Both the position numbers and the translations under genes were made by a program. DNA of 37,560 nucleotides from Flavobacteriales bacterium (GTDB taxonomy: Bacteria; Bacteroidota; Bacteroidia; Flavobacteriales; Flavobacteriaceae), in the NCBI GenBank assembly GCA_027065715.1, contig JAMONO010000073.1:1-37560 (forward strand). Reading direction: 5' to 3'. The notes beneath the pieces are model-generated. The model was given only the letters and a program-made list of their open reading frames with translations, was not told where the DNA came from and searched no databases. Below, piece by piece: positions 1-37,560 of the stretch (its first letter is position 1; each line of letters opens with the position of its first letter).

Positions 1-36
1 TAGTAAAAATCGAAGTAGATAAAATCTGATAATCAG

Positions 37-1239
37 ATGAAAACGAAAAAAGACAAGCAAATCCGTCCCGCGCCCGTCCCAAAGAAAACTTTGGGACGAA
101 AATTAAGCGTGAAAGTCAGTATCCGAAAAGACTACATTCGGAAAACTGACGGCAAATCACAGTTATATATCGATATTTCATATGGTGGCAAAAGAAAAAA
201 GCTATACATTAATATATATGTAAAGACCAAACACTTCTCCATCCGCAAACAACGCGTATCCAAAACCGACAAAAACAGCAAGGATATCAATATCCTGATA
301 GAAAAAAAGATTTCGCAACTATATGCAATTGAGTTGGAATACAGACTGAAAGGAAAATACTTGTCACTTGAAACACTTGTCAAAGAGTTTGAGAATCCTA
401 CGAAAAACACCGATTTTCTTACATTTTGGGAAAGCCGGCTTGAAAAAGAAAAAATGTTATTGCGCCAAAACACCTACCGGCAACAAAAATCATCGTTGAA
501 ACTGATCCGGCAATTTTCAGAGCATATTTATTTCAGTCAAATCAACAAAGATTTGATTCAAGAACTTATTATTCACTTCAAAAAACAAGGAAATAAAATG
601 TCAACTATCAACATTCACCTAAAAAACATTAAGAAATATTTGCACATCGCAAATGACCAAGGAATAATCACCGATTTGAAATACACACAAATCAGGATTA
701 CACAATTTAACACCGAAAAAATATTTTTGACAAAAGATGAAATCAACCAATTATTTGAGTTCTACCGGTCAGGCTTTATCACGGAAAAACAAAAAAATGT
801 GCTGGCAAGATTTATGTTTTCCATTTTTACAGGATTACGAATTTCGGACGTGCAGAAAATCACCAATAGAAATATATCCGACAATGTTTTATTGTTAACC
901 ACGACAAAAACGGATAAAATTCAACGCATTCCGTTAAGCAAAAGCGCCTTGCAATTCATTGACTTAAAAAAACACCGGTTATTCAACGGCACCTATTCAG
1001 ACCAGCACATCAATAAAACATTAAAAGAAATAGCCCGCCAAGCAGGAATTAAAAAACGGCTGACATTTCACGTTGCACGCCACACATTCGCTACACAATG
1101 GCTGATTAACGGCGGTGGAATTATGCAGCTCAAAGGAATGTTGGGACACAGCCAAATGAAAGAGACCATGGTATATGCGCATATAGTCGATGCTGTAACC
1201 GATGAGCAGATTCACCTGCTCGATAAAATATTAGAGTAA
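37..1239 (+). CDS. int: Tyrosine-type site-specific integrase
   Basis: This is a 400-residue tyrosine recombinase expected to integrate and excise the phage. The catalytic set is visible in the C-terminal half: Arg268 in GLRIS, a lysine near 291, HVAR with His345 and Arg348, LGH with His371, and the nucleophile Tyr380 in MVYAHI. The basic first 70 residues look like an arm-binding region, followed by a SAM-like core-binding domain at about 120-215. This is the usual Bacteroidota phage and transposon integrase plan. An in-frame TAG at 16-18 limits the start, and the ATG at 37 is the first good one. The 3' end overlaps the convergent tail gene by 9 bp, with no terminator seen between them. Inverted CGTCCCAAAG repeats lie inside the first codons. 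The promoter probably lies before the window edge, or near 37453-37560 if the molecule is circular. Confidence 0.95.
   Translation: MKTKKDKQIRPAPVPKKTLGRKLSVKVSIRKDYIRKTDGKSQLYIDISYGGKRKKLYINIYVKTKHFSIRKQRVSKTDKNSKDINILIEKKISQLYAIELEYRLKGKYLSLETLVKEFENPTKNTDFLTFWESRLEKEKMLLRQNTYRQQKSSLKLIRQFSEHIYFSQINKDLIQELIIHFKKQGNKMSTINIHLKNIKKYLHIANDQGIITDLKYTQIRITQFNTEKIFLTKDEINQLFEFYRSGFITEKQKNVLARFMFSIFTGLRISDVQKITNRNISDNVLLLTTTKTDKIQRIPLSKSALQFIDLKKHRLFNGTYSDQHINKTLKEIARQAGIKKRLTFHVARHTFATQWLINGGGIMQLKGMLGHSQMKETMVYAHIVDAVTDEQIHLLDKILE
62..98. repeat. CCGTCCC boxes and a 10-bp-arm inverted repeat at the start of int
   Basis: TCCGTCCC at 62-69 and CCCGTCCCAA at 73-82 are offset by 11 bp. An inverted copy follows: CGTCCCAAAG (75-84), AAAA, then CTTTGGGACG (89-98), a perfect hairpin. 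The same two boxes with the same 11-bp offset occur at the other edge of the window. Arm-type integrase binding sites are the favoured reading; a translational hairpin in the int mRNA is an alternative. Confidence 0.6.
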
Positions 1240-3081
1240 TTTATCAGCTTCTATTTTAATTGTAACATCAGAAACAGATTCGTCGTGTTGCTCAATTTTT
1301 TTAACAACAAAATAATTATCATAAGCATAAACAAGATGTTTGGTTGATATATCATCAGACAACCAAGTTGGGATGATAAATTGCCATATAAATGTGTTTG
1401 TATTCAATCTGAAATTAAACCAATCTGCTAAATATGTATTATAAACTCCAGGAAAAACAGCATTTGGCATCTGAACCGCTACCGGTAAATTATTTTGCGG
1501 ACCGTCATAGAAAGTTAAATACAAATGATCTTTTTCTTCTGCTGTTAAATAAGCAGTAGTAATATTTCCTACTGTTATTTTTGGTAATGGCAAAAGATTT
1601 ATTTTGATTTCTTTTGTGTCCGGAAATTTTTCATAATTATCAGTAGAATATCCATTTCTATCAATAAAAATCCGTTTAGATTTGAAATCAGGAATTTTAT
1701 CATCATCAATAAAAGACAATTCAAAAGATAAATTTTTATTAAATTTGACCAATGGTTCCATTGTGTTGAAACGTTGCAAATTAATAGCATCTTGTCTATT
1801 GATTTGATTTTTAATATAATTCATATAAATAGTATCACCTTGCACATCAAAATCAAAGTTTTTCCAGTTCATAACCGCTTTCACCAAATCGCCAAATTTC
1901 ATATCAGGAACCGATTTTTTTAAATTTATTTCATTTGACAAATAGATTACATTGGCAGCATCGCCAGACACGTTATGATATCTAATAGGATTTATATGCA
2001 AATCAATTTTTCTACCTGTCAGCCCTGTATAATTGTCTTCTACATAAATAGTAATTTTTTTTCCGGCAGCTATATCTAATGTTGAAACAATAAAAGTTGT
2101 GTCAATAGATACAGGAGCATTTAAATCACCATGAGAATAACCATCCCAAATTGATTGATATAGTATTTCATCTCCATATTTTATAATTAATTTTTCATTT
2201 GCCATATAAGCAAAATTAACATCTATATCACCAACTATGCGATATTCACCGACTTCAGTGATATCACGTTCCAAAAAATATTTAGCCATACTCCATGTAT
2301 GTCCGTCATATGTATGTTGATATATTTCATAAAAATCATCATAATTAGCAAAAGCCTCAATCTCTTGCTGGCTAGACGTGTTAAAATAATCTACGACTGC
2401 TGTTATTAATGCTTTTTTCACTTCCGGATCTGTAAGTATGTCGCCTTTTAATTCTAAATTTGCAGAATTAAAACCTTCTGTTAACACATGAAGTAAATAA
2501 GGCATAGGCTGCATAATGTTATAATTATTGATTGTTCCTGTATTAGAATCAATATTATTGTCTAAAAAAGCACCATTTTCATAATAATTTAAAAAGCTTT
2601 TAAAACTGGCAAATGTTGCATCAGAAGTATCATATCTGGACAGATATACCATTGGAAAATTATACATAGTATCAGGATACTGTTTTGTAATAACGGATGC
2701 GGCATGTTGTGTGATCGTTTCATTTTGCAACTCAAAAGCTTGCAACGGCAATGTGGACAGTTTTCTATCCCAAGTGCTTATCTTATCACTTTGAACTTTA
2801 ATATTTATTTTTAAATCACGGCCTTTTATTGAATTAATTTCAAGCACAGCAGGATCTAACCGGCTGCCACGCATTAAATGTCCTTCGAAAATAGTGCGTA
2901 TTTGGGTTGCAGGATGAAATTGAAAATGCATTTTAGCTTTCATTTCGTCAGACATAACAATGGTAGTCGGTAGAGAATACTCCGAAAATAAACTGTCTTT
3001 AAACCAAAAATTTTCTTTTATAAAAGAAAGTCCATGGTTTGTAAGATCTATCTCAAATTCAATGCAAGTAAATTTTATCAT
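1231..3081 (-). CDS. Putative tail-tip or baseplate hub protein
   Basis: This 616-residue protein is the last gene of the late tail block. No enzyme motif is visible. It is rich in aromatic residues and beta-type sequence, with no signal peptide or membrane segment. Position is the main evidence: in siphophages the genes after the tape measure encode distal tail, hub and adsorption proteins. The N terminus, with short strands and an aromatic FWFKDSLFSEYSLP segment, is compatible with a tail-tip protein, but I do not recognise a named family with certainty. The start overlaps the upstream tail gene by 23 bp, suggesting coupled translation. Its stop overlaps the convergent integrase stop. It could also be a receptor-binding or tail-lysin-associated protein. 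Confidence 0.6.
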   Translation of the reverse strand: MIKFTCIEFEIDLTNHGLSFIKENFWFKDSLFSEYSLPTTIVMSDEMKAKMHFQFHPATQIRTIFEGHLMRGSRLDPAVLEINSIKGRDLKINIKVQSDKISTWDRKLSTLPLQAFELQNETITQHAASVITKQYPDTMYNFPMVYLSRYDTSDATFASFKSFLNYYENGAFLDNNIDSNTGTINNYNIMQPMPYLLHVLTEGFNSANLELKGDILTDPEVKKALITAVVDYFNTSSQQEIEAFANYDDFYEIYQHTYDGHTWSMAKYFLERDITEVGEYRIVGDIDVNFAYMANEKLIIKYGDEILYQSIWDGYSHGDLNAPVSIDTTFIVSTLDIAAGKKITIYVEDNYTGLTGRKIDLHINPIRYHNVSGDAANVIYLSNEINLKKSVPDMKFGDLVKAVMNWKNFDFDVQGDTIYMNYIKNQINRQDAINLQRFNTMEPLVKFNKNLSFELSFIDDDKIPDFKSKRIFIDRNGYSTDNYEKFPDTKEIKINLLPLPKITVGNITTAYLTAEEKDHLYLTFYDGPQNNLPVAVQMPNAVFPGVYNTYLADWFNFRLNTNTFIWQFIIPTWLSDDISTKHLVYAYDNYFVVKKIEQHDESVSDVTIKIEADKLL

Positions 3082-5071
3082 TAGTATTTTCTATTATGTT
3101 AAATTCAATGTCGAAATTATGCAATTTGGGATACCATTCCGTTAATTTCAGTTTCTTTGTTTGAGGCGCTAACTCTATTAATTCATCATTCCATTCTAAC
3201 CAAACTCTTTTGCTATTAATAAGATCCTGCAAAGTATTTATTTCTTCCGGAAAAATCCATCCGGTATTTATTTTCAATGTTTCAACGGTATTTGTTAAAG
3301 CCACGCGTTTTTTTTCAAAAGTATGAAAATTTACACTGTTAAATTGTCGCGTGGTATTTGATGTTGCAAACATTTTGCCGGTGAATACAAAACGTTCTAT
3401 ACTGTCGTAGTCATTTAAAAACCAAATATTTAATTTATTTTTGTATGGTATATTAATATATTTAATAGAATATATGCCCGGAATAAAAATAAAATCAGGG
3501 CAAATAGATCTATAATTATCATAAATACCTATTAAAACTTCATCCCCAACATTAGTTAATCCAATTTGTAATCTTAAAACTTTTAAGGCATCAATTATCG
3601 TCGGCATGCATATTGTATTACTAACATTGTTAAATGTTTTTACAATTGTTTCTTTAACATTAGAAACCGTTTGCAAAAAGATTTCATCACCGATTAATCT
3701 TTTTCTTTTCTTATTTTTTTGCAACAATATTAAATTACCGGAATCATTCATCCCTTTTATAAATTTAATATTTTGCAAATTTGATACAAAGTAAACTTCA
3801 CCGGTGTTTAAATCTTTTTCAGTTATAGTCAAATCTAAACGTAAAGATTTATATAATACATGGACAACTGCGTCAGAATAATCGTCTTTATGAACACCAT
3901 AATCAAAAAAATCATTAACCACGATTCCAGGATAAAATTCGCCCCTTCTTTTAAATAAAGGAAGCTTATAAATACGTGTAAGTTGTTCTGTATTTCCGTC
4001 CCATTTTCCTATTGTCATATCAAACTTTAATTCCACATAAGTAGCATCTTTATTTGATGAAATATAAATATATTCTTTTGTTTTAGTAAAATGGAACTTT
4101 CCTTCAACCAATGAAGTTTTTAAAAAATCAAAGACAAGTAAATTAATAATTATCAAGACGCTATCATTTGCTGTCTTTACATTGAAAGAAAATTGAAAAT
4201 TACCGGTTGGCATTGATGTTATATTATTAATTTCCACATCTATAACACTTGAACTATTTCCTGAAAGTGTTGATAAATTTAAACGAGCGTCATTAACAGT
4301 TACCGTCCACGCTTCGTCTGAAAAAACGTGAACTTCGGCTGACGGAAAAACTGACGAACCTCGTAAATATTCTAAATTAATAACAGTAGGCGTTACAGTG
4401 AAACCGTTAGCGTCAGATACAACAACGCTAACATTTAATATTTTTTCAATCGTTCCGTCTGTTACGCGCACTTGAAAATAATGGGTGCCAACGTTTAGGC
4501 TGTCGGCATCGCTTGTTAGACTAATACTCAATACACCATCATTTGAACTGTTAACTGGCGCAACCGTTATTTCAGTAGCACCGTTCAATATTTCAACTGA
4601 CCAACTAACATTAGAATGCACATCTACATCAATCGCCGGTGGCAATGTGCTGCCAAGTTGGTGAGAAAACGAAATATTGTCAGGTATTATGTCAATATAA
4701 TTTCCATGTGCTATTTGCAGATTAATGGAAACCCAAGAGCTCTCAACAATCAAATCGTGTCCGTTGTCTTCACAATAAGCTGTTATTTTTAATTTTGCAC
4801 GGAAAATGCCGGATGAAAATCTTGAAACATCTACAGAAACATCCACAGTTCCATCCGTTGTATTGTTTTGGTTTACCGTAGCCGTTACCCAGTTATAGCC
4901 CTCCAAATAGTTTATATCTACTTCATAACTCACATTATTACATAAACTTCCTTCTAAAAAAAAGGATAAATTTTGGCTGGCCGGAGTTGATGATGCACCG
5001 AGTTGGTGATAAAAATTGAGGAATTCAGGTTGAACATTCAAAAATAGATCAACATTTAGAGGACTACTCAT
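3059..5071 (-). CDS. Tail protein with three N-terminal BACON-like Ig domains
   Basis: This is a 670-residue structural protein. Residues about 10-120, 122-218 and 220-314 form three related beta-sandwich repeats, each opening with a pattern like F-x-x-QLG-S-x-x-P-x-A and containing a W-x-V strand (for example FSHQLGSTLPPA, then NVSWSVEI). This matches the BACON domain, known from Bacteroidota surface proteins and crAss-like phage tails and thought to bind carbohydrate or mucin. Residues 315-670 lack repeats and end in a segment (WIFPEEI, later FDIEFNIIE) like the distal-tail proteins of Bacteroidota phages. The gene overlaps the nucleotidyltransferase-like gene upstream by 8 bp and the tail-tip gene downstream by 23 bp. 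The likely role is adsorption, at the tail tip or on the side. Confidence 0.75.
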   Translation of the reverse strand: MSSPLNVDLFLNVQPEFLNFYHQLGASSTPASQNLSFFLEGSLCNNVSYEVDINYLEGYNWVTATVNQNNTTDGTVDVSVDVSRFSSGIFRAKLKITAYCEDNGHDLIVESSWVSINLQIAHGNYIDIIPDNISFSHQLGSTLPPAIDVDVHSNVSWSVEILNGATEITVAPVNSSNDGVLSISLTSDADSLNVGTHYFQVRVTDGTIEKILNVSVVVSDANGFTVTPTVINLEYLRGSSVFPSAEVHVFSDEAWTVTVNDARLNLSTLSGNSSSVIDVEINNITSMPTGNFQFSFNVKTANDSVLIIINLLVFDFLKTSLVEGKFHFTKTKEYIYISSNKDATYVELKFDMTIGKWDGNTEQLTRIYKLPLFKRRGEFYPGIVVNDFFDYGVHKDDYSDAVVHVLYKSLRLDLTITEKDLNTGEVYFVSNLQNIKFIKGMNDSGNLILLQKNKKRKRLIGDEIFLQTVSNVKETIVKTFNNVSNTICMPTIIDALKVLRLQIGLTNVGDEVLIGIYDNYRSICPDFIFIPGIYSIKYINIPYKNKLNIWFLNDYDSIERFVFTGKMFATSNTTRQFNSVNFHTFEKKRVALTNTVETLKINTGWIFPEEINTLQDLINSKRVWLEWNDELIELAPQTKKLKLTEWYPKLHNFDIEFNIIENTNDKIYLH

Positions 5072-5447
5072 ATATTTGTATTTTTAGGTTATCTTTTTCA
5101 ATCACCGGTAAATTGAATTTATCATACCAAATTTCAATTTCAAAAAAACCGTTATTGATGATTACACGGTTATTCTGCACCGTTACCTTGTAATGCAAAA
5201 ATATTTTCGCGGCAAATTTCTGCACATATCGAAAAAAGGCTGTGTCAGTCGTGGTCAAATCCAAATCGCCCGGCTCTTTATCGATGATTCCGCGCAAAAC
5301 TTTGGCGGTGGAACCGGCTATATGTAATATGTCGTTCAAATTCTTAATACCATAGCTCAACGACAATGTGCGCCAAACTTCGTCAATGAATTTGAGTTTT
5401 CCTTCGTGCGGAATCACTTCCCGCAAATGTTCACTAATATTTTGCAT
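5064..5447 (-). CDS. Small nucleotidyltransferase-like protein
   Basis: This 127-residue protein carries a minimal nucleotidyltransferase signature. A G-S pair at 45-46 (IAGSTAKVL) is followed after 14 residues by DLD (61-63), with a possible third acidic residue in FEIEIWYD (103-109). That is the hG[GS]...DxD...D/E layout of the pol-beta, MNT and AbiEii superfamily. The domain is close to minimal size. It sits between the tape measure (overlap 14 bp) and the BACON tail protein (overlap 8 bp), an unusual place for an enzyme of this fold. ATG at 5447 is preferred over the adjacent GTG at 5450. It may be a catalytically active anti-host or defence protein, or a structural protein that kept the fold. 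Activity is inferred only. Confidence 0.6.
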   Translation of the reverse strand: MQNISEHLREVIPHEGKLKFIDEVWRTLSLSYGIKNLNDILHIAGSTAKVLRGIIDKEPGDLDLTTTDTAFFRYVQKFAAKIFLHYKVTVQNNRVIINNGFFEIEIWYDKFNLPVIEKDNLKIQIYE

Positions 5448-8400
5448 CACTTTTCAATCTTTCGTTTTCTTTGATTAATTCGTTCACGTTATAGGCTTCT
5501 TCGTTGCCGAAAAACACCTTGGCTTCGATGCCCCGTTCCAACACTTCTGCCAAGCGATTTACCGTGGCGTTAAGCATCGTTAATTCATTGGGTTGCGTGT
5601 CGTCTGCCGGTTCAGGTTCGGTTACTTCACCGCCTTCGGCATAGCTCCCGCCTGTGCGTTTGGCTTCCAAATACTGAATAATAGCCGGCACCGTAGGGTC
5701 CGACATTACAAACTCAGGCACCACGTATTCTCCGGCGTGCACCACTCCGGCTACTTCATAACCGGTGTCATCGGCATAGCCCAATCCTGTGGTATATCCA
5801 CCATCTGCATAACCCTTGCTTGGCAATGGTGTGGATGCTATCATAGCCACTTGCGCAGCTCCCAAAGCTCCTACTACCCAAGGCAACCACATATTAATAG
5901 GAAAAGGTGCTGTTAAAGCCTTTGCCACACCTAATGCTGTGTTGGTAATCGCATTAAAAAGATTCATTTCCTTTTCTCTTTTTGCTTGCTTATATACCAA
6001 TTCCGCTTTTTTCTTATCCAAATCAGCATCTAACTTTTCCAATTTGCGCTTATATTGCGCTTCGGTCAGGTAGCCGGCATCCAATTGCTGTTTGAGCTTT
6101 TTCTTTTTCTTATCCAAGCTTTTTTCATATTGTTGCAACTCGCGTTCGTCATTGGCGCGTTGAAAATCCGCATACATCTTCCACGCATTCATCAAGCCTT
6201 GCACAACCATTTCGGTTGCTTTGATTTTTTGCTGTGTCGTTTCAAGATTTGAAAAAGCTTCATCCCACTGATCCGCCGTAAATCCGAGTATATCCAAATC
6301 ACCGGCTGCGCCTAATCCGGTGTCTGTTTCTTCACCGTCCGGATTAGCGTGTAAATCTACTTTTAGTTTGGAAAGTTCCAATTGCAACTCAATTAACCGT
6401 GCTTTTATCGCTTCTTTTTGTTCTTCCGTTAAGTTAACAAGTTGCAATTCATTGTCACCGAGTAATTTTTTGCTTTCTGCAATCAGCTCACGCAAATGTT
6501 GCATTTGCATTTGCTCTTCTTCCTTATTGAATTTTTCTTGCGCCCGGCGTTTGGCTTCGGCTACCGTTTTAACGCCTTTCAATTCTTCATCCGACAGGTA
6601 TTTGCGGGCATCGGTTATGGTTTTAATAGACGCGAGCTTTTCGTTTTGCTCGGTGCGCAGTATTTTTATTTTTTGCTCAAAAGCTTTTTGCTCATCTTCA
6701 ATTTGTTTTTTGTAATATTTTTCGTTGAGCGCCTGCAATTTTTTGACGTGGATTTGCTTGTAAGATAAAATCAAATCGTCGAGCTCTTTGTTTTTTTGCA
6801 GCAATATTTTTTGTTGCTTGGGCGATGCACCGGCTATTTCTTTGTCGGTTGCTTTTTGTTTTTCGGCATTGGCTATCTTGCGGGCATAGAGTTCATCGAG
6901 TTTTGCCTTTTCTTTTTCATAACCTTCGTCCATCAGATCCAATCTGGCATCTATGGCTTGGCGCTGTATGCGTGTTAACTCCGCCTGATAGTCTTTTTCA
7001 TTTTTTATTTTTTTATCTTTAACAACTTTGTCTTCGGTTGCAGTATTATCCGTAACACCACTTGCAGATTTACTGCCGGAAGTATTCGTATCTATTCCCA
7101 AAGCTCTGGCATAAGCATCTTTTGCCTTTGCCGCTTCCGCTATCAATTCTGCTTCCGCTTGTGCTTTTTTAGAATATTGTTCCACCTTAAAAATTAAGGT
7201 AGAAATATCTTTATTATCCATTCCCCATTCCCAAGGTTTAGATATTTGCTTGTTCATTTCAGATTGAAAATGTCGCAATTGTTCTACTGCTGTGCCTTCT
7301 ATTTCTTTAATGTTGAATTTGCTGTATTTAGCTTTTAATTCGGCCAAATACATTTCTGCATTTGCAATGGCTTCGGCTTTTAAATTGGTAAAGTCTGAAT
7401 TTTTTTCTTTTAACTTGTCAAACTCTTCCTGTTTTTTTTGCAACAAATATTTATTCAACAATTGTTCATTAACTTGTTTTATTGCCACTGACAATTCTTC
7501 ATTAGTAACCTTTTCGGCATCTATATTTTTTAAATATCCGGGATATTTTTCTTGAAATTCTTTAATTAATTTAATCCGGTCAGATTGACTGGTATTTGTA
7601 TTCATAACTTGACTTTCCAAGCGGAATAATTCTACACGTTCTTGATTTATGGCGTCTGACAGTTTTTCTGTTTTTATCAAAAAATCTGTTAATGTTGAAA
7701 CAATTCCACCAATGCTGTTTTTTATGGAATTATTGATAAAGAAATTTGTAAAAAACTTGCCAAGCTTTTCCAAATTACCCGCCAAATTGTTGTTTTTTTG
7801 GTTGAACTCCTGTGTTAGTGAAGTGGCGGCGTGAAGCTCTTTGTTTGCTAAGGCTTGTTTTTCGCGGACCGTATCCGTGTTTTTTGCCAATGTTGTCAAT
7901 ACGGTAATAGCTCTGGTTCCGTCAATTCCCAACTGGTCAAAATGTCCTGCCATTTTTTGCAAGCCGGCATTATCTTTTCCAATACCTTCTAAAAATTTGA
8001 TAGTCGCTTCGTTAGCATCCTTATTAAGTAAATCCGTAAAATCGGACACCGCCATTCCGGCTACTTCTGCATACTTTTCGGTATTGGTAAACATATCAAT
8101 GATAATCTTATTCATTGACGTGCCGGAAACTTCAACGCTTTGTCCGTTTTCGTCCAACACGGCAGCAAAGCCTATGATTTCATCGGCAGTCATATTGGTA
8201 GCTTGCCCAACACCTGCCATTCGCTTCATAAAGTCCACCAAATAACCGGCATTTTCGCTACCGGAAGCAGAAACTGCGTTAATGGCTGAACCCACCATTT
8301 CCATTCCTTCACCAAAACTTTTGCCTTCATCGGCTCCTACTTTATATATACCAACAAGCTTACCGATAAGCCGGACGTTTTCATTGATGTCTCCCTGCAA

Positions 8401-8952
8401 GTCGTCGCCCAAGGCAACGGCTATTTTGTCGGCTGTCTTTACAAACTCCATCACATCTCTTACCGACTTTTTCCCTAATCGTCCGGCTTCTTCGGCAATG
8501 CCCATCAAGCCCATAATGGGTGTGCGTGTATCAAGTTTTTTTAGTTTGTCTGTCAATATTTCCACTTCTTTGGCTGACATTCCCGTAGTTTTGGCCACAT
8601 CAGCCTGTGCGTCTGACAAGCGCGCATTGATAGTAGTAAGATCTTTCAACTTACCAATTAATGTGGTAATGCCGAAACCGGCACCCAACACCGCCATAAA
8701 TCCGCCGGCACTTTTGGTCATCCGTTGAAAAATACCCGGAACGCCTTCAATCTCTTTCCGCATATCGCGGTAGATTTTTTTCACGCGTTGCAGTTCCTTT
8801 GTTTTTTCTTCGTATTCTTTGGTTCCACGGGTCGCCAATGAAATTTCACTCCGTAGCTTTCGCATTTCGCCACGGATTGATTTCAGGTTGTTTTTTACCT
8901 GCTTGTCATTGATATATATGGATAAATTCCTTTTGATGCTTTTATCGCTCAT
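5434..8952 (-). CDS. Phage tail tape measure protein (TP901 type)
   Basis: At 1172 residues this is the largest protein in the window. It opens with coiled coil (1-75), then a Gly/Ala-rich hydrophobic stretch (80-105) and the conserved TP901-type core (TTGMSAKEVEILTDKLKKLDTR, followed by GLMGIAEEAGRLG). Long charged coiled coils fill about 430-960. Near the C terminus there is a hydrophobic region (INMWLPWVVGALGAAQVAMIA) and a Gly/Tyr-rich YADGGYTTGLGYADD segment typical of tape measures. It sets tail length and may cross the host membrane at DNA entry. At about 0.15 nm per residue, a tail of roughly 175 nm would be expected (rule of thumb). It overlaps the upstream 144-residue gene by 11 bp. 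Confidence 0.95.
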   Translation of the reverse strand: MSDKSIKRNLSIYINDKQVKNNLKSIRGEMRKLRSEISLATRGTKEYEEKTKELQRVKKIYRDMRKEIEGVPGIFQRMTKSAGGFMAVLGAGFGITTLIGKLKDLTTINARLSDAQADVAKTTGMSAKEVEILTDKLKKLDTRTPIMGLMGIAEEAGRLGKKSVRDVMEFVKTADKIAVALGDDLQGDINENVRLIGKLVGIYKVGADEGKSFGEGMEMVGSAINAVSASGSENAGYLVDFMKRMAGVGQATNMTADEIIGFAAVLDENGQSVEVSGTSMNKIIIDMFTNTEKYAEVAGMAVSDFTDLLNKDANEATIKFLEGIGKDNAGLQKMAGHFDQLGIDGTRAITVLTTLAKNTDTVREKQALANKELHAATSLTQEFNQKNNNLAGNLEKLGKFFTNFFINNSIKNSIGGIVSTLTDFLIKTEKLSDAINQERVELFRLESQVMNTNTSQSDRIKLIKEFQEKYPGYLKNIDAEKVTNEELSVAIKQVNEQLLNKYLLQKKQEEFDKLKEKNSDFTNLKAEAIANAEMYLAELKAKYSKFNIKEIEGTAVEQLRHFQSEMNKQISKPWEWGMDNKDISTLIFKVEQYSKKAQAEAELIAEAAKAKDAYARALGIDTNTSGSKSASGVTDNTATEDKVVKDKKIKNEKDYQAELTRIQRQAIDARLDLMDEGYEKEKAKLDELYARKIANAEKQKATDKEIAGASPKQQKILLQKNKELDDLILSYKQIHVKKLQALNEKYYKKQIEDEQKAFEQKIKILRTEQNEKLASIKTITDARKYLSDEELKGVKTVAEAKRRAQEKFNKEEEQMQMQHLRELIAESKKLLGDNELQLVNLTEEQKEAIKARLIELQLELSKLKVDLHANPDGEETDTGLGAAGDLDILGFTADQWDEAFSNLETTQQKIKATEMVVQGLMNAWKMYADFQRANDERELQQYEKSLDKKKKKLKQQLDAGYLTEAQYKRKLEKLDADLDKKKAELVYKQAKREKEMNLFNAITNTALGVAKALTAPFPINMWLPWVVGALGAAQVAMIASTPLPSKGYADGGYTTGLGYADDTGYEVAGVVHAGEYVVPEFVMSDPTVPAIIQYLEAKRTGGSYAEGGEVTEPEPADDTQPNELTMLNATVNRLAEVLERGIEAKVFFGNEEAYNVNELIKENERLKSDAKY

Positions 8953-9376
8953 AACCTAATTTTAAGAAATCACTTACCACTTCTTGGAATCTTATCTCGG
9001 ACAACTCATCCGCCAACGTATTCAGCGCCTTTGAATTATTGAGCACTTTTACAAAGTGCATTGTTCCGGGCACATCTCTTTCTTCCGGTTTTTTTTCAAT
9101 ACGCCGTTTTGCTCTTCTGCGTTTTTCCCATTCTGATTTTGGCATAAGATCATATCCGTAGTGCATATGAAATGAATATTTGGTCGCATCAATCACCAAT
9201 CTGTCAAGAAAGCCCTGCCGAAACTTCGGCTTAATGCCCGATAAAAAATCTTTTTCGGATTTGTGTTTGACAACGGTGCGACGTTTGCGAAACTGCGGAT
9301 AAAAACGCATCAGCTCTTGTTTGAGCTCTTTTGCCGCCGTTTTTGCCACTTGTTTTTCGCGTCCGGTAATATTCAT
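8942..9376 (-). CDS. Basic tail-associated protein upstream of the tape measure
   Basis: This 144-residue protein is strongly basic, with RKRR, KRRRAKRR and KK runs around residues 30-40 and 85-100. It has no signal peptide or membrane helix. Its stop overlaps the tape measure start, so the two are translated together. Genes at this position often encode tail completion, tail assembly or morphogenesis proteins, but I do not recognise the family from residues alone. A terminator and a copy of the GAAAGGACAA element lie just upstream, so it should head the tail transcription unit 9376 to 1231. Confidence 0.55.
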   Translation of the reverse strand: MNITGREKQVAKTAAKELKQELMRFYPQFRKRRTVVKHKSEKDFLSGIKPKFRQGFLDRLVIDATKYSFHMHYGYDLMPKSEWEKRRRAKRRIEKKPEERDVPGTMHFVKVLNNSKALNTLADELSEIRFQEVVSDFLKLGYER

Positions 9377-9418
9377 TTATTTGTTTTTACGGCAATTTGC
9401 AAAAACAAGTAATGAAAT

Positions 9419-9428
9419 GAAAGGACAA
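9419..9428 (-). promoter_or_regulatory. Late-unit element copy a (TTGTCCTTTC on the minus strand)
   Basis: GAAAGGACAA lies immediately downstream, in the direction of transcription, of the terminator at 9430-9464 and 42 nt before the start of the tail unit. It is one of six copies; see the findings. Confidence 0.6.
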
Positions 9429-9429
9429 T

Positions 9430-9464
9430 AAAAAACCACTACCTATTAAGTGTAGTGGTTTTTT
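9430..9464 (-). terminator. Rho-independent terminator after the secreted-protein gene
   Basis: A perfect 13-bp stem (9430-9442 with 9452-9464) has GC core CCACTAC/GTAGTGG and a 9-nt loop. On the minus strand the stem ends in six Ts. It separates the gene at 9486-9854 from the tail unit starting at 9376. The A/T flanks are symmetric, so it may work in both directions. Confidence 0.88.
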
Positions 9465-9485
9465 GGATTAAATAAAAATTGCAAT

Positions 9486-9854
9486 CTATAATGCGTCTCT
9501 GGCTCTTCGGTATGTGTTGCTATATTGTGTATGTTGCAACTTATTATGATACCTATTGTTAGCAGAAAAAGTTTGAATATCGTATAATTTTTCTATGCTT
9601 ATATAGGCAGTGTAATTTGCAGTGTAATTTGCAGTGTAAATTTTATTGCCCGGTAAACTAAAATCATCAGGCGGTTGCGTTAGCATTGCCAAATTAGTTT
9701 CTACCATATCGGCAAATGAAATCACAGCCACAGGCTGATTGATTTGCATAGTTACGCCAATATCTTTGTCAATGGCGTATTGTGGCAGGTTAGCCAAACC
9801 TGTGCTGACTGCTACCGCAAAAATCAGCATTAAACCTAGAATGAACTTTTTCAT
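9486..9854 (-). CDS. Small secreted protein of unknown function (possible moron)
   Basis: This 122-residue protein starts with a clear signal peptide: MKK, a hydrophobic stretch through about residue 18, then a small-residue site near GLA. The mature part has no recognised domain. Residues near 75-87 read as three consecutive NYTA-like units, coded by a 12-bp tandem repeat. The gene stands alone, with the repeated late element 63 nt upstream and a strong terminator just downstream. A single-gene unit like this between lysis and tail blocks resembles a moron, expressed late and exported. It may be a periplasmic or surface factor. The function is unknown. Confidence 0.6.
   Translation of the reverse strand: MKKFILGLMLIFAVAVSTGLANLPQYAIDKDIGVTMQINQPVAVISFADMVETNLAMLTQPPDDFSLPGNKIYTANYTANYTAYISIEKLYDIQTFSANNRYHNKLQHTQYSNTYRRARDAL
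9607..9642. repeat. 12-bp tandem repeat, three copies
   Basis: GCAGTGTAATTT occurs twice, followed by a third copy GCAGTGTAAATT with one change. The unit is a multiple of three and adds a NYTA-like tetrapeptide in the secreted protein, so copy number could vary without a frameshift. Confidence 0.85.
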
Positions 9855-9917
9855 ACAATCTAATTTAAGGGTTAGTAATTAATTGTATGGCTAATGTAGG
9901 AAAGTGAAGTTTTGATT

Positions 9918-9927
9918 GAAAGGACAA
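9918..9927 (-). promoter_or_regulatory. Late-unit element copy b
   Basis: GAAAGGACAA (+ strand) lies just past the stop of the small gene ending at 9933 and 63 nt before the start codon of the secreted-protein gene. Confidence 0.6.
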
Positions 9928-9932
9928 AAGAA

Positions 9933-10115
9933 TTATTCTTTAGTATATCTTTTAAAAATTCTTACAGAATAGACATATTCTGTATAAAGCTCGTTATATT
10001 CATTGCTATGTTCTCTTTTAAATTCTTTTTCTAATACAACATTGTAAGTATGTTTTTCTTCTATGTCTGTTTTGATTTCCAAAATAAAATCTTCTAATTT
10101 CTTATTTATTTTCAT
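9933..10115 (-). CDS. Small acidic and basic hypothetical protein, third gene of the XRE operon
   Basis: This 60-residue protein is rich in Lys, Glu and Tyr, with no cysteine, no membrane helix and no recognised domain. It overlaps the XRE gene upstream by 14 bp, so the two are co-translated. Small charged partners of XRE proteins can be toxins or antitoxins, but this one does not show RelE, HigB, HipA or Fic motifs. The function is not assigned. The repeated late element follows its stop within 15 bp. Confidence 0.55.
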   Translation of the reverse strand: MKINKKLEDFILEIKTDIEEKHTYNVVLEKEFKREHSNEYNELYTEYVYSVRIFKRYTKE

Positions 10116-10326
10116 TTTCTAATAATATTTTAAGTTTTAATGCTTTGGCTATTTTAAGCGCTGTTTCAATTTCCGGTGTTCTGTTACCGGCAAAAATTTG
10201 ACTTAACGCGCCTTGCGTTAAGCCGGTGAGCTTTGCAAGGCGGTAATTTGTTATGTTTTGTTTTTGTTTTTCTTTTTTAAGCGCCGATACAAGTTGATCA
10301 GCGCTTGTTATTTTTACTGCTTTCAT
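10102..10326 (-). CDS. Small XRE-family helix-turn-helix protein
   Basis: This 74-residue protein is essentially one HTH_3/XRE domain: NYRLAKLTGLTQGALSQIF contains the two DNA-binding helices, followed by GNRTPEIETALKIAKALKL. It should bind DNA as a small repressor or antitoxin. ATG at 10326 (MKAVKIT) is chosen because XRE proteins of this kind start there; ATG at 10344 would add six residues. It overlaps the genes on both sides, giving a three-gene operon (10516 to 9933). Such an operon between lysis and tail genes may be a toxin-antitoxin-like or immunity cassette, but no toxin fold is visible. Confidence 0.8.
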   Translation of the reverse strand: MKAVKITSADQLVSALKKEKQKQNITNYRLAKLTGLTQGALSQIFAGNRTPEIETALKIAKALKLKILLENENK

Positions 10327-10516
10327 TTTTTTTAATAGTAACATCTAATTTTAATTGAAATTCGGTAATCTCATCACCATTATAGTCGTCAAAACTATTA
10401 AAATGAATCGATCCATCTGCCTGTTTTAAAGTTTCTTTATTTTTAAGATCTTGCAGAAAATCTATAACTTCTTGCAAAATCTCTTTCGGTGTTTTTTGAT
10501 TCTGTAAACAATTCAT
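10298..10516 (-). CDS. Small hypothetical protein, first gene of the XRE operon
   Basis: ATG at 10516 gives 72 residues. A TTG at 10561 would extend the reading frame by 15 residues of low-complexity sequence and is less likely. The protein has a short amphipathic helix (KEILQEVIDFLQDLKNKE) and an acidic centre, and ends in a Lys/Asn-rich tail. No family is recognised. Its 3' end overlaps the XRE gene by about 29 bp in another frame. The upstream 170 bp to the lysis terminator hold no further gene. They have no clear promoter beyond a weak TTATTTTG near 10601-10608 on the minus strand. Confidence 0.5.
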   Translation of the reverse strand: MNCLQNQKTPKEILQEVIDFLQDLKNKETLKQADGSIHFNSFDDYNGDEITEFQLKLDVTIKKNESSKNNKR

Positions 10517-10689
10517 ATTATTTTTATTTGATTTTAATTTAAAAGTCTTTTCTATAATCAAAATAGGTATTGATTTTTATTTACTTGTATATCAATGATT
10601 TACAAAATAAGATTAAAAAAGATGATAAATGTCAGTTTTAAAAGTGCTTAAAAACGTCAGATTTTTGGCAGGTGGGTAAAAAAAATGAT

Positions 10690-10711
10690 GTTTTCCTAAG
10701 GTCAGGAAAAC
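10690..10711 (-). terminator. Rho-independent terminator after the lysis genes
   Basis: An 8-bp stem GTTTTCCT (10690-10697) pairs with AGGAAAAC (10704-10711) around a 6-nt loop. On the minus strand a run of eight Ts follows a few bases later (10678-10685). It begins two bases after the stop of the gene at 10713. Confidence 0.7.
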
Positions 10712-10712
10712 G

Positions 10713-11111
10713 TTAATTAATGGATAATATGACTAATGCGCCGATGCCGACACCTATACTGATCCATTTTACTTTTACAAAAAAAGGTGTTCGGTTGTTT
10801 ATTTCTGCTTTTTCAACGGCAAGATTTTCACGGGCTTTTAAAAGTTCGATTTGTTTTTGCAATTCAGAGTTTTGCCGGTAGCATAAGTCAAGCATACGGC
10901 GTTTTTGCGTTAGCGATGTGTCAAGCAATGATATAAGTTGCCTTTGCTCAATTACAAGGCTGTCTAATCGTTTGTAATCAAGTTTTATGTATGCCAGTTT
11001 CTTAACGGCCGGCATAGAAAAGCAAAGCGTATCTGTCTTACTCTGTGAGAATACGGCGGATGCTATCACGAGTAAGGCGATCAACATCACTTTTTTTAAT
11101 TGCTTTTTCAT
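10713..11111 (-). CDS. Secreted coiled-coil protein with C-terminal membrane segment (spanin-like)
   Basis: This 132-residue protein has a signal peptide (residues about 1-22, ending near VFSQ), a periplasmic coiled coil (about 42-95) and a C-terminal hydrophobic segment (WISIGVGIGALVILSI, about 115-131). A helix rod between two envelope anchors is what a spanin needs. There is no lipobox cysteine right after the signal region, so it is not a textbook o-spanin. The gene overlaps the upstream coiled-coil membrane gene by 74 bp in another frame, like Rz/Rz1 pairs. It is the last lysis-block gene and is followed by a terminator. Confidence 0.6.
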   Translation of the reverse strand: MKKQLKKVMLIALLVIASAVFSQSKTDTLCFSMPAVKKLAYIKLDYKRLDSLVIEQRQLISLLDTSLTQKRRMLDLCYRQNSELQKQIELLKARENLAVEKAEINNRTPFFVKVKWISIGVGIGALVILSIN

Positions 11112-11370
11112 AAATGCGAAGCTTAAATTTAATTCTACGGATGTTTTTTTCGGTCAGACTATCTTTTTTTTGGAGCTTGTCAATTTTGTCATAAATTGTC
11201 ATATAAATACTATCTGATTGGTGTATTTGCAGGTTAATTGATTTGATTTTGTTGTCAAATTCTTTAACTGCTACTTTACGCAAGCTATATATCTCATATT
11301 GTTGGTAGCCAATTACGGCTATCATTAATACGAATATGATTACTATTATCTTTTCGGCGCTATTTTTCAT
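11038..11370 (-). CDS. Membrane-anchored coiled-coil protein, Rz-like inner-membrane spanin candidate
   Basis: ATG at 11370 gives 110 residues: a short N terminus, one membrane helix (IIVIIFVLMIAVIGYQQ, about 8-25), then a long charged coiled coil to the end. This is the topology of an Rz-type inner-membrane spanin. The longer frame from 11439 would begin inside the DUF5675 gene and is not needed. It overlaps the lysis enzyme gene by 11 bp and the next spanin-like gene by 74 bp. Assignment rests on topology and context, not on family residues. Confidence 0.6.
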   Translation of the reverse strand: MKNSAEKIIVIIFVLMIAVIGYQQYEIYSLRKVAVKEFDNKIKSINLQIHQSDSIYMTIYDKIDKLQKKDSLTEKNIRRIKFKLRIYEKAIKKSDVDRLTRDSIRRILTE

Positions 11371-11791
11371 ACATATTGACAATTTCAATAGTAGTTTCAT
11401 CCATTCCTTTGAGCGCCTGCTCAAATTGAGCGGTTGCATACCGGCTGTTAGTTATGTCAATTAAGCCGTCATTATTAATATCTTTGAGTTTCAGTCCGGG
11501 CGCCAAACAGCCATTGAGTTGGTTCCAATAGTTAGCCGGATGAATGCGAATACCGGAACGGTTAGGAACGTCATCTACCAACCACATTTTACGTCTGAAT
11601 TTAGGTGAATAAGTGTAGCGTAACGGGTAAATACCGGCGGGTATATTGCTAATCATACGTTGATTATTCCGGTCACCACGTTCTAACGCCATAGATGCGA
11701 ACACCGGCATACCGTTGCTGTCTTTAACCATCAATGTTCCTATACTTTCTTTATCATTTGTCCAATGTCGGACAAGCTTAACTGTTTTCAT
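11360..11791 (-). CDS. DUF5675 family protein, probable lysis enzyme
   Basis: This 143-residue protein matches the DUF5675 pattern: LERGDRNNQRMISNIPAGIYPL (about residues 36-57), then RSGIRIHPAN with His near 83, and LNGCLAPG with Cys near 95. The His and Gly-Cys arrangement resembles L,D-transpeptidase-like enzymes, though the family activity is not established as far as I know. In Bacteroidota phages such genes lie in lysis blocks, as here, between small membrane proteins and the spanin-like pair. It has no signal peptide, so release would depend on a holin. It overlaps the upstream gene by 4 bp. An acidic NNDGLID segment near 104-110 resembles a calcium loop. Confidence 0.78.
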   Translation of the reverse strand: MKTVKLVRHWTNDKESIGTLMVKDSNGMPVFASMALERGDRNNQRMISNIPAGIYPLRYTYSPKFRRKMWLVDDVPNRSGIRIHPANYWNQLNGCLAPGLKLKDINNDGLIDITNSRYATAQFEQALKGMDETTIEIVNMYEK

Positions 11792-12156
11792 TTAGACTTC
11801 TTTTTATATTTCCACAATTCAAATAGGATAATTCCGAATATAATCAACTTGTCATACGGTGATTGTCCGTATTCATTCAATATAATCTTGTCAATTGCTG
11901 ACCACAAAGCAAACTCAATTCCTATGTTAACTAACATATTTTGAAATGCTGTTAAATGCTGTTTTGCAATCCAAAATGCAATCAATATAATCAGTGCATA
12001 TATTCCAAGTCGCATATTCCAGTAACTATGTATTGCGTCTTGACGAAATTCACCTGTTAATCCGGTTGCATCATAGAAAATATGCACTATCTCGTAGCCA
12101 TACACATAGATGATCAACGATAATATGATTAGTAATGTATTAACTTTCCGTATCAT
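11788..12156 (-). CDS. Small multi-pass membrane protein in the lysis block
   Basis: ATG at 12156 (MIRKVNTLL) gives 122 residues and a 17-bp overlap with the gene upstream; the frame opens further back, but that part lies inside the neighbour. Three or four hydrophobic segments are seen (about 5-25, 47-65, 75-93 and 103-115). No family is recognised. It may be a holin or antiholin, or a superinfection exclusion protein. It overlaps the DUF5675 gene by 4 bp (ATGA type). Confidence 0.6.
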   Translation of the reverse strand: MIRKVNTLLIILSLIIYVYGYEIVHIFYDATGLTGEFRQDAIHSYWNMRLGIYALIILIAFWIAKQHLTAFQNMLVNIGIEFALWSAIDKIILNEYGQSPYDKLIIFGIILFELWKYKKKSK

Positions 12157-12484
12157 CCGGATAATCTTCACAAGTTGGATCAATAGTTCTGTTAAATTTA
12201 TCTTTTTTGCACAAAAATATCTTGTCAAATACATAACACATCAGCAACATAAACCCAGCAAGTCCTACATTTAGAACTATTTCAGATGTTGGTGTAGGTG
12301 TTGACTTAAATATGTTCCACAATGTACCCATTGCCATAACTACTAATAGCAATTTGAATGCTAAATAAAAGTACTTAGACAGGACTTTTTCAAAACGACT
12401 GTTATGATCGGCATAATGCCGAAATAATAAGCAAAGACTTGATGACATAATCAAGAATGATGCTATTTGATTTAATGTTTGCAT
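12140..12484 (-). CDS. Small membrane protein with about three helices
   Basis: This 114-residue protein has hydrophobic segments at about 5-22, 40-60 and 70-90 and an acidic C-terminal tail (CEDYPDDTES). It lies between the holin-like gene (12-bp gap) and another membrane protein (17-bp overlap). The series of small membrane genes before a lysis enzyme suggests a holin/antiholin set. No family is recognised. Confidence 0.6.
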   Translation of the reverse strand: MQTLNQIASFLIMSSSLCLLFRHYADHNSRFEKVLSKYFYLAFKLLLVVMAMGTLWNIFKSTPTPTSEIVLNVGLAGFMLLMCYVFDKIFLCKKDKFNRTIDPTCEDYPDDTES

Positions 12485-12496
12485 AATTTTTATTTT

Positions 12497-12820
12497 TTAT
12501 ATTTCTCTTTCTGTTTTATTAATTGTTGATCCAAATTTAGCAAACAACAATTCTATTGACTTCAATCCGGCATAACCTACTACGAATGCCACGCCATATT
12601 CAAGACGACTATCTTCAGTTAGCACGCCTTTTAACAGTAACATAAACATAGGTGTTAAGTAGGTTGATATAAGCCCACCGCTAATTACCGTTAATATCTT
12701 TTGCCACATTGCCAATTTTTCATCTTTTCGAAGTGAAACAAGCCCACCGCTTAAGCCGGCAATTAATAACGCCATGTCCATTCCCATATGTTCAAGGAAT
12801 TTAATTATATTTTGAAACAT
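12497..12820 (-). CDS. Putative phage holin
   Basis: This 107-residue protein has a hydrophobic segment with many glycines (MALLIAGLSGGLVSL, about 15-30), a short charged turn with a tryptophan (KDEKLAMWQK), a second segment (about 40-65), a third (about 74-92) and a charged C terminus. This GGLxxL..DEK..MWQ..LTVxSGG pattern is typical of phage holins of the 100-residue class. It would form the inner-membrane lesions that release the lysis enzyme. Four bases separate it from the gene upstream. Confidence 0.72.
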   Translation of the reverse strand: MFQNIIKFLEHMGMDMALLIAGLSGGLVSLRKDEKLAMWQKILTVISGGLISTYLTPMFMLLLKGVLTEDSRLEYGVAFVVGYAGLKSIELLFAKFGSTINKTEREI

Positions 12821-12823
12821 ATT

Positions 12824-13264
12824 TTATTTATTTTTCAATTCATTTTTTTTCTTGATAACTTCCGGCACGTCAGCCAAATCCACACACGACCTACAATGCC
12901 CACCATTACGCCAATTGCTGTAATCAATTGCGTATAATATGTAATACCACAACCAACCAAACCACGTTAAGCCGTTGATATACGAGTTAACGCCAATATG
13001 CCAACTGATAGATTTTTTTGTGTCGGCAGTGAATTTGTATCCGTTTTTATTCACAAATAGCAAATTCCACAGGCTACGGTTACGGCTTGCAGACTTCACG
13101 TCAAACGAATATGCTTCACCTTGAAAATAATCTAATGCACCTATTCCATACTTGACTACAACGATGATGAACGTGGTTAGCTCTACCGGTATAGTAAGCA
13201 AGTAGGCAATAAGCCATAATGTTAAGTCAATTATGAAATGATATAATTTTGCTAATATTTTCAT
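12824..13264 (-). CDS. Membrane-anchored hypothetical protein
   Basis: This 146-residue protein starts with a strongly hydrophobic N-terminal third (LWLIAYLLTIPVELTTFIIVVVKYG, residues about 16-40). A soluble middle (SASRNRSLWNLLFVNKNGYKF) follows, then an aromatic segment (WFGWLWYYILYAIDYSNW, about 100-117) and a C-terminal HC-x2-C motif. I do not recognise a family. It overlaps its upstream neighbour by 4 bp and belongs to the same unit as the holin. Envelope modification or superinfection exclusion are possible, but only by context. Confidence 0.55.
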   Translation of the reverse strand: MKILAKLYHFIIDLTLWLIAYLLTIPVELTTFIIVVVKYGIGALDYFQGEAYSFDVKSASRNRSLWNLLFVNKNGYKFTADTKKSISWHIGVNSYINGLTWFGWLWYYILYAIDYSNWRNGGHCRSCVDLADVPEVIKKKNELKNK

Positions 13265-13755
13265 TCTGTGCTATAATTTTCAGCTACATAAGTAGCTATA
13301 TATTCCTTAATCTCGTTAAAGCCGTCTAACACTTCTTGATAGGTTGGGTCTGGTGTCTCATACGCCAACATAAGAGCCGAATACCATTGTCCGTCATTTA
13401 CCAAGTTCATAACAGGGATTACCAATTTGTCTGTTTCGGCTACAAGCGGATTGATTTCATCTGCAGGACGACCTGCAAACTGCATGTGCATCTTAATGTC
13501 TATCTCTTCGTAATAGGATTTACCGTCTGCACGCTTTTTGTCTCTATCAATCTTAAATTCAAAAGTTCTTTTTTTCTCATCAAATTCTGCAATTTCTTCC
13601 GGTGTTGCTGTTTCAACGACTAAATTATCTATGATTTCTGGCTTGACAAAATTCGTTAAATCATCAAGTGTTTCATTTTCTTTTAACAAATAATCATCTG
13701 ATTCATCTTTTATCCATATTTCGCCGTCAGATTCTAAAACATAAATTCTTTTCAT
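13261..13755 (-). CDS. Hypothetical acidic protein next to the receptor-binding candidate
   Basis: This 164-residue acidic protein has no signal peptide or membrane helix. It opens with short beta strands (MKRIYVLESDGEIWIKDESDDYLL). Helical segments occur around 57-70 and 135-160. It follows the C1q-like gene with a 4-bp overlap, so the two are coupled. Genes placed like this often encode a fibre chaperone or an accessory fibre subunit. No family is recognised. Confidence 0.5.
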   Translation of the reverse strand: MKRIYVLESDGEIWIKDESDDYLLKENETLDDLTNFVKPEIIDNLVVETATPEEIAEFDEKKRTFEFKIDRDKKRADGKSYYEEIDIKMHMQFAGRPADEINPLVAETDKLVIPVMNLVNDGQWYSALMLAYETPDPTYQEVLDGFNEIKEYIATYVAENYSTE

Positions 13756-14303
13756 AATTCCTTAATTAAGTTTGCGTAAAAATAATTATATCCATCCACT
13801 CTGTAATACAATGACTCATCACTTGTATTATTGTGATACACAAACATTCCAACCTCGTCATCTTTTTCTAAAAGCATCATTGCAGAACCGCTGTATCCGG
13901 TTAAGTCTGTTCCACCCGACACACCTCTACCAAGCAGGTATTTGAGCACGTTGTTAATTCTGATTGCAACAATCATTTTTTTACCATCTGACAAACTACT
14001 GATAGTTGCTAATCCGCCAACGTGGTAGATTCCCTTTTTCCTGACTGTAAATTTGCTTCCGTCAAAAAGATTATCATCATCAAAATCTTTTATTTGAAAT
14101 GTAACCCGCGTCCACGAGCTTGATGCTAATACTGTATTTGATTTTTTCCATTGAAAAAAATGTTTTTCATCTTTTCCCATCAACACAGCTACGCCATTAC
14201 TATCCGTCTGCCATATCTGTCCGGTGTTACGGACGAAATATATGGCGTTGGGTTGCCATGTGGTTGGGGTGTTGTCTATTTGTATGTGTTGCACATCTGC
14301 CAT
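13752..14303 (-). CDS. C1q/TNF-like jelly-roll protein, candidate receptor-binding protein
   Basis: ATG at 14303 follows the stop of the upstream gene by two bases (183 residues); a TTG three codons earlier is less likely. Residues 1-40 form a short phage-type N-terminal module (WQPNAIYFVRNTGQIWQTDSNG). Residues about 48-183 show the C1q-like pattern: FDGSKFTVRKKGIYHVGGLATI (the conserved F-x-v-x-x-x-G-x-Y strand), a charged KKMIVAIRINN strand, MMLLEKDDEVGMFVYHNN and a final Y-x-Y-x-F-x-A strand. C1q/TNF folds are trimeric and used by phages in fibres. Encoding it far from the tail-tip genes is unusual; it may be a head or neck fibre. Confidence 0.65.
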   Translation of the reverse strand: MADVQHIQIDNTPTTWQPNAIYFVRNTGQIWQTDSNGVAVLMGKDEKHFFQWKKSNTVLASSSWTRVTFQIKDFDDDNLFDGSKFTVRKKGIYHVGGLATISSLSDGKKMIVAIRINNVLKYLLGRGVSGGTDLTGYSGSAMMLLEKDDEVGMFVYHNNTSDESLYYRVDGYNYFYANLIKEL

Positions 14304-14305
14304 AA

Positions 14306-14821
14306 TTAACAAGTTGTATCAATGTCTGCCCAATCAGCAGCGTCTATTATTAAAGGTTCTTTATTTTTTAATTCAAAATGAAATTCCATTCCGAATAAAT
14401 TATCTGTTTCACGTCCGGTTATTTCTGAAAAACGCACGGAATTTTTATCAAAAGCATTATACAACCATTCAATAGCCGGCTGTTTGCTGTCGTAATTGAT
14501 TCTGCTTAATACGGATAAGCCAATTTGTTCGGCATCGTTAATGGCTTGGTATTGTGCCTGAAAATCATCACGCTTGTCAACCTTACTAACAATGGCAAAG
14601 GCAATGGATCGTTCGGCAAATGTGCGTTGTTTGTTTCCGTCTAACTTTCCGGAATAACCAAACAACACCAAAGCCGGATAGGTTAACGCCTGCCTTTTGC
14701 GCATCTCGGTCGCCAATTCTTTTTCCGAATAACTGATAAAAGAATTAATAGCCGTGTGATTATCGGCTAATGCTTTCATATAATCGGCCAACTTTTGATA
14801 TGTGAGCTGTCTATTTAGCAT
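14306..14821 (-). CDS. Head-tail connector or tail-terminator-like protein
   Basis: This 171-residue protein has helical segments and a C-terminal FGMEFHFELKNKEPL strand, a pattern seen in small neck or tail-completion proteins of Bacteroidota phages. The call rests mainly on position: portal, DUF6712, a 288-residue gene, this gene, then the fibre candidate. It overlaps the gene upstream by 11 bp. No catalytic motif or signal peptide is seen. Confidence 0.5.
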   Translation of the reverse strand: MLNRQLTYQKLADYMKALADNHTAINSFISYSEKELATEMRKRQALTYPALVLFGYSGKLDGNKQRTFAERSIAFAIVSKVDKRDDFQAQYQAINDAEQIGLSVLSRINYDSKQPAIEWLYNAFDKNSVRFSEITGRETDNLFGMEFHFELKNKEPLIIDAADWADIDTTC

Positions 14822-15677
14822 ATTTTCTTTCTAACTCTTTTTGGTTTTTGAGTTCAACGTTAAGCAGTTTTAAAAAATCATACATATAACTGTTTTGCGT
14901 TTCATACAAATTGCCAAGCGGTTTATTTTCGCTCAACACAAACTGGTTGATAATTTCTTCAAACAATACATACTTACCGCTGTTATCCGCTGTTTTTTTT
15001 CTTTTCGGAAAAACTTGCGGAAATTGTTTTTCTATCAACACCCTGCTTCCGCCAAAAGCGAGAGCAATGGCTAATTTTGTATAGTGATCTATTTTAACCG
15101 CTTTTTCCGAAATCCTTGGTAAAGCTTCTTTAACAAACGGACGGCGCATATCGGCATCGGTAGGTTGGTCGGCTTTTGGTCGGTATAACACGGAAACCAA
15201 TCTATTCAGCGCCGCTATGTCTTTTGTTTTGATCCACTCGTAAAAAAATAAGTCGGCAAAGTTGAACTCATATATTGTCAGGTTTGCCAAACGGTCAGCC
15301 GGTCCGTATAACCGGCACAAAAAACCGCATTTTACTTTTTTTGGAAACTTTGTCAATTCGTCAAGTTTGAAAATGAATTGAATATTTTCCTGAATCACCG
15401 GATCGAGTAACGGCACATTTTTTATCAATACAAAAAATTGATAAAGCTTTTTAAATGTAAATTTACCCAACATCAAAATAACCAATAACCGAAGTGTGAT
15501 CAACTTCATACGGTATTTGTTTTTGAAAGTGTAAGATCCGTAAAGCTCTACCACTTTCATCACTTCTTTGAGTTGCCAATCGGTCAGCTCATTAAGTGAT
15601 TTTGGTAAGTTGATATGTATGGTTTTTTCTTTCATCTGTGTAAAAATCATTTTTTCAATCTGCAAAGCAAAGGACAT
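14811..15677 (-). CDS. Hypothetical phage structural or connector-region protein
   Basis: This 288-residue, mostly helical, basic protein starts in a TAATG overlap with the DUF6712 gene, which implies translational coupling. An in-frame ATG at 15635 (MKEKTIHINLP) is an alternative start. It contains TDWQLKEVMKVVELYG near residue 30 and several Phe/Lys-rich helices. I do not recognise the family. The place among the connector genes argues for a neck or head-completion role, but this is weak. Confidence 0.5.
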   Translation of the reverse strand: MSFALQIEKMIFTQMKEKTIHINLPKSLNELTDWQLKEVMKVVELYGSYTFKNKYRMKLITLRLLVILMLGKFTFKKLYQFFVLIKNVPLLDPVIQENIQFIFKLDELTKFPKKVKCGFLCRLYGPADRLANLTIYEFNFADLFFYEWIKTKDIAALNRLVSVLYRPKADQPTDADMRRPFVKEALPRISEKAVKIDHYTKLAIALAFGGSRVLIEKQFPQVFPKRKKTADNSGKYVLFEEIINQFVLSENKPLGNLYETQNSYMYDFLKLLNVELKNQKELERKYAK

Positions 15678-16612
15678 TATAAGCCCAAGCCTGAATTAAA
15701 CTTTTGCACCGGTAATTCATAATCTGTTTCAGGAATGCTATAATCAGGAAAATCAGCAGTGTTTTCCTTTATAATTTTTAAGGCTTGCCTGAAATAATTA
15801 TCGGCTGCCGTTTCTTTTTGTTCGCGTAATCTTTGCAGGTTTTTATCCGGCACCAACTTTGTTTTTTCTCCCGGTAATTCTTCCCACCGGTAAAATAATC
15901 CGGTGTCCGTTAATTCAAATGTAGTGGTGTCGGCAACCTTGGCTATCGTCATTGCTACAATGCCTTTTTGTAGTAGCTTTTTTACTTGTTTGACATTTAC
16001 TTTGTCGCTGTCACCTAATAACAAATCAAGCGTGGCAGTTCCAAGCGGTGCCAATACATATTCATCTTGCACTTCTTCAATGAAGTGTTTTAAGGCTAAA
16101 AATGTTCTACGGCTTTTTTTAATAGGAAAATATTTGTCGAAAATATCGGTGCGGTTTACCAATAATTCTTTGAAAACGGTATAGCTTTCAGATGATTTCC
16201 AATCGGAAAAATCATCGGCGTTTGCTTCCATTAATATCAATGTTTCATCTATACTGCTATATGCGGAATCTGCCAAGCTGCGTTTTAAATCTTTCACTTG
16301 CCACCATTCCGCCTGTTTTATGCTTTCGTTGTTTGAAACGGTTAATCCTATATTTGAAAAATCAACGGCAATTACAGGCAACGCCAACAATAAGGCAAAG
16401 TTGGCGGATGCGTCCGATAATATTTCTTGCACATCTTTTTTAATTCCTTCCGTAGCGGTAATTATATTTTGTAATTCGGTTTTTGTAAAAATAGGCTCCA
16501 AATATTTTCGTTCTGCTTTTTTTACATACGGCAAAACCAAATCAAAATCTAATGATCCGGAAACGGAAATATATTCTTGTAATTCGCTTGTGCTGTTTAT
16601 TAAATTTTCCAT
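15677..16612 (-). CDS. DUF6712 family head-completion or adaptor protein
   Basis: This 311-residue protein starts with the pattern typical of DUF6712 (LINSTSELQEYISVSGSLDF, then LPYVKKAERKYLEPIF), a family found beside portal genes in Bacteroidota phages and probably a connector. The body is mostly helical. It follows the portal stop by 3 bp and ends in a TAATG overlap with the next gene. I am sure of the resemblance at the N terminus and less sure of the exact structural role. Confidence 0.7.
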   Translation of the reverse strand: MENLINSTSELQEYISVSGSLDFDLVLPYVKKAERKYLEPIFTKTELQNIITATEGIKKDVQEILSDASANFALLLALPVIAVDFSNIGLTVSNNESIKQAEWWQVKDLKRSLADSAYSSIDETLILMEANADDFSDWKSSESYTVFKELLVNRTDIFDKYFPIKKSRRTFLALKHFIEEVQDEYVLAPLGTATLDLLLGDSDKVNVKQVKKLLQKGIVAMTIAKVADTTTFELTDTGLFYRWEELPGEKTKLVPDKNLQRLREQKETAADNYFRQALKIIKENTADFPDYSIPETDYELPVQKFNSGLGL

Positions 16613-16615
16613 AAC

Positions 16616-17926
16616 TTACATTTTTGTTTCTTTACCGGTTGGGTTTTTGTCGAGTGTTGTCAAAACGATATTCGGGAATGAAGCTTTCAGGTTTGTGTCC
16701 CAACCGTTGTAATCGCGGATGAAATCCCAAATTTCTAATGATACCATTCTGCGTGATTTGAATAAACCTGATAAAATGGTAAAAGCTTCGCGCTTGTCGG
16801 AACCGGAACCGGCACCCAATTTTCCCCCGGGAATACCGGCACCTATCAAAGTAGGATCGACCCCCATAGCAAACAATATTTCAGAGTTAGCAGCGGCGGC
16901 ATCCGGCAGGTGTGCGCCATCCTTCATTTTGTTATCAATTACGTCCACTTCAATTCCTTTCACGTAGTTTCCGTTATCGTCCAAAAACTTCGGTGCTGTG
17001 ATAGAACGCCCACCGGCTTTGTTACCCATAAGGTGATCATTGATAGTTTCAATCAGTTTCTTACGAATGTTTTCTTTTTTCTCAATGGAATATTCGTCCC
17101 ATTCTCCGGCGTAGTATTTTTCAAAATACTTTTCGCTTATGTGAATAATATATTTCAAATGGATCTGATTGTTGAAAATATATTTTTTGAGTTCCGCAAC
17201 GGAATTTGAAACTTCAAACCAACCGTTATGGTATGAGCTGTGCCAACCAACCTTTGGATAATAGACTTCGTCTATCATCGGCATATAAGTTGGAATGACA
17301 AACTTTTTAATGTTTTTCTTTTTCAAATAGTCCCGAATCTCTTCAACGGACCAATACGGATCAACCAAATTTAATTTAGGCGTGTCTTTTTCAATTGCGT
17401 CATCTTCCCAATCCGGTTTTAAATATGCGGTTGAAATCAATCCATCTTTTCCCATCGGCTTAAACCTCGCCCAAGCAGATCGCTGTCTTTTTATACGGAC
17501 AATTTTTTTATAATCGTTTGAAACAATAAATTCCGGTAAGGCAAAATCCCATAATTCCAAATCGGTTATCGTTTCAAAAAAGAAACGGTTGATTTTGTTT
17601 TGTTTAAAAAAACTGTTTATTTCAGGAAAATCTTTAATATCTACCAAGGTGTGATTTTTCTTTCCTTCCTGAAAATCATCTTTATATAAGGTAAGTCCTT
17701 CACCAAAATGCGTGGCTTTCAATATTTTTAAGGCACCATTCGCCGCTCCGTTTTTTCGCAAAGCTTCTAAAAACTCCTGCGGATATTTGTTGCTGTCGCC
17801 CCAAGATACTATATCGTTTTCATTGCTTTCATCTTTAACAACGGTAGGTTTTTCGGTTTTTTTGAAAACACCAACCGAATTTCCTGCGGCATAAATTCCT
17901 TCTGATATTTTTGTAACTGCACTCAT
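16616..17926 (-). CDS. Phage portal protein
   Basis: ATG at 17926 gives 436 residues, near the usual portal length; a TTG at 17938 is less likely. Portal-like features are the N-terminal NSVGVFKK segment, W-rich strands (WARFKPMGKDG), long helices around 265-300, and the GVDPTLIGAGIPGGKLGAGSGSDKREA region (about 350-375), which is typical of Bacteroidota phage portals. It forms the dodecameric DNA channel at one capsid vertex and docks the terminase. It follows a small basic gene in the same unit, downstream of element copy c. Confidence 0.85.
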   Translation of the reverse strand: MSAVTKISEGIYAAGNSVGVFKKTEKPTVVKDESNENDIVSWGDSNKYPQEFLEALRKNGAANGALKILKATHFGEGLTLYKDDFQEGKKNHTLVDIKDFPEINSFFKQNKINRFFFETITDLELWDFALPEFIVSNDYKKIVRIKRQRSAWARFKPMGKDGLISTAYLKPDWEDDAIEKDTPKLNLVDPYWSVEEIRDYLKKKNIKKFVIPTYMPMIDEVYYPKVGWHSSYHNGWFEVSNSVAELKKYIFNNQIHLKYIIHISEKYFEKYYAGEWDEYSIEKKENIRKKLIETINDHLMGNKAGGRSITAPKFLDDNGNYVKGIEVDVIDNKMKDGAHLPDAAAANSEILFAMGVDPTLIGAGIPGGKLGAGSGSDKREAFTILSGLFKSRRMVSLEIWDFIRDYNGWDTNLKASFPNIVLTTLDKNPTGKETKM

Positions 17927-17927
17927 T

Positions 17928-18269
17928 TTAATAAACAACTTTTTGTCCGTTAAATTCTGTTATAAGCAGAATGTTTACTTTTTTTATTTCACCGGTAGCC
18001 AATTTTATATTTCGTGTCCGGTTCAAAAAGTGATTCGGATTTTTTTCGGCAACCACTTTTCTTTTATGTTTCAATCTTTCAATTTCAGACAAACGATTTT
18101 TTTTCGGCAACATCAACAAACTTGCTTTTCTATACCGGCGTAATCTTCCACCCATTTTATTTTGCTTGTTATATTCTCGCACGGCAATATTGAATTTTAC
18201 AGGATTTCCGTATTTATCCCACTCGTGCATTTCCTGTAATACTTTTTTGAGAATAATTGTTTTTTGCAT
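17928..18269 (-). CDS. Small basic protein upstream of the portal gene
   Basis: ATG at 18269 gives 113 residues. The protein is very basic (MGGRLRRYRKASLLMLPKKNR, then KHKRK). It has an N-terminal helix followed by NPVKFNIAVREYNKQNK and a C-terminal ILLITEFNGQKVVY strand. No family is recognised. It heads the portal unit, with the repeated late element 30 nt upstream. Possible roles are a DNA-binding packaging or head protein. The 236 bp upstream, to the terminase stop, hold no gene beyond an 11-codon frame. Confidence 0.55.
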   Translation of the reverse strand: MQKTIILKKVLQEMHEWDKYGNPVKFNIAVREYNKQNKMGGRLRRYRKASLLMLPKKNRLSEIERLKHKRKVVAEKNPNHFLNRTRNIKLATGEIKKVNILLITEFNGQKVVY

Positions 18270-18299
18270 ACACAAATATTCATCAATACATTTTCAAAA

Positions 18300-18309
18300 G
18301 AAAGGACAA
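18300..18309 (-). promoter_or_regulatory. Late-unit element copy c, with a TTTG at -33 spacing
   Basis: GAAAGGACAA (+ strand) lies 30 nt before the start codon of the gene upstream of the portal. On the minus strand TTGTTTTG precedes TCC, and a TTTG at 18335-18338 stands 20 nt further upstream. This copy therefore also resembles a Bacteroidota promoter with one mismatch in the -7 box. Confidence 0.6.
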
Positions 18310-18505
18310 AACAAAACAGATAAGTTTTACATATCAAATTCGCAAAATGAAAAAGCTATTTTTCTAATTTTCAAAAAAATACACTTTCAAAATACTTGTT
18401 TTATTCTCAAACCTGTGCGAAAAGTCCGCCACGCCCTAACATTTTTCTACACTTTCCTTTTTTTGAATGCAGGAAATATGAATCCTAATATAAATAAGCA
18501 TCGTG

Positions 18506-19996
18506 TTATCCGCCAATCGGAACCATCCAACTGTCACCTGATGACAGCTTGTCTTTGTATCGCCAATAGATAGGTAAGTCAAATGCATCAGACAAATGCG
18601 TGGCGTGTTCCTGTGGAAAGTTTTTATTTCGTTCAGATGATTTATCTTTCTTAATTCCTTTGCCATCATCTTTGGCTTCGGCATATTCAAGTGAAGTAAT
18701 AAGGTCCTGACAATTATATTTATTGATACGAATATACGGCAAATTGTTTTTTCCGTCTTCACGCAGCAAAGTGTTAATCAACCTGAACTTATCGGAATGT
18801 GCAGGGTCAAGTGTAGGCGGTGTTTTTATAATCACACGCCAACTTGCACTGCGCAATATCTTTGCCGCCTGCTCGGCATAAGTAAGCTTTGAGTTTGCTT
18901 CACGCTTGTTACCATTCCGATCGTAATAGAAGTATATCGTTTTGGTTTGGTGATATTGATAATACGGAATAAACTCATCCAAAAACAAATCATCTAATAT
19001 CTTTGGTGATTTTACCCAAAAGTTATTCAATACCCGGAACTCCTTACCAATCTCTTGCGCCACTATCATTGAATTGATACTGGCTCCCCAATCCACGGAT
19101 ATAATCAAAGGCTTGTTAGCTACCAAGTCTTTATCCTGCCGGCAGTTGTAATGCTTGCGTGTATAATTCTCATTAATATCAAGTAAGTATATATCATTGT
19201 AGGTGTCTTCATAATAATGCACATCCGGATCAAGTTGCGGATAAAATCCGTTTGTTACATCTTTCGGTCTGATATTAAGAATCTCTGCGTTATAATGCAT
19301 CAATGACGGCGCATTCTTACGCATCCGCTTAAACCAATCCGGTGATAAGTTATGTTTGTTTACATAAGCGTTTGCTTTTATAAACACATAATCATCCGGT
19401 TCAGCTTTGGCTGTTTCTTCCATTTTTACAAACCATTTACCTTTCTTTGTCAAAGGTGTAGATGACGCAAAGATTTCTGCATTCAATAAAGGTGATTTTT
19501 CAAAAAACACTTTTTTGGCACGGTTCGTTGTTTGCACATTATAAAATAAACGGTCAGGATCTAACAACGCAGCTTCATCACCTATAACTATGTATGAATT
19601 AAGTCCACGCCCACTATCAGGCATATCAAGAGAAACCATTGCCAAGATAGTTCCATTCCGGAAGTGTATCACATTCCGCCAAGAGTTCGGCGCTTGGAAA
19701 GGCATTTCAAATCCGAATATCTTACCGGACTTACCAACTACATAATCGATATTCTCATATAGCCCGAACATTTCCAAACCTTCTTTTGTGGATGGCAAAG
19801 TCCGGGACAAAATCTGCATATAAGTAGCTCCTACTAATACACCGGTAGCTCGTGGCATTTGACGGACAAATTCTTTTACATACCAACCAAGTATTGTTGA
19901 TTTTCCGGCTCCACGGCTCCATTCCAAATATTTATTTTTTTGTTTGGAAAGCACCGCTGCCATTTGTGCGGCATTTAATTGAATAACTTTATTCAT
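18506..19996 (-). CDS. terL: Terminase large subunit
   Basis: This 496-residue packaging ATPase and nuclease shows a Walker A box SRGAGKST (27-34), a Walker B box YIVIGDEAAL with Asp140 and Glu141, and a coupling motif FASST (176-180). It also shows the start of the RNase H-like nuclease, IISVDWGAS with Asp302. It cuts concatemeric DNA and pumps it through the portal. It overlaps the small-subunit gene by 8 bp. The portal does not follow directly: about 236 bp and a new unit start lie between. Confidence 0.95.
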   Translation of the reverse strand: MNKVIQLNAAQMAAVLSKQKNKYLEWSRGAGKSTILGWYVKEFVRQMPRATGVLVGATYMQILSRTLPSTKEGLEMFGLYENIDYVVGKSGKIFGFEMPFQAPNSWRNVIHFRNGTILAMVSLDMPDSGRGLNSYIVIGDEAALLDPDRLFYNVQTTNRAKKVFFEKSPLLNAEIFASSTPLTKKGKWFVKMEETAKAEPDDYVFIKANAYVNKHNLSPDWFKRMRKNAPSLMHYNAEILNIRPKDVTNGFYPQLDPDVHYYEDTYNDIYLLDINENYTRKHYNCRQDKDLVANKPLIISVDWGASINSMIVAQEIGKEFRVLNNFWVKSPKILDDLFLDEFIPYYQYHQTKTIYFYYDRNGNKREANSKLTYAEQAAKILRSASWRVIIKTPPTLDPAHSDKFRLINTLLREDGKNNLPYIRINKYNCQDLITSLEYAEAKDDGKGIKKDKSSERNKNFPQEHATHLSDAFDLPIYWRYKDKLSSGDSWMVPIGG

Positions 19997-20564
19997 CGTC
20001 TGAAATTTCTTCGTATTCTACATCTTCCGCCGGATATTGATTGAAGTCAATAACACCTTTATTCAATTGTTCGCGCAAAGCTTTGGCAACATCACGCGGA
20101 ACGGTAATCTTATAGATATGCGCTTCAATTTTTTCAGCCAATTTTTCATCGTCTAAATTTCTGTCGAAATCAAACAATTCCTTATAGCTGTCAAGCGCTT
20201 TCCGTTGCTGGTCACGATTACCATCCTTAACCGCCATTTGATACAATCGCCAATAAGCTTCACGAAGTATAATCTTAACGCCTTCTGTGTTAACAGTATG
20301 AATATCGCCAAACAAAGCCAAGGCATTATTTACATCGCGGTAAGCCTGCGCAATAGAAATGTTTTCGGTTTTGTGCAAATATTTAGCCGCCTGTCCCGAT
20401 GAATATATTTTATCACGCATCAAAGAAAACGCTGTCATCCACCGGCGTTTTAGTTTCAGTTCCTTATCAGACAACACAATCTCATCATCGATAAACGAAG
20501 CTTTGATCCGGTCGAAGTGCGTCTCTTTATCAAACTTTACTCTACTTATCGCTTTCTTTGACAT
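19989..20564 (-). CDS. terS: Terminase small subunit candidate
   Basis: This 191-residue, mainly helical protein has a segment SSGQAAKYLHKTENISIAQAYRDVNNAL (about 57-85) that fits a DNA-binding helix-turn-helix, and an acidic C-terminal tail (DVEYEEISDDE). Its position directly before the large subunit, with an 8-bp overlap, supports a DNA-recognition role in packaging. It overlaps the methyltransferase gene upstream by 23 bp. The family pattern is diverse, so the call depends largely on context. Confidence 0.7.
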   Translation of the reverse strand: MSKKAISRVKFDKETHFDRIKASFIDDEIVLSDKELKLKRRWMTAFSLMRDKIYSSGQAAKYLHKTENISIAQAYRDVNNALALFGDIHTVNTEGVKIILREAYWRLYQMAVKDGNRDQQRKALDSYKELFDFDRNLDDEKLAEKIEAHIYKITVPRDVAKALREQLNKGVIDFNQYPAEDVEYEEISDDE

Positions 20565-21912
20565 TATTTAAAATTTCGTTAATATCTTCTTCACTCATTT
20601 TTTTGCCGTTTTTTGTGATTTCAAACAACAATTCATTATCACGCATATACTGAACATATCTGCGGAAAGTAACATCGACATACTTCGGATCGAGTTCCAT
20701 CACACGCGCATTGCGTTTATTTTTTTCGCAAGCTATCAGCGTGGAACCGGAACCAGAAAACATATCGATAACAATAAATCCTGATAAAGAATGACGTTTC
20801 AAAGCGCGCTCGGCAAGTGCGATCGGCTTTTGTGTGGGATGCACGTAATCATTCACACGATCACGGCGTTCATACCATACGTCCACTATATTTTTATAGT
20901 CGTCAAATTCTGCGGTAAAAACATCTCTGAAATTATTGAATTTCTTAACAACGAAATGTTTCTCGCCTTTTTTCCAACCGAAAATAAACGGCTCATACGT
21001 CCGGTGAAAATCAGCTCCCGGACTAAATATCATATTTTCCTTCAACCAAATAACCGTTTGTGCCAAATGCCAACCGGTATTTTTGAAAGCCGTTTCGTTT
21101 AAAACATAATTTTTCAAAGCATACCACCAATAGATAACCGCTTCCTTTTTGGTGAAATCATATAAGTTTTTCAATACATTCGTATAGAATGAAATAGCTT
21201 CTTTTTCCGTTTTGTTATCTGAAAATATCTTACCGGAATATCCGCCATACTTCGGTGAATCATAACCCAATCCGGTTCGGGATTGATAATTGACATTATA
21301 CGGCGGATCGGTAAACACCATATTAGCCTTATCATTACCCATCAGTTTTTTTGTATCGCCTTCAAATTCGGCATTACCACAGAGCAGGCGGTGTTCTAAA
21401 TCTTTTTCCAAAGATTTGAACACATACAAATCACCGGTATCGCTAATAGGTTTCACAGGCGGTGTAGGATCAAACTCTCCTTCTTTTTCGCTCTTATAAG
21501 CAGACGGTAAATCAAAGTCCGGCAATTCAGTAATATCCAAACCTATTTCGTCCAAATCCAAATCCGAAAAAAACTCGTCCAAAATAGCGCTGTCCCATTC
21601 TCCGTAATCTACATTTGAGCGGATATTATATTCTTTCAATTCTTCTTCGGTCAATGGACGGTTAGGAATCCGAACATCTATCAGCTCATCGCCACGGTCC
21701 AATGCCATTAAAACCATAATCCGTTGATGTCCGGCAATAATGGTGTTATCCGTATTGATAGCCGGAATTTCAACCAAGTCAAATTTTTCTAACGAAGCAA
21801 TCAATAATTGCTTGCGTTCTTCCGAAAGCTTTCGCGGATTATAACCCAACGGAACCAAATCTTTTACCTTCCGTTTTTCTGTCCGCCACGATAATTTTTT
21901 GATATTACTCAT
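20542..21912 (-). CDS. ParB-like domain fused to a beta-class DNA methyltransferase
   Basis: This 456-residue two-domain protein has a ParB/Srx-like N terminus (about 10-100) with the IIAGHQR motif at 58-64, and an amino-methyltransferase domain. In that domain DPPYN (202-206) comes before HPTQKP (348-353) and FSGSGS (375-380), the motif order of the beta class, which makes N6-adenine or N4-cytosine. It probably modifies phage DNA before packaging, since it is coupled to terminase (23-bp overlap). No restriction endonuclease is nearby. ParB-methyltransferase fusions beside terminase are known in phages and genomic islands. Confidence 0.9.
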   Translation of the reverse strand: MSNIKKLSWRTEKRKVKDLVPLGYNPRKLSEERKQLLIASLEKFDLVEIPAINTDNTIIAGHQRIMVLMALDRGDELIDVRIPNRPLTEEELKEYNIRSNVDYGEWDSAILDEFFSDLDLDEIGLDITELPDFDLPSAYKSEKEGEFDPTPPVKPISDTGDLYVFKSLEKDLEHRLLCGNAEFEGDTKKLMGNDKANMVFTDPPYNVNYQSRTGLGYDSPKYGGYSGKIFSDNKTEKEAISFYTNVLKNLYDFTKKEAVIYWWYALKNYVLNETAFKNTGWHLAQTVIWLKENMIFSPGADFHRTYEPFIFGWKKGEKHFVVKKFNNFRDVFTAEFDDYKNIVDVWYERRDRVNDYVHPTQKPIALAERALKRHSLSGFIVIDMFSGSGSTLIACEKNKRNARVMELDPKYVDVTFRRYVQYMRDNELLFEITKNGKKMSEEDINEILNNVKESDK

Positions 21913-22609
21913 CTCTCAATAATTTTGATAGTTCTCTGATATCCACTTCCAACTGCATCAACTCACGCTTTTTCTTTTCAATTTTATGCATCAATAGATT
22001 TTTTTCTTTTCCGTCCGGCAATTCGGCTGCCGTTTCCATCATCTTTTCCAAAGTTTTTTTTCGCTTACTCACCCGCACATATAAGCGTTGGCGTGTGTTA
22101 AATAATTCTTTCGGTGTAAATTCGGAATAATCAACTGCAGGTGTGGTAGGAAAAAGCTCTTTGTGTTCAAACCAATAATCAATCAACCGCCATACTTCAT
22201 CGATGAAATCAAACAGCCTGATAATCTTTTCACTTATTTCTCTCGCTTTCTGCACTTCGACATCCGGCAGATCGTTTAAAATGTATTTCAGTCGTAAAGC
22301 TTCATAAAACGATTGTTTTTGTTTGATGAAAGGCTCCCGAAGTTCTTCCGGCAACTGATAAACTTTTATGGTTGGAAAATTCCGCTCAAAAGTTTTTTCG
22401 CTTGTTTTCTCAATTATTTTCGGCTCCTGTTTCGGCGGTTGCTTTTGTTCGTATTTCAAAAGTTTGTTCAACTCGTAAAGAAGCAAACCACGATTCCGGC
22501 TTTTGCGCAAAGTCCGCAGTATATGACTGCTACGTTTCGGGTGATTCGCATACAGCGCCACACCTTCTTCGTAGCTACCTTTCGATTTTATCCATTCTTT
22601 GATGCTCAT
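21905..22609 (-). CDS. Coiled-coil protein upstream of the methyltransferase
   Basis: ATG at 22609 (MSIKEWIKSKGSYEEGVALY) gives 234 residues. A TTG five codons earlier is unlikely. The N terminus looks like a small helical DNA-binding module (EGVALYANHPKRSSHILRTLRK). The middle has a linker rich in Lys, Pro and Glu, and the C-terminal third is coiled coil (VRVSKRKKTLEKMMETA, later KIEKKKRELMQLEVDIRELSK). It overlaps the methyltransferase by 8 bp and heads the packaging unit, with element copy d 31 nt upstream. It may act in DNA recognition for packaging, but this is inference. Confidence 0.55.
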   Translation of the reverse strand: MSIKEWIKSKGSYEEGVALYANHPKRSSHILRTLRKSRNRGLLLYELNKLLKYEQKQPPKQEPKIIEKTSEKTFERNFPTIKVYQLPEELREPFIKQKQSFYEALRLKYILNDLPDVEVQKAREISEKIIRLFDFIDEVWRLIDYWFEHKELFPTTPAVDYSEFTPKELFNTRQRLYVRVSKRKKTLEKMMETAAELPDGKEKNLLMHKIEKKKRELMQLEVDIRELSKLLRDE

Positions 22610-22628
22610 ACGACGAAATTGCAAACAA

Positions 22629-22678
22629 AAAAAAAGCTACGAAAGGACAAATAAAAACAAATGTCCGCCGTAGCTTTT
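22629..22678 (-). terminator. Composite terminator before the packaging unit
   Basis: AAAAGCTACG (22632-22641) pairs with CGTAGCTTTT (22669-22678). An inner stem GGAC (22645-22648) pairs with GTCC (22663-22666). On the minus strand nine Ts (22627-22635) form the 3' edge of the stem. Element copy d lies inside it, so termination and the putative start signal overlap. Confidence 0.72.
22641..22650 (-). promoter_or_regulatory. Late-unit element copy d
   Basis: GAAAGGACAA (+ strand) lies within the terminator hairpin, 31 nt before the packaging-unit start codon. Confidence 0.58.
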
Positions 22679-22681
22679 CGC

Positions 22682-22690
22682 TTATGCACA
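22682..22690 (+). promoter_or_regulatory. DnaA-box-like TTATGCACA
   Basis: TTATGCACA fits the TTATNCACA form of the DnaA box and lies in the non-coding gap next to element copies d and e. Two more copies bracket the cytosine methyltransferase gene. Confidence 0.35.
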
Positions 22691-22712
22691 AAACAAGCAA
22701 TAAGGAAAATTA

Positions 22713-22722
22713 TAAAGGACAA
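22713..22722 (-). promoter_or_regulatory. Late-unit element copy e (one base different)
   Basis: TAAAGGACAA (+ strand) lies 14 bp after the stop of the gene at 22737 and 63 bp upstream of copy d, in the same gap. Confidence 0.5.
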
Positions 22723-22736
22723 AAACAAAATATATT

Positions 22737-22988
22737 TTATTTGTCCGTTAGTAAAATTACACGGTATTCAAAGCCGTTGGCACCGAGAAATTTCTCAAAA
22801 TTCAACGATTTCAACACTTCATACAGCTCGTAATCCTTAAAGTTACCTTCCGGAATTACTTCGCAAATCTCCACATAAAGTTGCGCCAAAGATTTCGGAA
22901 CATATTCCTTATCATCTTTGGTTGCCGGTCGATACCATTTTTGGATCACTTCCGCTGCTTCGTCCTTGTAATTGAAAATATCATTCAT
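22737..22988 (-). CDS. Small acidic protein after the tail-tube genes
   Basis: ATG at 22988 (MNDIFNYKDEAAE) gives 83 residues; a TTG at 23012 lies inside a hairpin and is not favoured. The protein is acidic and helical, with no membrane segment or recognised domain. Position after the major-tail candidate and an 86-residue gene fits a tail assembly chaperone, which is usually encoded between tail tube and tape measure. No slippery frameshift site joins it to the gene upstream. A stem-loop with five Ts precedes it, so its level may be lower than that of its neighbours. Confidence 0.5.
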   Translation of the reverse strand: MNDIFNYKDEAAEVIQKWYRPATKDDKEYVPKSLAQLYVEICEVIPEGNFKDYELYEVLKSLNFEKFLGANGFEYRVILLTDK

Positions 22989-22991
22989 AAC

Positions 22992-23026
22992 AAAAACCGG
23001 ATAACAAACCAAGGTATGCTATCCGG
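22992..23026 (-). terminator. Stem-loop with T tract, possible attenuator
   Basis: CCGGATA (22997-23003) pairs with TATCCGG (23020-23026) around a 16-nt loop. On the minus strand five Ts follow directly. It lies between the genes at 23051 and 22988 and could be a partial terminator. The long loop makes it weaker than the others. Confidence 0.5.
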
Positions 23027-23050
23027 AAAAAATCTAATCTATGAAAAAAA

Positions 23051-23311
23051 TTAACCCAAAATCTTGTTAAACAAACTCAAATCCCTGCCGGTCAGCTTTT
23101 GTTTGATCCGCTGGATGACATCATCCGGCACATTTTCAAACAAACTCTTATCGGCATTTTTGGTCAACTTGACAAAGTCCGTATGTCCGGCAAGAAAAAT
23201 CTGCAAAGCCTGTGCGTCCGTCAGCTGGCGCATATCCACTTCTCCGATAGACGGAAAAATAACACGCTTACCACGCACAACTCTAAAACTTTTCAATCCT
23301 TCTTTTTTCAT
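23051..23311 (-). CDS. Small protein following the major tail candidate
   Basis: This 86-residue protein starts in a TAATG overlap with the major-tail candidate, so it is translationally coupled. It is a basic, compact alpha/beta sequence (VVRGKRVIFPSIGEVDMRQLTDAQALQIFLAGH, ending VIQRIKQKLTGRDLSLFNKIL). Genes of this size and place in Bacteroidota phages are commonly uncharacterised tail-assembly proteins. There is no motif for an enzyme. Confidence 0.55.
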   Translation of the reverse strand: MKKEGLKSFRVVRGKRVIFPSIGEVDMRQLTDAQALQIFLAGHTDFVKLTKNADKSLFENVPDDVIQRIKQKLTGRDLSLFNKILG

Positions 23312-23889
23312 TATGCGTGATTATCAGCTGCCAATGTGATAGCACCTGTATAAATGGGTGAAGGTGTTCCTTCCACATTTTCGAGTGCTACTTGGATTCC
23401 TGTATCATCTTCCGGTCCTTTACCGGTAGTTACATCAGCGGTTTCCATATACACCGGATTGGTTTTGCTTCCAATCAAACGGATACGTCCGCTTTTTTCT
23501 TTCACCAAAAACACAAGCGGATTGTTTTTGTTTTGGCGTAACCATCCCAAGTTTTGTCCGCTGGTGTTCGATAAGAAAAATTCAAAAGAGTTTTTCACTT
23601 TTTTGTTTCCTTTCTTACCTACCAATCCCGATTTTACTTCACCGGTTTCAGGCATTACCATCATTTTGTAAAATCCTTTTCCACTTTGAGCTGCAAAAGT
23701 TATGTCACCTGTAACAGTCGCTAATTGTTCCAAAGTTTGGTTAGCAGTTCCAAGCGCCGGTAACTCAGGCATAGTGTCTATATCGGTTGATAAAGCTGCA
23801 TAAATCTCTGTTTCACTAATACCGGCAACAAGCTCGGCATTAGGACAGTTTTCTATATTCTCCAAAGGTATGTTGTCAAAGCATCCCAT
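23311..23889 (-). CDS. Probable major tail tube protein
   Basis: This 192-residue protein has a beta-rich body with FEFFLSNTSGQNLGWLRQNKNNPLVFLVKEKSGRIRLIGSKTNP in the middle and QVALENVEGTPSPIYTGAI at the C terminus. It has no signal peptide. The size, beta content and closing Ig- or tube-like strand fit a siphophage tail tube subunit, and its location after the capsid gene and a small head gene supports this. It is separated by 3 bp from the gene before it. Another possibility is a head decoration protein. Confidence 0.6.
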   Translation of the reverse strand: MGCFDNIPLENIENCPNAELVAGISETEIYAALSTDIDTMPELPALGTANQTLEQLATVTGDITFAAQSGKGFYKMMVMPETGEVKSGLVGKKGNKKVKNSFEFFLSNTSGQNLGWLRQNKNNPLVFLVKEKSGRIRLIGSKTNPVYMETADVTTGKGPEDDTGIQVALENVEGTPSPIYTGAITLAADNHA

Positions 23890-23892
23890 AAT

Positions 23893-24348
23893 CTAATCAA
23901 TTTTAAGTTTTAACCAATGTAAATTTCCTTCAATCATCATTTCCATAGCTTCTTCATCTTCCATCCACGCTTCTTTGGTTTTGATGACATTGTTAAACCG
24001 GAACTGATCCGGCGTTCTTTCGTCCCAAACAAACTCACGTCCGTCAGTATGTTTGTATATCAATTCTTTATCGGCTTTTTTGCCGTTGCTTTTCTTTTTA
24101 CCGGCTTTTGCTTTGGCTTCCGCTTCTGCCTTTGCTTTGGTTTCCGCTTCTGCTTCGGCTTTGGCAGCGTCAACCAATCCGGCAATAACTTCCGTATCTT
24201 CTTCCGGGTTAAACTCCAAACCCAACGAAGTGGCTTCTTCTATCAACTTTGCACGCTTAATGGCTTGCTTCAATTGATCCACAGTAAGAGCATCGGCATT
24301 GTCAATGCCGAGCTCCTGTGCTTTTTTTATCAAATCTTGTTTAGACAT
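23893..24348 (-). CDS. HeH/SAP-like N-terminal domain protein, head-region accessory
   Basis: This 151-residue protein has an N-terminal helix-extended-helix segment (MSKQDLIKKAQELGID, then ALTVDQLKQAIKRAK), like the HeH, SAP or Rho-N small folds. A low-complexity Ala/Glu/Lys linker follows (about 63-92), then a C-terminal domain of about 60 residues rich in acidic and aromatic residues. Related proteins are found next to phage capsid genes as head-joining or decoration proteins. It lies 13 bp after the capsid gene. The function is inferred from place and domain shape. Confidence 0.55.
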   Translation of the reverse strand: MSKQDLIKKAQELGIDNADALTVDQLKQAIKRAKLIEEATSLGLEFNPEEDTEVIAGLVDAAKAEAEAETKAKAEAEAKAKAGKKKSNGKKADKELIYKHTDGREFVWDERTPDQFRFNNVIKTKEAWMEDEEAMEMMIEGNLHWLKLKID

Positions 24349-24361
24349 ATCTTATCAGATT

Positions 24362-25357
24362 TTAAGCGTTATGCGGATAATATTTTGCCATAAGGTCGGC
24401 ATTTCCTAAACCTTCGGTAGCATCCGTAAAGTTGGCAACAAATACAGCTTCGTTGATTAAGAAGTCATAACCAAGCCACCATTCCATAAAGACTTTCAAG
24501 GTGTAATCTTGCACTTGGAAGTCGGTGAAAGCAGGCTTGTTATAGATGTCCACCAATTTGGCAAGGTTGCCGTCAATGGTAGCAAATATCACATCGTCCG
24601 GTAAATCGGGAATACCCACCAATACGCGTTTTCCTAAACGGGTTTTGGTTTTGTCGCCTTCCTTATAAGTGGTTTTGGCACCAAACTTATCTTCGTAGTT
24701 CAAAATATAACGTTCCAAATTGTTTTCGGAAATGAAAATCTTTTTGATTTTCTTTTTCATAAACTTCGGAAGCTTACGCTCAAACTTAGTGATTTCATCC
24801 ACTATATTGGTGTCTGTCAATGCGTTCAACGGAATTTTGTAAGCGGGATGAGTAGTGTCAGCCACAGCATCAGCCACTTTTTTTGCTATTCCGTCCATTG
24901 CTTTTCCAAAGGTGCCTAAATCGGCAGAATCATACTGTCCGGTAATTGACAATATTTCCAAATCGTCTTTCACTTTGTTCATCAAATCGTCCAAAATATA
25001 TTTGACGATTGCTTTTTTCTTAATAGGCTTGTCTTCTTCATACAAGTCAGCCAAAGCACTCGGCAATATTTCAGCCGGAACAATCGGATAGTTCACTTTT
25101 TGGTGAAAGTTTTGAAGTTTTTTATGCTTAAATTCTGCCGTTCCAAGCGCTGTCCATTCTGCTTTAAATCCCTGCACTACGTGCGTTAGGATAGAATGAA
25201 ATTGCGGAAATTCGCCTTTTACTTTTGTAATTTTTTTTGCGTGAGCATCTAACGTAGTGGTCAATGCACGAGCAAACATACCATCGATTATCTTCGTGTT
25301 GTTCTTTACATAGACATTTGCCGCTTTGGCGTAGTCTTTAATAGTCATCGTTGCCAT
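24362..25357 (-). CDS. Major capsid protein
   Basis: This 331-residue protein has the features expected of an HK97-fold capsid of a Bacteroidota phage. A helical N terminus is followed by an E-loop-like stretch. The body includes YVKNNTKIIDGMFARALTTT, IFISENNLERYILNYEDKFG and RVLVGIPDLPDDVIFATIDGNL. The C terminus FTDFQVQDYTLKVFMEWWLGYDF resembles capsid P-domain strands. It is encoded 13 bp after the S49 protease and scaffold gene, the normal order. The protein should form the icosahedral shell. The family call rests on length, neighbours and general pattern rather than a single signature. Confidence 0.85.
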   Translation of the reverse strand: MATMTIKDYAKAANVYVKNNTKIIDGMFARALTTTLDAHAKKITKVKGEFPQFHSILTHVVQGFKAEWTALGTAEFKHKKLQNFHQKVNYPIVPAEILPSALADLYEEDKPIKKKAIVKYILDDLMNKVKDDLEILSITGQYDSADLGTFGKAMDGIAKKVADAVADTTHPAYKIPLNALTDTNIVDEITKFERKLPKFMKKKIKKIFISENNLERYILNYEDKFGAKTTYKEGDKTKTRLGKRVLVGIPDLPDDVIFATIDGNLAKLVDIYNKPAFTDFQVQDYTLKVFMEWWLGYDFLINEAVFVANFTDATEGLGNADLMAKYYPHNA

Positions 25358-25370
25358 ATCTCAATCATTT

Positions 25371-25763
25371 TTAAATTTCAAATTCTTCTTCTAAAACATC
25401 CACTTCCGTGGCTCCTTTCGGATCTTCCGTTACAATGGGTTTGGTCGGATTGGCTCCGGCTCCTTCATTGTATTTCTTTGCCAATTCAGCCATAGCGGAT
25501 ATACCGGCTATCTGATCATCTCCTTCAACACCGGCAACTTCCATTGCGCCTGCAATAGCCGTTTCCAATGCCGTTAATCGTTCTTTTTCTTCCGATGCTT
25601 TTTGCTCGCCGGCAATAACTACGGCAAGTTTTTCATCGAGCTTCTCCAATTGGTCGGCTGATAAGGTGAAACCTTTCTTACCGCCCAATAACCCGGACTT
25701 CAACTTCAATTCGTCGAGCCCGAGAATACTTGCTACATTCTTGTAGTTTTTGTCTTCGCTCAT
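25371..25763 (-). CDS. Possible nested scaffold product from an internal start
   Basis: Met288 of the protease gene (ATG at 25763) follows an Asn-rich linker (NSNNNID) and a purine-rich mRNA stretch, and marks the switch to the coiled-coil part. Initiation here would make a 130-residue scaffold alone, as Nu3 is made inside lambda C. No Shine-Dalgarno sequence is needed in these hosts, so the start is plausible but unproven. Confidence 0.35.
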   Translation of the reverse strand: MSEDKNYKNVASILGLDELKLKSGLLGGKKGFTLSADQLEKLDEKLAVVIAGEQKASEEKERLTALETAIAGAMEVAGVEGDDQIAGISAMAELAKKYNEGAGANPTKPIVTEDPKGATEVDVLEEEFEI

Positions 25764-26624
25764 ATCTATATTATTATTAGAATTACTGTCTGCTAATTCA
25801 TTTACCTTGGCAACGGCATCCGCCAAATTACCGATGCTGTCCACCAAACCGAGTTGCAAGGCAATAGCCGGTGATACGGCTCTGCCGTCTTTTACTTTTT
25901 CGTCCAACTGCGGACGATAGCAAAAAATTTCCGTGTGAAATTTATCTGTAATCGGGTCCAAGATTTGTTTTATAATCAAACTGCTGTCGTTGTCATCGAG
26001 CAGTTTGCGTATCTCTTCATTCTTTTTGGTGGATTGGGTAGCGTAAACCGTGTGGATTTTTCCGCCGGCTTTTTCAATAACACCAGATACATCAATCAAC
26101 TCAATGTAGGTGCCTGCACTTCCGATACGGTCAGCATGTTTGTTGCTGATGATATGATTACCGGCACTGGCTATATAATAAGCCGCCGATGCCAACATTC
26201 CGTCCGTATAGGTTACCACAGGTTTTTTCAGGTTATGGATCAGTTCGGCAAATTCTGCCGTGCCAGATACCTGCCCACCGCCACTGTCAATATCTAATAC
26301 AATTCCTTTGATAGCCGGATCATTATCGAGTTTAGTCAATATCTCTCCGAGTTCCTTGGTGCCTTTAGGTCCGCAACTCTGCGAATATTTCAGTATCGGA
26401 CTTTTGATGCTGACTATCGCCACGCTTTGTTCAGACTTGTTTTTCGATTTCAAAAAACTGCCGTTTTCATCGGCGCTGGCATAGTGCAGTGCGTATGCGT
26501 TTTCCATAGCCGGCACTTCTTTTCCGGTAAGGATTGATAACAAATAAGGCTGCAAAGCCATAGCGGATGATTTGTCTATCATCCATTGTCCGGCAAGTAA
26601 ACTGTGTAGATTAGCTACGCTCAT
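25371..26624 (-). CDS. Head maturation serine protease (S49/SppA-like) with scaffold-like C terminus
   Basis: This 417-residue protein combines a protease with a capsid scaffold. The S49-like part (about 60-260) shows GIVLDIDSGGGQVSG (108-121), then DGMLASAAYY with likely nucleophile Ser146, and HADRIGSAGTY. From about 288 the sequence changes to a charged coiled coil (QLEKLDEKLAVVIAGEQKASEEKERL), like lambda C with its nested Nu3 scaffold. The protease trims scaffold and capsid during head maturation. It begins a transcription unit: a strong terminator and element copy f lie directly upstream. Confidence 0.88.
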   Translation of the reverse strand: MSVANLHSLLAGQWMIDKSSAMALQPYLLSILTGKEVPAMENAYALHYASADENGSFLKSKNKSEQSVAIVSIKSPILKYSQSCGPKGTKELGEILTKLDNDPAIKGIVLDIDSGGGQVSGTAEFAELIHNLKKPVVTYTDGMLASAAYYIASAGNHIISNKHADRIGSAGTYIELIDVSGVIEKAGGKIHTVYATQSTKKNEEIRKLLDDNDSSLIIKQILDPITDKFHTEIFCYRPQLDEKVKDGRAVSPAIALQLGLVDSIGNLADAVAKVNELADSNSNNNIDMSEDKNYKNVASILGLDELKLKSGLLGGKKGFTLSADQLEKLDEKLAVVIAGEQKASEEKERLTALETAIAGAMEVAGVEGDDQIAGISAMAELAKKYNEGAGANPTKPIVTEDPKGATEVDVLEEEFEI

Positions 26625-26669
26625 AGTAAATCAATTATGTTACAATGATAGGCGTAGCTGCCCGGAACG

Positions 26670-26679
26670 GAAAGGACAA
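26670..26679 (-). promoter_or_regulatory. Late-unit element copy f
   Basis: GAAAGGACAA (+ strand) lies 14 bp past the terminator at 26694-26722 and 45 nt before the protease start codon. Confidence 0.6.
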
Positions 26680-26693
26680 AACATTTTAACAAA

Positions 26694-26722
26694 AAAAAAG
26701 AGCCTAAAAAAGGCTCTTTTTT
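26694..26722 (-). terminator. Rho-independent terminator after the first two late genes
   Basis: AAAAAAGAGCC (26694-26704) pairs with GGCTCTTTTTT (26712-26722), an 11-bp stem with a 7-nt loop and a long T tract on the minus strand. It separates the unit 27723-26741 from the protease unit. Confidence 0.9.
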
Positions 26723-26740
26723 AAAAACAACAATTATGAA

Positions 26741-27265
26741 TTAATTGTGAATGATAGTCCATTCACAAACAGTTGAAGCAGGTGGCGGTGGCGTTTGTCC
26801 CGGTTCAAACTTATCAACAATAGGTGTTATAGTAACACCTTTCATTGACACAAGATAAACGGTGTCATCGCTTTGTTTAGTTGGTTTTTTTTCTGTATAT
26901 TTTAAAGAAAAACTTTCTAATTGATTACCTATTACCGTTTTAAATATCTGATTTTGCAAAACAATAATAAGTCTTTTTTTAGTTAATGCATCTAAAATAT
27001 CTCTGACAGCATTACTGCTGTCAATTATTGTAAAAGAAACAGATACATTATAATTACCAAAGGCATTGTTATCTTTAAAAACAGACTTTACTTTGACATC
27101 CTCAGGTAATAATTTTAAATAAAGCTCTTCATTACCAATAGGAAGTGACAATACTTCTTTACGAAGTGTATGTGGCAAATCCTGATGATATTTATTTATA
27201 TCAAACAGATACAATTCTGTATAATGCTGACTAACAACATTACTGTTACATATATTTACAGGCAT
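26741..27265 (-). CDS. Hypothetical protein, second gene of the first late unit
   Basis: ATG at 27265 gives 174 residues. The protein is beta-rich, with no signal peptide or membrane helix; it ends in a Pro-rich linker (GQTPPPPASTVCEW). Its start lies 2 bp past the stop of the gene at 27268. The first two late genes are transcribed from a good promoter and followed by a strong terminator, so they form a separate unit. No family is recognised. They might be structural proteins made early in the late phase, or regulators. Confidence 0.6.
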   Translation of the reverse strand: MPVNICNSNVVSQHYTELYLFDINKYHQDLPHTLRKEVLSLPIGNEELYLKLLPEDVKVKSVFKDNNAFGNYNVSVSFTIIDSSNAVRDILDALTKKRLIIVLQNQIFKTVIGNQLESFSLKYTEKKPTKQSDDTVYLVSMKGVTITPIVDKFEPGQTPPPPASTVCEWTIIHN

Positions 27266-27267
27266 AA

Positions 27268-27723
27268 TCAAGCATTTATAATTTTCAGTTTTCTACGCTT
27301 AAAATCTTTTAAAAGACTTTCACTATTCACATCATCTTCGGTGATGCCGTAATAAGCTAAAAAATCTTGCAAGGCATAAGCATATTTTTGACCATAATTT
27401 TCATTAGCCATTAAAACAAAATGAAAAAGATCTTCTCTAAACAGATTGTCAACCAACCTGCCAAACATTCTCATTTGTCTTTTGCTGATAAATAATCCGT
27501 TGGCAGTATAGATACTTTCAGGTATTTGAACTTCAAACAAATCATTATACTGATCAATAATATTAACAGATTGATCCGGCGTTCTATTCAGCAATGCTAT
27601 AACTATATAGCCAATAGCATCACTACGATTAGCAATTACAGGTCCTTTACCATACTTTTTCTGCAAATATTTCTTAATGTATCTTTTTACAGGAAAACTG
27701 ATACTTACCTTAAAATCGGCCAT
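27268..27723 (-). CDS. Hypothetical basic protein at the head of the late region
   Basis: This 151-residue basic protein starts MADFKVSISFPVKRYIKKYL and has a C-terminal Lys/Arg-rich segment (KDFKRRKLKIIN). Middle helices include ISKRQMRMFGRLVDNLF. No enzymatic motif is visible. It is the first gene after the gene-free control region, and an 18-bp palindrome made of GTTACAA half sites ends 2 bp before its start codon. That arrangement would suit a DNA-binding protein that controls its own translation start, but no classic helix-turn-helix is evident. Other possible roles are a structural or accessory late protein. Confidence 0.6.
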   Translation of the reverse strand: MADFKVSISFPVKRYIKKYLQKKYGKGPVIANRSDAIGYIVIALLNRTPDQSVNIIDQYNDLFEVQIPESIYTANGLFISKRQMRMFGRLVDNLFREDLFHFVLMANENYGQKYAYALQDFLAYYGITEDDVNSESLLKDFKRRKLKIINA

Positions 27724-27724
27724 A

Positions 27725-27742
27725 GTTACAAAATTTTGTAAC
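27725..27742. promoter_or_regulatory. 18-bp perfect palindrome at the first late start codon
   Basis: GTTACAAAA followed by TTTTGTAAC is fully symmetric and lies 2 bp upstream of the ATG at 27723, overlapping one of the TGTAACC boxes. It is a likely operator or translational control site. Confidence 0.6.
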
Positions 27743-27762
27743 CTTTAAGAAACCAACAAAAA

Positions 27763-27792
27763 CAATAGCGCAAAAACTGTTTTTGTGTCATT
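27763..27792 (+). repeat. 30-bp imperfect direct repeat, copy A
   Basis: CAATAGC, GCAAAA and TTTTTGTGTCATT occur in order here and again at 28014-28045, with two inserted bases and two substitutions. Each copy begins 17-26 bp after a TGTAACC box. Confidence 0.75.
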
Positions 27793-27819
27793 GGTTTTTT
27801 AAAAATCACTTGTTTTTTT

Positions 27820-27852
27820 CAAAGATAAAAAAGATTTTTTCTAAAATGCAAA
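27820..27852 (-). promoter_or_regulatory. Predicted promoter of the first late unit
   Basis: On the minus strand TTTG (27852-27849), 21 nt, then TATCTTTG (27827-27820) exactly fits the Bacteroidota TTTG/TANNTTTG consensus. Transcription would begin near 27813, giving a leader of about 90 nt that contains repeat copy A and the palindrome before the gene at 27723. Confidence 0.6.
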
Positions 27853-27884
27853 ATTGTTAATAAAAAACTATTTTTATTAACAAT
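27853..27884. promoter_or_regulatory. 14-bp-arm perfect inverted repeat directly upstream of the late promoter
   Basis: ATTGTTAATAAAAA (27853-27866) is mirrored by TTTTTATTAACAAT (27871-27884) with a 4-nt loop. It touches the -33 box on its upstream side, the usual position of an activator site. Confidence 0.6.
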
Positions 27885-28013
27885 AATATATTTCAAACAA
27901 CCGAAAAACCTCCAACAAACACCTATTTTCAACAAAAATCACACTTAATCTTTGTAATAAAAAAAATCTGAATAATCGTGCAAAAAACTGTAACCTTGTA
28001 ACCGCTTGTATTT

Positions 28014-28045
28014 CAATAGCTTGCAAAAGCTATTTTTGTGTCATT
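28014..28045 (+). repeat. 30-bp imperfect direct repeat, copy B, with internal hairpin
   Basis: This is the partner of 27763-27792. It also contains an 8-bp stem AATAGCTT/AAGCTATT (28015-28022 with 28027-28034) around GCAA, absent from copy A, followed by Ts on the plus strand. Confidence 0.7.
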
Positions 28046-28090
28046 TTGTAACCGGCTGTTTTTAGGTTACAACTTTTTTGTAACCTTTTT

Positions 28091-28108
28091 ACTCTTATTT
28101 ATAAGAGT
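28091..28108. repeat. 7-bp-arm hairpin between two TGTAACC boxes
   Basis: ACTCTTA (28091-28097) pairs with TAAGAGT (28102-28108) around TTTA. It lies exactly between the direct TGTAACC boxes at 28079 and 28109. Confidence 0.5.
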
Positions 28109-28311
28109 TGTAACCTATAAAATATAATAAAATCAGTAGTAGATAAATCAAGGTTACAAGGTTACAATTTTTTTTCACTTTTTTACATTTTTTTTAAAAG
28201 AACGAAAAAAGCTGTAATTTGTTAATGAATTACGATATTTTCAATAAAAACGCCACAAAGTTACAATTCATTGAAGATATGATAATTTATAAAAAAGTCC
28301 GAAAAAGACAC

Positions 28312-28342
28312 AAAAAAAACCGGACATCCGCAGATGCCCGGT
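28312..28342 (-). terminator. Rho-independent terminator of the early region
   Basis: ACCGGACATC (28319-28328) pairs with GATGCCCGGT (28333-28342), with one G-T pair and a 4-nt loop. On the minus strand eight Ts follow. It is the most GC-rich stem in the window and closes the leftward early transcript 27 bp after the stop at 28369. Confidence 0.92.
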
Positions 28343-28368
28343 GCAAAGAATCAATCACTCGTTCGATT

Positions 28369-28827
28369 TTACTTCTCTTCATTAAGCTTGTCAACAAGTA
28401 GTTCAGGTGTTTCCATTATTGCGTTTAATATTTTTTCATAAAAATGTTGTTTTACGGATAAATCAAATGTTTCATTGCGTGGTTTTATACAATCATCTTT
28501 ATACCTGCCTATTTCTTTTTTGAATAGTTTTATGGTTTCTTCTTCGTCAATCTGAAAAACAAGTTTTAAACAATAAAAAGGTTGGTTTTTTGCTTCAAGC
28601 GTCAATGTAATAAAGTAAGGTGCTTTTTTATTAAGATAATTGTTAATTATAGGAACACCCATAAATTTATAATCACATTTATCTTCCGATGAGAATCCGT
28701 AATGCTGCATTGTAAATCTTTCTAAATCTACAAATAAATTATTAGGCAAAATCACCTTGTCCGGATTGCGCCCGTAATCATCTTGAAACTTCCATATAAT
28801 TTTAGATAAAATTTCTGCTATATTCAT
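28369..28827 (-). CDS. Hypothetical protein, last early gene
   Basis: This 152-residue acidic protein has a beta-rich middle (FMGVPIINNYLNKKAPYFITLTLEAK) and helical ends. It has no signal peptide or known motif. It overlaps the gene upstream by 4 bp (ATGA type) and precedes the strong early terminator. It belongs to a group of four small genes (29702 to 28369). Genes like this near the end of phage early transcripts are often host-takeover factors, but nothing specific can be said here. Confidence 0.55.
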   Translation of the reverse strand: MNIAEILSKIIWKFQDDYGRNPDKVILPNNLFVDLERFTMQHYGFSSEDKCDYKFMGVPIINNYLNKKAPYFITLTLEAKNQPFYCLKLVFQIDEEETIKLFKKEIGRYKDDCIKPRNETFDLSVKQHFYEKILNAIMETPELLVDKLNEEK

Positions 28828-29240
28828 AATTGTTGCCTTTTAAAATTAAACTCAATTTCTTTTTTATTTAAAATATAAAATAAATTCTGTAATTCGTGAA
28901 CATAATTTATTTTTAAATTTGTAGTTTCCATTTCATTTCCAACAACAAATACCATTTCAAACAAGCTTCTATCTTCATTTGTTTTTATATATATACCTGA
29001 TTTATTGATAATTGGTAATAGCTCAACAATAGCAATCTCAACACATTCTCTTGTTAAAGGAATCGGTTCAATATAAGCAACGGGCGTTTTTATAAATTCC
29101 GATTCATTATTGTATTTTTTATGCGCCGGCAATGTTGTTATATAATTTGCATTGATAGCGTAAATTTTATGAGCTGTATTTTTATTGGAAACATCAGGAA
29201 CAAAAATATAATTTCCTAATCTAAATTGTTTTGGATTCAT
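28824..29240 (-). CDS. Hypothetical early protein
   Basis: This 138-residue protein starts MNPKQFRLGNYIFVPD, a pattern (K-x-F-R-x-G-N-Y-I) common in small uncharacterised Bacteroidota phage proteins. A segment YIEPIPLTRECVEIAI follows, then helices. It overlaps its neighbours by 4 bp on both sides, giving a compact translationally coupled set. The function is unknown. Confidence 0.6.
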   Translation of the reverse strand: MNPKQFRLGNYIFVPDVSNKNTAHKIYAINANYITTLPAHKKYNNESEFIKTPVAYIEPIPLTRECVEIAIVELLPIINKSGIYIKTNEDRSLFEMVFVVGNEMETTNLKINYVHELQNLFYILNKKEIEFNFKRQQL

Positions 29241-29587
29241 AATTTATCAATTTTTGTATTTATATTTTTCAAAAAGTCCGAAAAAGCAAAAACTTCATTG
29301 AGTTGTTTTTCTGCCAATTCGTTAATAGTATCGGTATAATGATCTATAATCATTCCGGCAAGCAGTTCCGGCACCAAACGCCACAGCAAACTGTCCATCT
29401 GATGCTCGGCACCCACATTGTCAAAGTCATATTCTATTTTCTTACCCGAACTATCATACAGCTGATACACTTTTTTGGTGCTATCCTGCTGCCAATAATC
29501 CGTAGCATAGCAGATATAGTCTTCATATTTAACCGTATAACCGGCAACTCCCAATATCTTTATCTTTTGATCGGTAGTAAAATTCAT
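29237..29587 (-). CDS. Hypothetical early protein
   Basis: This 116-residue acidic protein has a beta-rich N-terminal half (KILGVAGYTVKYEDYICYATDYWQQDS) and a helical C terminus (MIIDHYTDTINELAEKQLNEVF). There is no signal peptide, membrane segment or known motif. It follows the tiny membrane-protein gene by 4 bp and overlaps the next gene by 4 bp. Confidence 0.55.
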   Translation of the reverse strand: MNFTTDQKIKILGVAGYTVKYEDYICYATDYWQQDSTKKVYQLYDSSGKKIEYDFDNVGAEHQMDSLLWRLVPELLAGMIIDHYTDTINELAEKQLNEVFAFSDFLKNINTKIDKL

Positions 29588-29591
29588 AGCT

Positions 29592-29702
29592 TTAAAAATT
29601 AGCGGTTATAATTATATAAATAGATGTTATAAGTATAAGTAATGTTATAGCAACCACAGCAGATAGTAAGTATATTTGAATGTCAAAATTTTCGTTTTTC
29701 AT
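29592..29702 (-). CDS. Tiny single-span membrane protein (36 residues)
   Basis: ATG at 29702 opens a 36-codon frame: a short polar N terminus (MKNENFDIQ), then about 25 strongly hydrophobic residues (YLLSAVVAITLLILITSIYIII) and a stop TAA at 29592-29594. Its hydrophobicity and 4-bp spacing to the next early gene argue for a real gene. No Shine-Dalgarno is seen, as is usual here. It may affect superinfection, membrane stress or host enzymes. The evidence is coding pattern only. Confidence 0.55.
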   Translation of the reverse strand: MKNENFDIQIYLLSAVVAITLLILITSIYIIITANF

Positions 29703-29758
29703 GATATATGTTTTTAAATGTTTAAAATTGGCTTTATTATTGTAATTCAGTCAGTTAC

Positions 29759-29803
29759 GTATATCACCAACTAAAAAGTAACTATTTTTAGTTGGTGATA
29801 TAC
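29759..29803. repeat. Perfect 19-bp-arm inverted repeat
   Basis: The arms at 29759-29777 and 29785-29803 are perfectly complementary, with a 7-nt loop (GTAACTA). Key parts are ATATCACCAACTAAAAA and its mirror. No T tract follows on either strand, so it is not a standard terminator. It lies 17 bp past the methyltransferase stop and next to a DnaA-box-like site. A large dimeric-protein operator or a strong RNA hairpin are possible. Confidence 0.9.
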
Positions 29804-29808
29804 AACTG

Positions 29809-29817
29809 TTATGCACA
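29809..29817 (+). promoter_or_regulatory. DnaA-box-like TTATGCACA, left of the methyltransferase
   Basis: It lies between the 19-bp-arm inverted repeat and the methyltransferase stop. The wider sequence (ATATACA, 3 nt, then GTTATGCACA) recurs inverted on the far side of the gene at 30881. Confidence 0.4.
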
Positions 29818-29819
29818 AG

Positions 29820-30851
29820 CTAAAAATGAGCCGTGCTATATTCGTTGCTTATTGTTTCAAATTTTGATTTGTCAATAAATGAAACGAAAAATTCAATAAC
29901 CGGAAGCGACCAAGCATCGCCAAGTAAACTACCGGCTTGATTATATGAAACCATATCGCAATAATCATCAGGGAAACCCTGTAACCTGCAAAGCTCAACT
30001 TTATTCAATATTCTTATGGTTTCATTTTCTTGTATCTTTCCATAATTTCTCGTGCATAAAGCTGGCAATATTCCGTTTATATCGTAAATTCTATTTTGAT
30101 TAAAAGGTTGCTTTCCGTTACTTTCCTTACTTTCATTGATTTGGATAACATAAGGCATTGATTTTGTTAGCAATCTTTTTGTTAGTTTTTCATTGTTTTT
30201 GTAATTATTTGCCTTAATATATCTTTCCGTTAAGGTTGGAAAATGTTTTTTGTTTACACGCCCGGACACAATTATATCTTTTGCAAATATGTTTTTGCGT
30301 TTTTTTGGTATAGGAAAATCCGTTGTTTTTTCTTTAAATAATCCCTTGTATGAATATTTGATATTCGACCAATAAAAACGTTTCCGAGATTGTGGCAACC
30401 ATAACAAACTATCAACCATTTGCGGATATATTCCGAGCTTTCGGCTCATAATTATAATATCTTGTTTCGGTGCAGATGCCACATTTTCCTGCAAAAACAA
30501 AACATCAGGATTGAGTTTCCTAATATGATTGAGAATATCAACAAAAACAAAGAATAAGCTGCTACGTTCACCCTTCAATCCTGCACGTTTACCGGCAATT
30601 GATAAATCCTGACAAGGCGAACCGCTACCAACAAAATCAATATCCGCCCAATTAATATCCCACTCACGCCAATTACGAATATCACCTAATTGAATTGTGT
30701 CCGGGAAGTGATGAGCCATAAGTTTGAGAGCTGCCGGCTTTATTTCACTTGCATAAGACTTGCCAATTACAAAGCCTTGATTTTTCAATGCAAGTTCCAG
30801 CGTTCCCATTCCTGCAAATAATGATAATATGTTTATCTTTTTTCGTTTCAT
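29820..30851 (-). CDS. DNA cytosine-5 methyltransferase
   Basis: This 343-residue enzyme shows the motifs of the family in order. Motif I is LSLFAGMGTLE (9-19). The catalytic motif IV is GSGSPCQDLS with Cys80. Motif VI is LQENVAS, motif VIII is QSRKRFYW, and a C-terminal motif is ELCRLQGFPDDYC. It probably methylates phage DNA at a specific site to escape restriction. There is no partner endonuclease nearby. It lies alone between short gaps, with inverted DnaA-box-like sequences on both sides and the long inverted repeat downstream, and may have been acquired as a cassette. Confidence 0.92.
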   Translation of the reverse strand: MKRKKINILSLFAGMGTLELALKNQGFVIGKSYASEIKPAALKLMAHHFPDTIQLGDIRNWREWDINWADIDFVGSGSPCQDLSIAGKRAGLKGERSSLFFVFVDILNHIRKLNPDVLFLQENVASAPKQDIIIMSRKLGIYPQMVDSLLWLPQSRKRFYWSNIKYSYKGLFKEKTTDFPIPKKRKNIFAKDIIVSGRVNKKHFPTLTERYIKANNYKNNEKLTKRLLTKSMPYVIQINESKESNGKQPFNQNRIYDINGILPALCTRNYGKIQENETIRILNKVELCRLQGFPDDYCDMVSYNQAGSLLGDAWSLPVIEFFVSFIDKSKFETISNEYSTAHF

Positions 30852-30880
30852 TTATTCTCTAATCGTATAATTTGAAAGCC

Positions 30881-30889
30881 TGTGCATAA
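30881..30889 (-). promoter_or_regulatory. DnaA-box-like TTATGCACA, right of the methyltransferase
   Basis: TGTGCATAA on the plus strand is the inverted counterpart of 29809-29817. With flanks, 19 of 22-23 aligned positions match, allowing one gap. Confidence 0.4.
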
Positions 30890-30942
30890 CCCTGTATATA
30901 TGTCATTTGCTCGTTCCTCACAAACGCCACATATACTTGCCG

Positions 30943-31437
30943 TTATCTCGACCAATTCCTTCTACCACCAAAATATTTCTTTTTGCGTTTTTCATCTACA
31001 TATCTACCACCGGCTGCGGCTTTTTGTAGTAGTTCATCTGATAACCTATCATTTGGCATTATGAAACTATAACCGGAAATAGGTTGATTAGTAATGTAGG
31101 TAGCACGGACATATTCTCCGTCTGCCCATAATACGGCTACTTCTTTCAGTTTGCCGTTTTCGTAAATAATGTGTGTTTCAATGATTTGATAATTCATAGT
31201 ATTAGATTTTAGGTTAATATTTCTATCTATTAATTCTTGCTGAAAAACTTGTTCAGCATAATCTTTTTCGCTTCTTAAATTTTCATAAGTATCATATAAA
31301 TCTTCCGCTAAAAAACACTCCATTTCTTCTTCTGCCGTTTGCGGTTTGTGTTGGCAAATTTTACAGGAATTTTGATGCTTTATAAATTCTTGATAAGCTT
31401 CATCAATCTCTTTATCTATAACTTTTACAGTTCTCAT
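30943..31437 (-). CDS. Hypothetical early protein, possibly two fused genes
   Basis: This 164-residue protein has two unlike parts. Residues 1-75 are charged helix with a C-x2-C pair (SCKICQH). From Met81 (ATG at 31197) a beta-type part begins (MNYQIIETHIIYENGKLKEVAVLW), ending in a basic tail (KRKKKYFGGRRNWSR). The sequence before ATG 31197 looks like an untranslated leader of this phage (CCTAAAATCTAATACT), so a lost stop codon or internal initiation is possible. No family is recognised. Confidence 0.5.
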   Translation of the reverse strand: MRTVKVIDKEIDEAYQEFIKHQNSCKICQHKPQTAEEEMECFLAEDLYDTYENLRSEKDYAEQVFQQELIDRNINLKSNTMNYQIIETHIIYENGKLKEVAVLWADGEYVRATYITNQPISGYSFIMPNDRLSDELLQKAAAGGRYVDEKRKKKYFGGRRNWSR

Positions 31438-31439
31438 AA

Positions 31440-31820
31440 TTAAATGTGTTTTTGATTGTTAATTAATTCAACAAATAACCGGTAACGTTTTTTTAAATAA
31501 GGAATAGTATCAACTAATTTTCGGCCATACCAAACAGATGCGTGATCTCTATTTAACAAACTGCCAACCTGCTCCAATGTCACATATTCATTTTCATACA
31601 AATATTTTCCTATAATATGCCGAGCTTCTGACAATCTGCGAACTTTACTAATACTGCGCAATTCTACCAATAAAATATTGTTATTTGTCAAATCGTTATA
31701 TTTTCTTAGCAAAAACAATAACTTTTCAGTTTTTGTAATCTTCTTTTTTTTAAATTTTTTTTTGATACTTTTTGTTTTTACGCTTGATTGCATTTTGTAT
31801 TTTGTTAAAATAATATTCAT
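31440..31820 (-). CDS. DnaA domain IV-like DNA-binding protein
   Basis: ATG at 31820 has a rare Shine-Dalgarno-like AAAGGA just upstream and gives 126 residues. A very basic N terminus (KKKFKKKK) leads to a C-terminal region with the DnaA signature: SEARHIIGKYLYENEYVTLEQVGSLLNRDHASVWYGRKLV, where RDHASVWYGRK corresponds to DnaA RDHTTVxHAxRK. The AAA+ domain is missing, so it could bind DnaA boxes without loading helicase. It lies just after the primase-helicase and a 102-residue gene, so a role in origin recognition or in diverting host DnaA is likely. Confidence 0.75.
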   Translation of the reverse strand: MNIILTKYKMQSSVKTKSIKKKFKKKKITKTEKLLFLLRKYNDLTNNNILLVELRSISKVRRLSEARHIIGKYLYENEYVTLEQVGSLLNRDHASVWYGRKLVDTIPYLKKRYRLFVELINNQKHI

Positions 31821-32058
31821 ATGTCCTTTCAATAGCTTTTTGCACTTCCGGGTGTGTTGCGCTACCAATCATATTACCGGATGCTACCGGCTTATTATAT
31901 ATCGTCCGTCCGAAAGGCTGATCTACGGCTATATACCATTTTCCACCTTCATACACTTTTCCTTTGATATATACAGTCTCGGAAAAATGAATAGGTGTTA
32001 CATATACTTTTTTGTCCCAACAATATTTAAGAATCTTATTAAATTTTTCTGCATTCAT
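31750..32058 (-). CDS. Hypothetical early protein between primase-helicase and DnaA-like gene
   Basis: This 102-residue protein has a beta-rich N-terminal half (KVYVTPIHFSETVYIKGKVYEGGKWYIAV) and a basic C-terminal helix (RKNKKYQKK). It may bind nucleic acid, but no family is recognised. It overlaps the DnaA-like gene by about 70 bp in another frame and follows the primase-helicase by 11 bp. Confidence 0.5.
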   Translation of the reverse strand: MNAEKFNKILKYCWDKKVYVTPIHFSETVYIKGKVYEGGKWYIAVDQPFGRTIYNKPVASGNMIGSATHPEVQKAIERTYEYYFNKIQNAIKRKNKKYQKKI

Positions 32059-32069
32059 AGTCCTGAATT

Positions 32070-34964
32070 TTAATAAGGTGCTTCATCTTCCGGAATGCCG
32101 TCAAACACCGTTCGTTCATCATCCAATTGTTTTTCTTCTTCGGCTACCTGTGCCATTAGCTCATCGATATTTGTTTCCGGTGTTTTTAGGAAAAACATTT
32201 CAACTGATTTTACTTTACCGTCTATATTGCGTTTTTTGATAATTCGTCCGGATTTATCGCGCATTTCTTTCGGGTTCAAATCATAGCCCTTGTATTTGCA
32301 ATAAGCTTCCACCGCTTTTTTAAATTTGTTGGTGCCCATTTTACTGCGGGTTTCACGTCTGAAATCTTCATAAGCAACCGGACGTGGCACCAAGGTGTTC
32401 AACCTGCCGGATTGCTCGCTGAAATATACTTCCGCCCAATCTTTGAAAGCCGTTCCCATTTCGGCTATCAAATTACGCTTGCGAACATTTGCCATAGGCG
32501 GGTCTATCTTATCCGGTGTGCGCATAAAAAATTGAAGCGTTTGCGCCATAAAATTGTAAAAAGCATTCCACTCGGCTATGTCAAACTCCGTAAACAATTC
32601 CTTACCGCCAAAATCATCACTCACTTGGCGGGTTTCCAAATACTCGCCGTCCTTATTAAAATGGTAATAGTCTGAAAATACCGTAAATAAGATACGGCGA
32701 GCAGTGGACGGATCAAGGTTTTGTGGCGGATAGTTAGAAGTGCCACACATTTTGGGTGCCTTGTCAAATGGCAACTCAAACTGTGATTTATTCTTTTGGT
32801 TGATTTTCATTGACGAAGTTATGTCGCTGAAAAAGTATTGAAAATCAAAATACTGCGACATATCATCTACGAAAACATAATCCGTTTCTTCGCTCACGCC
32901 GTCATATATAAACTCGTTTTTGGTGGCGTTTTTGTTTCGTCCCGGAATATAGAAGCGGTTTTTCAATATGTATTGCAAATTCTCAAAGGTCAAAGACTTA
33001 CCGCTACCTCCGTGGCTTTCTTCTACATCCGATATTTTATTGTCCATAGCAAAAACAAACCACGCTTTCTTTTTGGTTTTGTAACGGTGTAATAAATAAC
33101 CGATAGCGAATATCTTATTGATCAGGTGTTGTTTTTGTTCCAAGACTTCTTCATCGTTGAGCAAAGGTCCGTCAATGGCAAACTTGTATTTTTGTTTATA
33201 TTCTATCTGCTCCTTGCCGGATTTGGTTTGCAACCGCTCTTCCAACTCTTTGCGCCAATGGATACGGCTTGCATTAATCAAAAAATTGAAAAATTTATTG
33301 TCTTTTTTCAATATTTCAATATCCCAATCACCGTTGGCATCTTTAAAAATGCGAAAATGCGGGTTTTCTACAAAATTACGTTGCGTAACATTATGATCTA
33401 ATATCTTGTCTTCCCACACAAAATTTTGGCTGTCATCCGGCTTAATTGTTATCAGTTTGTCGGCGGTTATCCGCAATACGAATTTCGGGAAATACCAATA
33501 CTGATAATTTTTGCCGTGGTTGATGAAGTCTAATGTGCGGTAGGGTAGGCGCATCAGGTAATTTTCTTTCAGGTGCGGTGCCGTCATAATCAGGTCGAGC
33601 AGTTGCACCGGCAACATTTTGTTTTGCGCCCACTTGATCACATAATCGGCAATATCTTTTTCGTTGATTTTTTTCACGATATGCCCGGTTATGTGTATAT
33701 AGATGAAATCGTCTGTTTGCGGTAGGCGGTAGCGTGCAAATCCGCTCATTGCCAAAAAATGCAAAAGCTGTGGCAAATGCAGGCGGTAACGTAGCGTTTT
33801 GGTTTTTGGTGAGATATATTCGCTCCAAAACTTCACCGGTAAGGCGTTGGTCAATATCTTGTCAAACCAACTGAAACGCTTACCGTATTTGTCCGGATGA
33901 TAGAACTTACTGACAAAATCGGTAAAATCTTTCATCGGGTTGCCACGTCTGTCTTTTCGTTGCCGAAGTTCTTCCGGCAGGAATGCCGTTTTAACGTCGA
34001 TATATTTAAAAGAGAGTTTGCGCGCTTGTATCAATCCGGTGTTGTCGATATCAGGCACATTGATGATTTCTTCCGCCATTTTAGACAATTTCTTATATAG
34101 CTGTTTGTCTAAATCAGCGGTTTCGCTATTGAGCCAAATCACGTTATAACCAAAGCTCGCCATATTGAGCGCATCTCTGTCACCTGACGCTATCAATATG
34201 CGATCGAGCTTTGGCGGTTCATTGTTTTTGTCTTTTTTCTTATCCGAAGTTTCTTGGTCAAAAGCCTGATCTTCTTCATATTGTTGCGTAATGATTTGAA
34301 AGCGTTCTTCCACCACGTCCAACCCAAACACAAAATCCTTCGGCTTGTCACCGGCATAGCGGAACCGGTCTTTTTTATACTTGGCCAGCGGTTGATATAT
34401 CTTTTGCCACGTGCCAAAATCAAAGGCAAAAATCGGATAGTCATCGGTAGAATGAATTTGTAATACTTCTCCGTCTTTTTTTACAAACTCATAATATTCA
34501 ATGCTTTTAAAGTGGTATTTGTCAGCCACTTCGTTGGTAAAACCCTTTCCTATAACTTTCAATTCCTTGTCCGAAAACTGATCCTTAAAAAAGAAATGAT
34601 AATCACCGGGTTTTTCACCGGCTTTGGCTTTGCGTTTTTTATATTCCGGTTGCAGTTTCAATACGCGTCCGCCCCACGGAATTTGATAACGCGCTGCCAA
34701 ACGTTTCAACGCTTCACCAAAATCAATACCTTCTTCATACATACATACATCAAACGCATTCTTTGGACGGTCCCAACTGCCCCAATCGTGCACATACCAC
34801 ACACCTTTTATTTCTTTTAGCGATGCTGATGCCGTTCGTTCGTCGCGTATTTTGAAATGCCTGCCTGTGCGTGCTTCCGTGTAATAGGATTGAATGATTT
34901 GCAATCCGCCGTTGGTTGCATCCAATATATCTTGTTTGATTTGGTCAAAGTTGATTTCTTTCAT
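32070..34964 (-). CDS. Replicative primase-helicase (toprim plus SF3-like helicase)
   Basis: This is a 964-residue replication protein. The N terminus resembles CHC2/DnaG-type domains without cysteine ligands. A toprim-like segment spans about 256-315 (ILIASGDRDALNM, then INVPDIDNTG). The helicase domain shows Walker A HGGSGKS (651-657), motif B DYVFVDDMSQ (705-714), motif C CGTSN (740-744) and an arginine-finger-like STARRILF (753-760). This matches phage D5/P4-type primase-helicases (SF3). It should prime and unwind DNA at the phage origin. It is 3 bp from the gene upstream. Confidence 0.9.
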   Translation of the reverse strand: MKEINFDQIKQDILDATNGGLQIIQSYYTEARTGRHFKIRDERTASASLKEIKGVWYVHDWGSWDRPKNAFDVCMYEEGIDFGEALKRLAARYQIPWGGRVLKLQPEYKKRKAKAGEKPGDYHFFFKDQFSDKELKVIGKGFTNEVADKYHFKSIEYYEFVKKDGEVLQIHSTDDYPIFAFDFGTWQKIYQPLAKYKKDRFRYAGDKPKDFVFGLDVVEERFQIITQQYEEDQAFDQETSDKKKDKNNEPPKLDRILIASGDRDALNMASFGYNVIWLNSETADLDKQLYKKLSKMAEEIINVPDIDNTGLIQARKLSFKYIDVKTAFLPEELRQRKDRRGNPMKDFTDFVSKFYHPDKYGKRFSWFDKILTNALPVKFWSEYISPKTKTLRYRLHLPQLLHFLAMSGFARYRLPQTDDFIYIHITGHIVKKINEKDIADYVIKWAQNKMLPVQLLDLIMTAPHLKENYLMRLPYRTLDFINHGKNYQYWYFPKFVLRITADKLITIKPDDSQNFVWEDKILDHNVTQRNFVENPHFRIFKDANGDWDIEILKKDNKFFNFLINASRIHWRKELEERLQTKSGKEQIEYKQKYKFAIDGPLLNDEEVLEQKQHLINKIFAIGYLLHRYKTKKKAWFVFAMDNKISDVEESHGGSGKSLTFENLQYILKNRFYIPGRNKNATKNEFIYDGVSEETDYVFVDDMSQYFDFQYFFSDITSSMKINQKNKSQFELPFDKAPKMCGTSNYPPQNLDPSTARRILFTVFSDYYHFNKDGEYLETRQVSDDFGGKELFTEFDIAEWNAFYNFMAQTLQFFMRTPDKIDPPMANVRKRNLIAEMGTAFKDWAEVYFSEQSGRLNTLVPRPVAYEDFRRETRSKMGTNKFKKAVEAYCKYKGYDLNPKEMRDKSGRIIKKRNIDGKVKSVEMFFLKTPETNIDELMAQVAEEEKQLDDERTVFDGIPEDEAPY

Positions 34965-34967
34965 AGT

Positions 34968-35258
34968 CTATCCGGCTAATTGTTGAAGTTTTTGTTGGTA
35001 ATATTTGGTGAGCTCTGCTTTGTCTTTCCAATCGGTGCGGATAACGCTTTCCAATTGTTTGGCAAGCAAAACCTTATACTTTTTTTTAAGTTTTTCTTTG
35101 AATATAGGTGTGAAAATACACTTCACATCTCGGTCAAATATAAACCGTTCCTTATGTGTGAGCTTTTGCAATCCGGTAAACTCATCGTGATATACATCAT
35201 ACCCTATATATTTTCCGTTGATACGGACATTTCCAAATTCGTCTATATTGAGTGTCAT
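34968..35258 (-). CDS. Hypothetical early protein upstream of the primase-helicase
   Basis: This 96-residue protein starts MTLNIDEFGNVRINGKYIGY, a short beta hairpin, and continues with a basic helix (KLKKKYKVLLAKQLESVIR). It overlaps the gene before it by 4 bp. No known motif is seen; a role in replication is suggested by the neighbour only. Confidence 0.5.
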   Translation of the reverse strand: MTLNIDEFGNVRINGKYIGYDVYHDEFTGLQKLTHKERFIFDRDVKCIFTPIFKEKLKKKYKVLLAKQLESVIRTDWKDKAELTKYYQQKLQQLAG

Positions 35259-35455
35259 AATGTTGTAATTAAAAGGTGTTTTTTTATTTCTTCGTCTAAC
35301 AGCTTAATAGCTGTAAAGTAATCAATGGTTGACGCAACTCGCACAGAAACCATTGTGCTTTTGTCTGTTATTTCGTTTTCTACATCCGAAATTCTTCTGT
35401 AATAAAGTTCTCTACGCTTTCTTTTCATCTGTCTTGCGTATTGTTCAAAAATCAT
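35255..35455 (-). CDS. Small basic early protein
   Basis: This 66-residue basic N-terminal helix protein (MKRKRRELYYRR) ends in IKLLDEEIKKHLLITTL. It overlaps the gene downstream by 4 bp and lies 4 bp after the LuxR-type gene stop. No family is recognised. Confidence 0.5.
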   Translation of the reverse strand: MIFEQYARQMKRKRRELYYRRISDVENEITDKSTMVSVRVASTIDYFTAIKLLDEEIKKHLLITTL

Positions 35456-35459
35456 AATC

Positions 35460-36023
35460 TTACATTGATAATATTCCTTGGCTGACAGCTTTTGCTATCA
35501 GACCGCTTTTTGTATATACACCGGCTTTTTCAAACAGGCGTTTTTTGTGATAGTTAAAAGTCGATACGGTGATATGAAGCATATCGGCTATGGTAGTATC
35601 TTTCATCTCTTGTAAGATGAAGTGTAGTATCTTAATTTCTTTACGGTTCAGCACGTTTCCGTCAATATCCACGCGCTTGGTGTCGAAATTAATAGAAATA
35701 CAATCAGCACCGGTCAAAAAGTTTTCGCTTTCGGCTAATTTACCGTTGGCAAAGTCCGGTGTGCTGTCCAAGTCGCCATACATATAATATGTATAAAGTT
35801 CGAGTTGGCGCATTTCATTACCGGTGATAGCGGACAAAATCCGCATAGCGGCATTATCGCTGTGGTATTTTTGGCGCAATGCGTCCAAAACATAGTCCGG
35901 TAAGTCATTGAAGTAATGAATGGCACCGTTGCGAAACCAATACACCCGTTGGTGTGTGCGGTCGCCTACAAATTCAATGCTTTCGTCGTTGGGCAGAATG
36001 CCTGCCGGAATTTTTGGTTTCAT
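35460..36023 (-). CDS. LuxR/GerE-type helix-turn-helix regulator
   Basis: This 187-residue regulator ends in a LuxR-type DNA-binding domain (about 124-187): LNRKEIKILHFILQEMKDTTIADMLHITVSTFNYHKKRLFEKAGVYTKSGLIAKAVSQGIL fits the four-helix GerE pattern. The first 120 residues show a short strand part and an acidic helical part (ELYTYYMYGDLDSTPDF), with no receiver domain. Similar genes occur early in Bacteroidota phages. It is the second gene of the early operon and a candidate for the late activator, which could bind the inverted repeat upstream of the late promoter. That link is inference. Confidence 0.82.
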   Translation of the reverse strand: MKPKIPAGILPNDESIEFVGDRTHQRVYWFRNGAIHYFNDLPDYVLDALRQKYHSDNAAMRILSAITGNEMRQLELYTYYMYGDLDSTPDFANGKLAESENFLTGADCISINFDTKRVDIDGNVLNRKEIKILHFILQEMKDTTIADMLHITVSTFNYHKKRLFEKAGVYTKSGLIAKAVSQGILSM

Positions 36024-36041
36024 AATTGTTGTTTTTAATGT

Positions 36042-36281
36042 TTATTTTTTTTGGAATAATTTCTCTTTTTCCGCTTCCAAGTCTTGAAGCTCTTGTAGTT
36101 TTCTTTGATAAGCTTCTAATATTGCCTTTTCTATAATAATATTATTACGAACTCCTGAAAATACGTGACGGATATAATCATCCGTGTATTCAAGCCCTTT
36201 TGTTTTAAGTAATTCTTTTGTTTTGACAATATAAAAAGGCAATACTTTTTTTATTCTATTTCGTTGACGTTTATTTATCAT
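36042..36281 (-). CDS. Cro-like small DNA-binding protein
   Basis: This 79-residue basic protein is the first gene of the leftward early operon and divergent from the repressor. The middle resembles the small Bacteroidota phage HTH proteins with a DDYIRHVFSGVRNNIIIEKAIL motif, where the G-x-R-N-N turn lies after the recognition helix. The C-terminal helix is a coiled coil (LQELQDLEAEKEKLFQKK) that may mediate dimerisation. By position and size it is the likely counterpart of Cro, antagonising the repressor. Confidence 0.7.
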   Translation of the reverse strand: MINKRQRNRIKKVLPFYIVKTKELLKTKGLEYTDDYIRHVFSGVRNNIIIEKAILEAYQRKLQELQDLEAEKEKLFQKK

Positions 36282-36310
36282 ATAAAACTGCTATTTGTTT
36301 TTATAAAAAA

Positions 36311-36328
36311 TGTTACTATCTTGTTACT
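36311..36328. promoter_or_regulatory. Direct repeat TGTTACT, possible operator
   Basis: TGTTACT lies at 36311-36317 and 36322-36328, an 11-bp offset (one helical turn), just downstream of the early promoter. A repressor or Cro binding to adjacent faces would block early transcription. Confidence 0.4.
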
Positions 36329-36339
36329 GTTTTGATACG

Positions 36340-36371
36340 CAAATATAAGTCAGAAAGTTTGGATAACCAAA
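36340..36371 (-). promoter_or_regulatory. Predicted early leftward promoter
   Basis: On the minus strand TTTG (36371-36368), 20 nt, then TATATTTG (36347-36340) fits the Bacteroidota consensus exactly. Transcription would start near 36333, about 50 nt before the Cro-like start codon, over the TGTTACT repeats. Confidence 0.65.
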
Positions 36372-36391
36372 TATTTTGACCATAAATTTTG
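36358..36391 (+). promoter_or_regulatory. Possible repressor promoter
   Basis: TTTG (36358-36361), 21 nt, then TAAATTTTG (36383-36391) resembles the consensus with one extra base in the -7 box. It faces the early promoter and overlaps its -33 region. The leader would be about 10 nt before the ATG at 36409. Confidence 0.4.
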
Positions 36392-36408
36392 TAAAAAACT
36401 TTATTTGT

Positions 36409-36816
36409 ATGGATATTTCACAGAAAATCAGAGAGTTAATAGAGTATAAAAAATCGAATTTTTCACAATTTGGTAAGATTATTGGTAAATCTGATGTATC
36501 TGTTAGAAAAAATGCCACAGGCGCATCCAAACCAAACTTCGATATGTTATATTCAATTCTCAAAGCTTTCCCTGAAATATCTGCCGAATGGCTCCTACGT
36601 GATGAAGGTGAAATGCTTCGGAATATCTATCAAATAGACGATACGGATAATATGTATGTGCGTGAACGCCGAGCTATTTATAACAATGAATTGCAAAATG
36701 AACTGATAAACTGCCAAAAAAGGATCATAGAACTGCAAGATGAAGTGGCTACATTGCAAAAACAATTATTTGCAGAAAAACTGCAAAAACAAAATATTTT
36801 AAAAACAGATAAGTAA
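36409..36816 (+). CDS. XRE-family phage repressor with coiled-coil C terminus
   Basis: ATG at 36409 (MDISQKIRELIEYK) gives 135 residues; the upstream TTG at 36376 would add 11. Residues 2-60 form an XRE-like domain typical of Bacteroidota prophages (IRELIEYKKSNFSQFGKIIGKSDVSVRKN, then PNFDMLYSILKAFPEISAEWLLRDEGEM). The rest is a charged linker and a coiled coil (NCQKRIIELQDEVATLQKQLF). No S24 peptidase or serine-lysine pair is present, so induction cannot follow the RecA-cleavage path of lambda CI. It lies divergent from the early operon. Confidence 0.82.
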   Translation: MDISQKIRELIEYKKSNFSQFGKIIGKSDVSVRKNATGASKPNFDMLYSILKAFPEISAEWLLRDEGEMLRNIYQIDDTDNMYVRERRAIYNNELQNELINCQKRIIELQDEVATLQKQLFAEKLQKQNILKTDK

Positions 36817-36834
36817 ATATAAATTGAATTAGGT

Positions 36835-37452
36835 ATGAAAAAAGTAGTTTTAATCTTGTTAATGATATGGAATTTAAGCATTTTTTCACAAGAAACAATC
36901 AATAAATACGAAATGTCATTTTTCAAAGACCTTCCAATAGAATTTGCAATCAAAGCAGGTTCATATAAAAATGAAAAAACTTTTAAATTCTATATAGAAG
37001 CCATTTCACAAGACAGCTATACAAATGATGTAGAATTAATAATTAAAAGTAAGAGTTTAGATAAATTTAAATCAAACCTACTATTATCACGTAAAAAATT
37101 CAAAGAATGGAAAGAAGTCTCTGAAAAAAATAATGTAAAAAAAGCTCTTAAAAATATAAAAGTAAAAAGAATGAATATAAATGCTCGTTTTAAAAAATAC
37201 GGTGAATGGCATTATGATCATATGGTTGAGCCTATATTTAAATTTACAATTTTAAAAGGCAAACCTGTTCTTATAATTATGAATAAATTTAAATTAAAAT
37301 CAAATAAAAATCAATTTATAACGAGCGATGGCTTTTATATAATTTTCACTAACGTTGATGAAATAAATGATTTTATATCAAAATTAGACAAATATAAAGC
37401 TATTAAAGTTTTATCTAAAATGAAATCTGAAAATACATTATTTAAAGACTAA
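36835..37452 (+). CDS. Secreted protein co-transcribed with the repressor (lysogenic conversion candidate)
   Basis: This 205-residue protein has a typical signal peptide (MKKVVLILLMIWNLSIFSQ). The mature part is basic with mixed strands and helices and no recognised domain; there is no lipobox cysteine. It follows the repressor by 18 bp on the same strand, so it would be made in the lysogen. Composition is more AT-rich than in the structural genes, with many Lys, Asn and Ile codons. It may alter the host envelope or exclude other phages. This is inference from context. Confidence 0.65.
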   Translation: MKKVVLILLMIWNLSIFSQETINKYEMSFFKDLPIEFAIKAGSYKNEKTFKFYIEAISQDSYTNDVELIIKSKSLDKFKSNLLLSRKKFKEWKEVSEKNNVKKALKNIKVKRMNINARFKKYGEWHYDHMVEPIFKFTILKGKPVLIIMNKFKLKSNKNQFITSDGFYIIFTNVDEINDFISKLDKYKAIKVLSKMKSENTLFKD

Positions 37453-37462
37453 TTTTTTCGTT

Positions 37463-37501
37463 CCCGTCCCAAGTCCGTCCCAATTTTTTTATAAAAAATT
37501 G
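37463..37501. other. Candidate attachment-site arm: paired CCGTCCCAA boxes and AT-rich palindrome
   Basis: CCCGTCCCAA (37463-37472) and TCCGTCCCAA (37474-37483) are offset by 11 bp. A 9-bp-arm AT palindrome follows (37481-37489 with 37493-37501). The same box pair occurs at 62-82 in int. The remaining bases to 37560 hold no clear gene. If the ends join, this region lies immediately upstream of int. Confidence 0.55.
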
Positions 37502-37560
37502 ATAATGAATAAGATAAAAAATGAAATTATTTCCACCCGAGGTACAAAAAACCGTCCTGA

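Follow-up and report, generated by a model that had tools for sequence, protein, structure and literature searches.

We have analyzed a stretch of 37,560 nucleotides, referred to here as the window, which constitutes the entire contig C73 of its genome. An array of eight TGTAACC boxes at positions 27989-28166 (minus strand) is very probably the replication origin of the phage encoded there, with the phage's own primase-helicase (32070-34964, minus strand) as its initiator; we infer both binding and firing from comparison with related phages. An origin of the iteron type was among the functions proposed in a first-pass annotation of this DNA, and the comparison with other phages supports it well. 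It reveals the array itself, a layout that recurs from phage to phage, the company of array and enzyme, a concerted change of the boxes, and a covariation between one residue of the enzyme and one base of the box.

The window encodes an integrase, a tape measure protein, a head protease and a primase-helicase, and on the basis of these genes it is assigned to a temperate tailed phage, whose host, judged by its relatives, belongs to the Bacteroidetes. No exact overlap was found between the two ends of the window (12 to 1999 bases were checked). GC skew is uninformative about the origin, since nearly all genes of the window point in one direction.

The array and its surroundings

The array lies in a gap of about 645 bp that separates the last early gene (28369-28827, minus strand) from the first late gene (27268-27723, minus strand) and contains, in this order, the early terminator, the array, a promoter and the late ATG. 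The intrinsic terminator after the early operon, at the edge of the gap (28312-28343, minus strand), was read by eye. Upstream of the late operon, 27820-27852 (minus strand) has the form TTTG-N21-TAtcTTTG (TATCTTTG after N21), which fits the consensus of a Bacteroidetes-type promoter. The late operon also encodes a ParB-like nuclease domain fused to a DNA methyltransferase (20542-21912, minus strand; PHROG matches).

Of the 12 copies of TGTAACC in the window, nine fall within 27737-28166, with starts at 27737, 27989, 27997, 28047, 28065 (minus), 28079, 28109, 28152 (minus) and 28160 (minus). The first-pass annotation had reported nine exact copies in about 430 bp, and all were recovered. Dinucleotide shuffles (1000) of the local 1027 bp (27290-28316; GC 0.27, taking in part of the first late gene) gave a mean of 0.09 and never more than 2 copies, and in them 7-mers of four different letters reached at most 6 copies; in 100 shuffles of the whole window the count averaged 3.6 and peaked at 11. 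A 7-mer count over the window, suggested as a check at that time, placed TGTAACC at the top of the clustered 7-mers in 450-bp windows across the contig, tied with its own one-base shift, and the top 8-mer was one matching TGTAACC. Genome-wide there is no marked enrichment: TGTAACC has 231+199 copies and its reversed control 199+191.

On the late (minus) strand, with > denoting TGTAACC, the order of the eight array boxes is >> < < > < <<, at array positions 1, 9, 52, 82, 96, 114, 164 and 172. The two pairs with 8-bp offset noted previously (27989/27997 on the plus strand, 28152/28160 on the minus strand) are confirmed and form the ends of the array, where they stand in inverted orientation. The pair at the left end in late-strand orientation (28152-28166, minus strand) recurs in both strict and pattern scans of other phages. 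Among the interior boxes, that at array position 52 (28109-28115, plus strand) has counterparts at 51/52 in many relatives, that at 82 (28079-28085, plus strand) at 82/83, that at 96 (28065-28071, minus strand) at 95/96, and that at 114 (28047-28053, plus strand) at 111-113. The ninth box (27737-27743, plus strand) stands apart, about 245 bp from the array and next to the ATG of the first late gene.

Conservation in a close relative

With the head protease as the search key, 84 of 397 family genomes matched at E 1e-10, for the most part weakly and over about half of the query, and one close viral contig was found, the IMG/VR contig L002, whose protease is 92% identical to that of the window. 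The first late protein (27271-27723) was of no use as a key: no relative could be confirmed by pattern searches of viral and genome contigs, and among 13 genomes of the genus only the window itself was found. A DNA search of phages gave no match.

L002 covers the gap and was aligned to the window. From the terminator through the array, 348 of 369 alignment columns are identical (170 of 178 in the array itself); past the array the figures are 30 of 51, then 79 of 83 in the promoter block and 55 of 103 in the leader, and the first late protein is only 61% identical. Terminator and promoter are both kept. Conservation of the boxes in a relative, for which the first-pass annotation had called, is clear: the TGTAAC core is kept in all eight array boxes and the full TGTAACC in seven. 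The single box at 27737 also keeps GGTTACAAAA. An extra TGTAAC core (TTGTAACTTTG, minus strand) just after the early terminator, at 28260-28265, overlaps a TAacTTTG promoter-like element and is kept in L002 (757-767).

Two further elements had been counted as parts of the same hub. The palindrome at the late ATG does span 18 bp (GTTACAAAATTTTGTAAC, 27725-27742), but it lies one base, not two, from the ATG at 27723, and an 11-base difference interrupts it in L002. Both copies of the duplicated 30-bp module exist, beginning 26 and 17 bases after a box start, and the copy at 27763 is only about half conserved. Neither element is a conserved part of the array in this alignment. Because conservation in L002 separates the array from the palindrome and the module, we regard the eight-box array as the real feature, with the palindrome, the module and the ninth box outside the array that relatives share.

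The array in other phages

More distant phages were reached through homology to the 964-aa primase-helicase. Other Bacteroidota phages, among them Polaribacter phage Leef_1, Bacteroides phage BT-TP2 and Spirosoma prophages, carry arrays at this junction too, of which that of the window is a short version; their primase-helicases are 35-51% identical to that of the window. Their layout is recurrent, with an inverted pair of 8-bp offset at each end and interior sites at recurring positions. The box is nearly uniform within most arrays and varies among phages (TGTAAC, TGTAAT, TGTAAG, TGTATA, TGAAAC, CTTAAC). Leef_1 has TGTAAT at 12 of 12 sites, seven of them TGTAATC (L060:28064-28327), and BT-TP2 has mostly TGTAAC with some TTACGA variants. 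The Spirosoma-type prophages L023 and L024, with arrays identical to those of the Spirosoma genome loci L034 and L035, show the box order of the window minus one interior box, and mostly TGTAACA rather than TGTAACC.

A strict scan for facing pairs of 8-bp offset gave matches in 24 of 38 loci with the enzyme. It found no array in the other 14 (L029-L033, L037, L039, L040, L050-L053, L055 and L056), some of which are truncated, and looser finders gave partial or different-core arrays in L031, L032, L033, L053, L055 and L056. Site positions are nearly fixed in many phages, for example 1, 9, 52, 73, 83, 96, 112, 144, 157, 210 and 218, and L107 and L124, two fragments without a detected enzyme, come close to a perfect dyad of about 265 bp in the order of their sites. 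The array of the window corresponds to the left half of this 1-to-218 layout and a right half shorter by about 45 bp, its right end pair (27989-28003, plus strand) being displaced by that distance towards the left end relative to the common 209-210 layout.

L023, L024, L055, L201, L202 and L207 have a pyrimidine-rich stretch (like TTTCCTTGCAACCTTCC) immediately preceding the left end of the array. It may serve as a primer or loading site and is not evident in the window. In L227, L229 and L230, arrays of extended boxes like AAAAGTGAAACA are found 0.15-0.75 kb after the primase-helicase gene, and L229 has 15 copies of such a box core.

Genes accompanying the array

When viral records were scanned for the array without regard to the enzyme, 72 matched. 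A strong primase-helicase homologue is present in 44 of them, a weak zinc-finger match in one (G448), and none in 27. Nineteen of the 28 records without a strong homologue are under 35 kb. The nine of at least 35 kb comprise G448, with a classic array, G441 and G460, with 11-12 sites in unusual order, and six with 5-6 sites; the array pattern is partly self-complementary and can be matched by unrelated inverted repeats. Five of the hits (L069, L091, L106, L125 and L131) have two to four TGTAAY boxes of 8-bp spacing facing each other at 200-270 bp; they have no interior sites, are richer in G+C and are without the primase-helicase, and may be unrelated inverted repeats or another system.

Among 87 array loci, many of them fragments, the commonest neighbour is the primase-helicase, at 40 loci. 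Next come, among others, a late protein of 166 aa at 29 loci, the protease at 28, LuxR at 19, a protein of the capsid region and an early protein of 162 aa at 17 each, and the first late family of the window at 15. In 37 related loci (primase strand), some of which are copies of one phage, the primase-helicase is present in all by selection. The counts for other window proteins are 20 loci for the protease, 18 for the LuxR-like protein, 13 for the first late protein, 5 for the 79-aa gene at 36045-36281 and 2 for the second late gene. Nine other early proteins had no relative in these loci (primase strand), and seven window proteins encoded between the primase-helicase and the array had no same-strand homologue there. 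The array does not simply follow the head genes, since two protease relatives (L025 and L026, 41% and 38% identical) have neither array nor enzyme in the 19-20 kb examined.

The first-pass annotation had listed, besides a Cro-like protein, a DnaA-like, a LuxR-like and the first late protein as possible binders. The DnaA-like candidate, a 142-aa protein (31443-31868, minus strand), has a helix-turn-helix like that of DnaA domain IV (Pfam E 1.3e-5, below the cut-off); it has no relatives in the 37 related loci (primase strand) and was rejected. The other two are not shared widely enough among the related loci. The same annotation held that the sequence does not name the binding protein; the comparison points to the primase-helicase.

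The primase-helicase

The proposed initiator consists of a weak CHC2-like zinc region, a TOPRIM primase, an SF3 helicase and a predicted C-terminal winged helix. Its AlphaFold2 model has a mean pLDDT of 85, and 90.7 in the C-terminal domain. DnaG and T7 gp4 primase domains align with residues 120-470 (Z 12-14.5), where TOPRIM-like motifs can be read, and SaPI5 and D5 helicases align with residues of about 315-830 (Z 16-19), which include a Walker-type GGSGKS. The best structural match is the SaPI5 primase-helicase (7ola/7om0, Z 19). Pfam searches gave DUF5906 in 9 of 28 family members and weak CHC2/Toprim matches, and a plasmid search only partial matches, over 22-36% of the query, in 5 records.

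The C-terminal domain (residues 838-935; 32160-32453, minus strand) is modelled as a helix, a strand, two helices and a beta-hairpin, the wing, and is the part that we propose binds the boxes. Its fold matches are weak (Z at most 6.8) and, going by their names, presumably mostly winged helices; among the best are RFX winged helices at Z 6.7-6.8. The P4 origin-binding domain is absent from the fold-match lists of this domain, which we do not count as evidence against a shared fold, and a comparison with PDB sequences gave nothing below E 0.39. The model places residue K911 in the first strand of the wing hairpin. In RFX1 it is the wing, not the recognition helix, that is described as reading the major groove (PMC4333399).

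Covariation of residue 911 with base 6 of the box

Fifty-four arrays were each paired with the enzyme encoded in the same record. At base 6 of the box, 35 of them have C, 15 have T and 4 are mixed, and the boxes of an array change in concert between phages. Seven of the 54 rows, six near-duplicates and L130 with its incomplete enzyme, were dropped before training. The alignment column that best separates C-type from T-type arrays, first of 898, is that of K911 of the window (codon at 32232-32234, minus strand), at which K or R occurs in 94% (weighted) of C-type and 0% of T-type. The training residues are K 23, R 7 and N 1 for C-type and T 4, S 2, N 2, Q 2, H 1 and L 1 for T-type, and the table of residue against base is 31 C and 2 other for K/R, and 1 C and 13 other for the remaining residues. 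L095 (G440), with N, is the sole member without K/R among 31 unmixed C-type training rows. Natural variants at this residue include L in Leef_1 and R in the Spirosoma type.

Sixty-four further loci were examined with a finder blind to base 6, and an array was accepted with at least 7 sites and at least one 8-bp pair, a criterion set after the 64-locus list was seen. In 31 unseen arrays, K/R goes with C in 19 and with another base in 3, and the other residues with C in none and another base in 9 (P=1e-5); 28 agree and three fail (L223, L225 and L231). For the 20 that are less than 80% identical to the training set and to one another, the corresponding counts are 12, 1, 0 and 7 (P=1e-4), and 19 agree. 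In training, K/R at 911 came out first among 25,920 column-by-group tests. It did so again when the 20 unseen phages were taken alone, there tied with K/R/H at the same residue, and the next-best training columns lose from half to nearly all of their signal in the new set. The box state changes 15 times on the tree, and 13 tree-aware independent pairs gave 10 differences in the same direction, none in the opposite and 3 without difference (P about 0.002). The link between residue and base is present in each of three GC classes. The test covered the columns of the primase-helicase alone.

Base 6 was scored by the commonest letter, which leaves as weak cases L220 (4 C of 8) and L232 (6 G, 4 T), which agree, and L231 (R; 3 A, 2 C, 2 T), which fails. 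Among the exceptions are L073, L078 and L231 with R and L223 and L225 with K, in which base 6 is mixed or mainly T or A; the mixed arrays with R (L073 and L078) mean that the code is not strict. Divergent homologues with other cores obey the rule in 18 of 19 cases, L056 (K) being the failure, with these 19 arrays assigned by eye. The cores TGAAAC, CTTAAC and TTTAAC, all ending in C, go with K/R, and there are new states in TGTAAG with W (L205-L207) and TGTATA with T/N (L233-L238). The other 14 of the 64 loci were left unscored. Three of these, L197, L190 and L188, conform to the rule, with K/R and mostly C. Two depart from it: L050 has K with 5 T and 1 A, its locus ending just past the primase gene, and G774 has N with 3 C, 2 T and 1 A. 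L224, with R and 3 C, 2 T and 1 A, is ambiguous, and the others have no convincing array, are truncated or, like L052, nearly duplicate a scored locus. A contact of K/R with the guanine of a C:G pair, and of N/Q/S/T/H with T:A, would be chemically sensible.

Proposed mechanism and alternative readings

In the mechanism that we propose, the boxes would each be bound by the C-terminal winged helix of the primase-helicase, and base pair 6 would be read by residue 911, which lies in the first wing strand and is K or R where the pair is C:G. The many near-dyad sites, with end pairs facing inward, would gather several subunits of the enzyme, and two SF3 helicase rings might then assemble at the array, by analogy with P4 alpha; the inverted end pairs and the near-dyad order suggest that the rings would be opposed. 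The AT-rich array would melt, the fused TOPRIM primase would lay the first primers, and firing would presumably be bidirectional.

One phage speaks against this proposal. G448 (L103) is 93% identical to G440 (L095/L228) around the array, with 11 of 11 boxes kept and 209 of 214 array bases identical; the array has been kept while the enzyme was exchanged, and the primase-helicase gene of G448 is replaced by one for a different 1062-aa CHC2/TOPRIM/helicase fusion. Nothing in this enzyme matches the C-terminal domain, and the 14.2 kb of G448 examined showed no second clustered repeat array. In this lineage the array may have become a relic, may be used by the new enzyme, or may be recognised by a second protein.

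The array could in addition time late transcription, through the bound initiator or through passage of the fork altering the late promoter. Its recurrent placement at the early/late junction, the ninth box at the late start and the promoter block kept in L002 speak for such a dual element; the neighbouring late gene and the distance to it vary, and we consider this second role rather unlikely. The first-pass annotation's other proposal, a late-gene control region, would have a LuxR/GerE-type activator or the first late protein bind the boxes and switch on the promoter at 27820-27852. Regulators of the GerE type recognise short heptamers whose orientation varies. In the window, as in many relatives, the late operon begins shortly after the array, in the window with a conserved promoter between the two, and the box at 27737 is beside the late ATG. 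Against this, a GerE/LuxR domain was found in at least 19 of 39 records with array and primase (11 over the cut-off), a lower bound because the LuxR annotated in Leef_1 escaped detection; the gene next to the array belongs, across phages that share the array, to at least three families unlinked by BLAST at 1e-6; and the covariation points to the primase-helicase. Control of the late genes by such a protein is improbable as the function of the array. Sites for a host protein would explain why G448 keeps its array despite the exchanged enzyme, but the boxes differ among phages of one phylum in step with a phage residue, which makes this reading very improbable. Repeat arrays with inverted order are typical of packaging sites and of partition centromeres, but a packaging (cos/pac) or partition function is hardly credible here, as the covariation is with the primase-helicase and the array of Leef_1, a phage described as having Cos 3' ends (PMC8776804), is about 29 kb from the start of its record and 8 kb from the end, which would place it away from the genome ends if the record starts at cos, as we assume.

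With the array read as an origin and the primase-helicase as its initiator, a likely origin and initiator can be named for a large group of Bacteroidetes phages. The covariation would provide a natural series of initiator specificities, would allow origins in new phages to be predicted from the protein and vice versa, and would open a route to studying how origin and initiator change jointly with function retained. In the open-access literature we found no description of such an array or of the origin of a Helgolandviridae-like phage. Tentatively, and with the odds slightly against so broad a claim, these phages may represent a previously undescribed class of origin that is found widely among Bacteroidota phages. 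In it, a near-dyad array of some 8-12 boxes would load a pair of opposed SF3 rings, like the origins of some eukaryotic DNA viruses, and box and initiator wing would co-evolve through a simple, readable code (residue 911 and base 6) into many mutually incompatible specificities.

Comparison with known systems

By architecture and fold, the best reading appears to be an origin of P4/SaPI type recognised by the phage primase-helicase. The array does not match an iteron plasmid origin: the Rep proteins of such plasmids (RepA/RepB) are without helicase or primase and go with direct repeats of about 20 bp, whereas the boxes of the window are 6-8 bp, stand in both orientations and have a primase-helicase as their partner.

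The P4 origin has short boxes in both orientations, and P4 replication also needs a separate site, crr. The window likewise has multiple short boxes in both orientations, which covariation appears to match to the initiator. It differs in the sequences of the boxes and in having a single near-dyad array with end pairs of 8-bp offset, in tailed temperate Bacteroidetes phages. P4 alpha is described as uniting in one protein a TOPRIM primase, a helicase and a C-terminal winged helix that binds origin repeats (PMC4234260), and the window enzyme likewise has a TOPRIM primase and an SF3 helicase in one chain, followed by a domain predicted to be a winged helix.

The SaPI5 primase-helicase, as noted, is the closest structural match to the window enzyme. 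SaPI Rep works with its own iteron origin. The SaPIs are reported to have initiators with helicase activity and primases, both of which are fused in P4 (PMC7145576); unlike in the SaPIs, the DnaG-like TOPRIM primase of the window is fused into the one 964-aa chain. Systems of the pRN1 type are described as having an SF3 helicase with a C-terminal winged helix and an origin downstream of the gene (PMC4234260). Unlike the window, pRN1 has an archaeo-eukaryotic primase and a stem-loop origin with no repeat array.

Among phages already described, Leef_1 of the Helgolandviridae has both the array and the enzyme, 48% identical to that of the window and annotated as 'DNA primase/TOPRIM'. Neither an array nor an origin is among the 47 annotated features shown for it, and the terms 'origin of replication' and 'iteron' do not occur in the text of its description (PMC8776804). 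The P4, SaPI and pRN1 systems are the nearest to be described.
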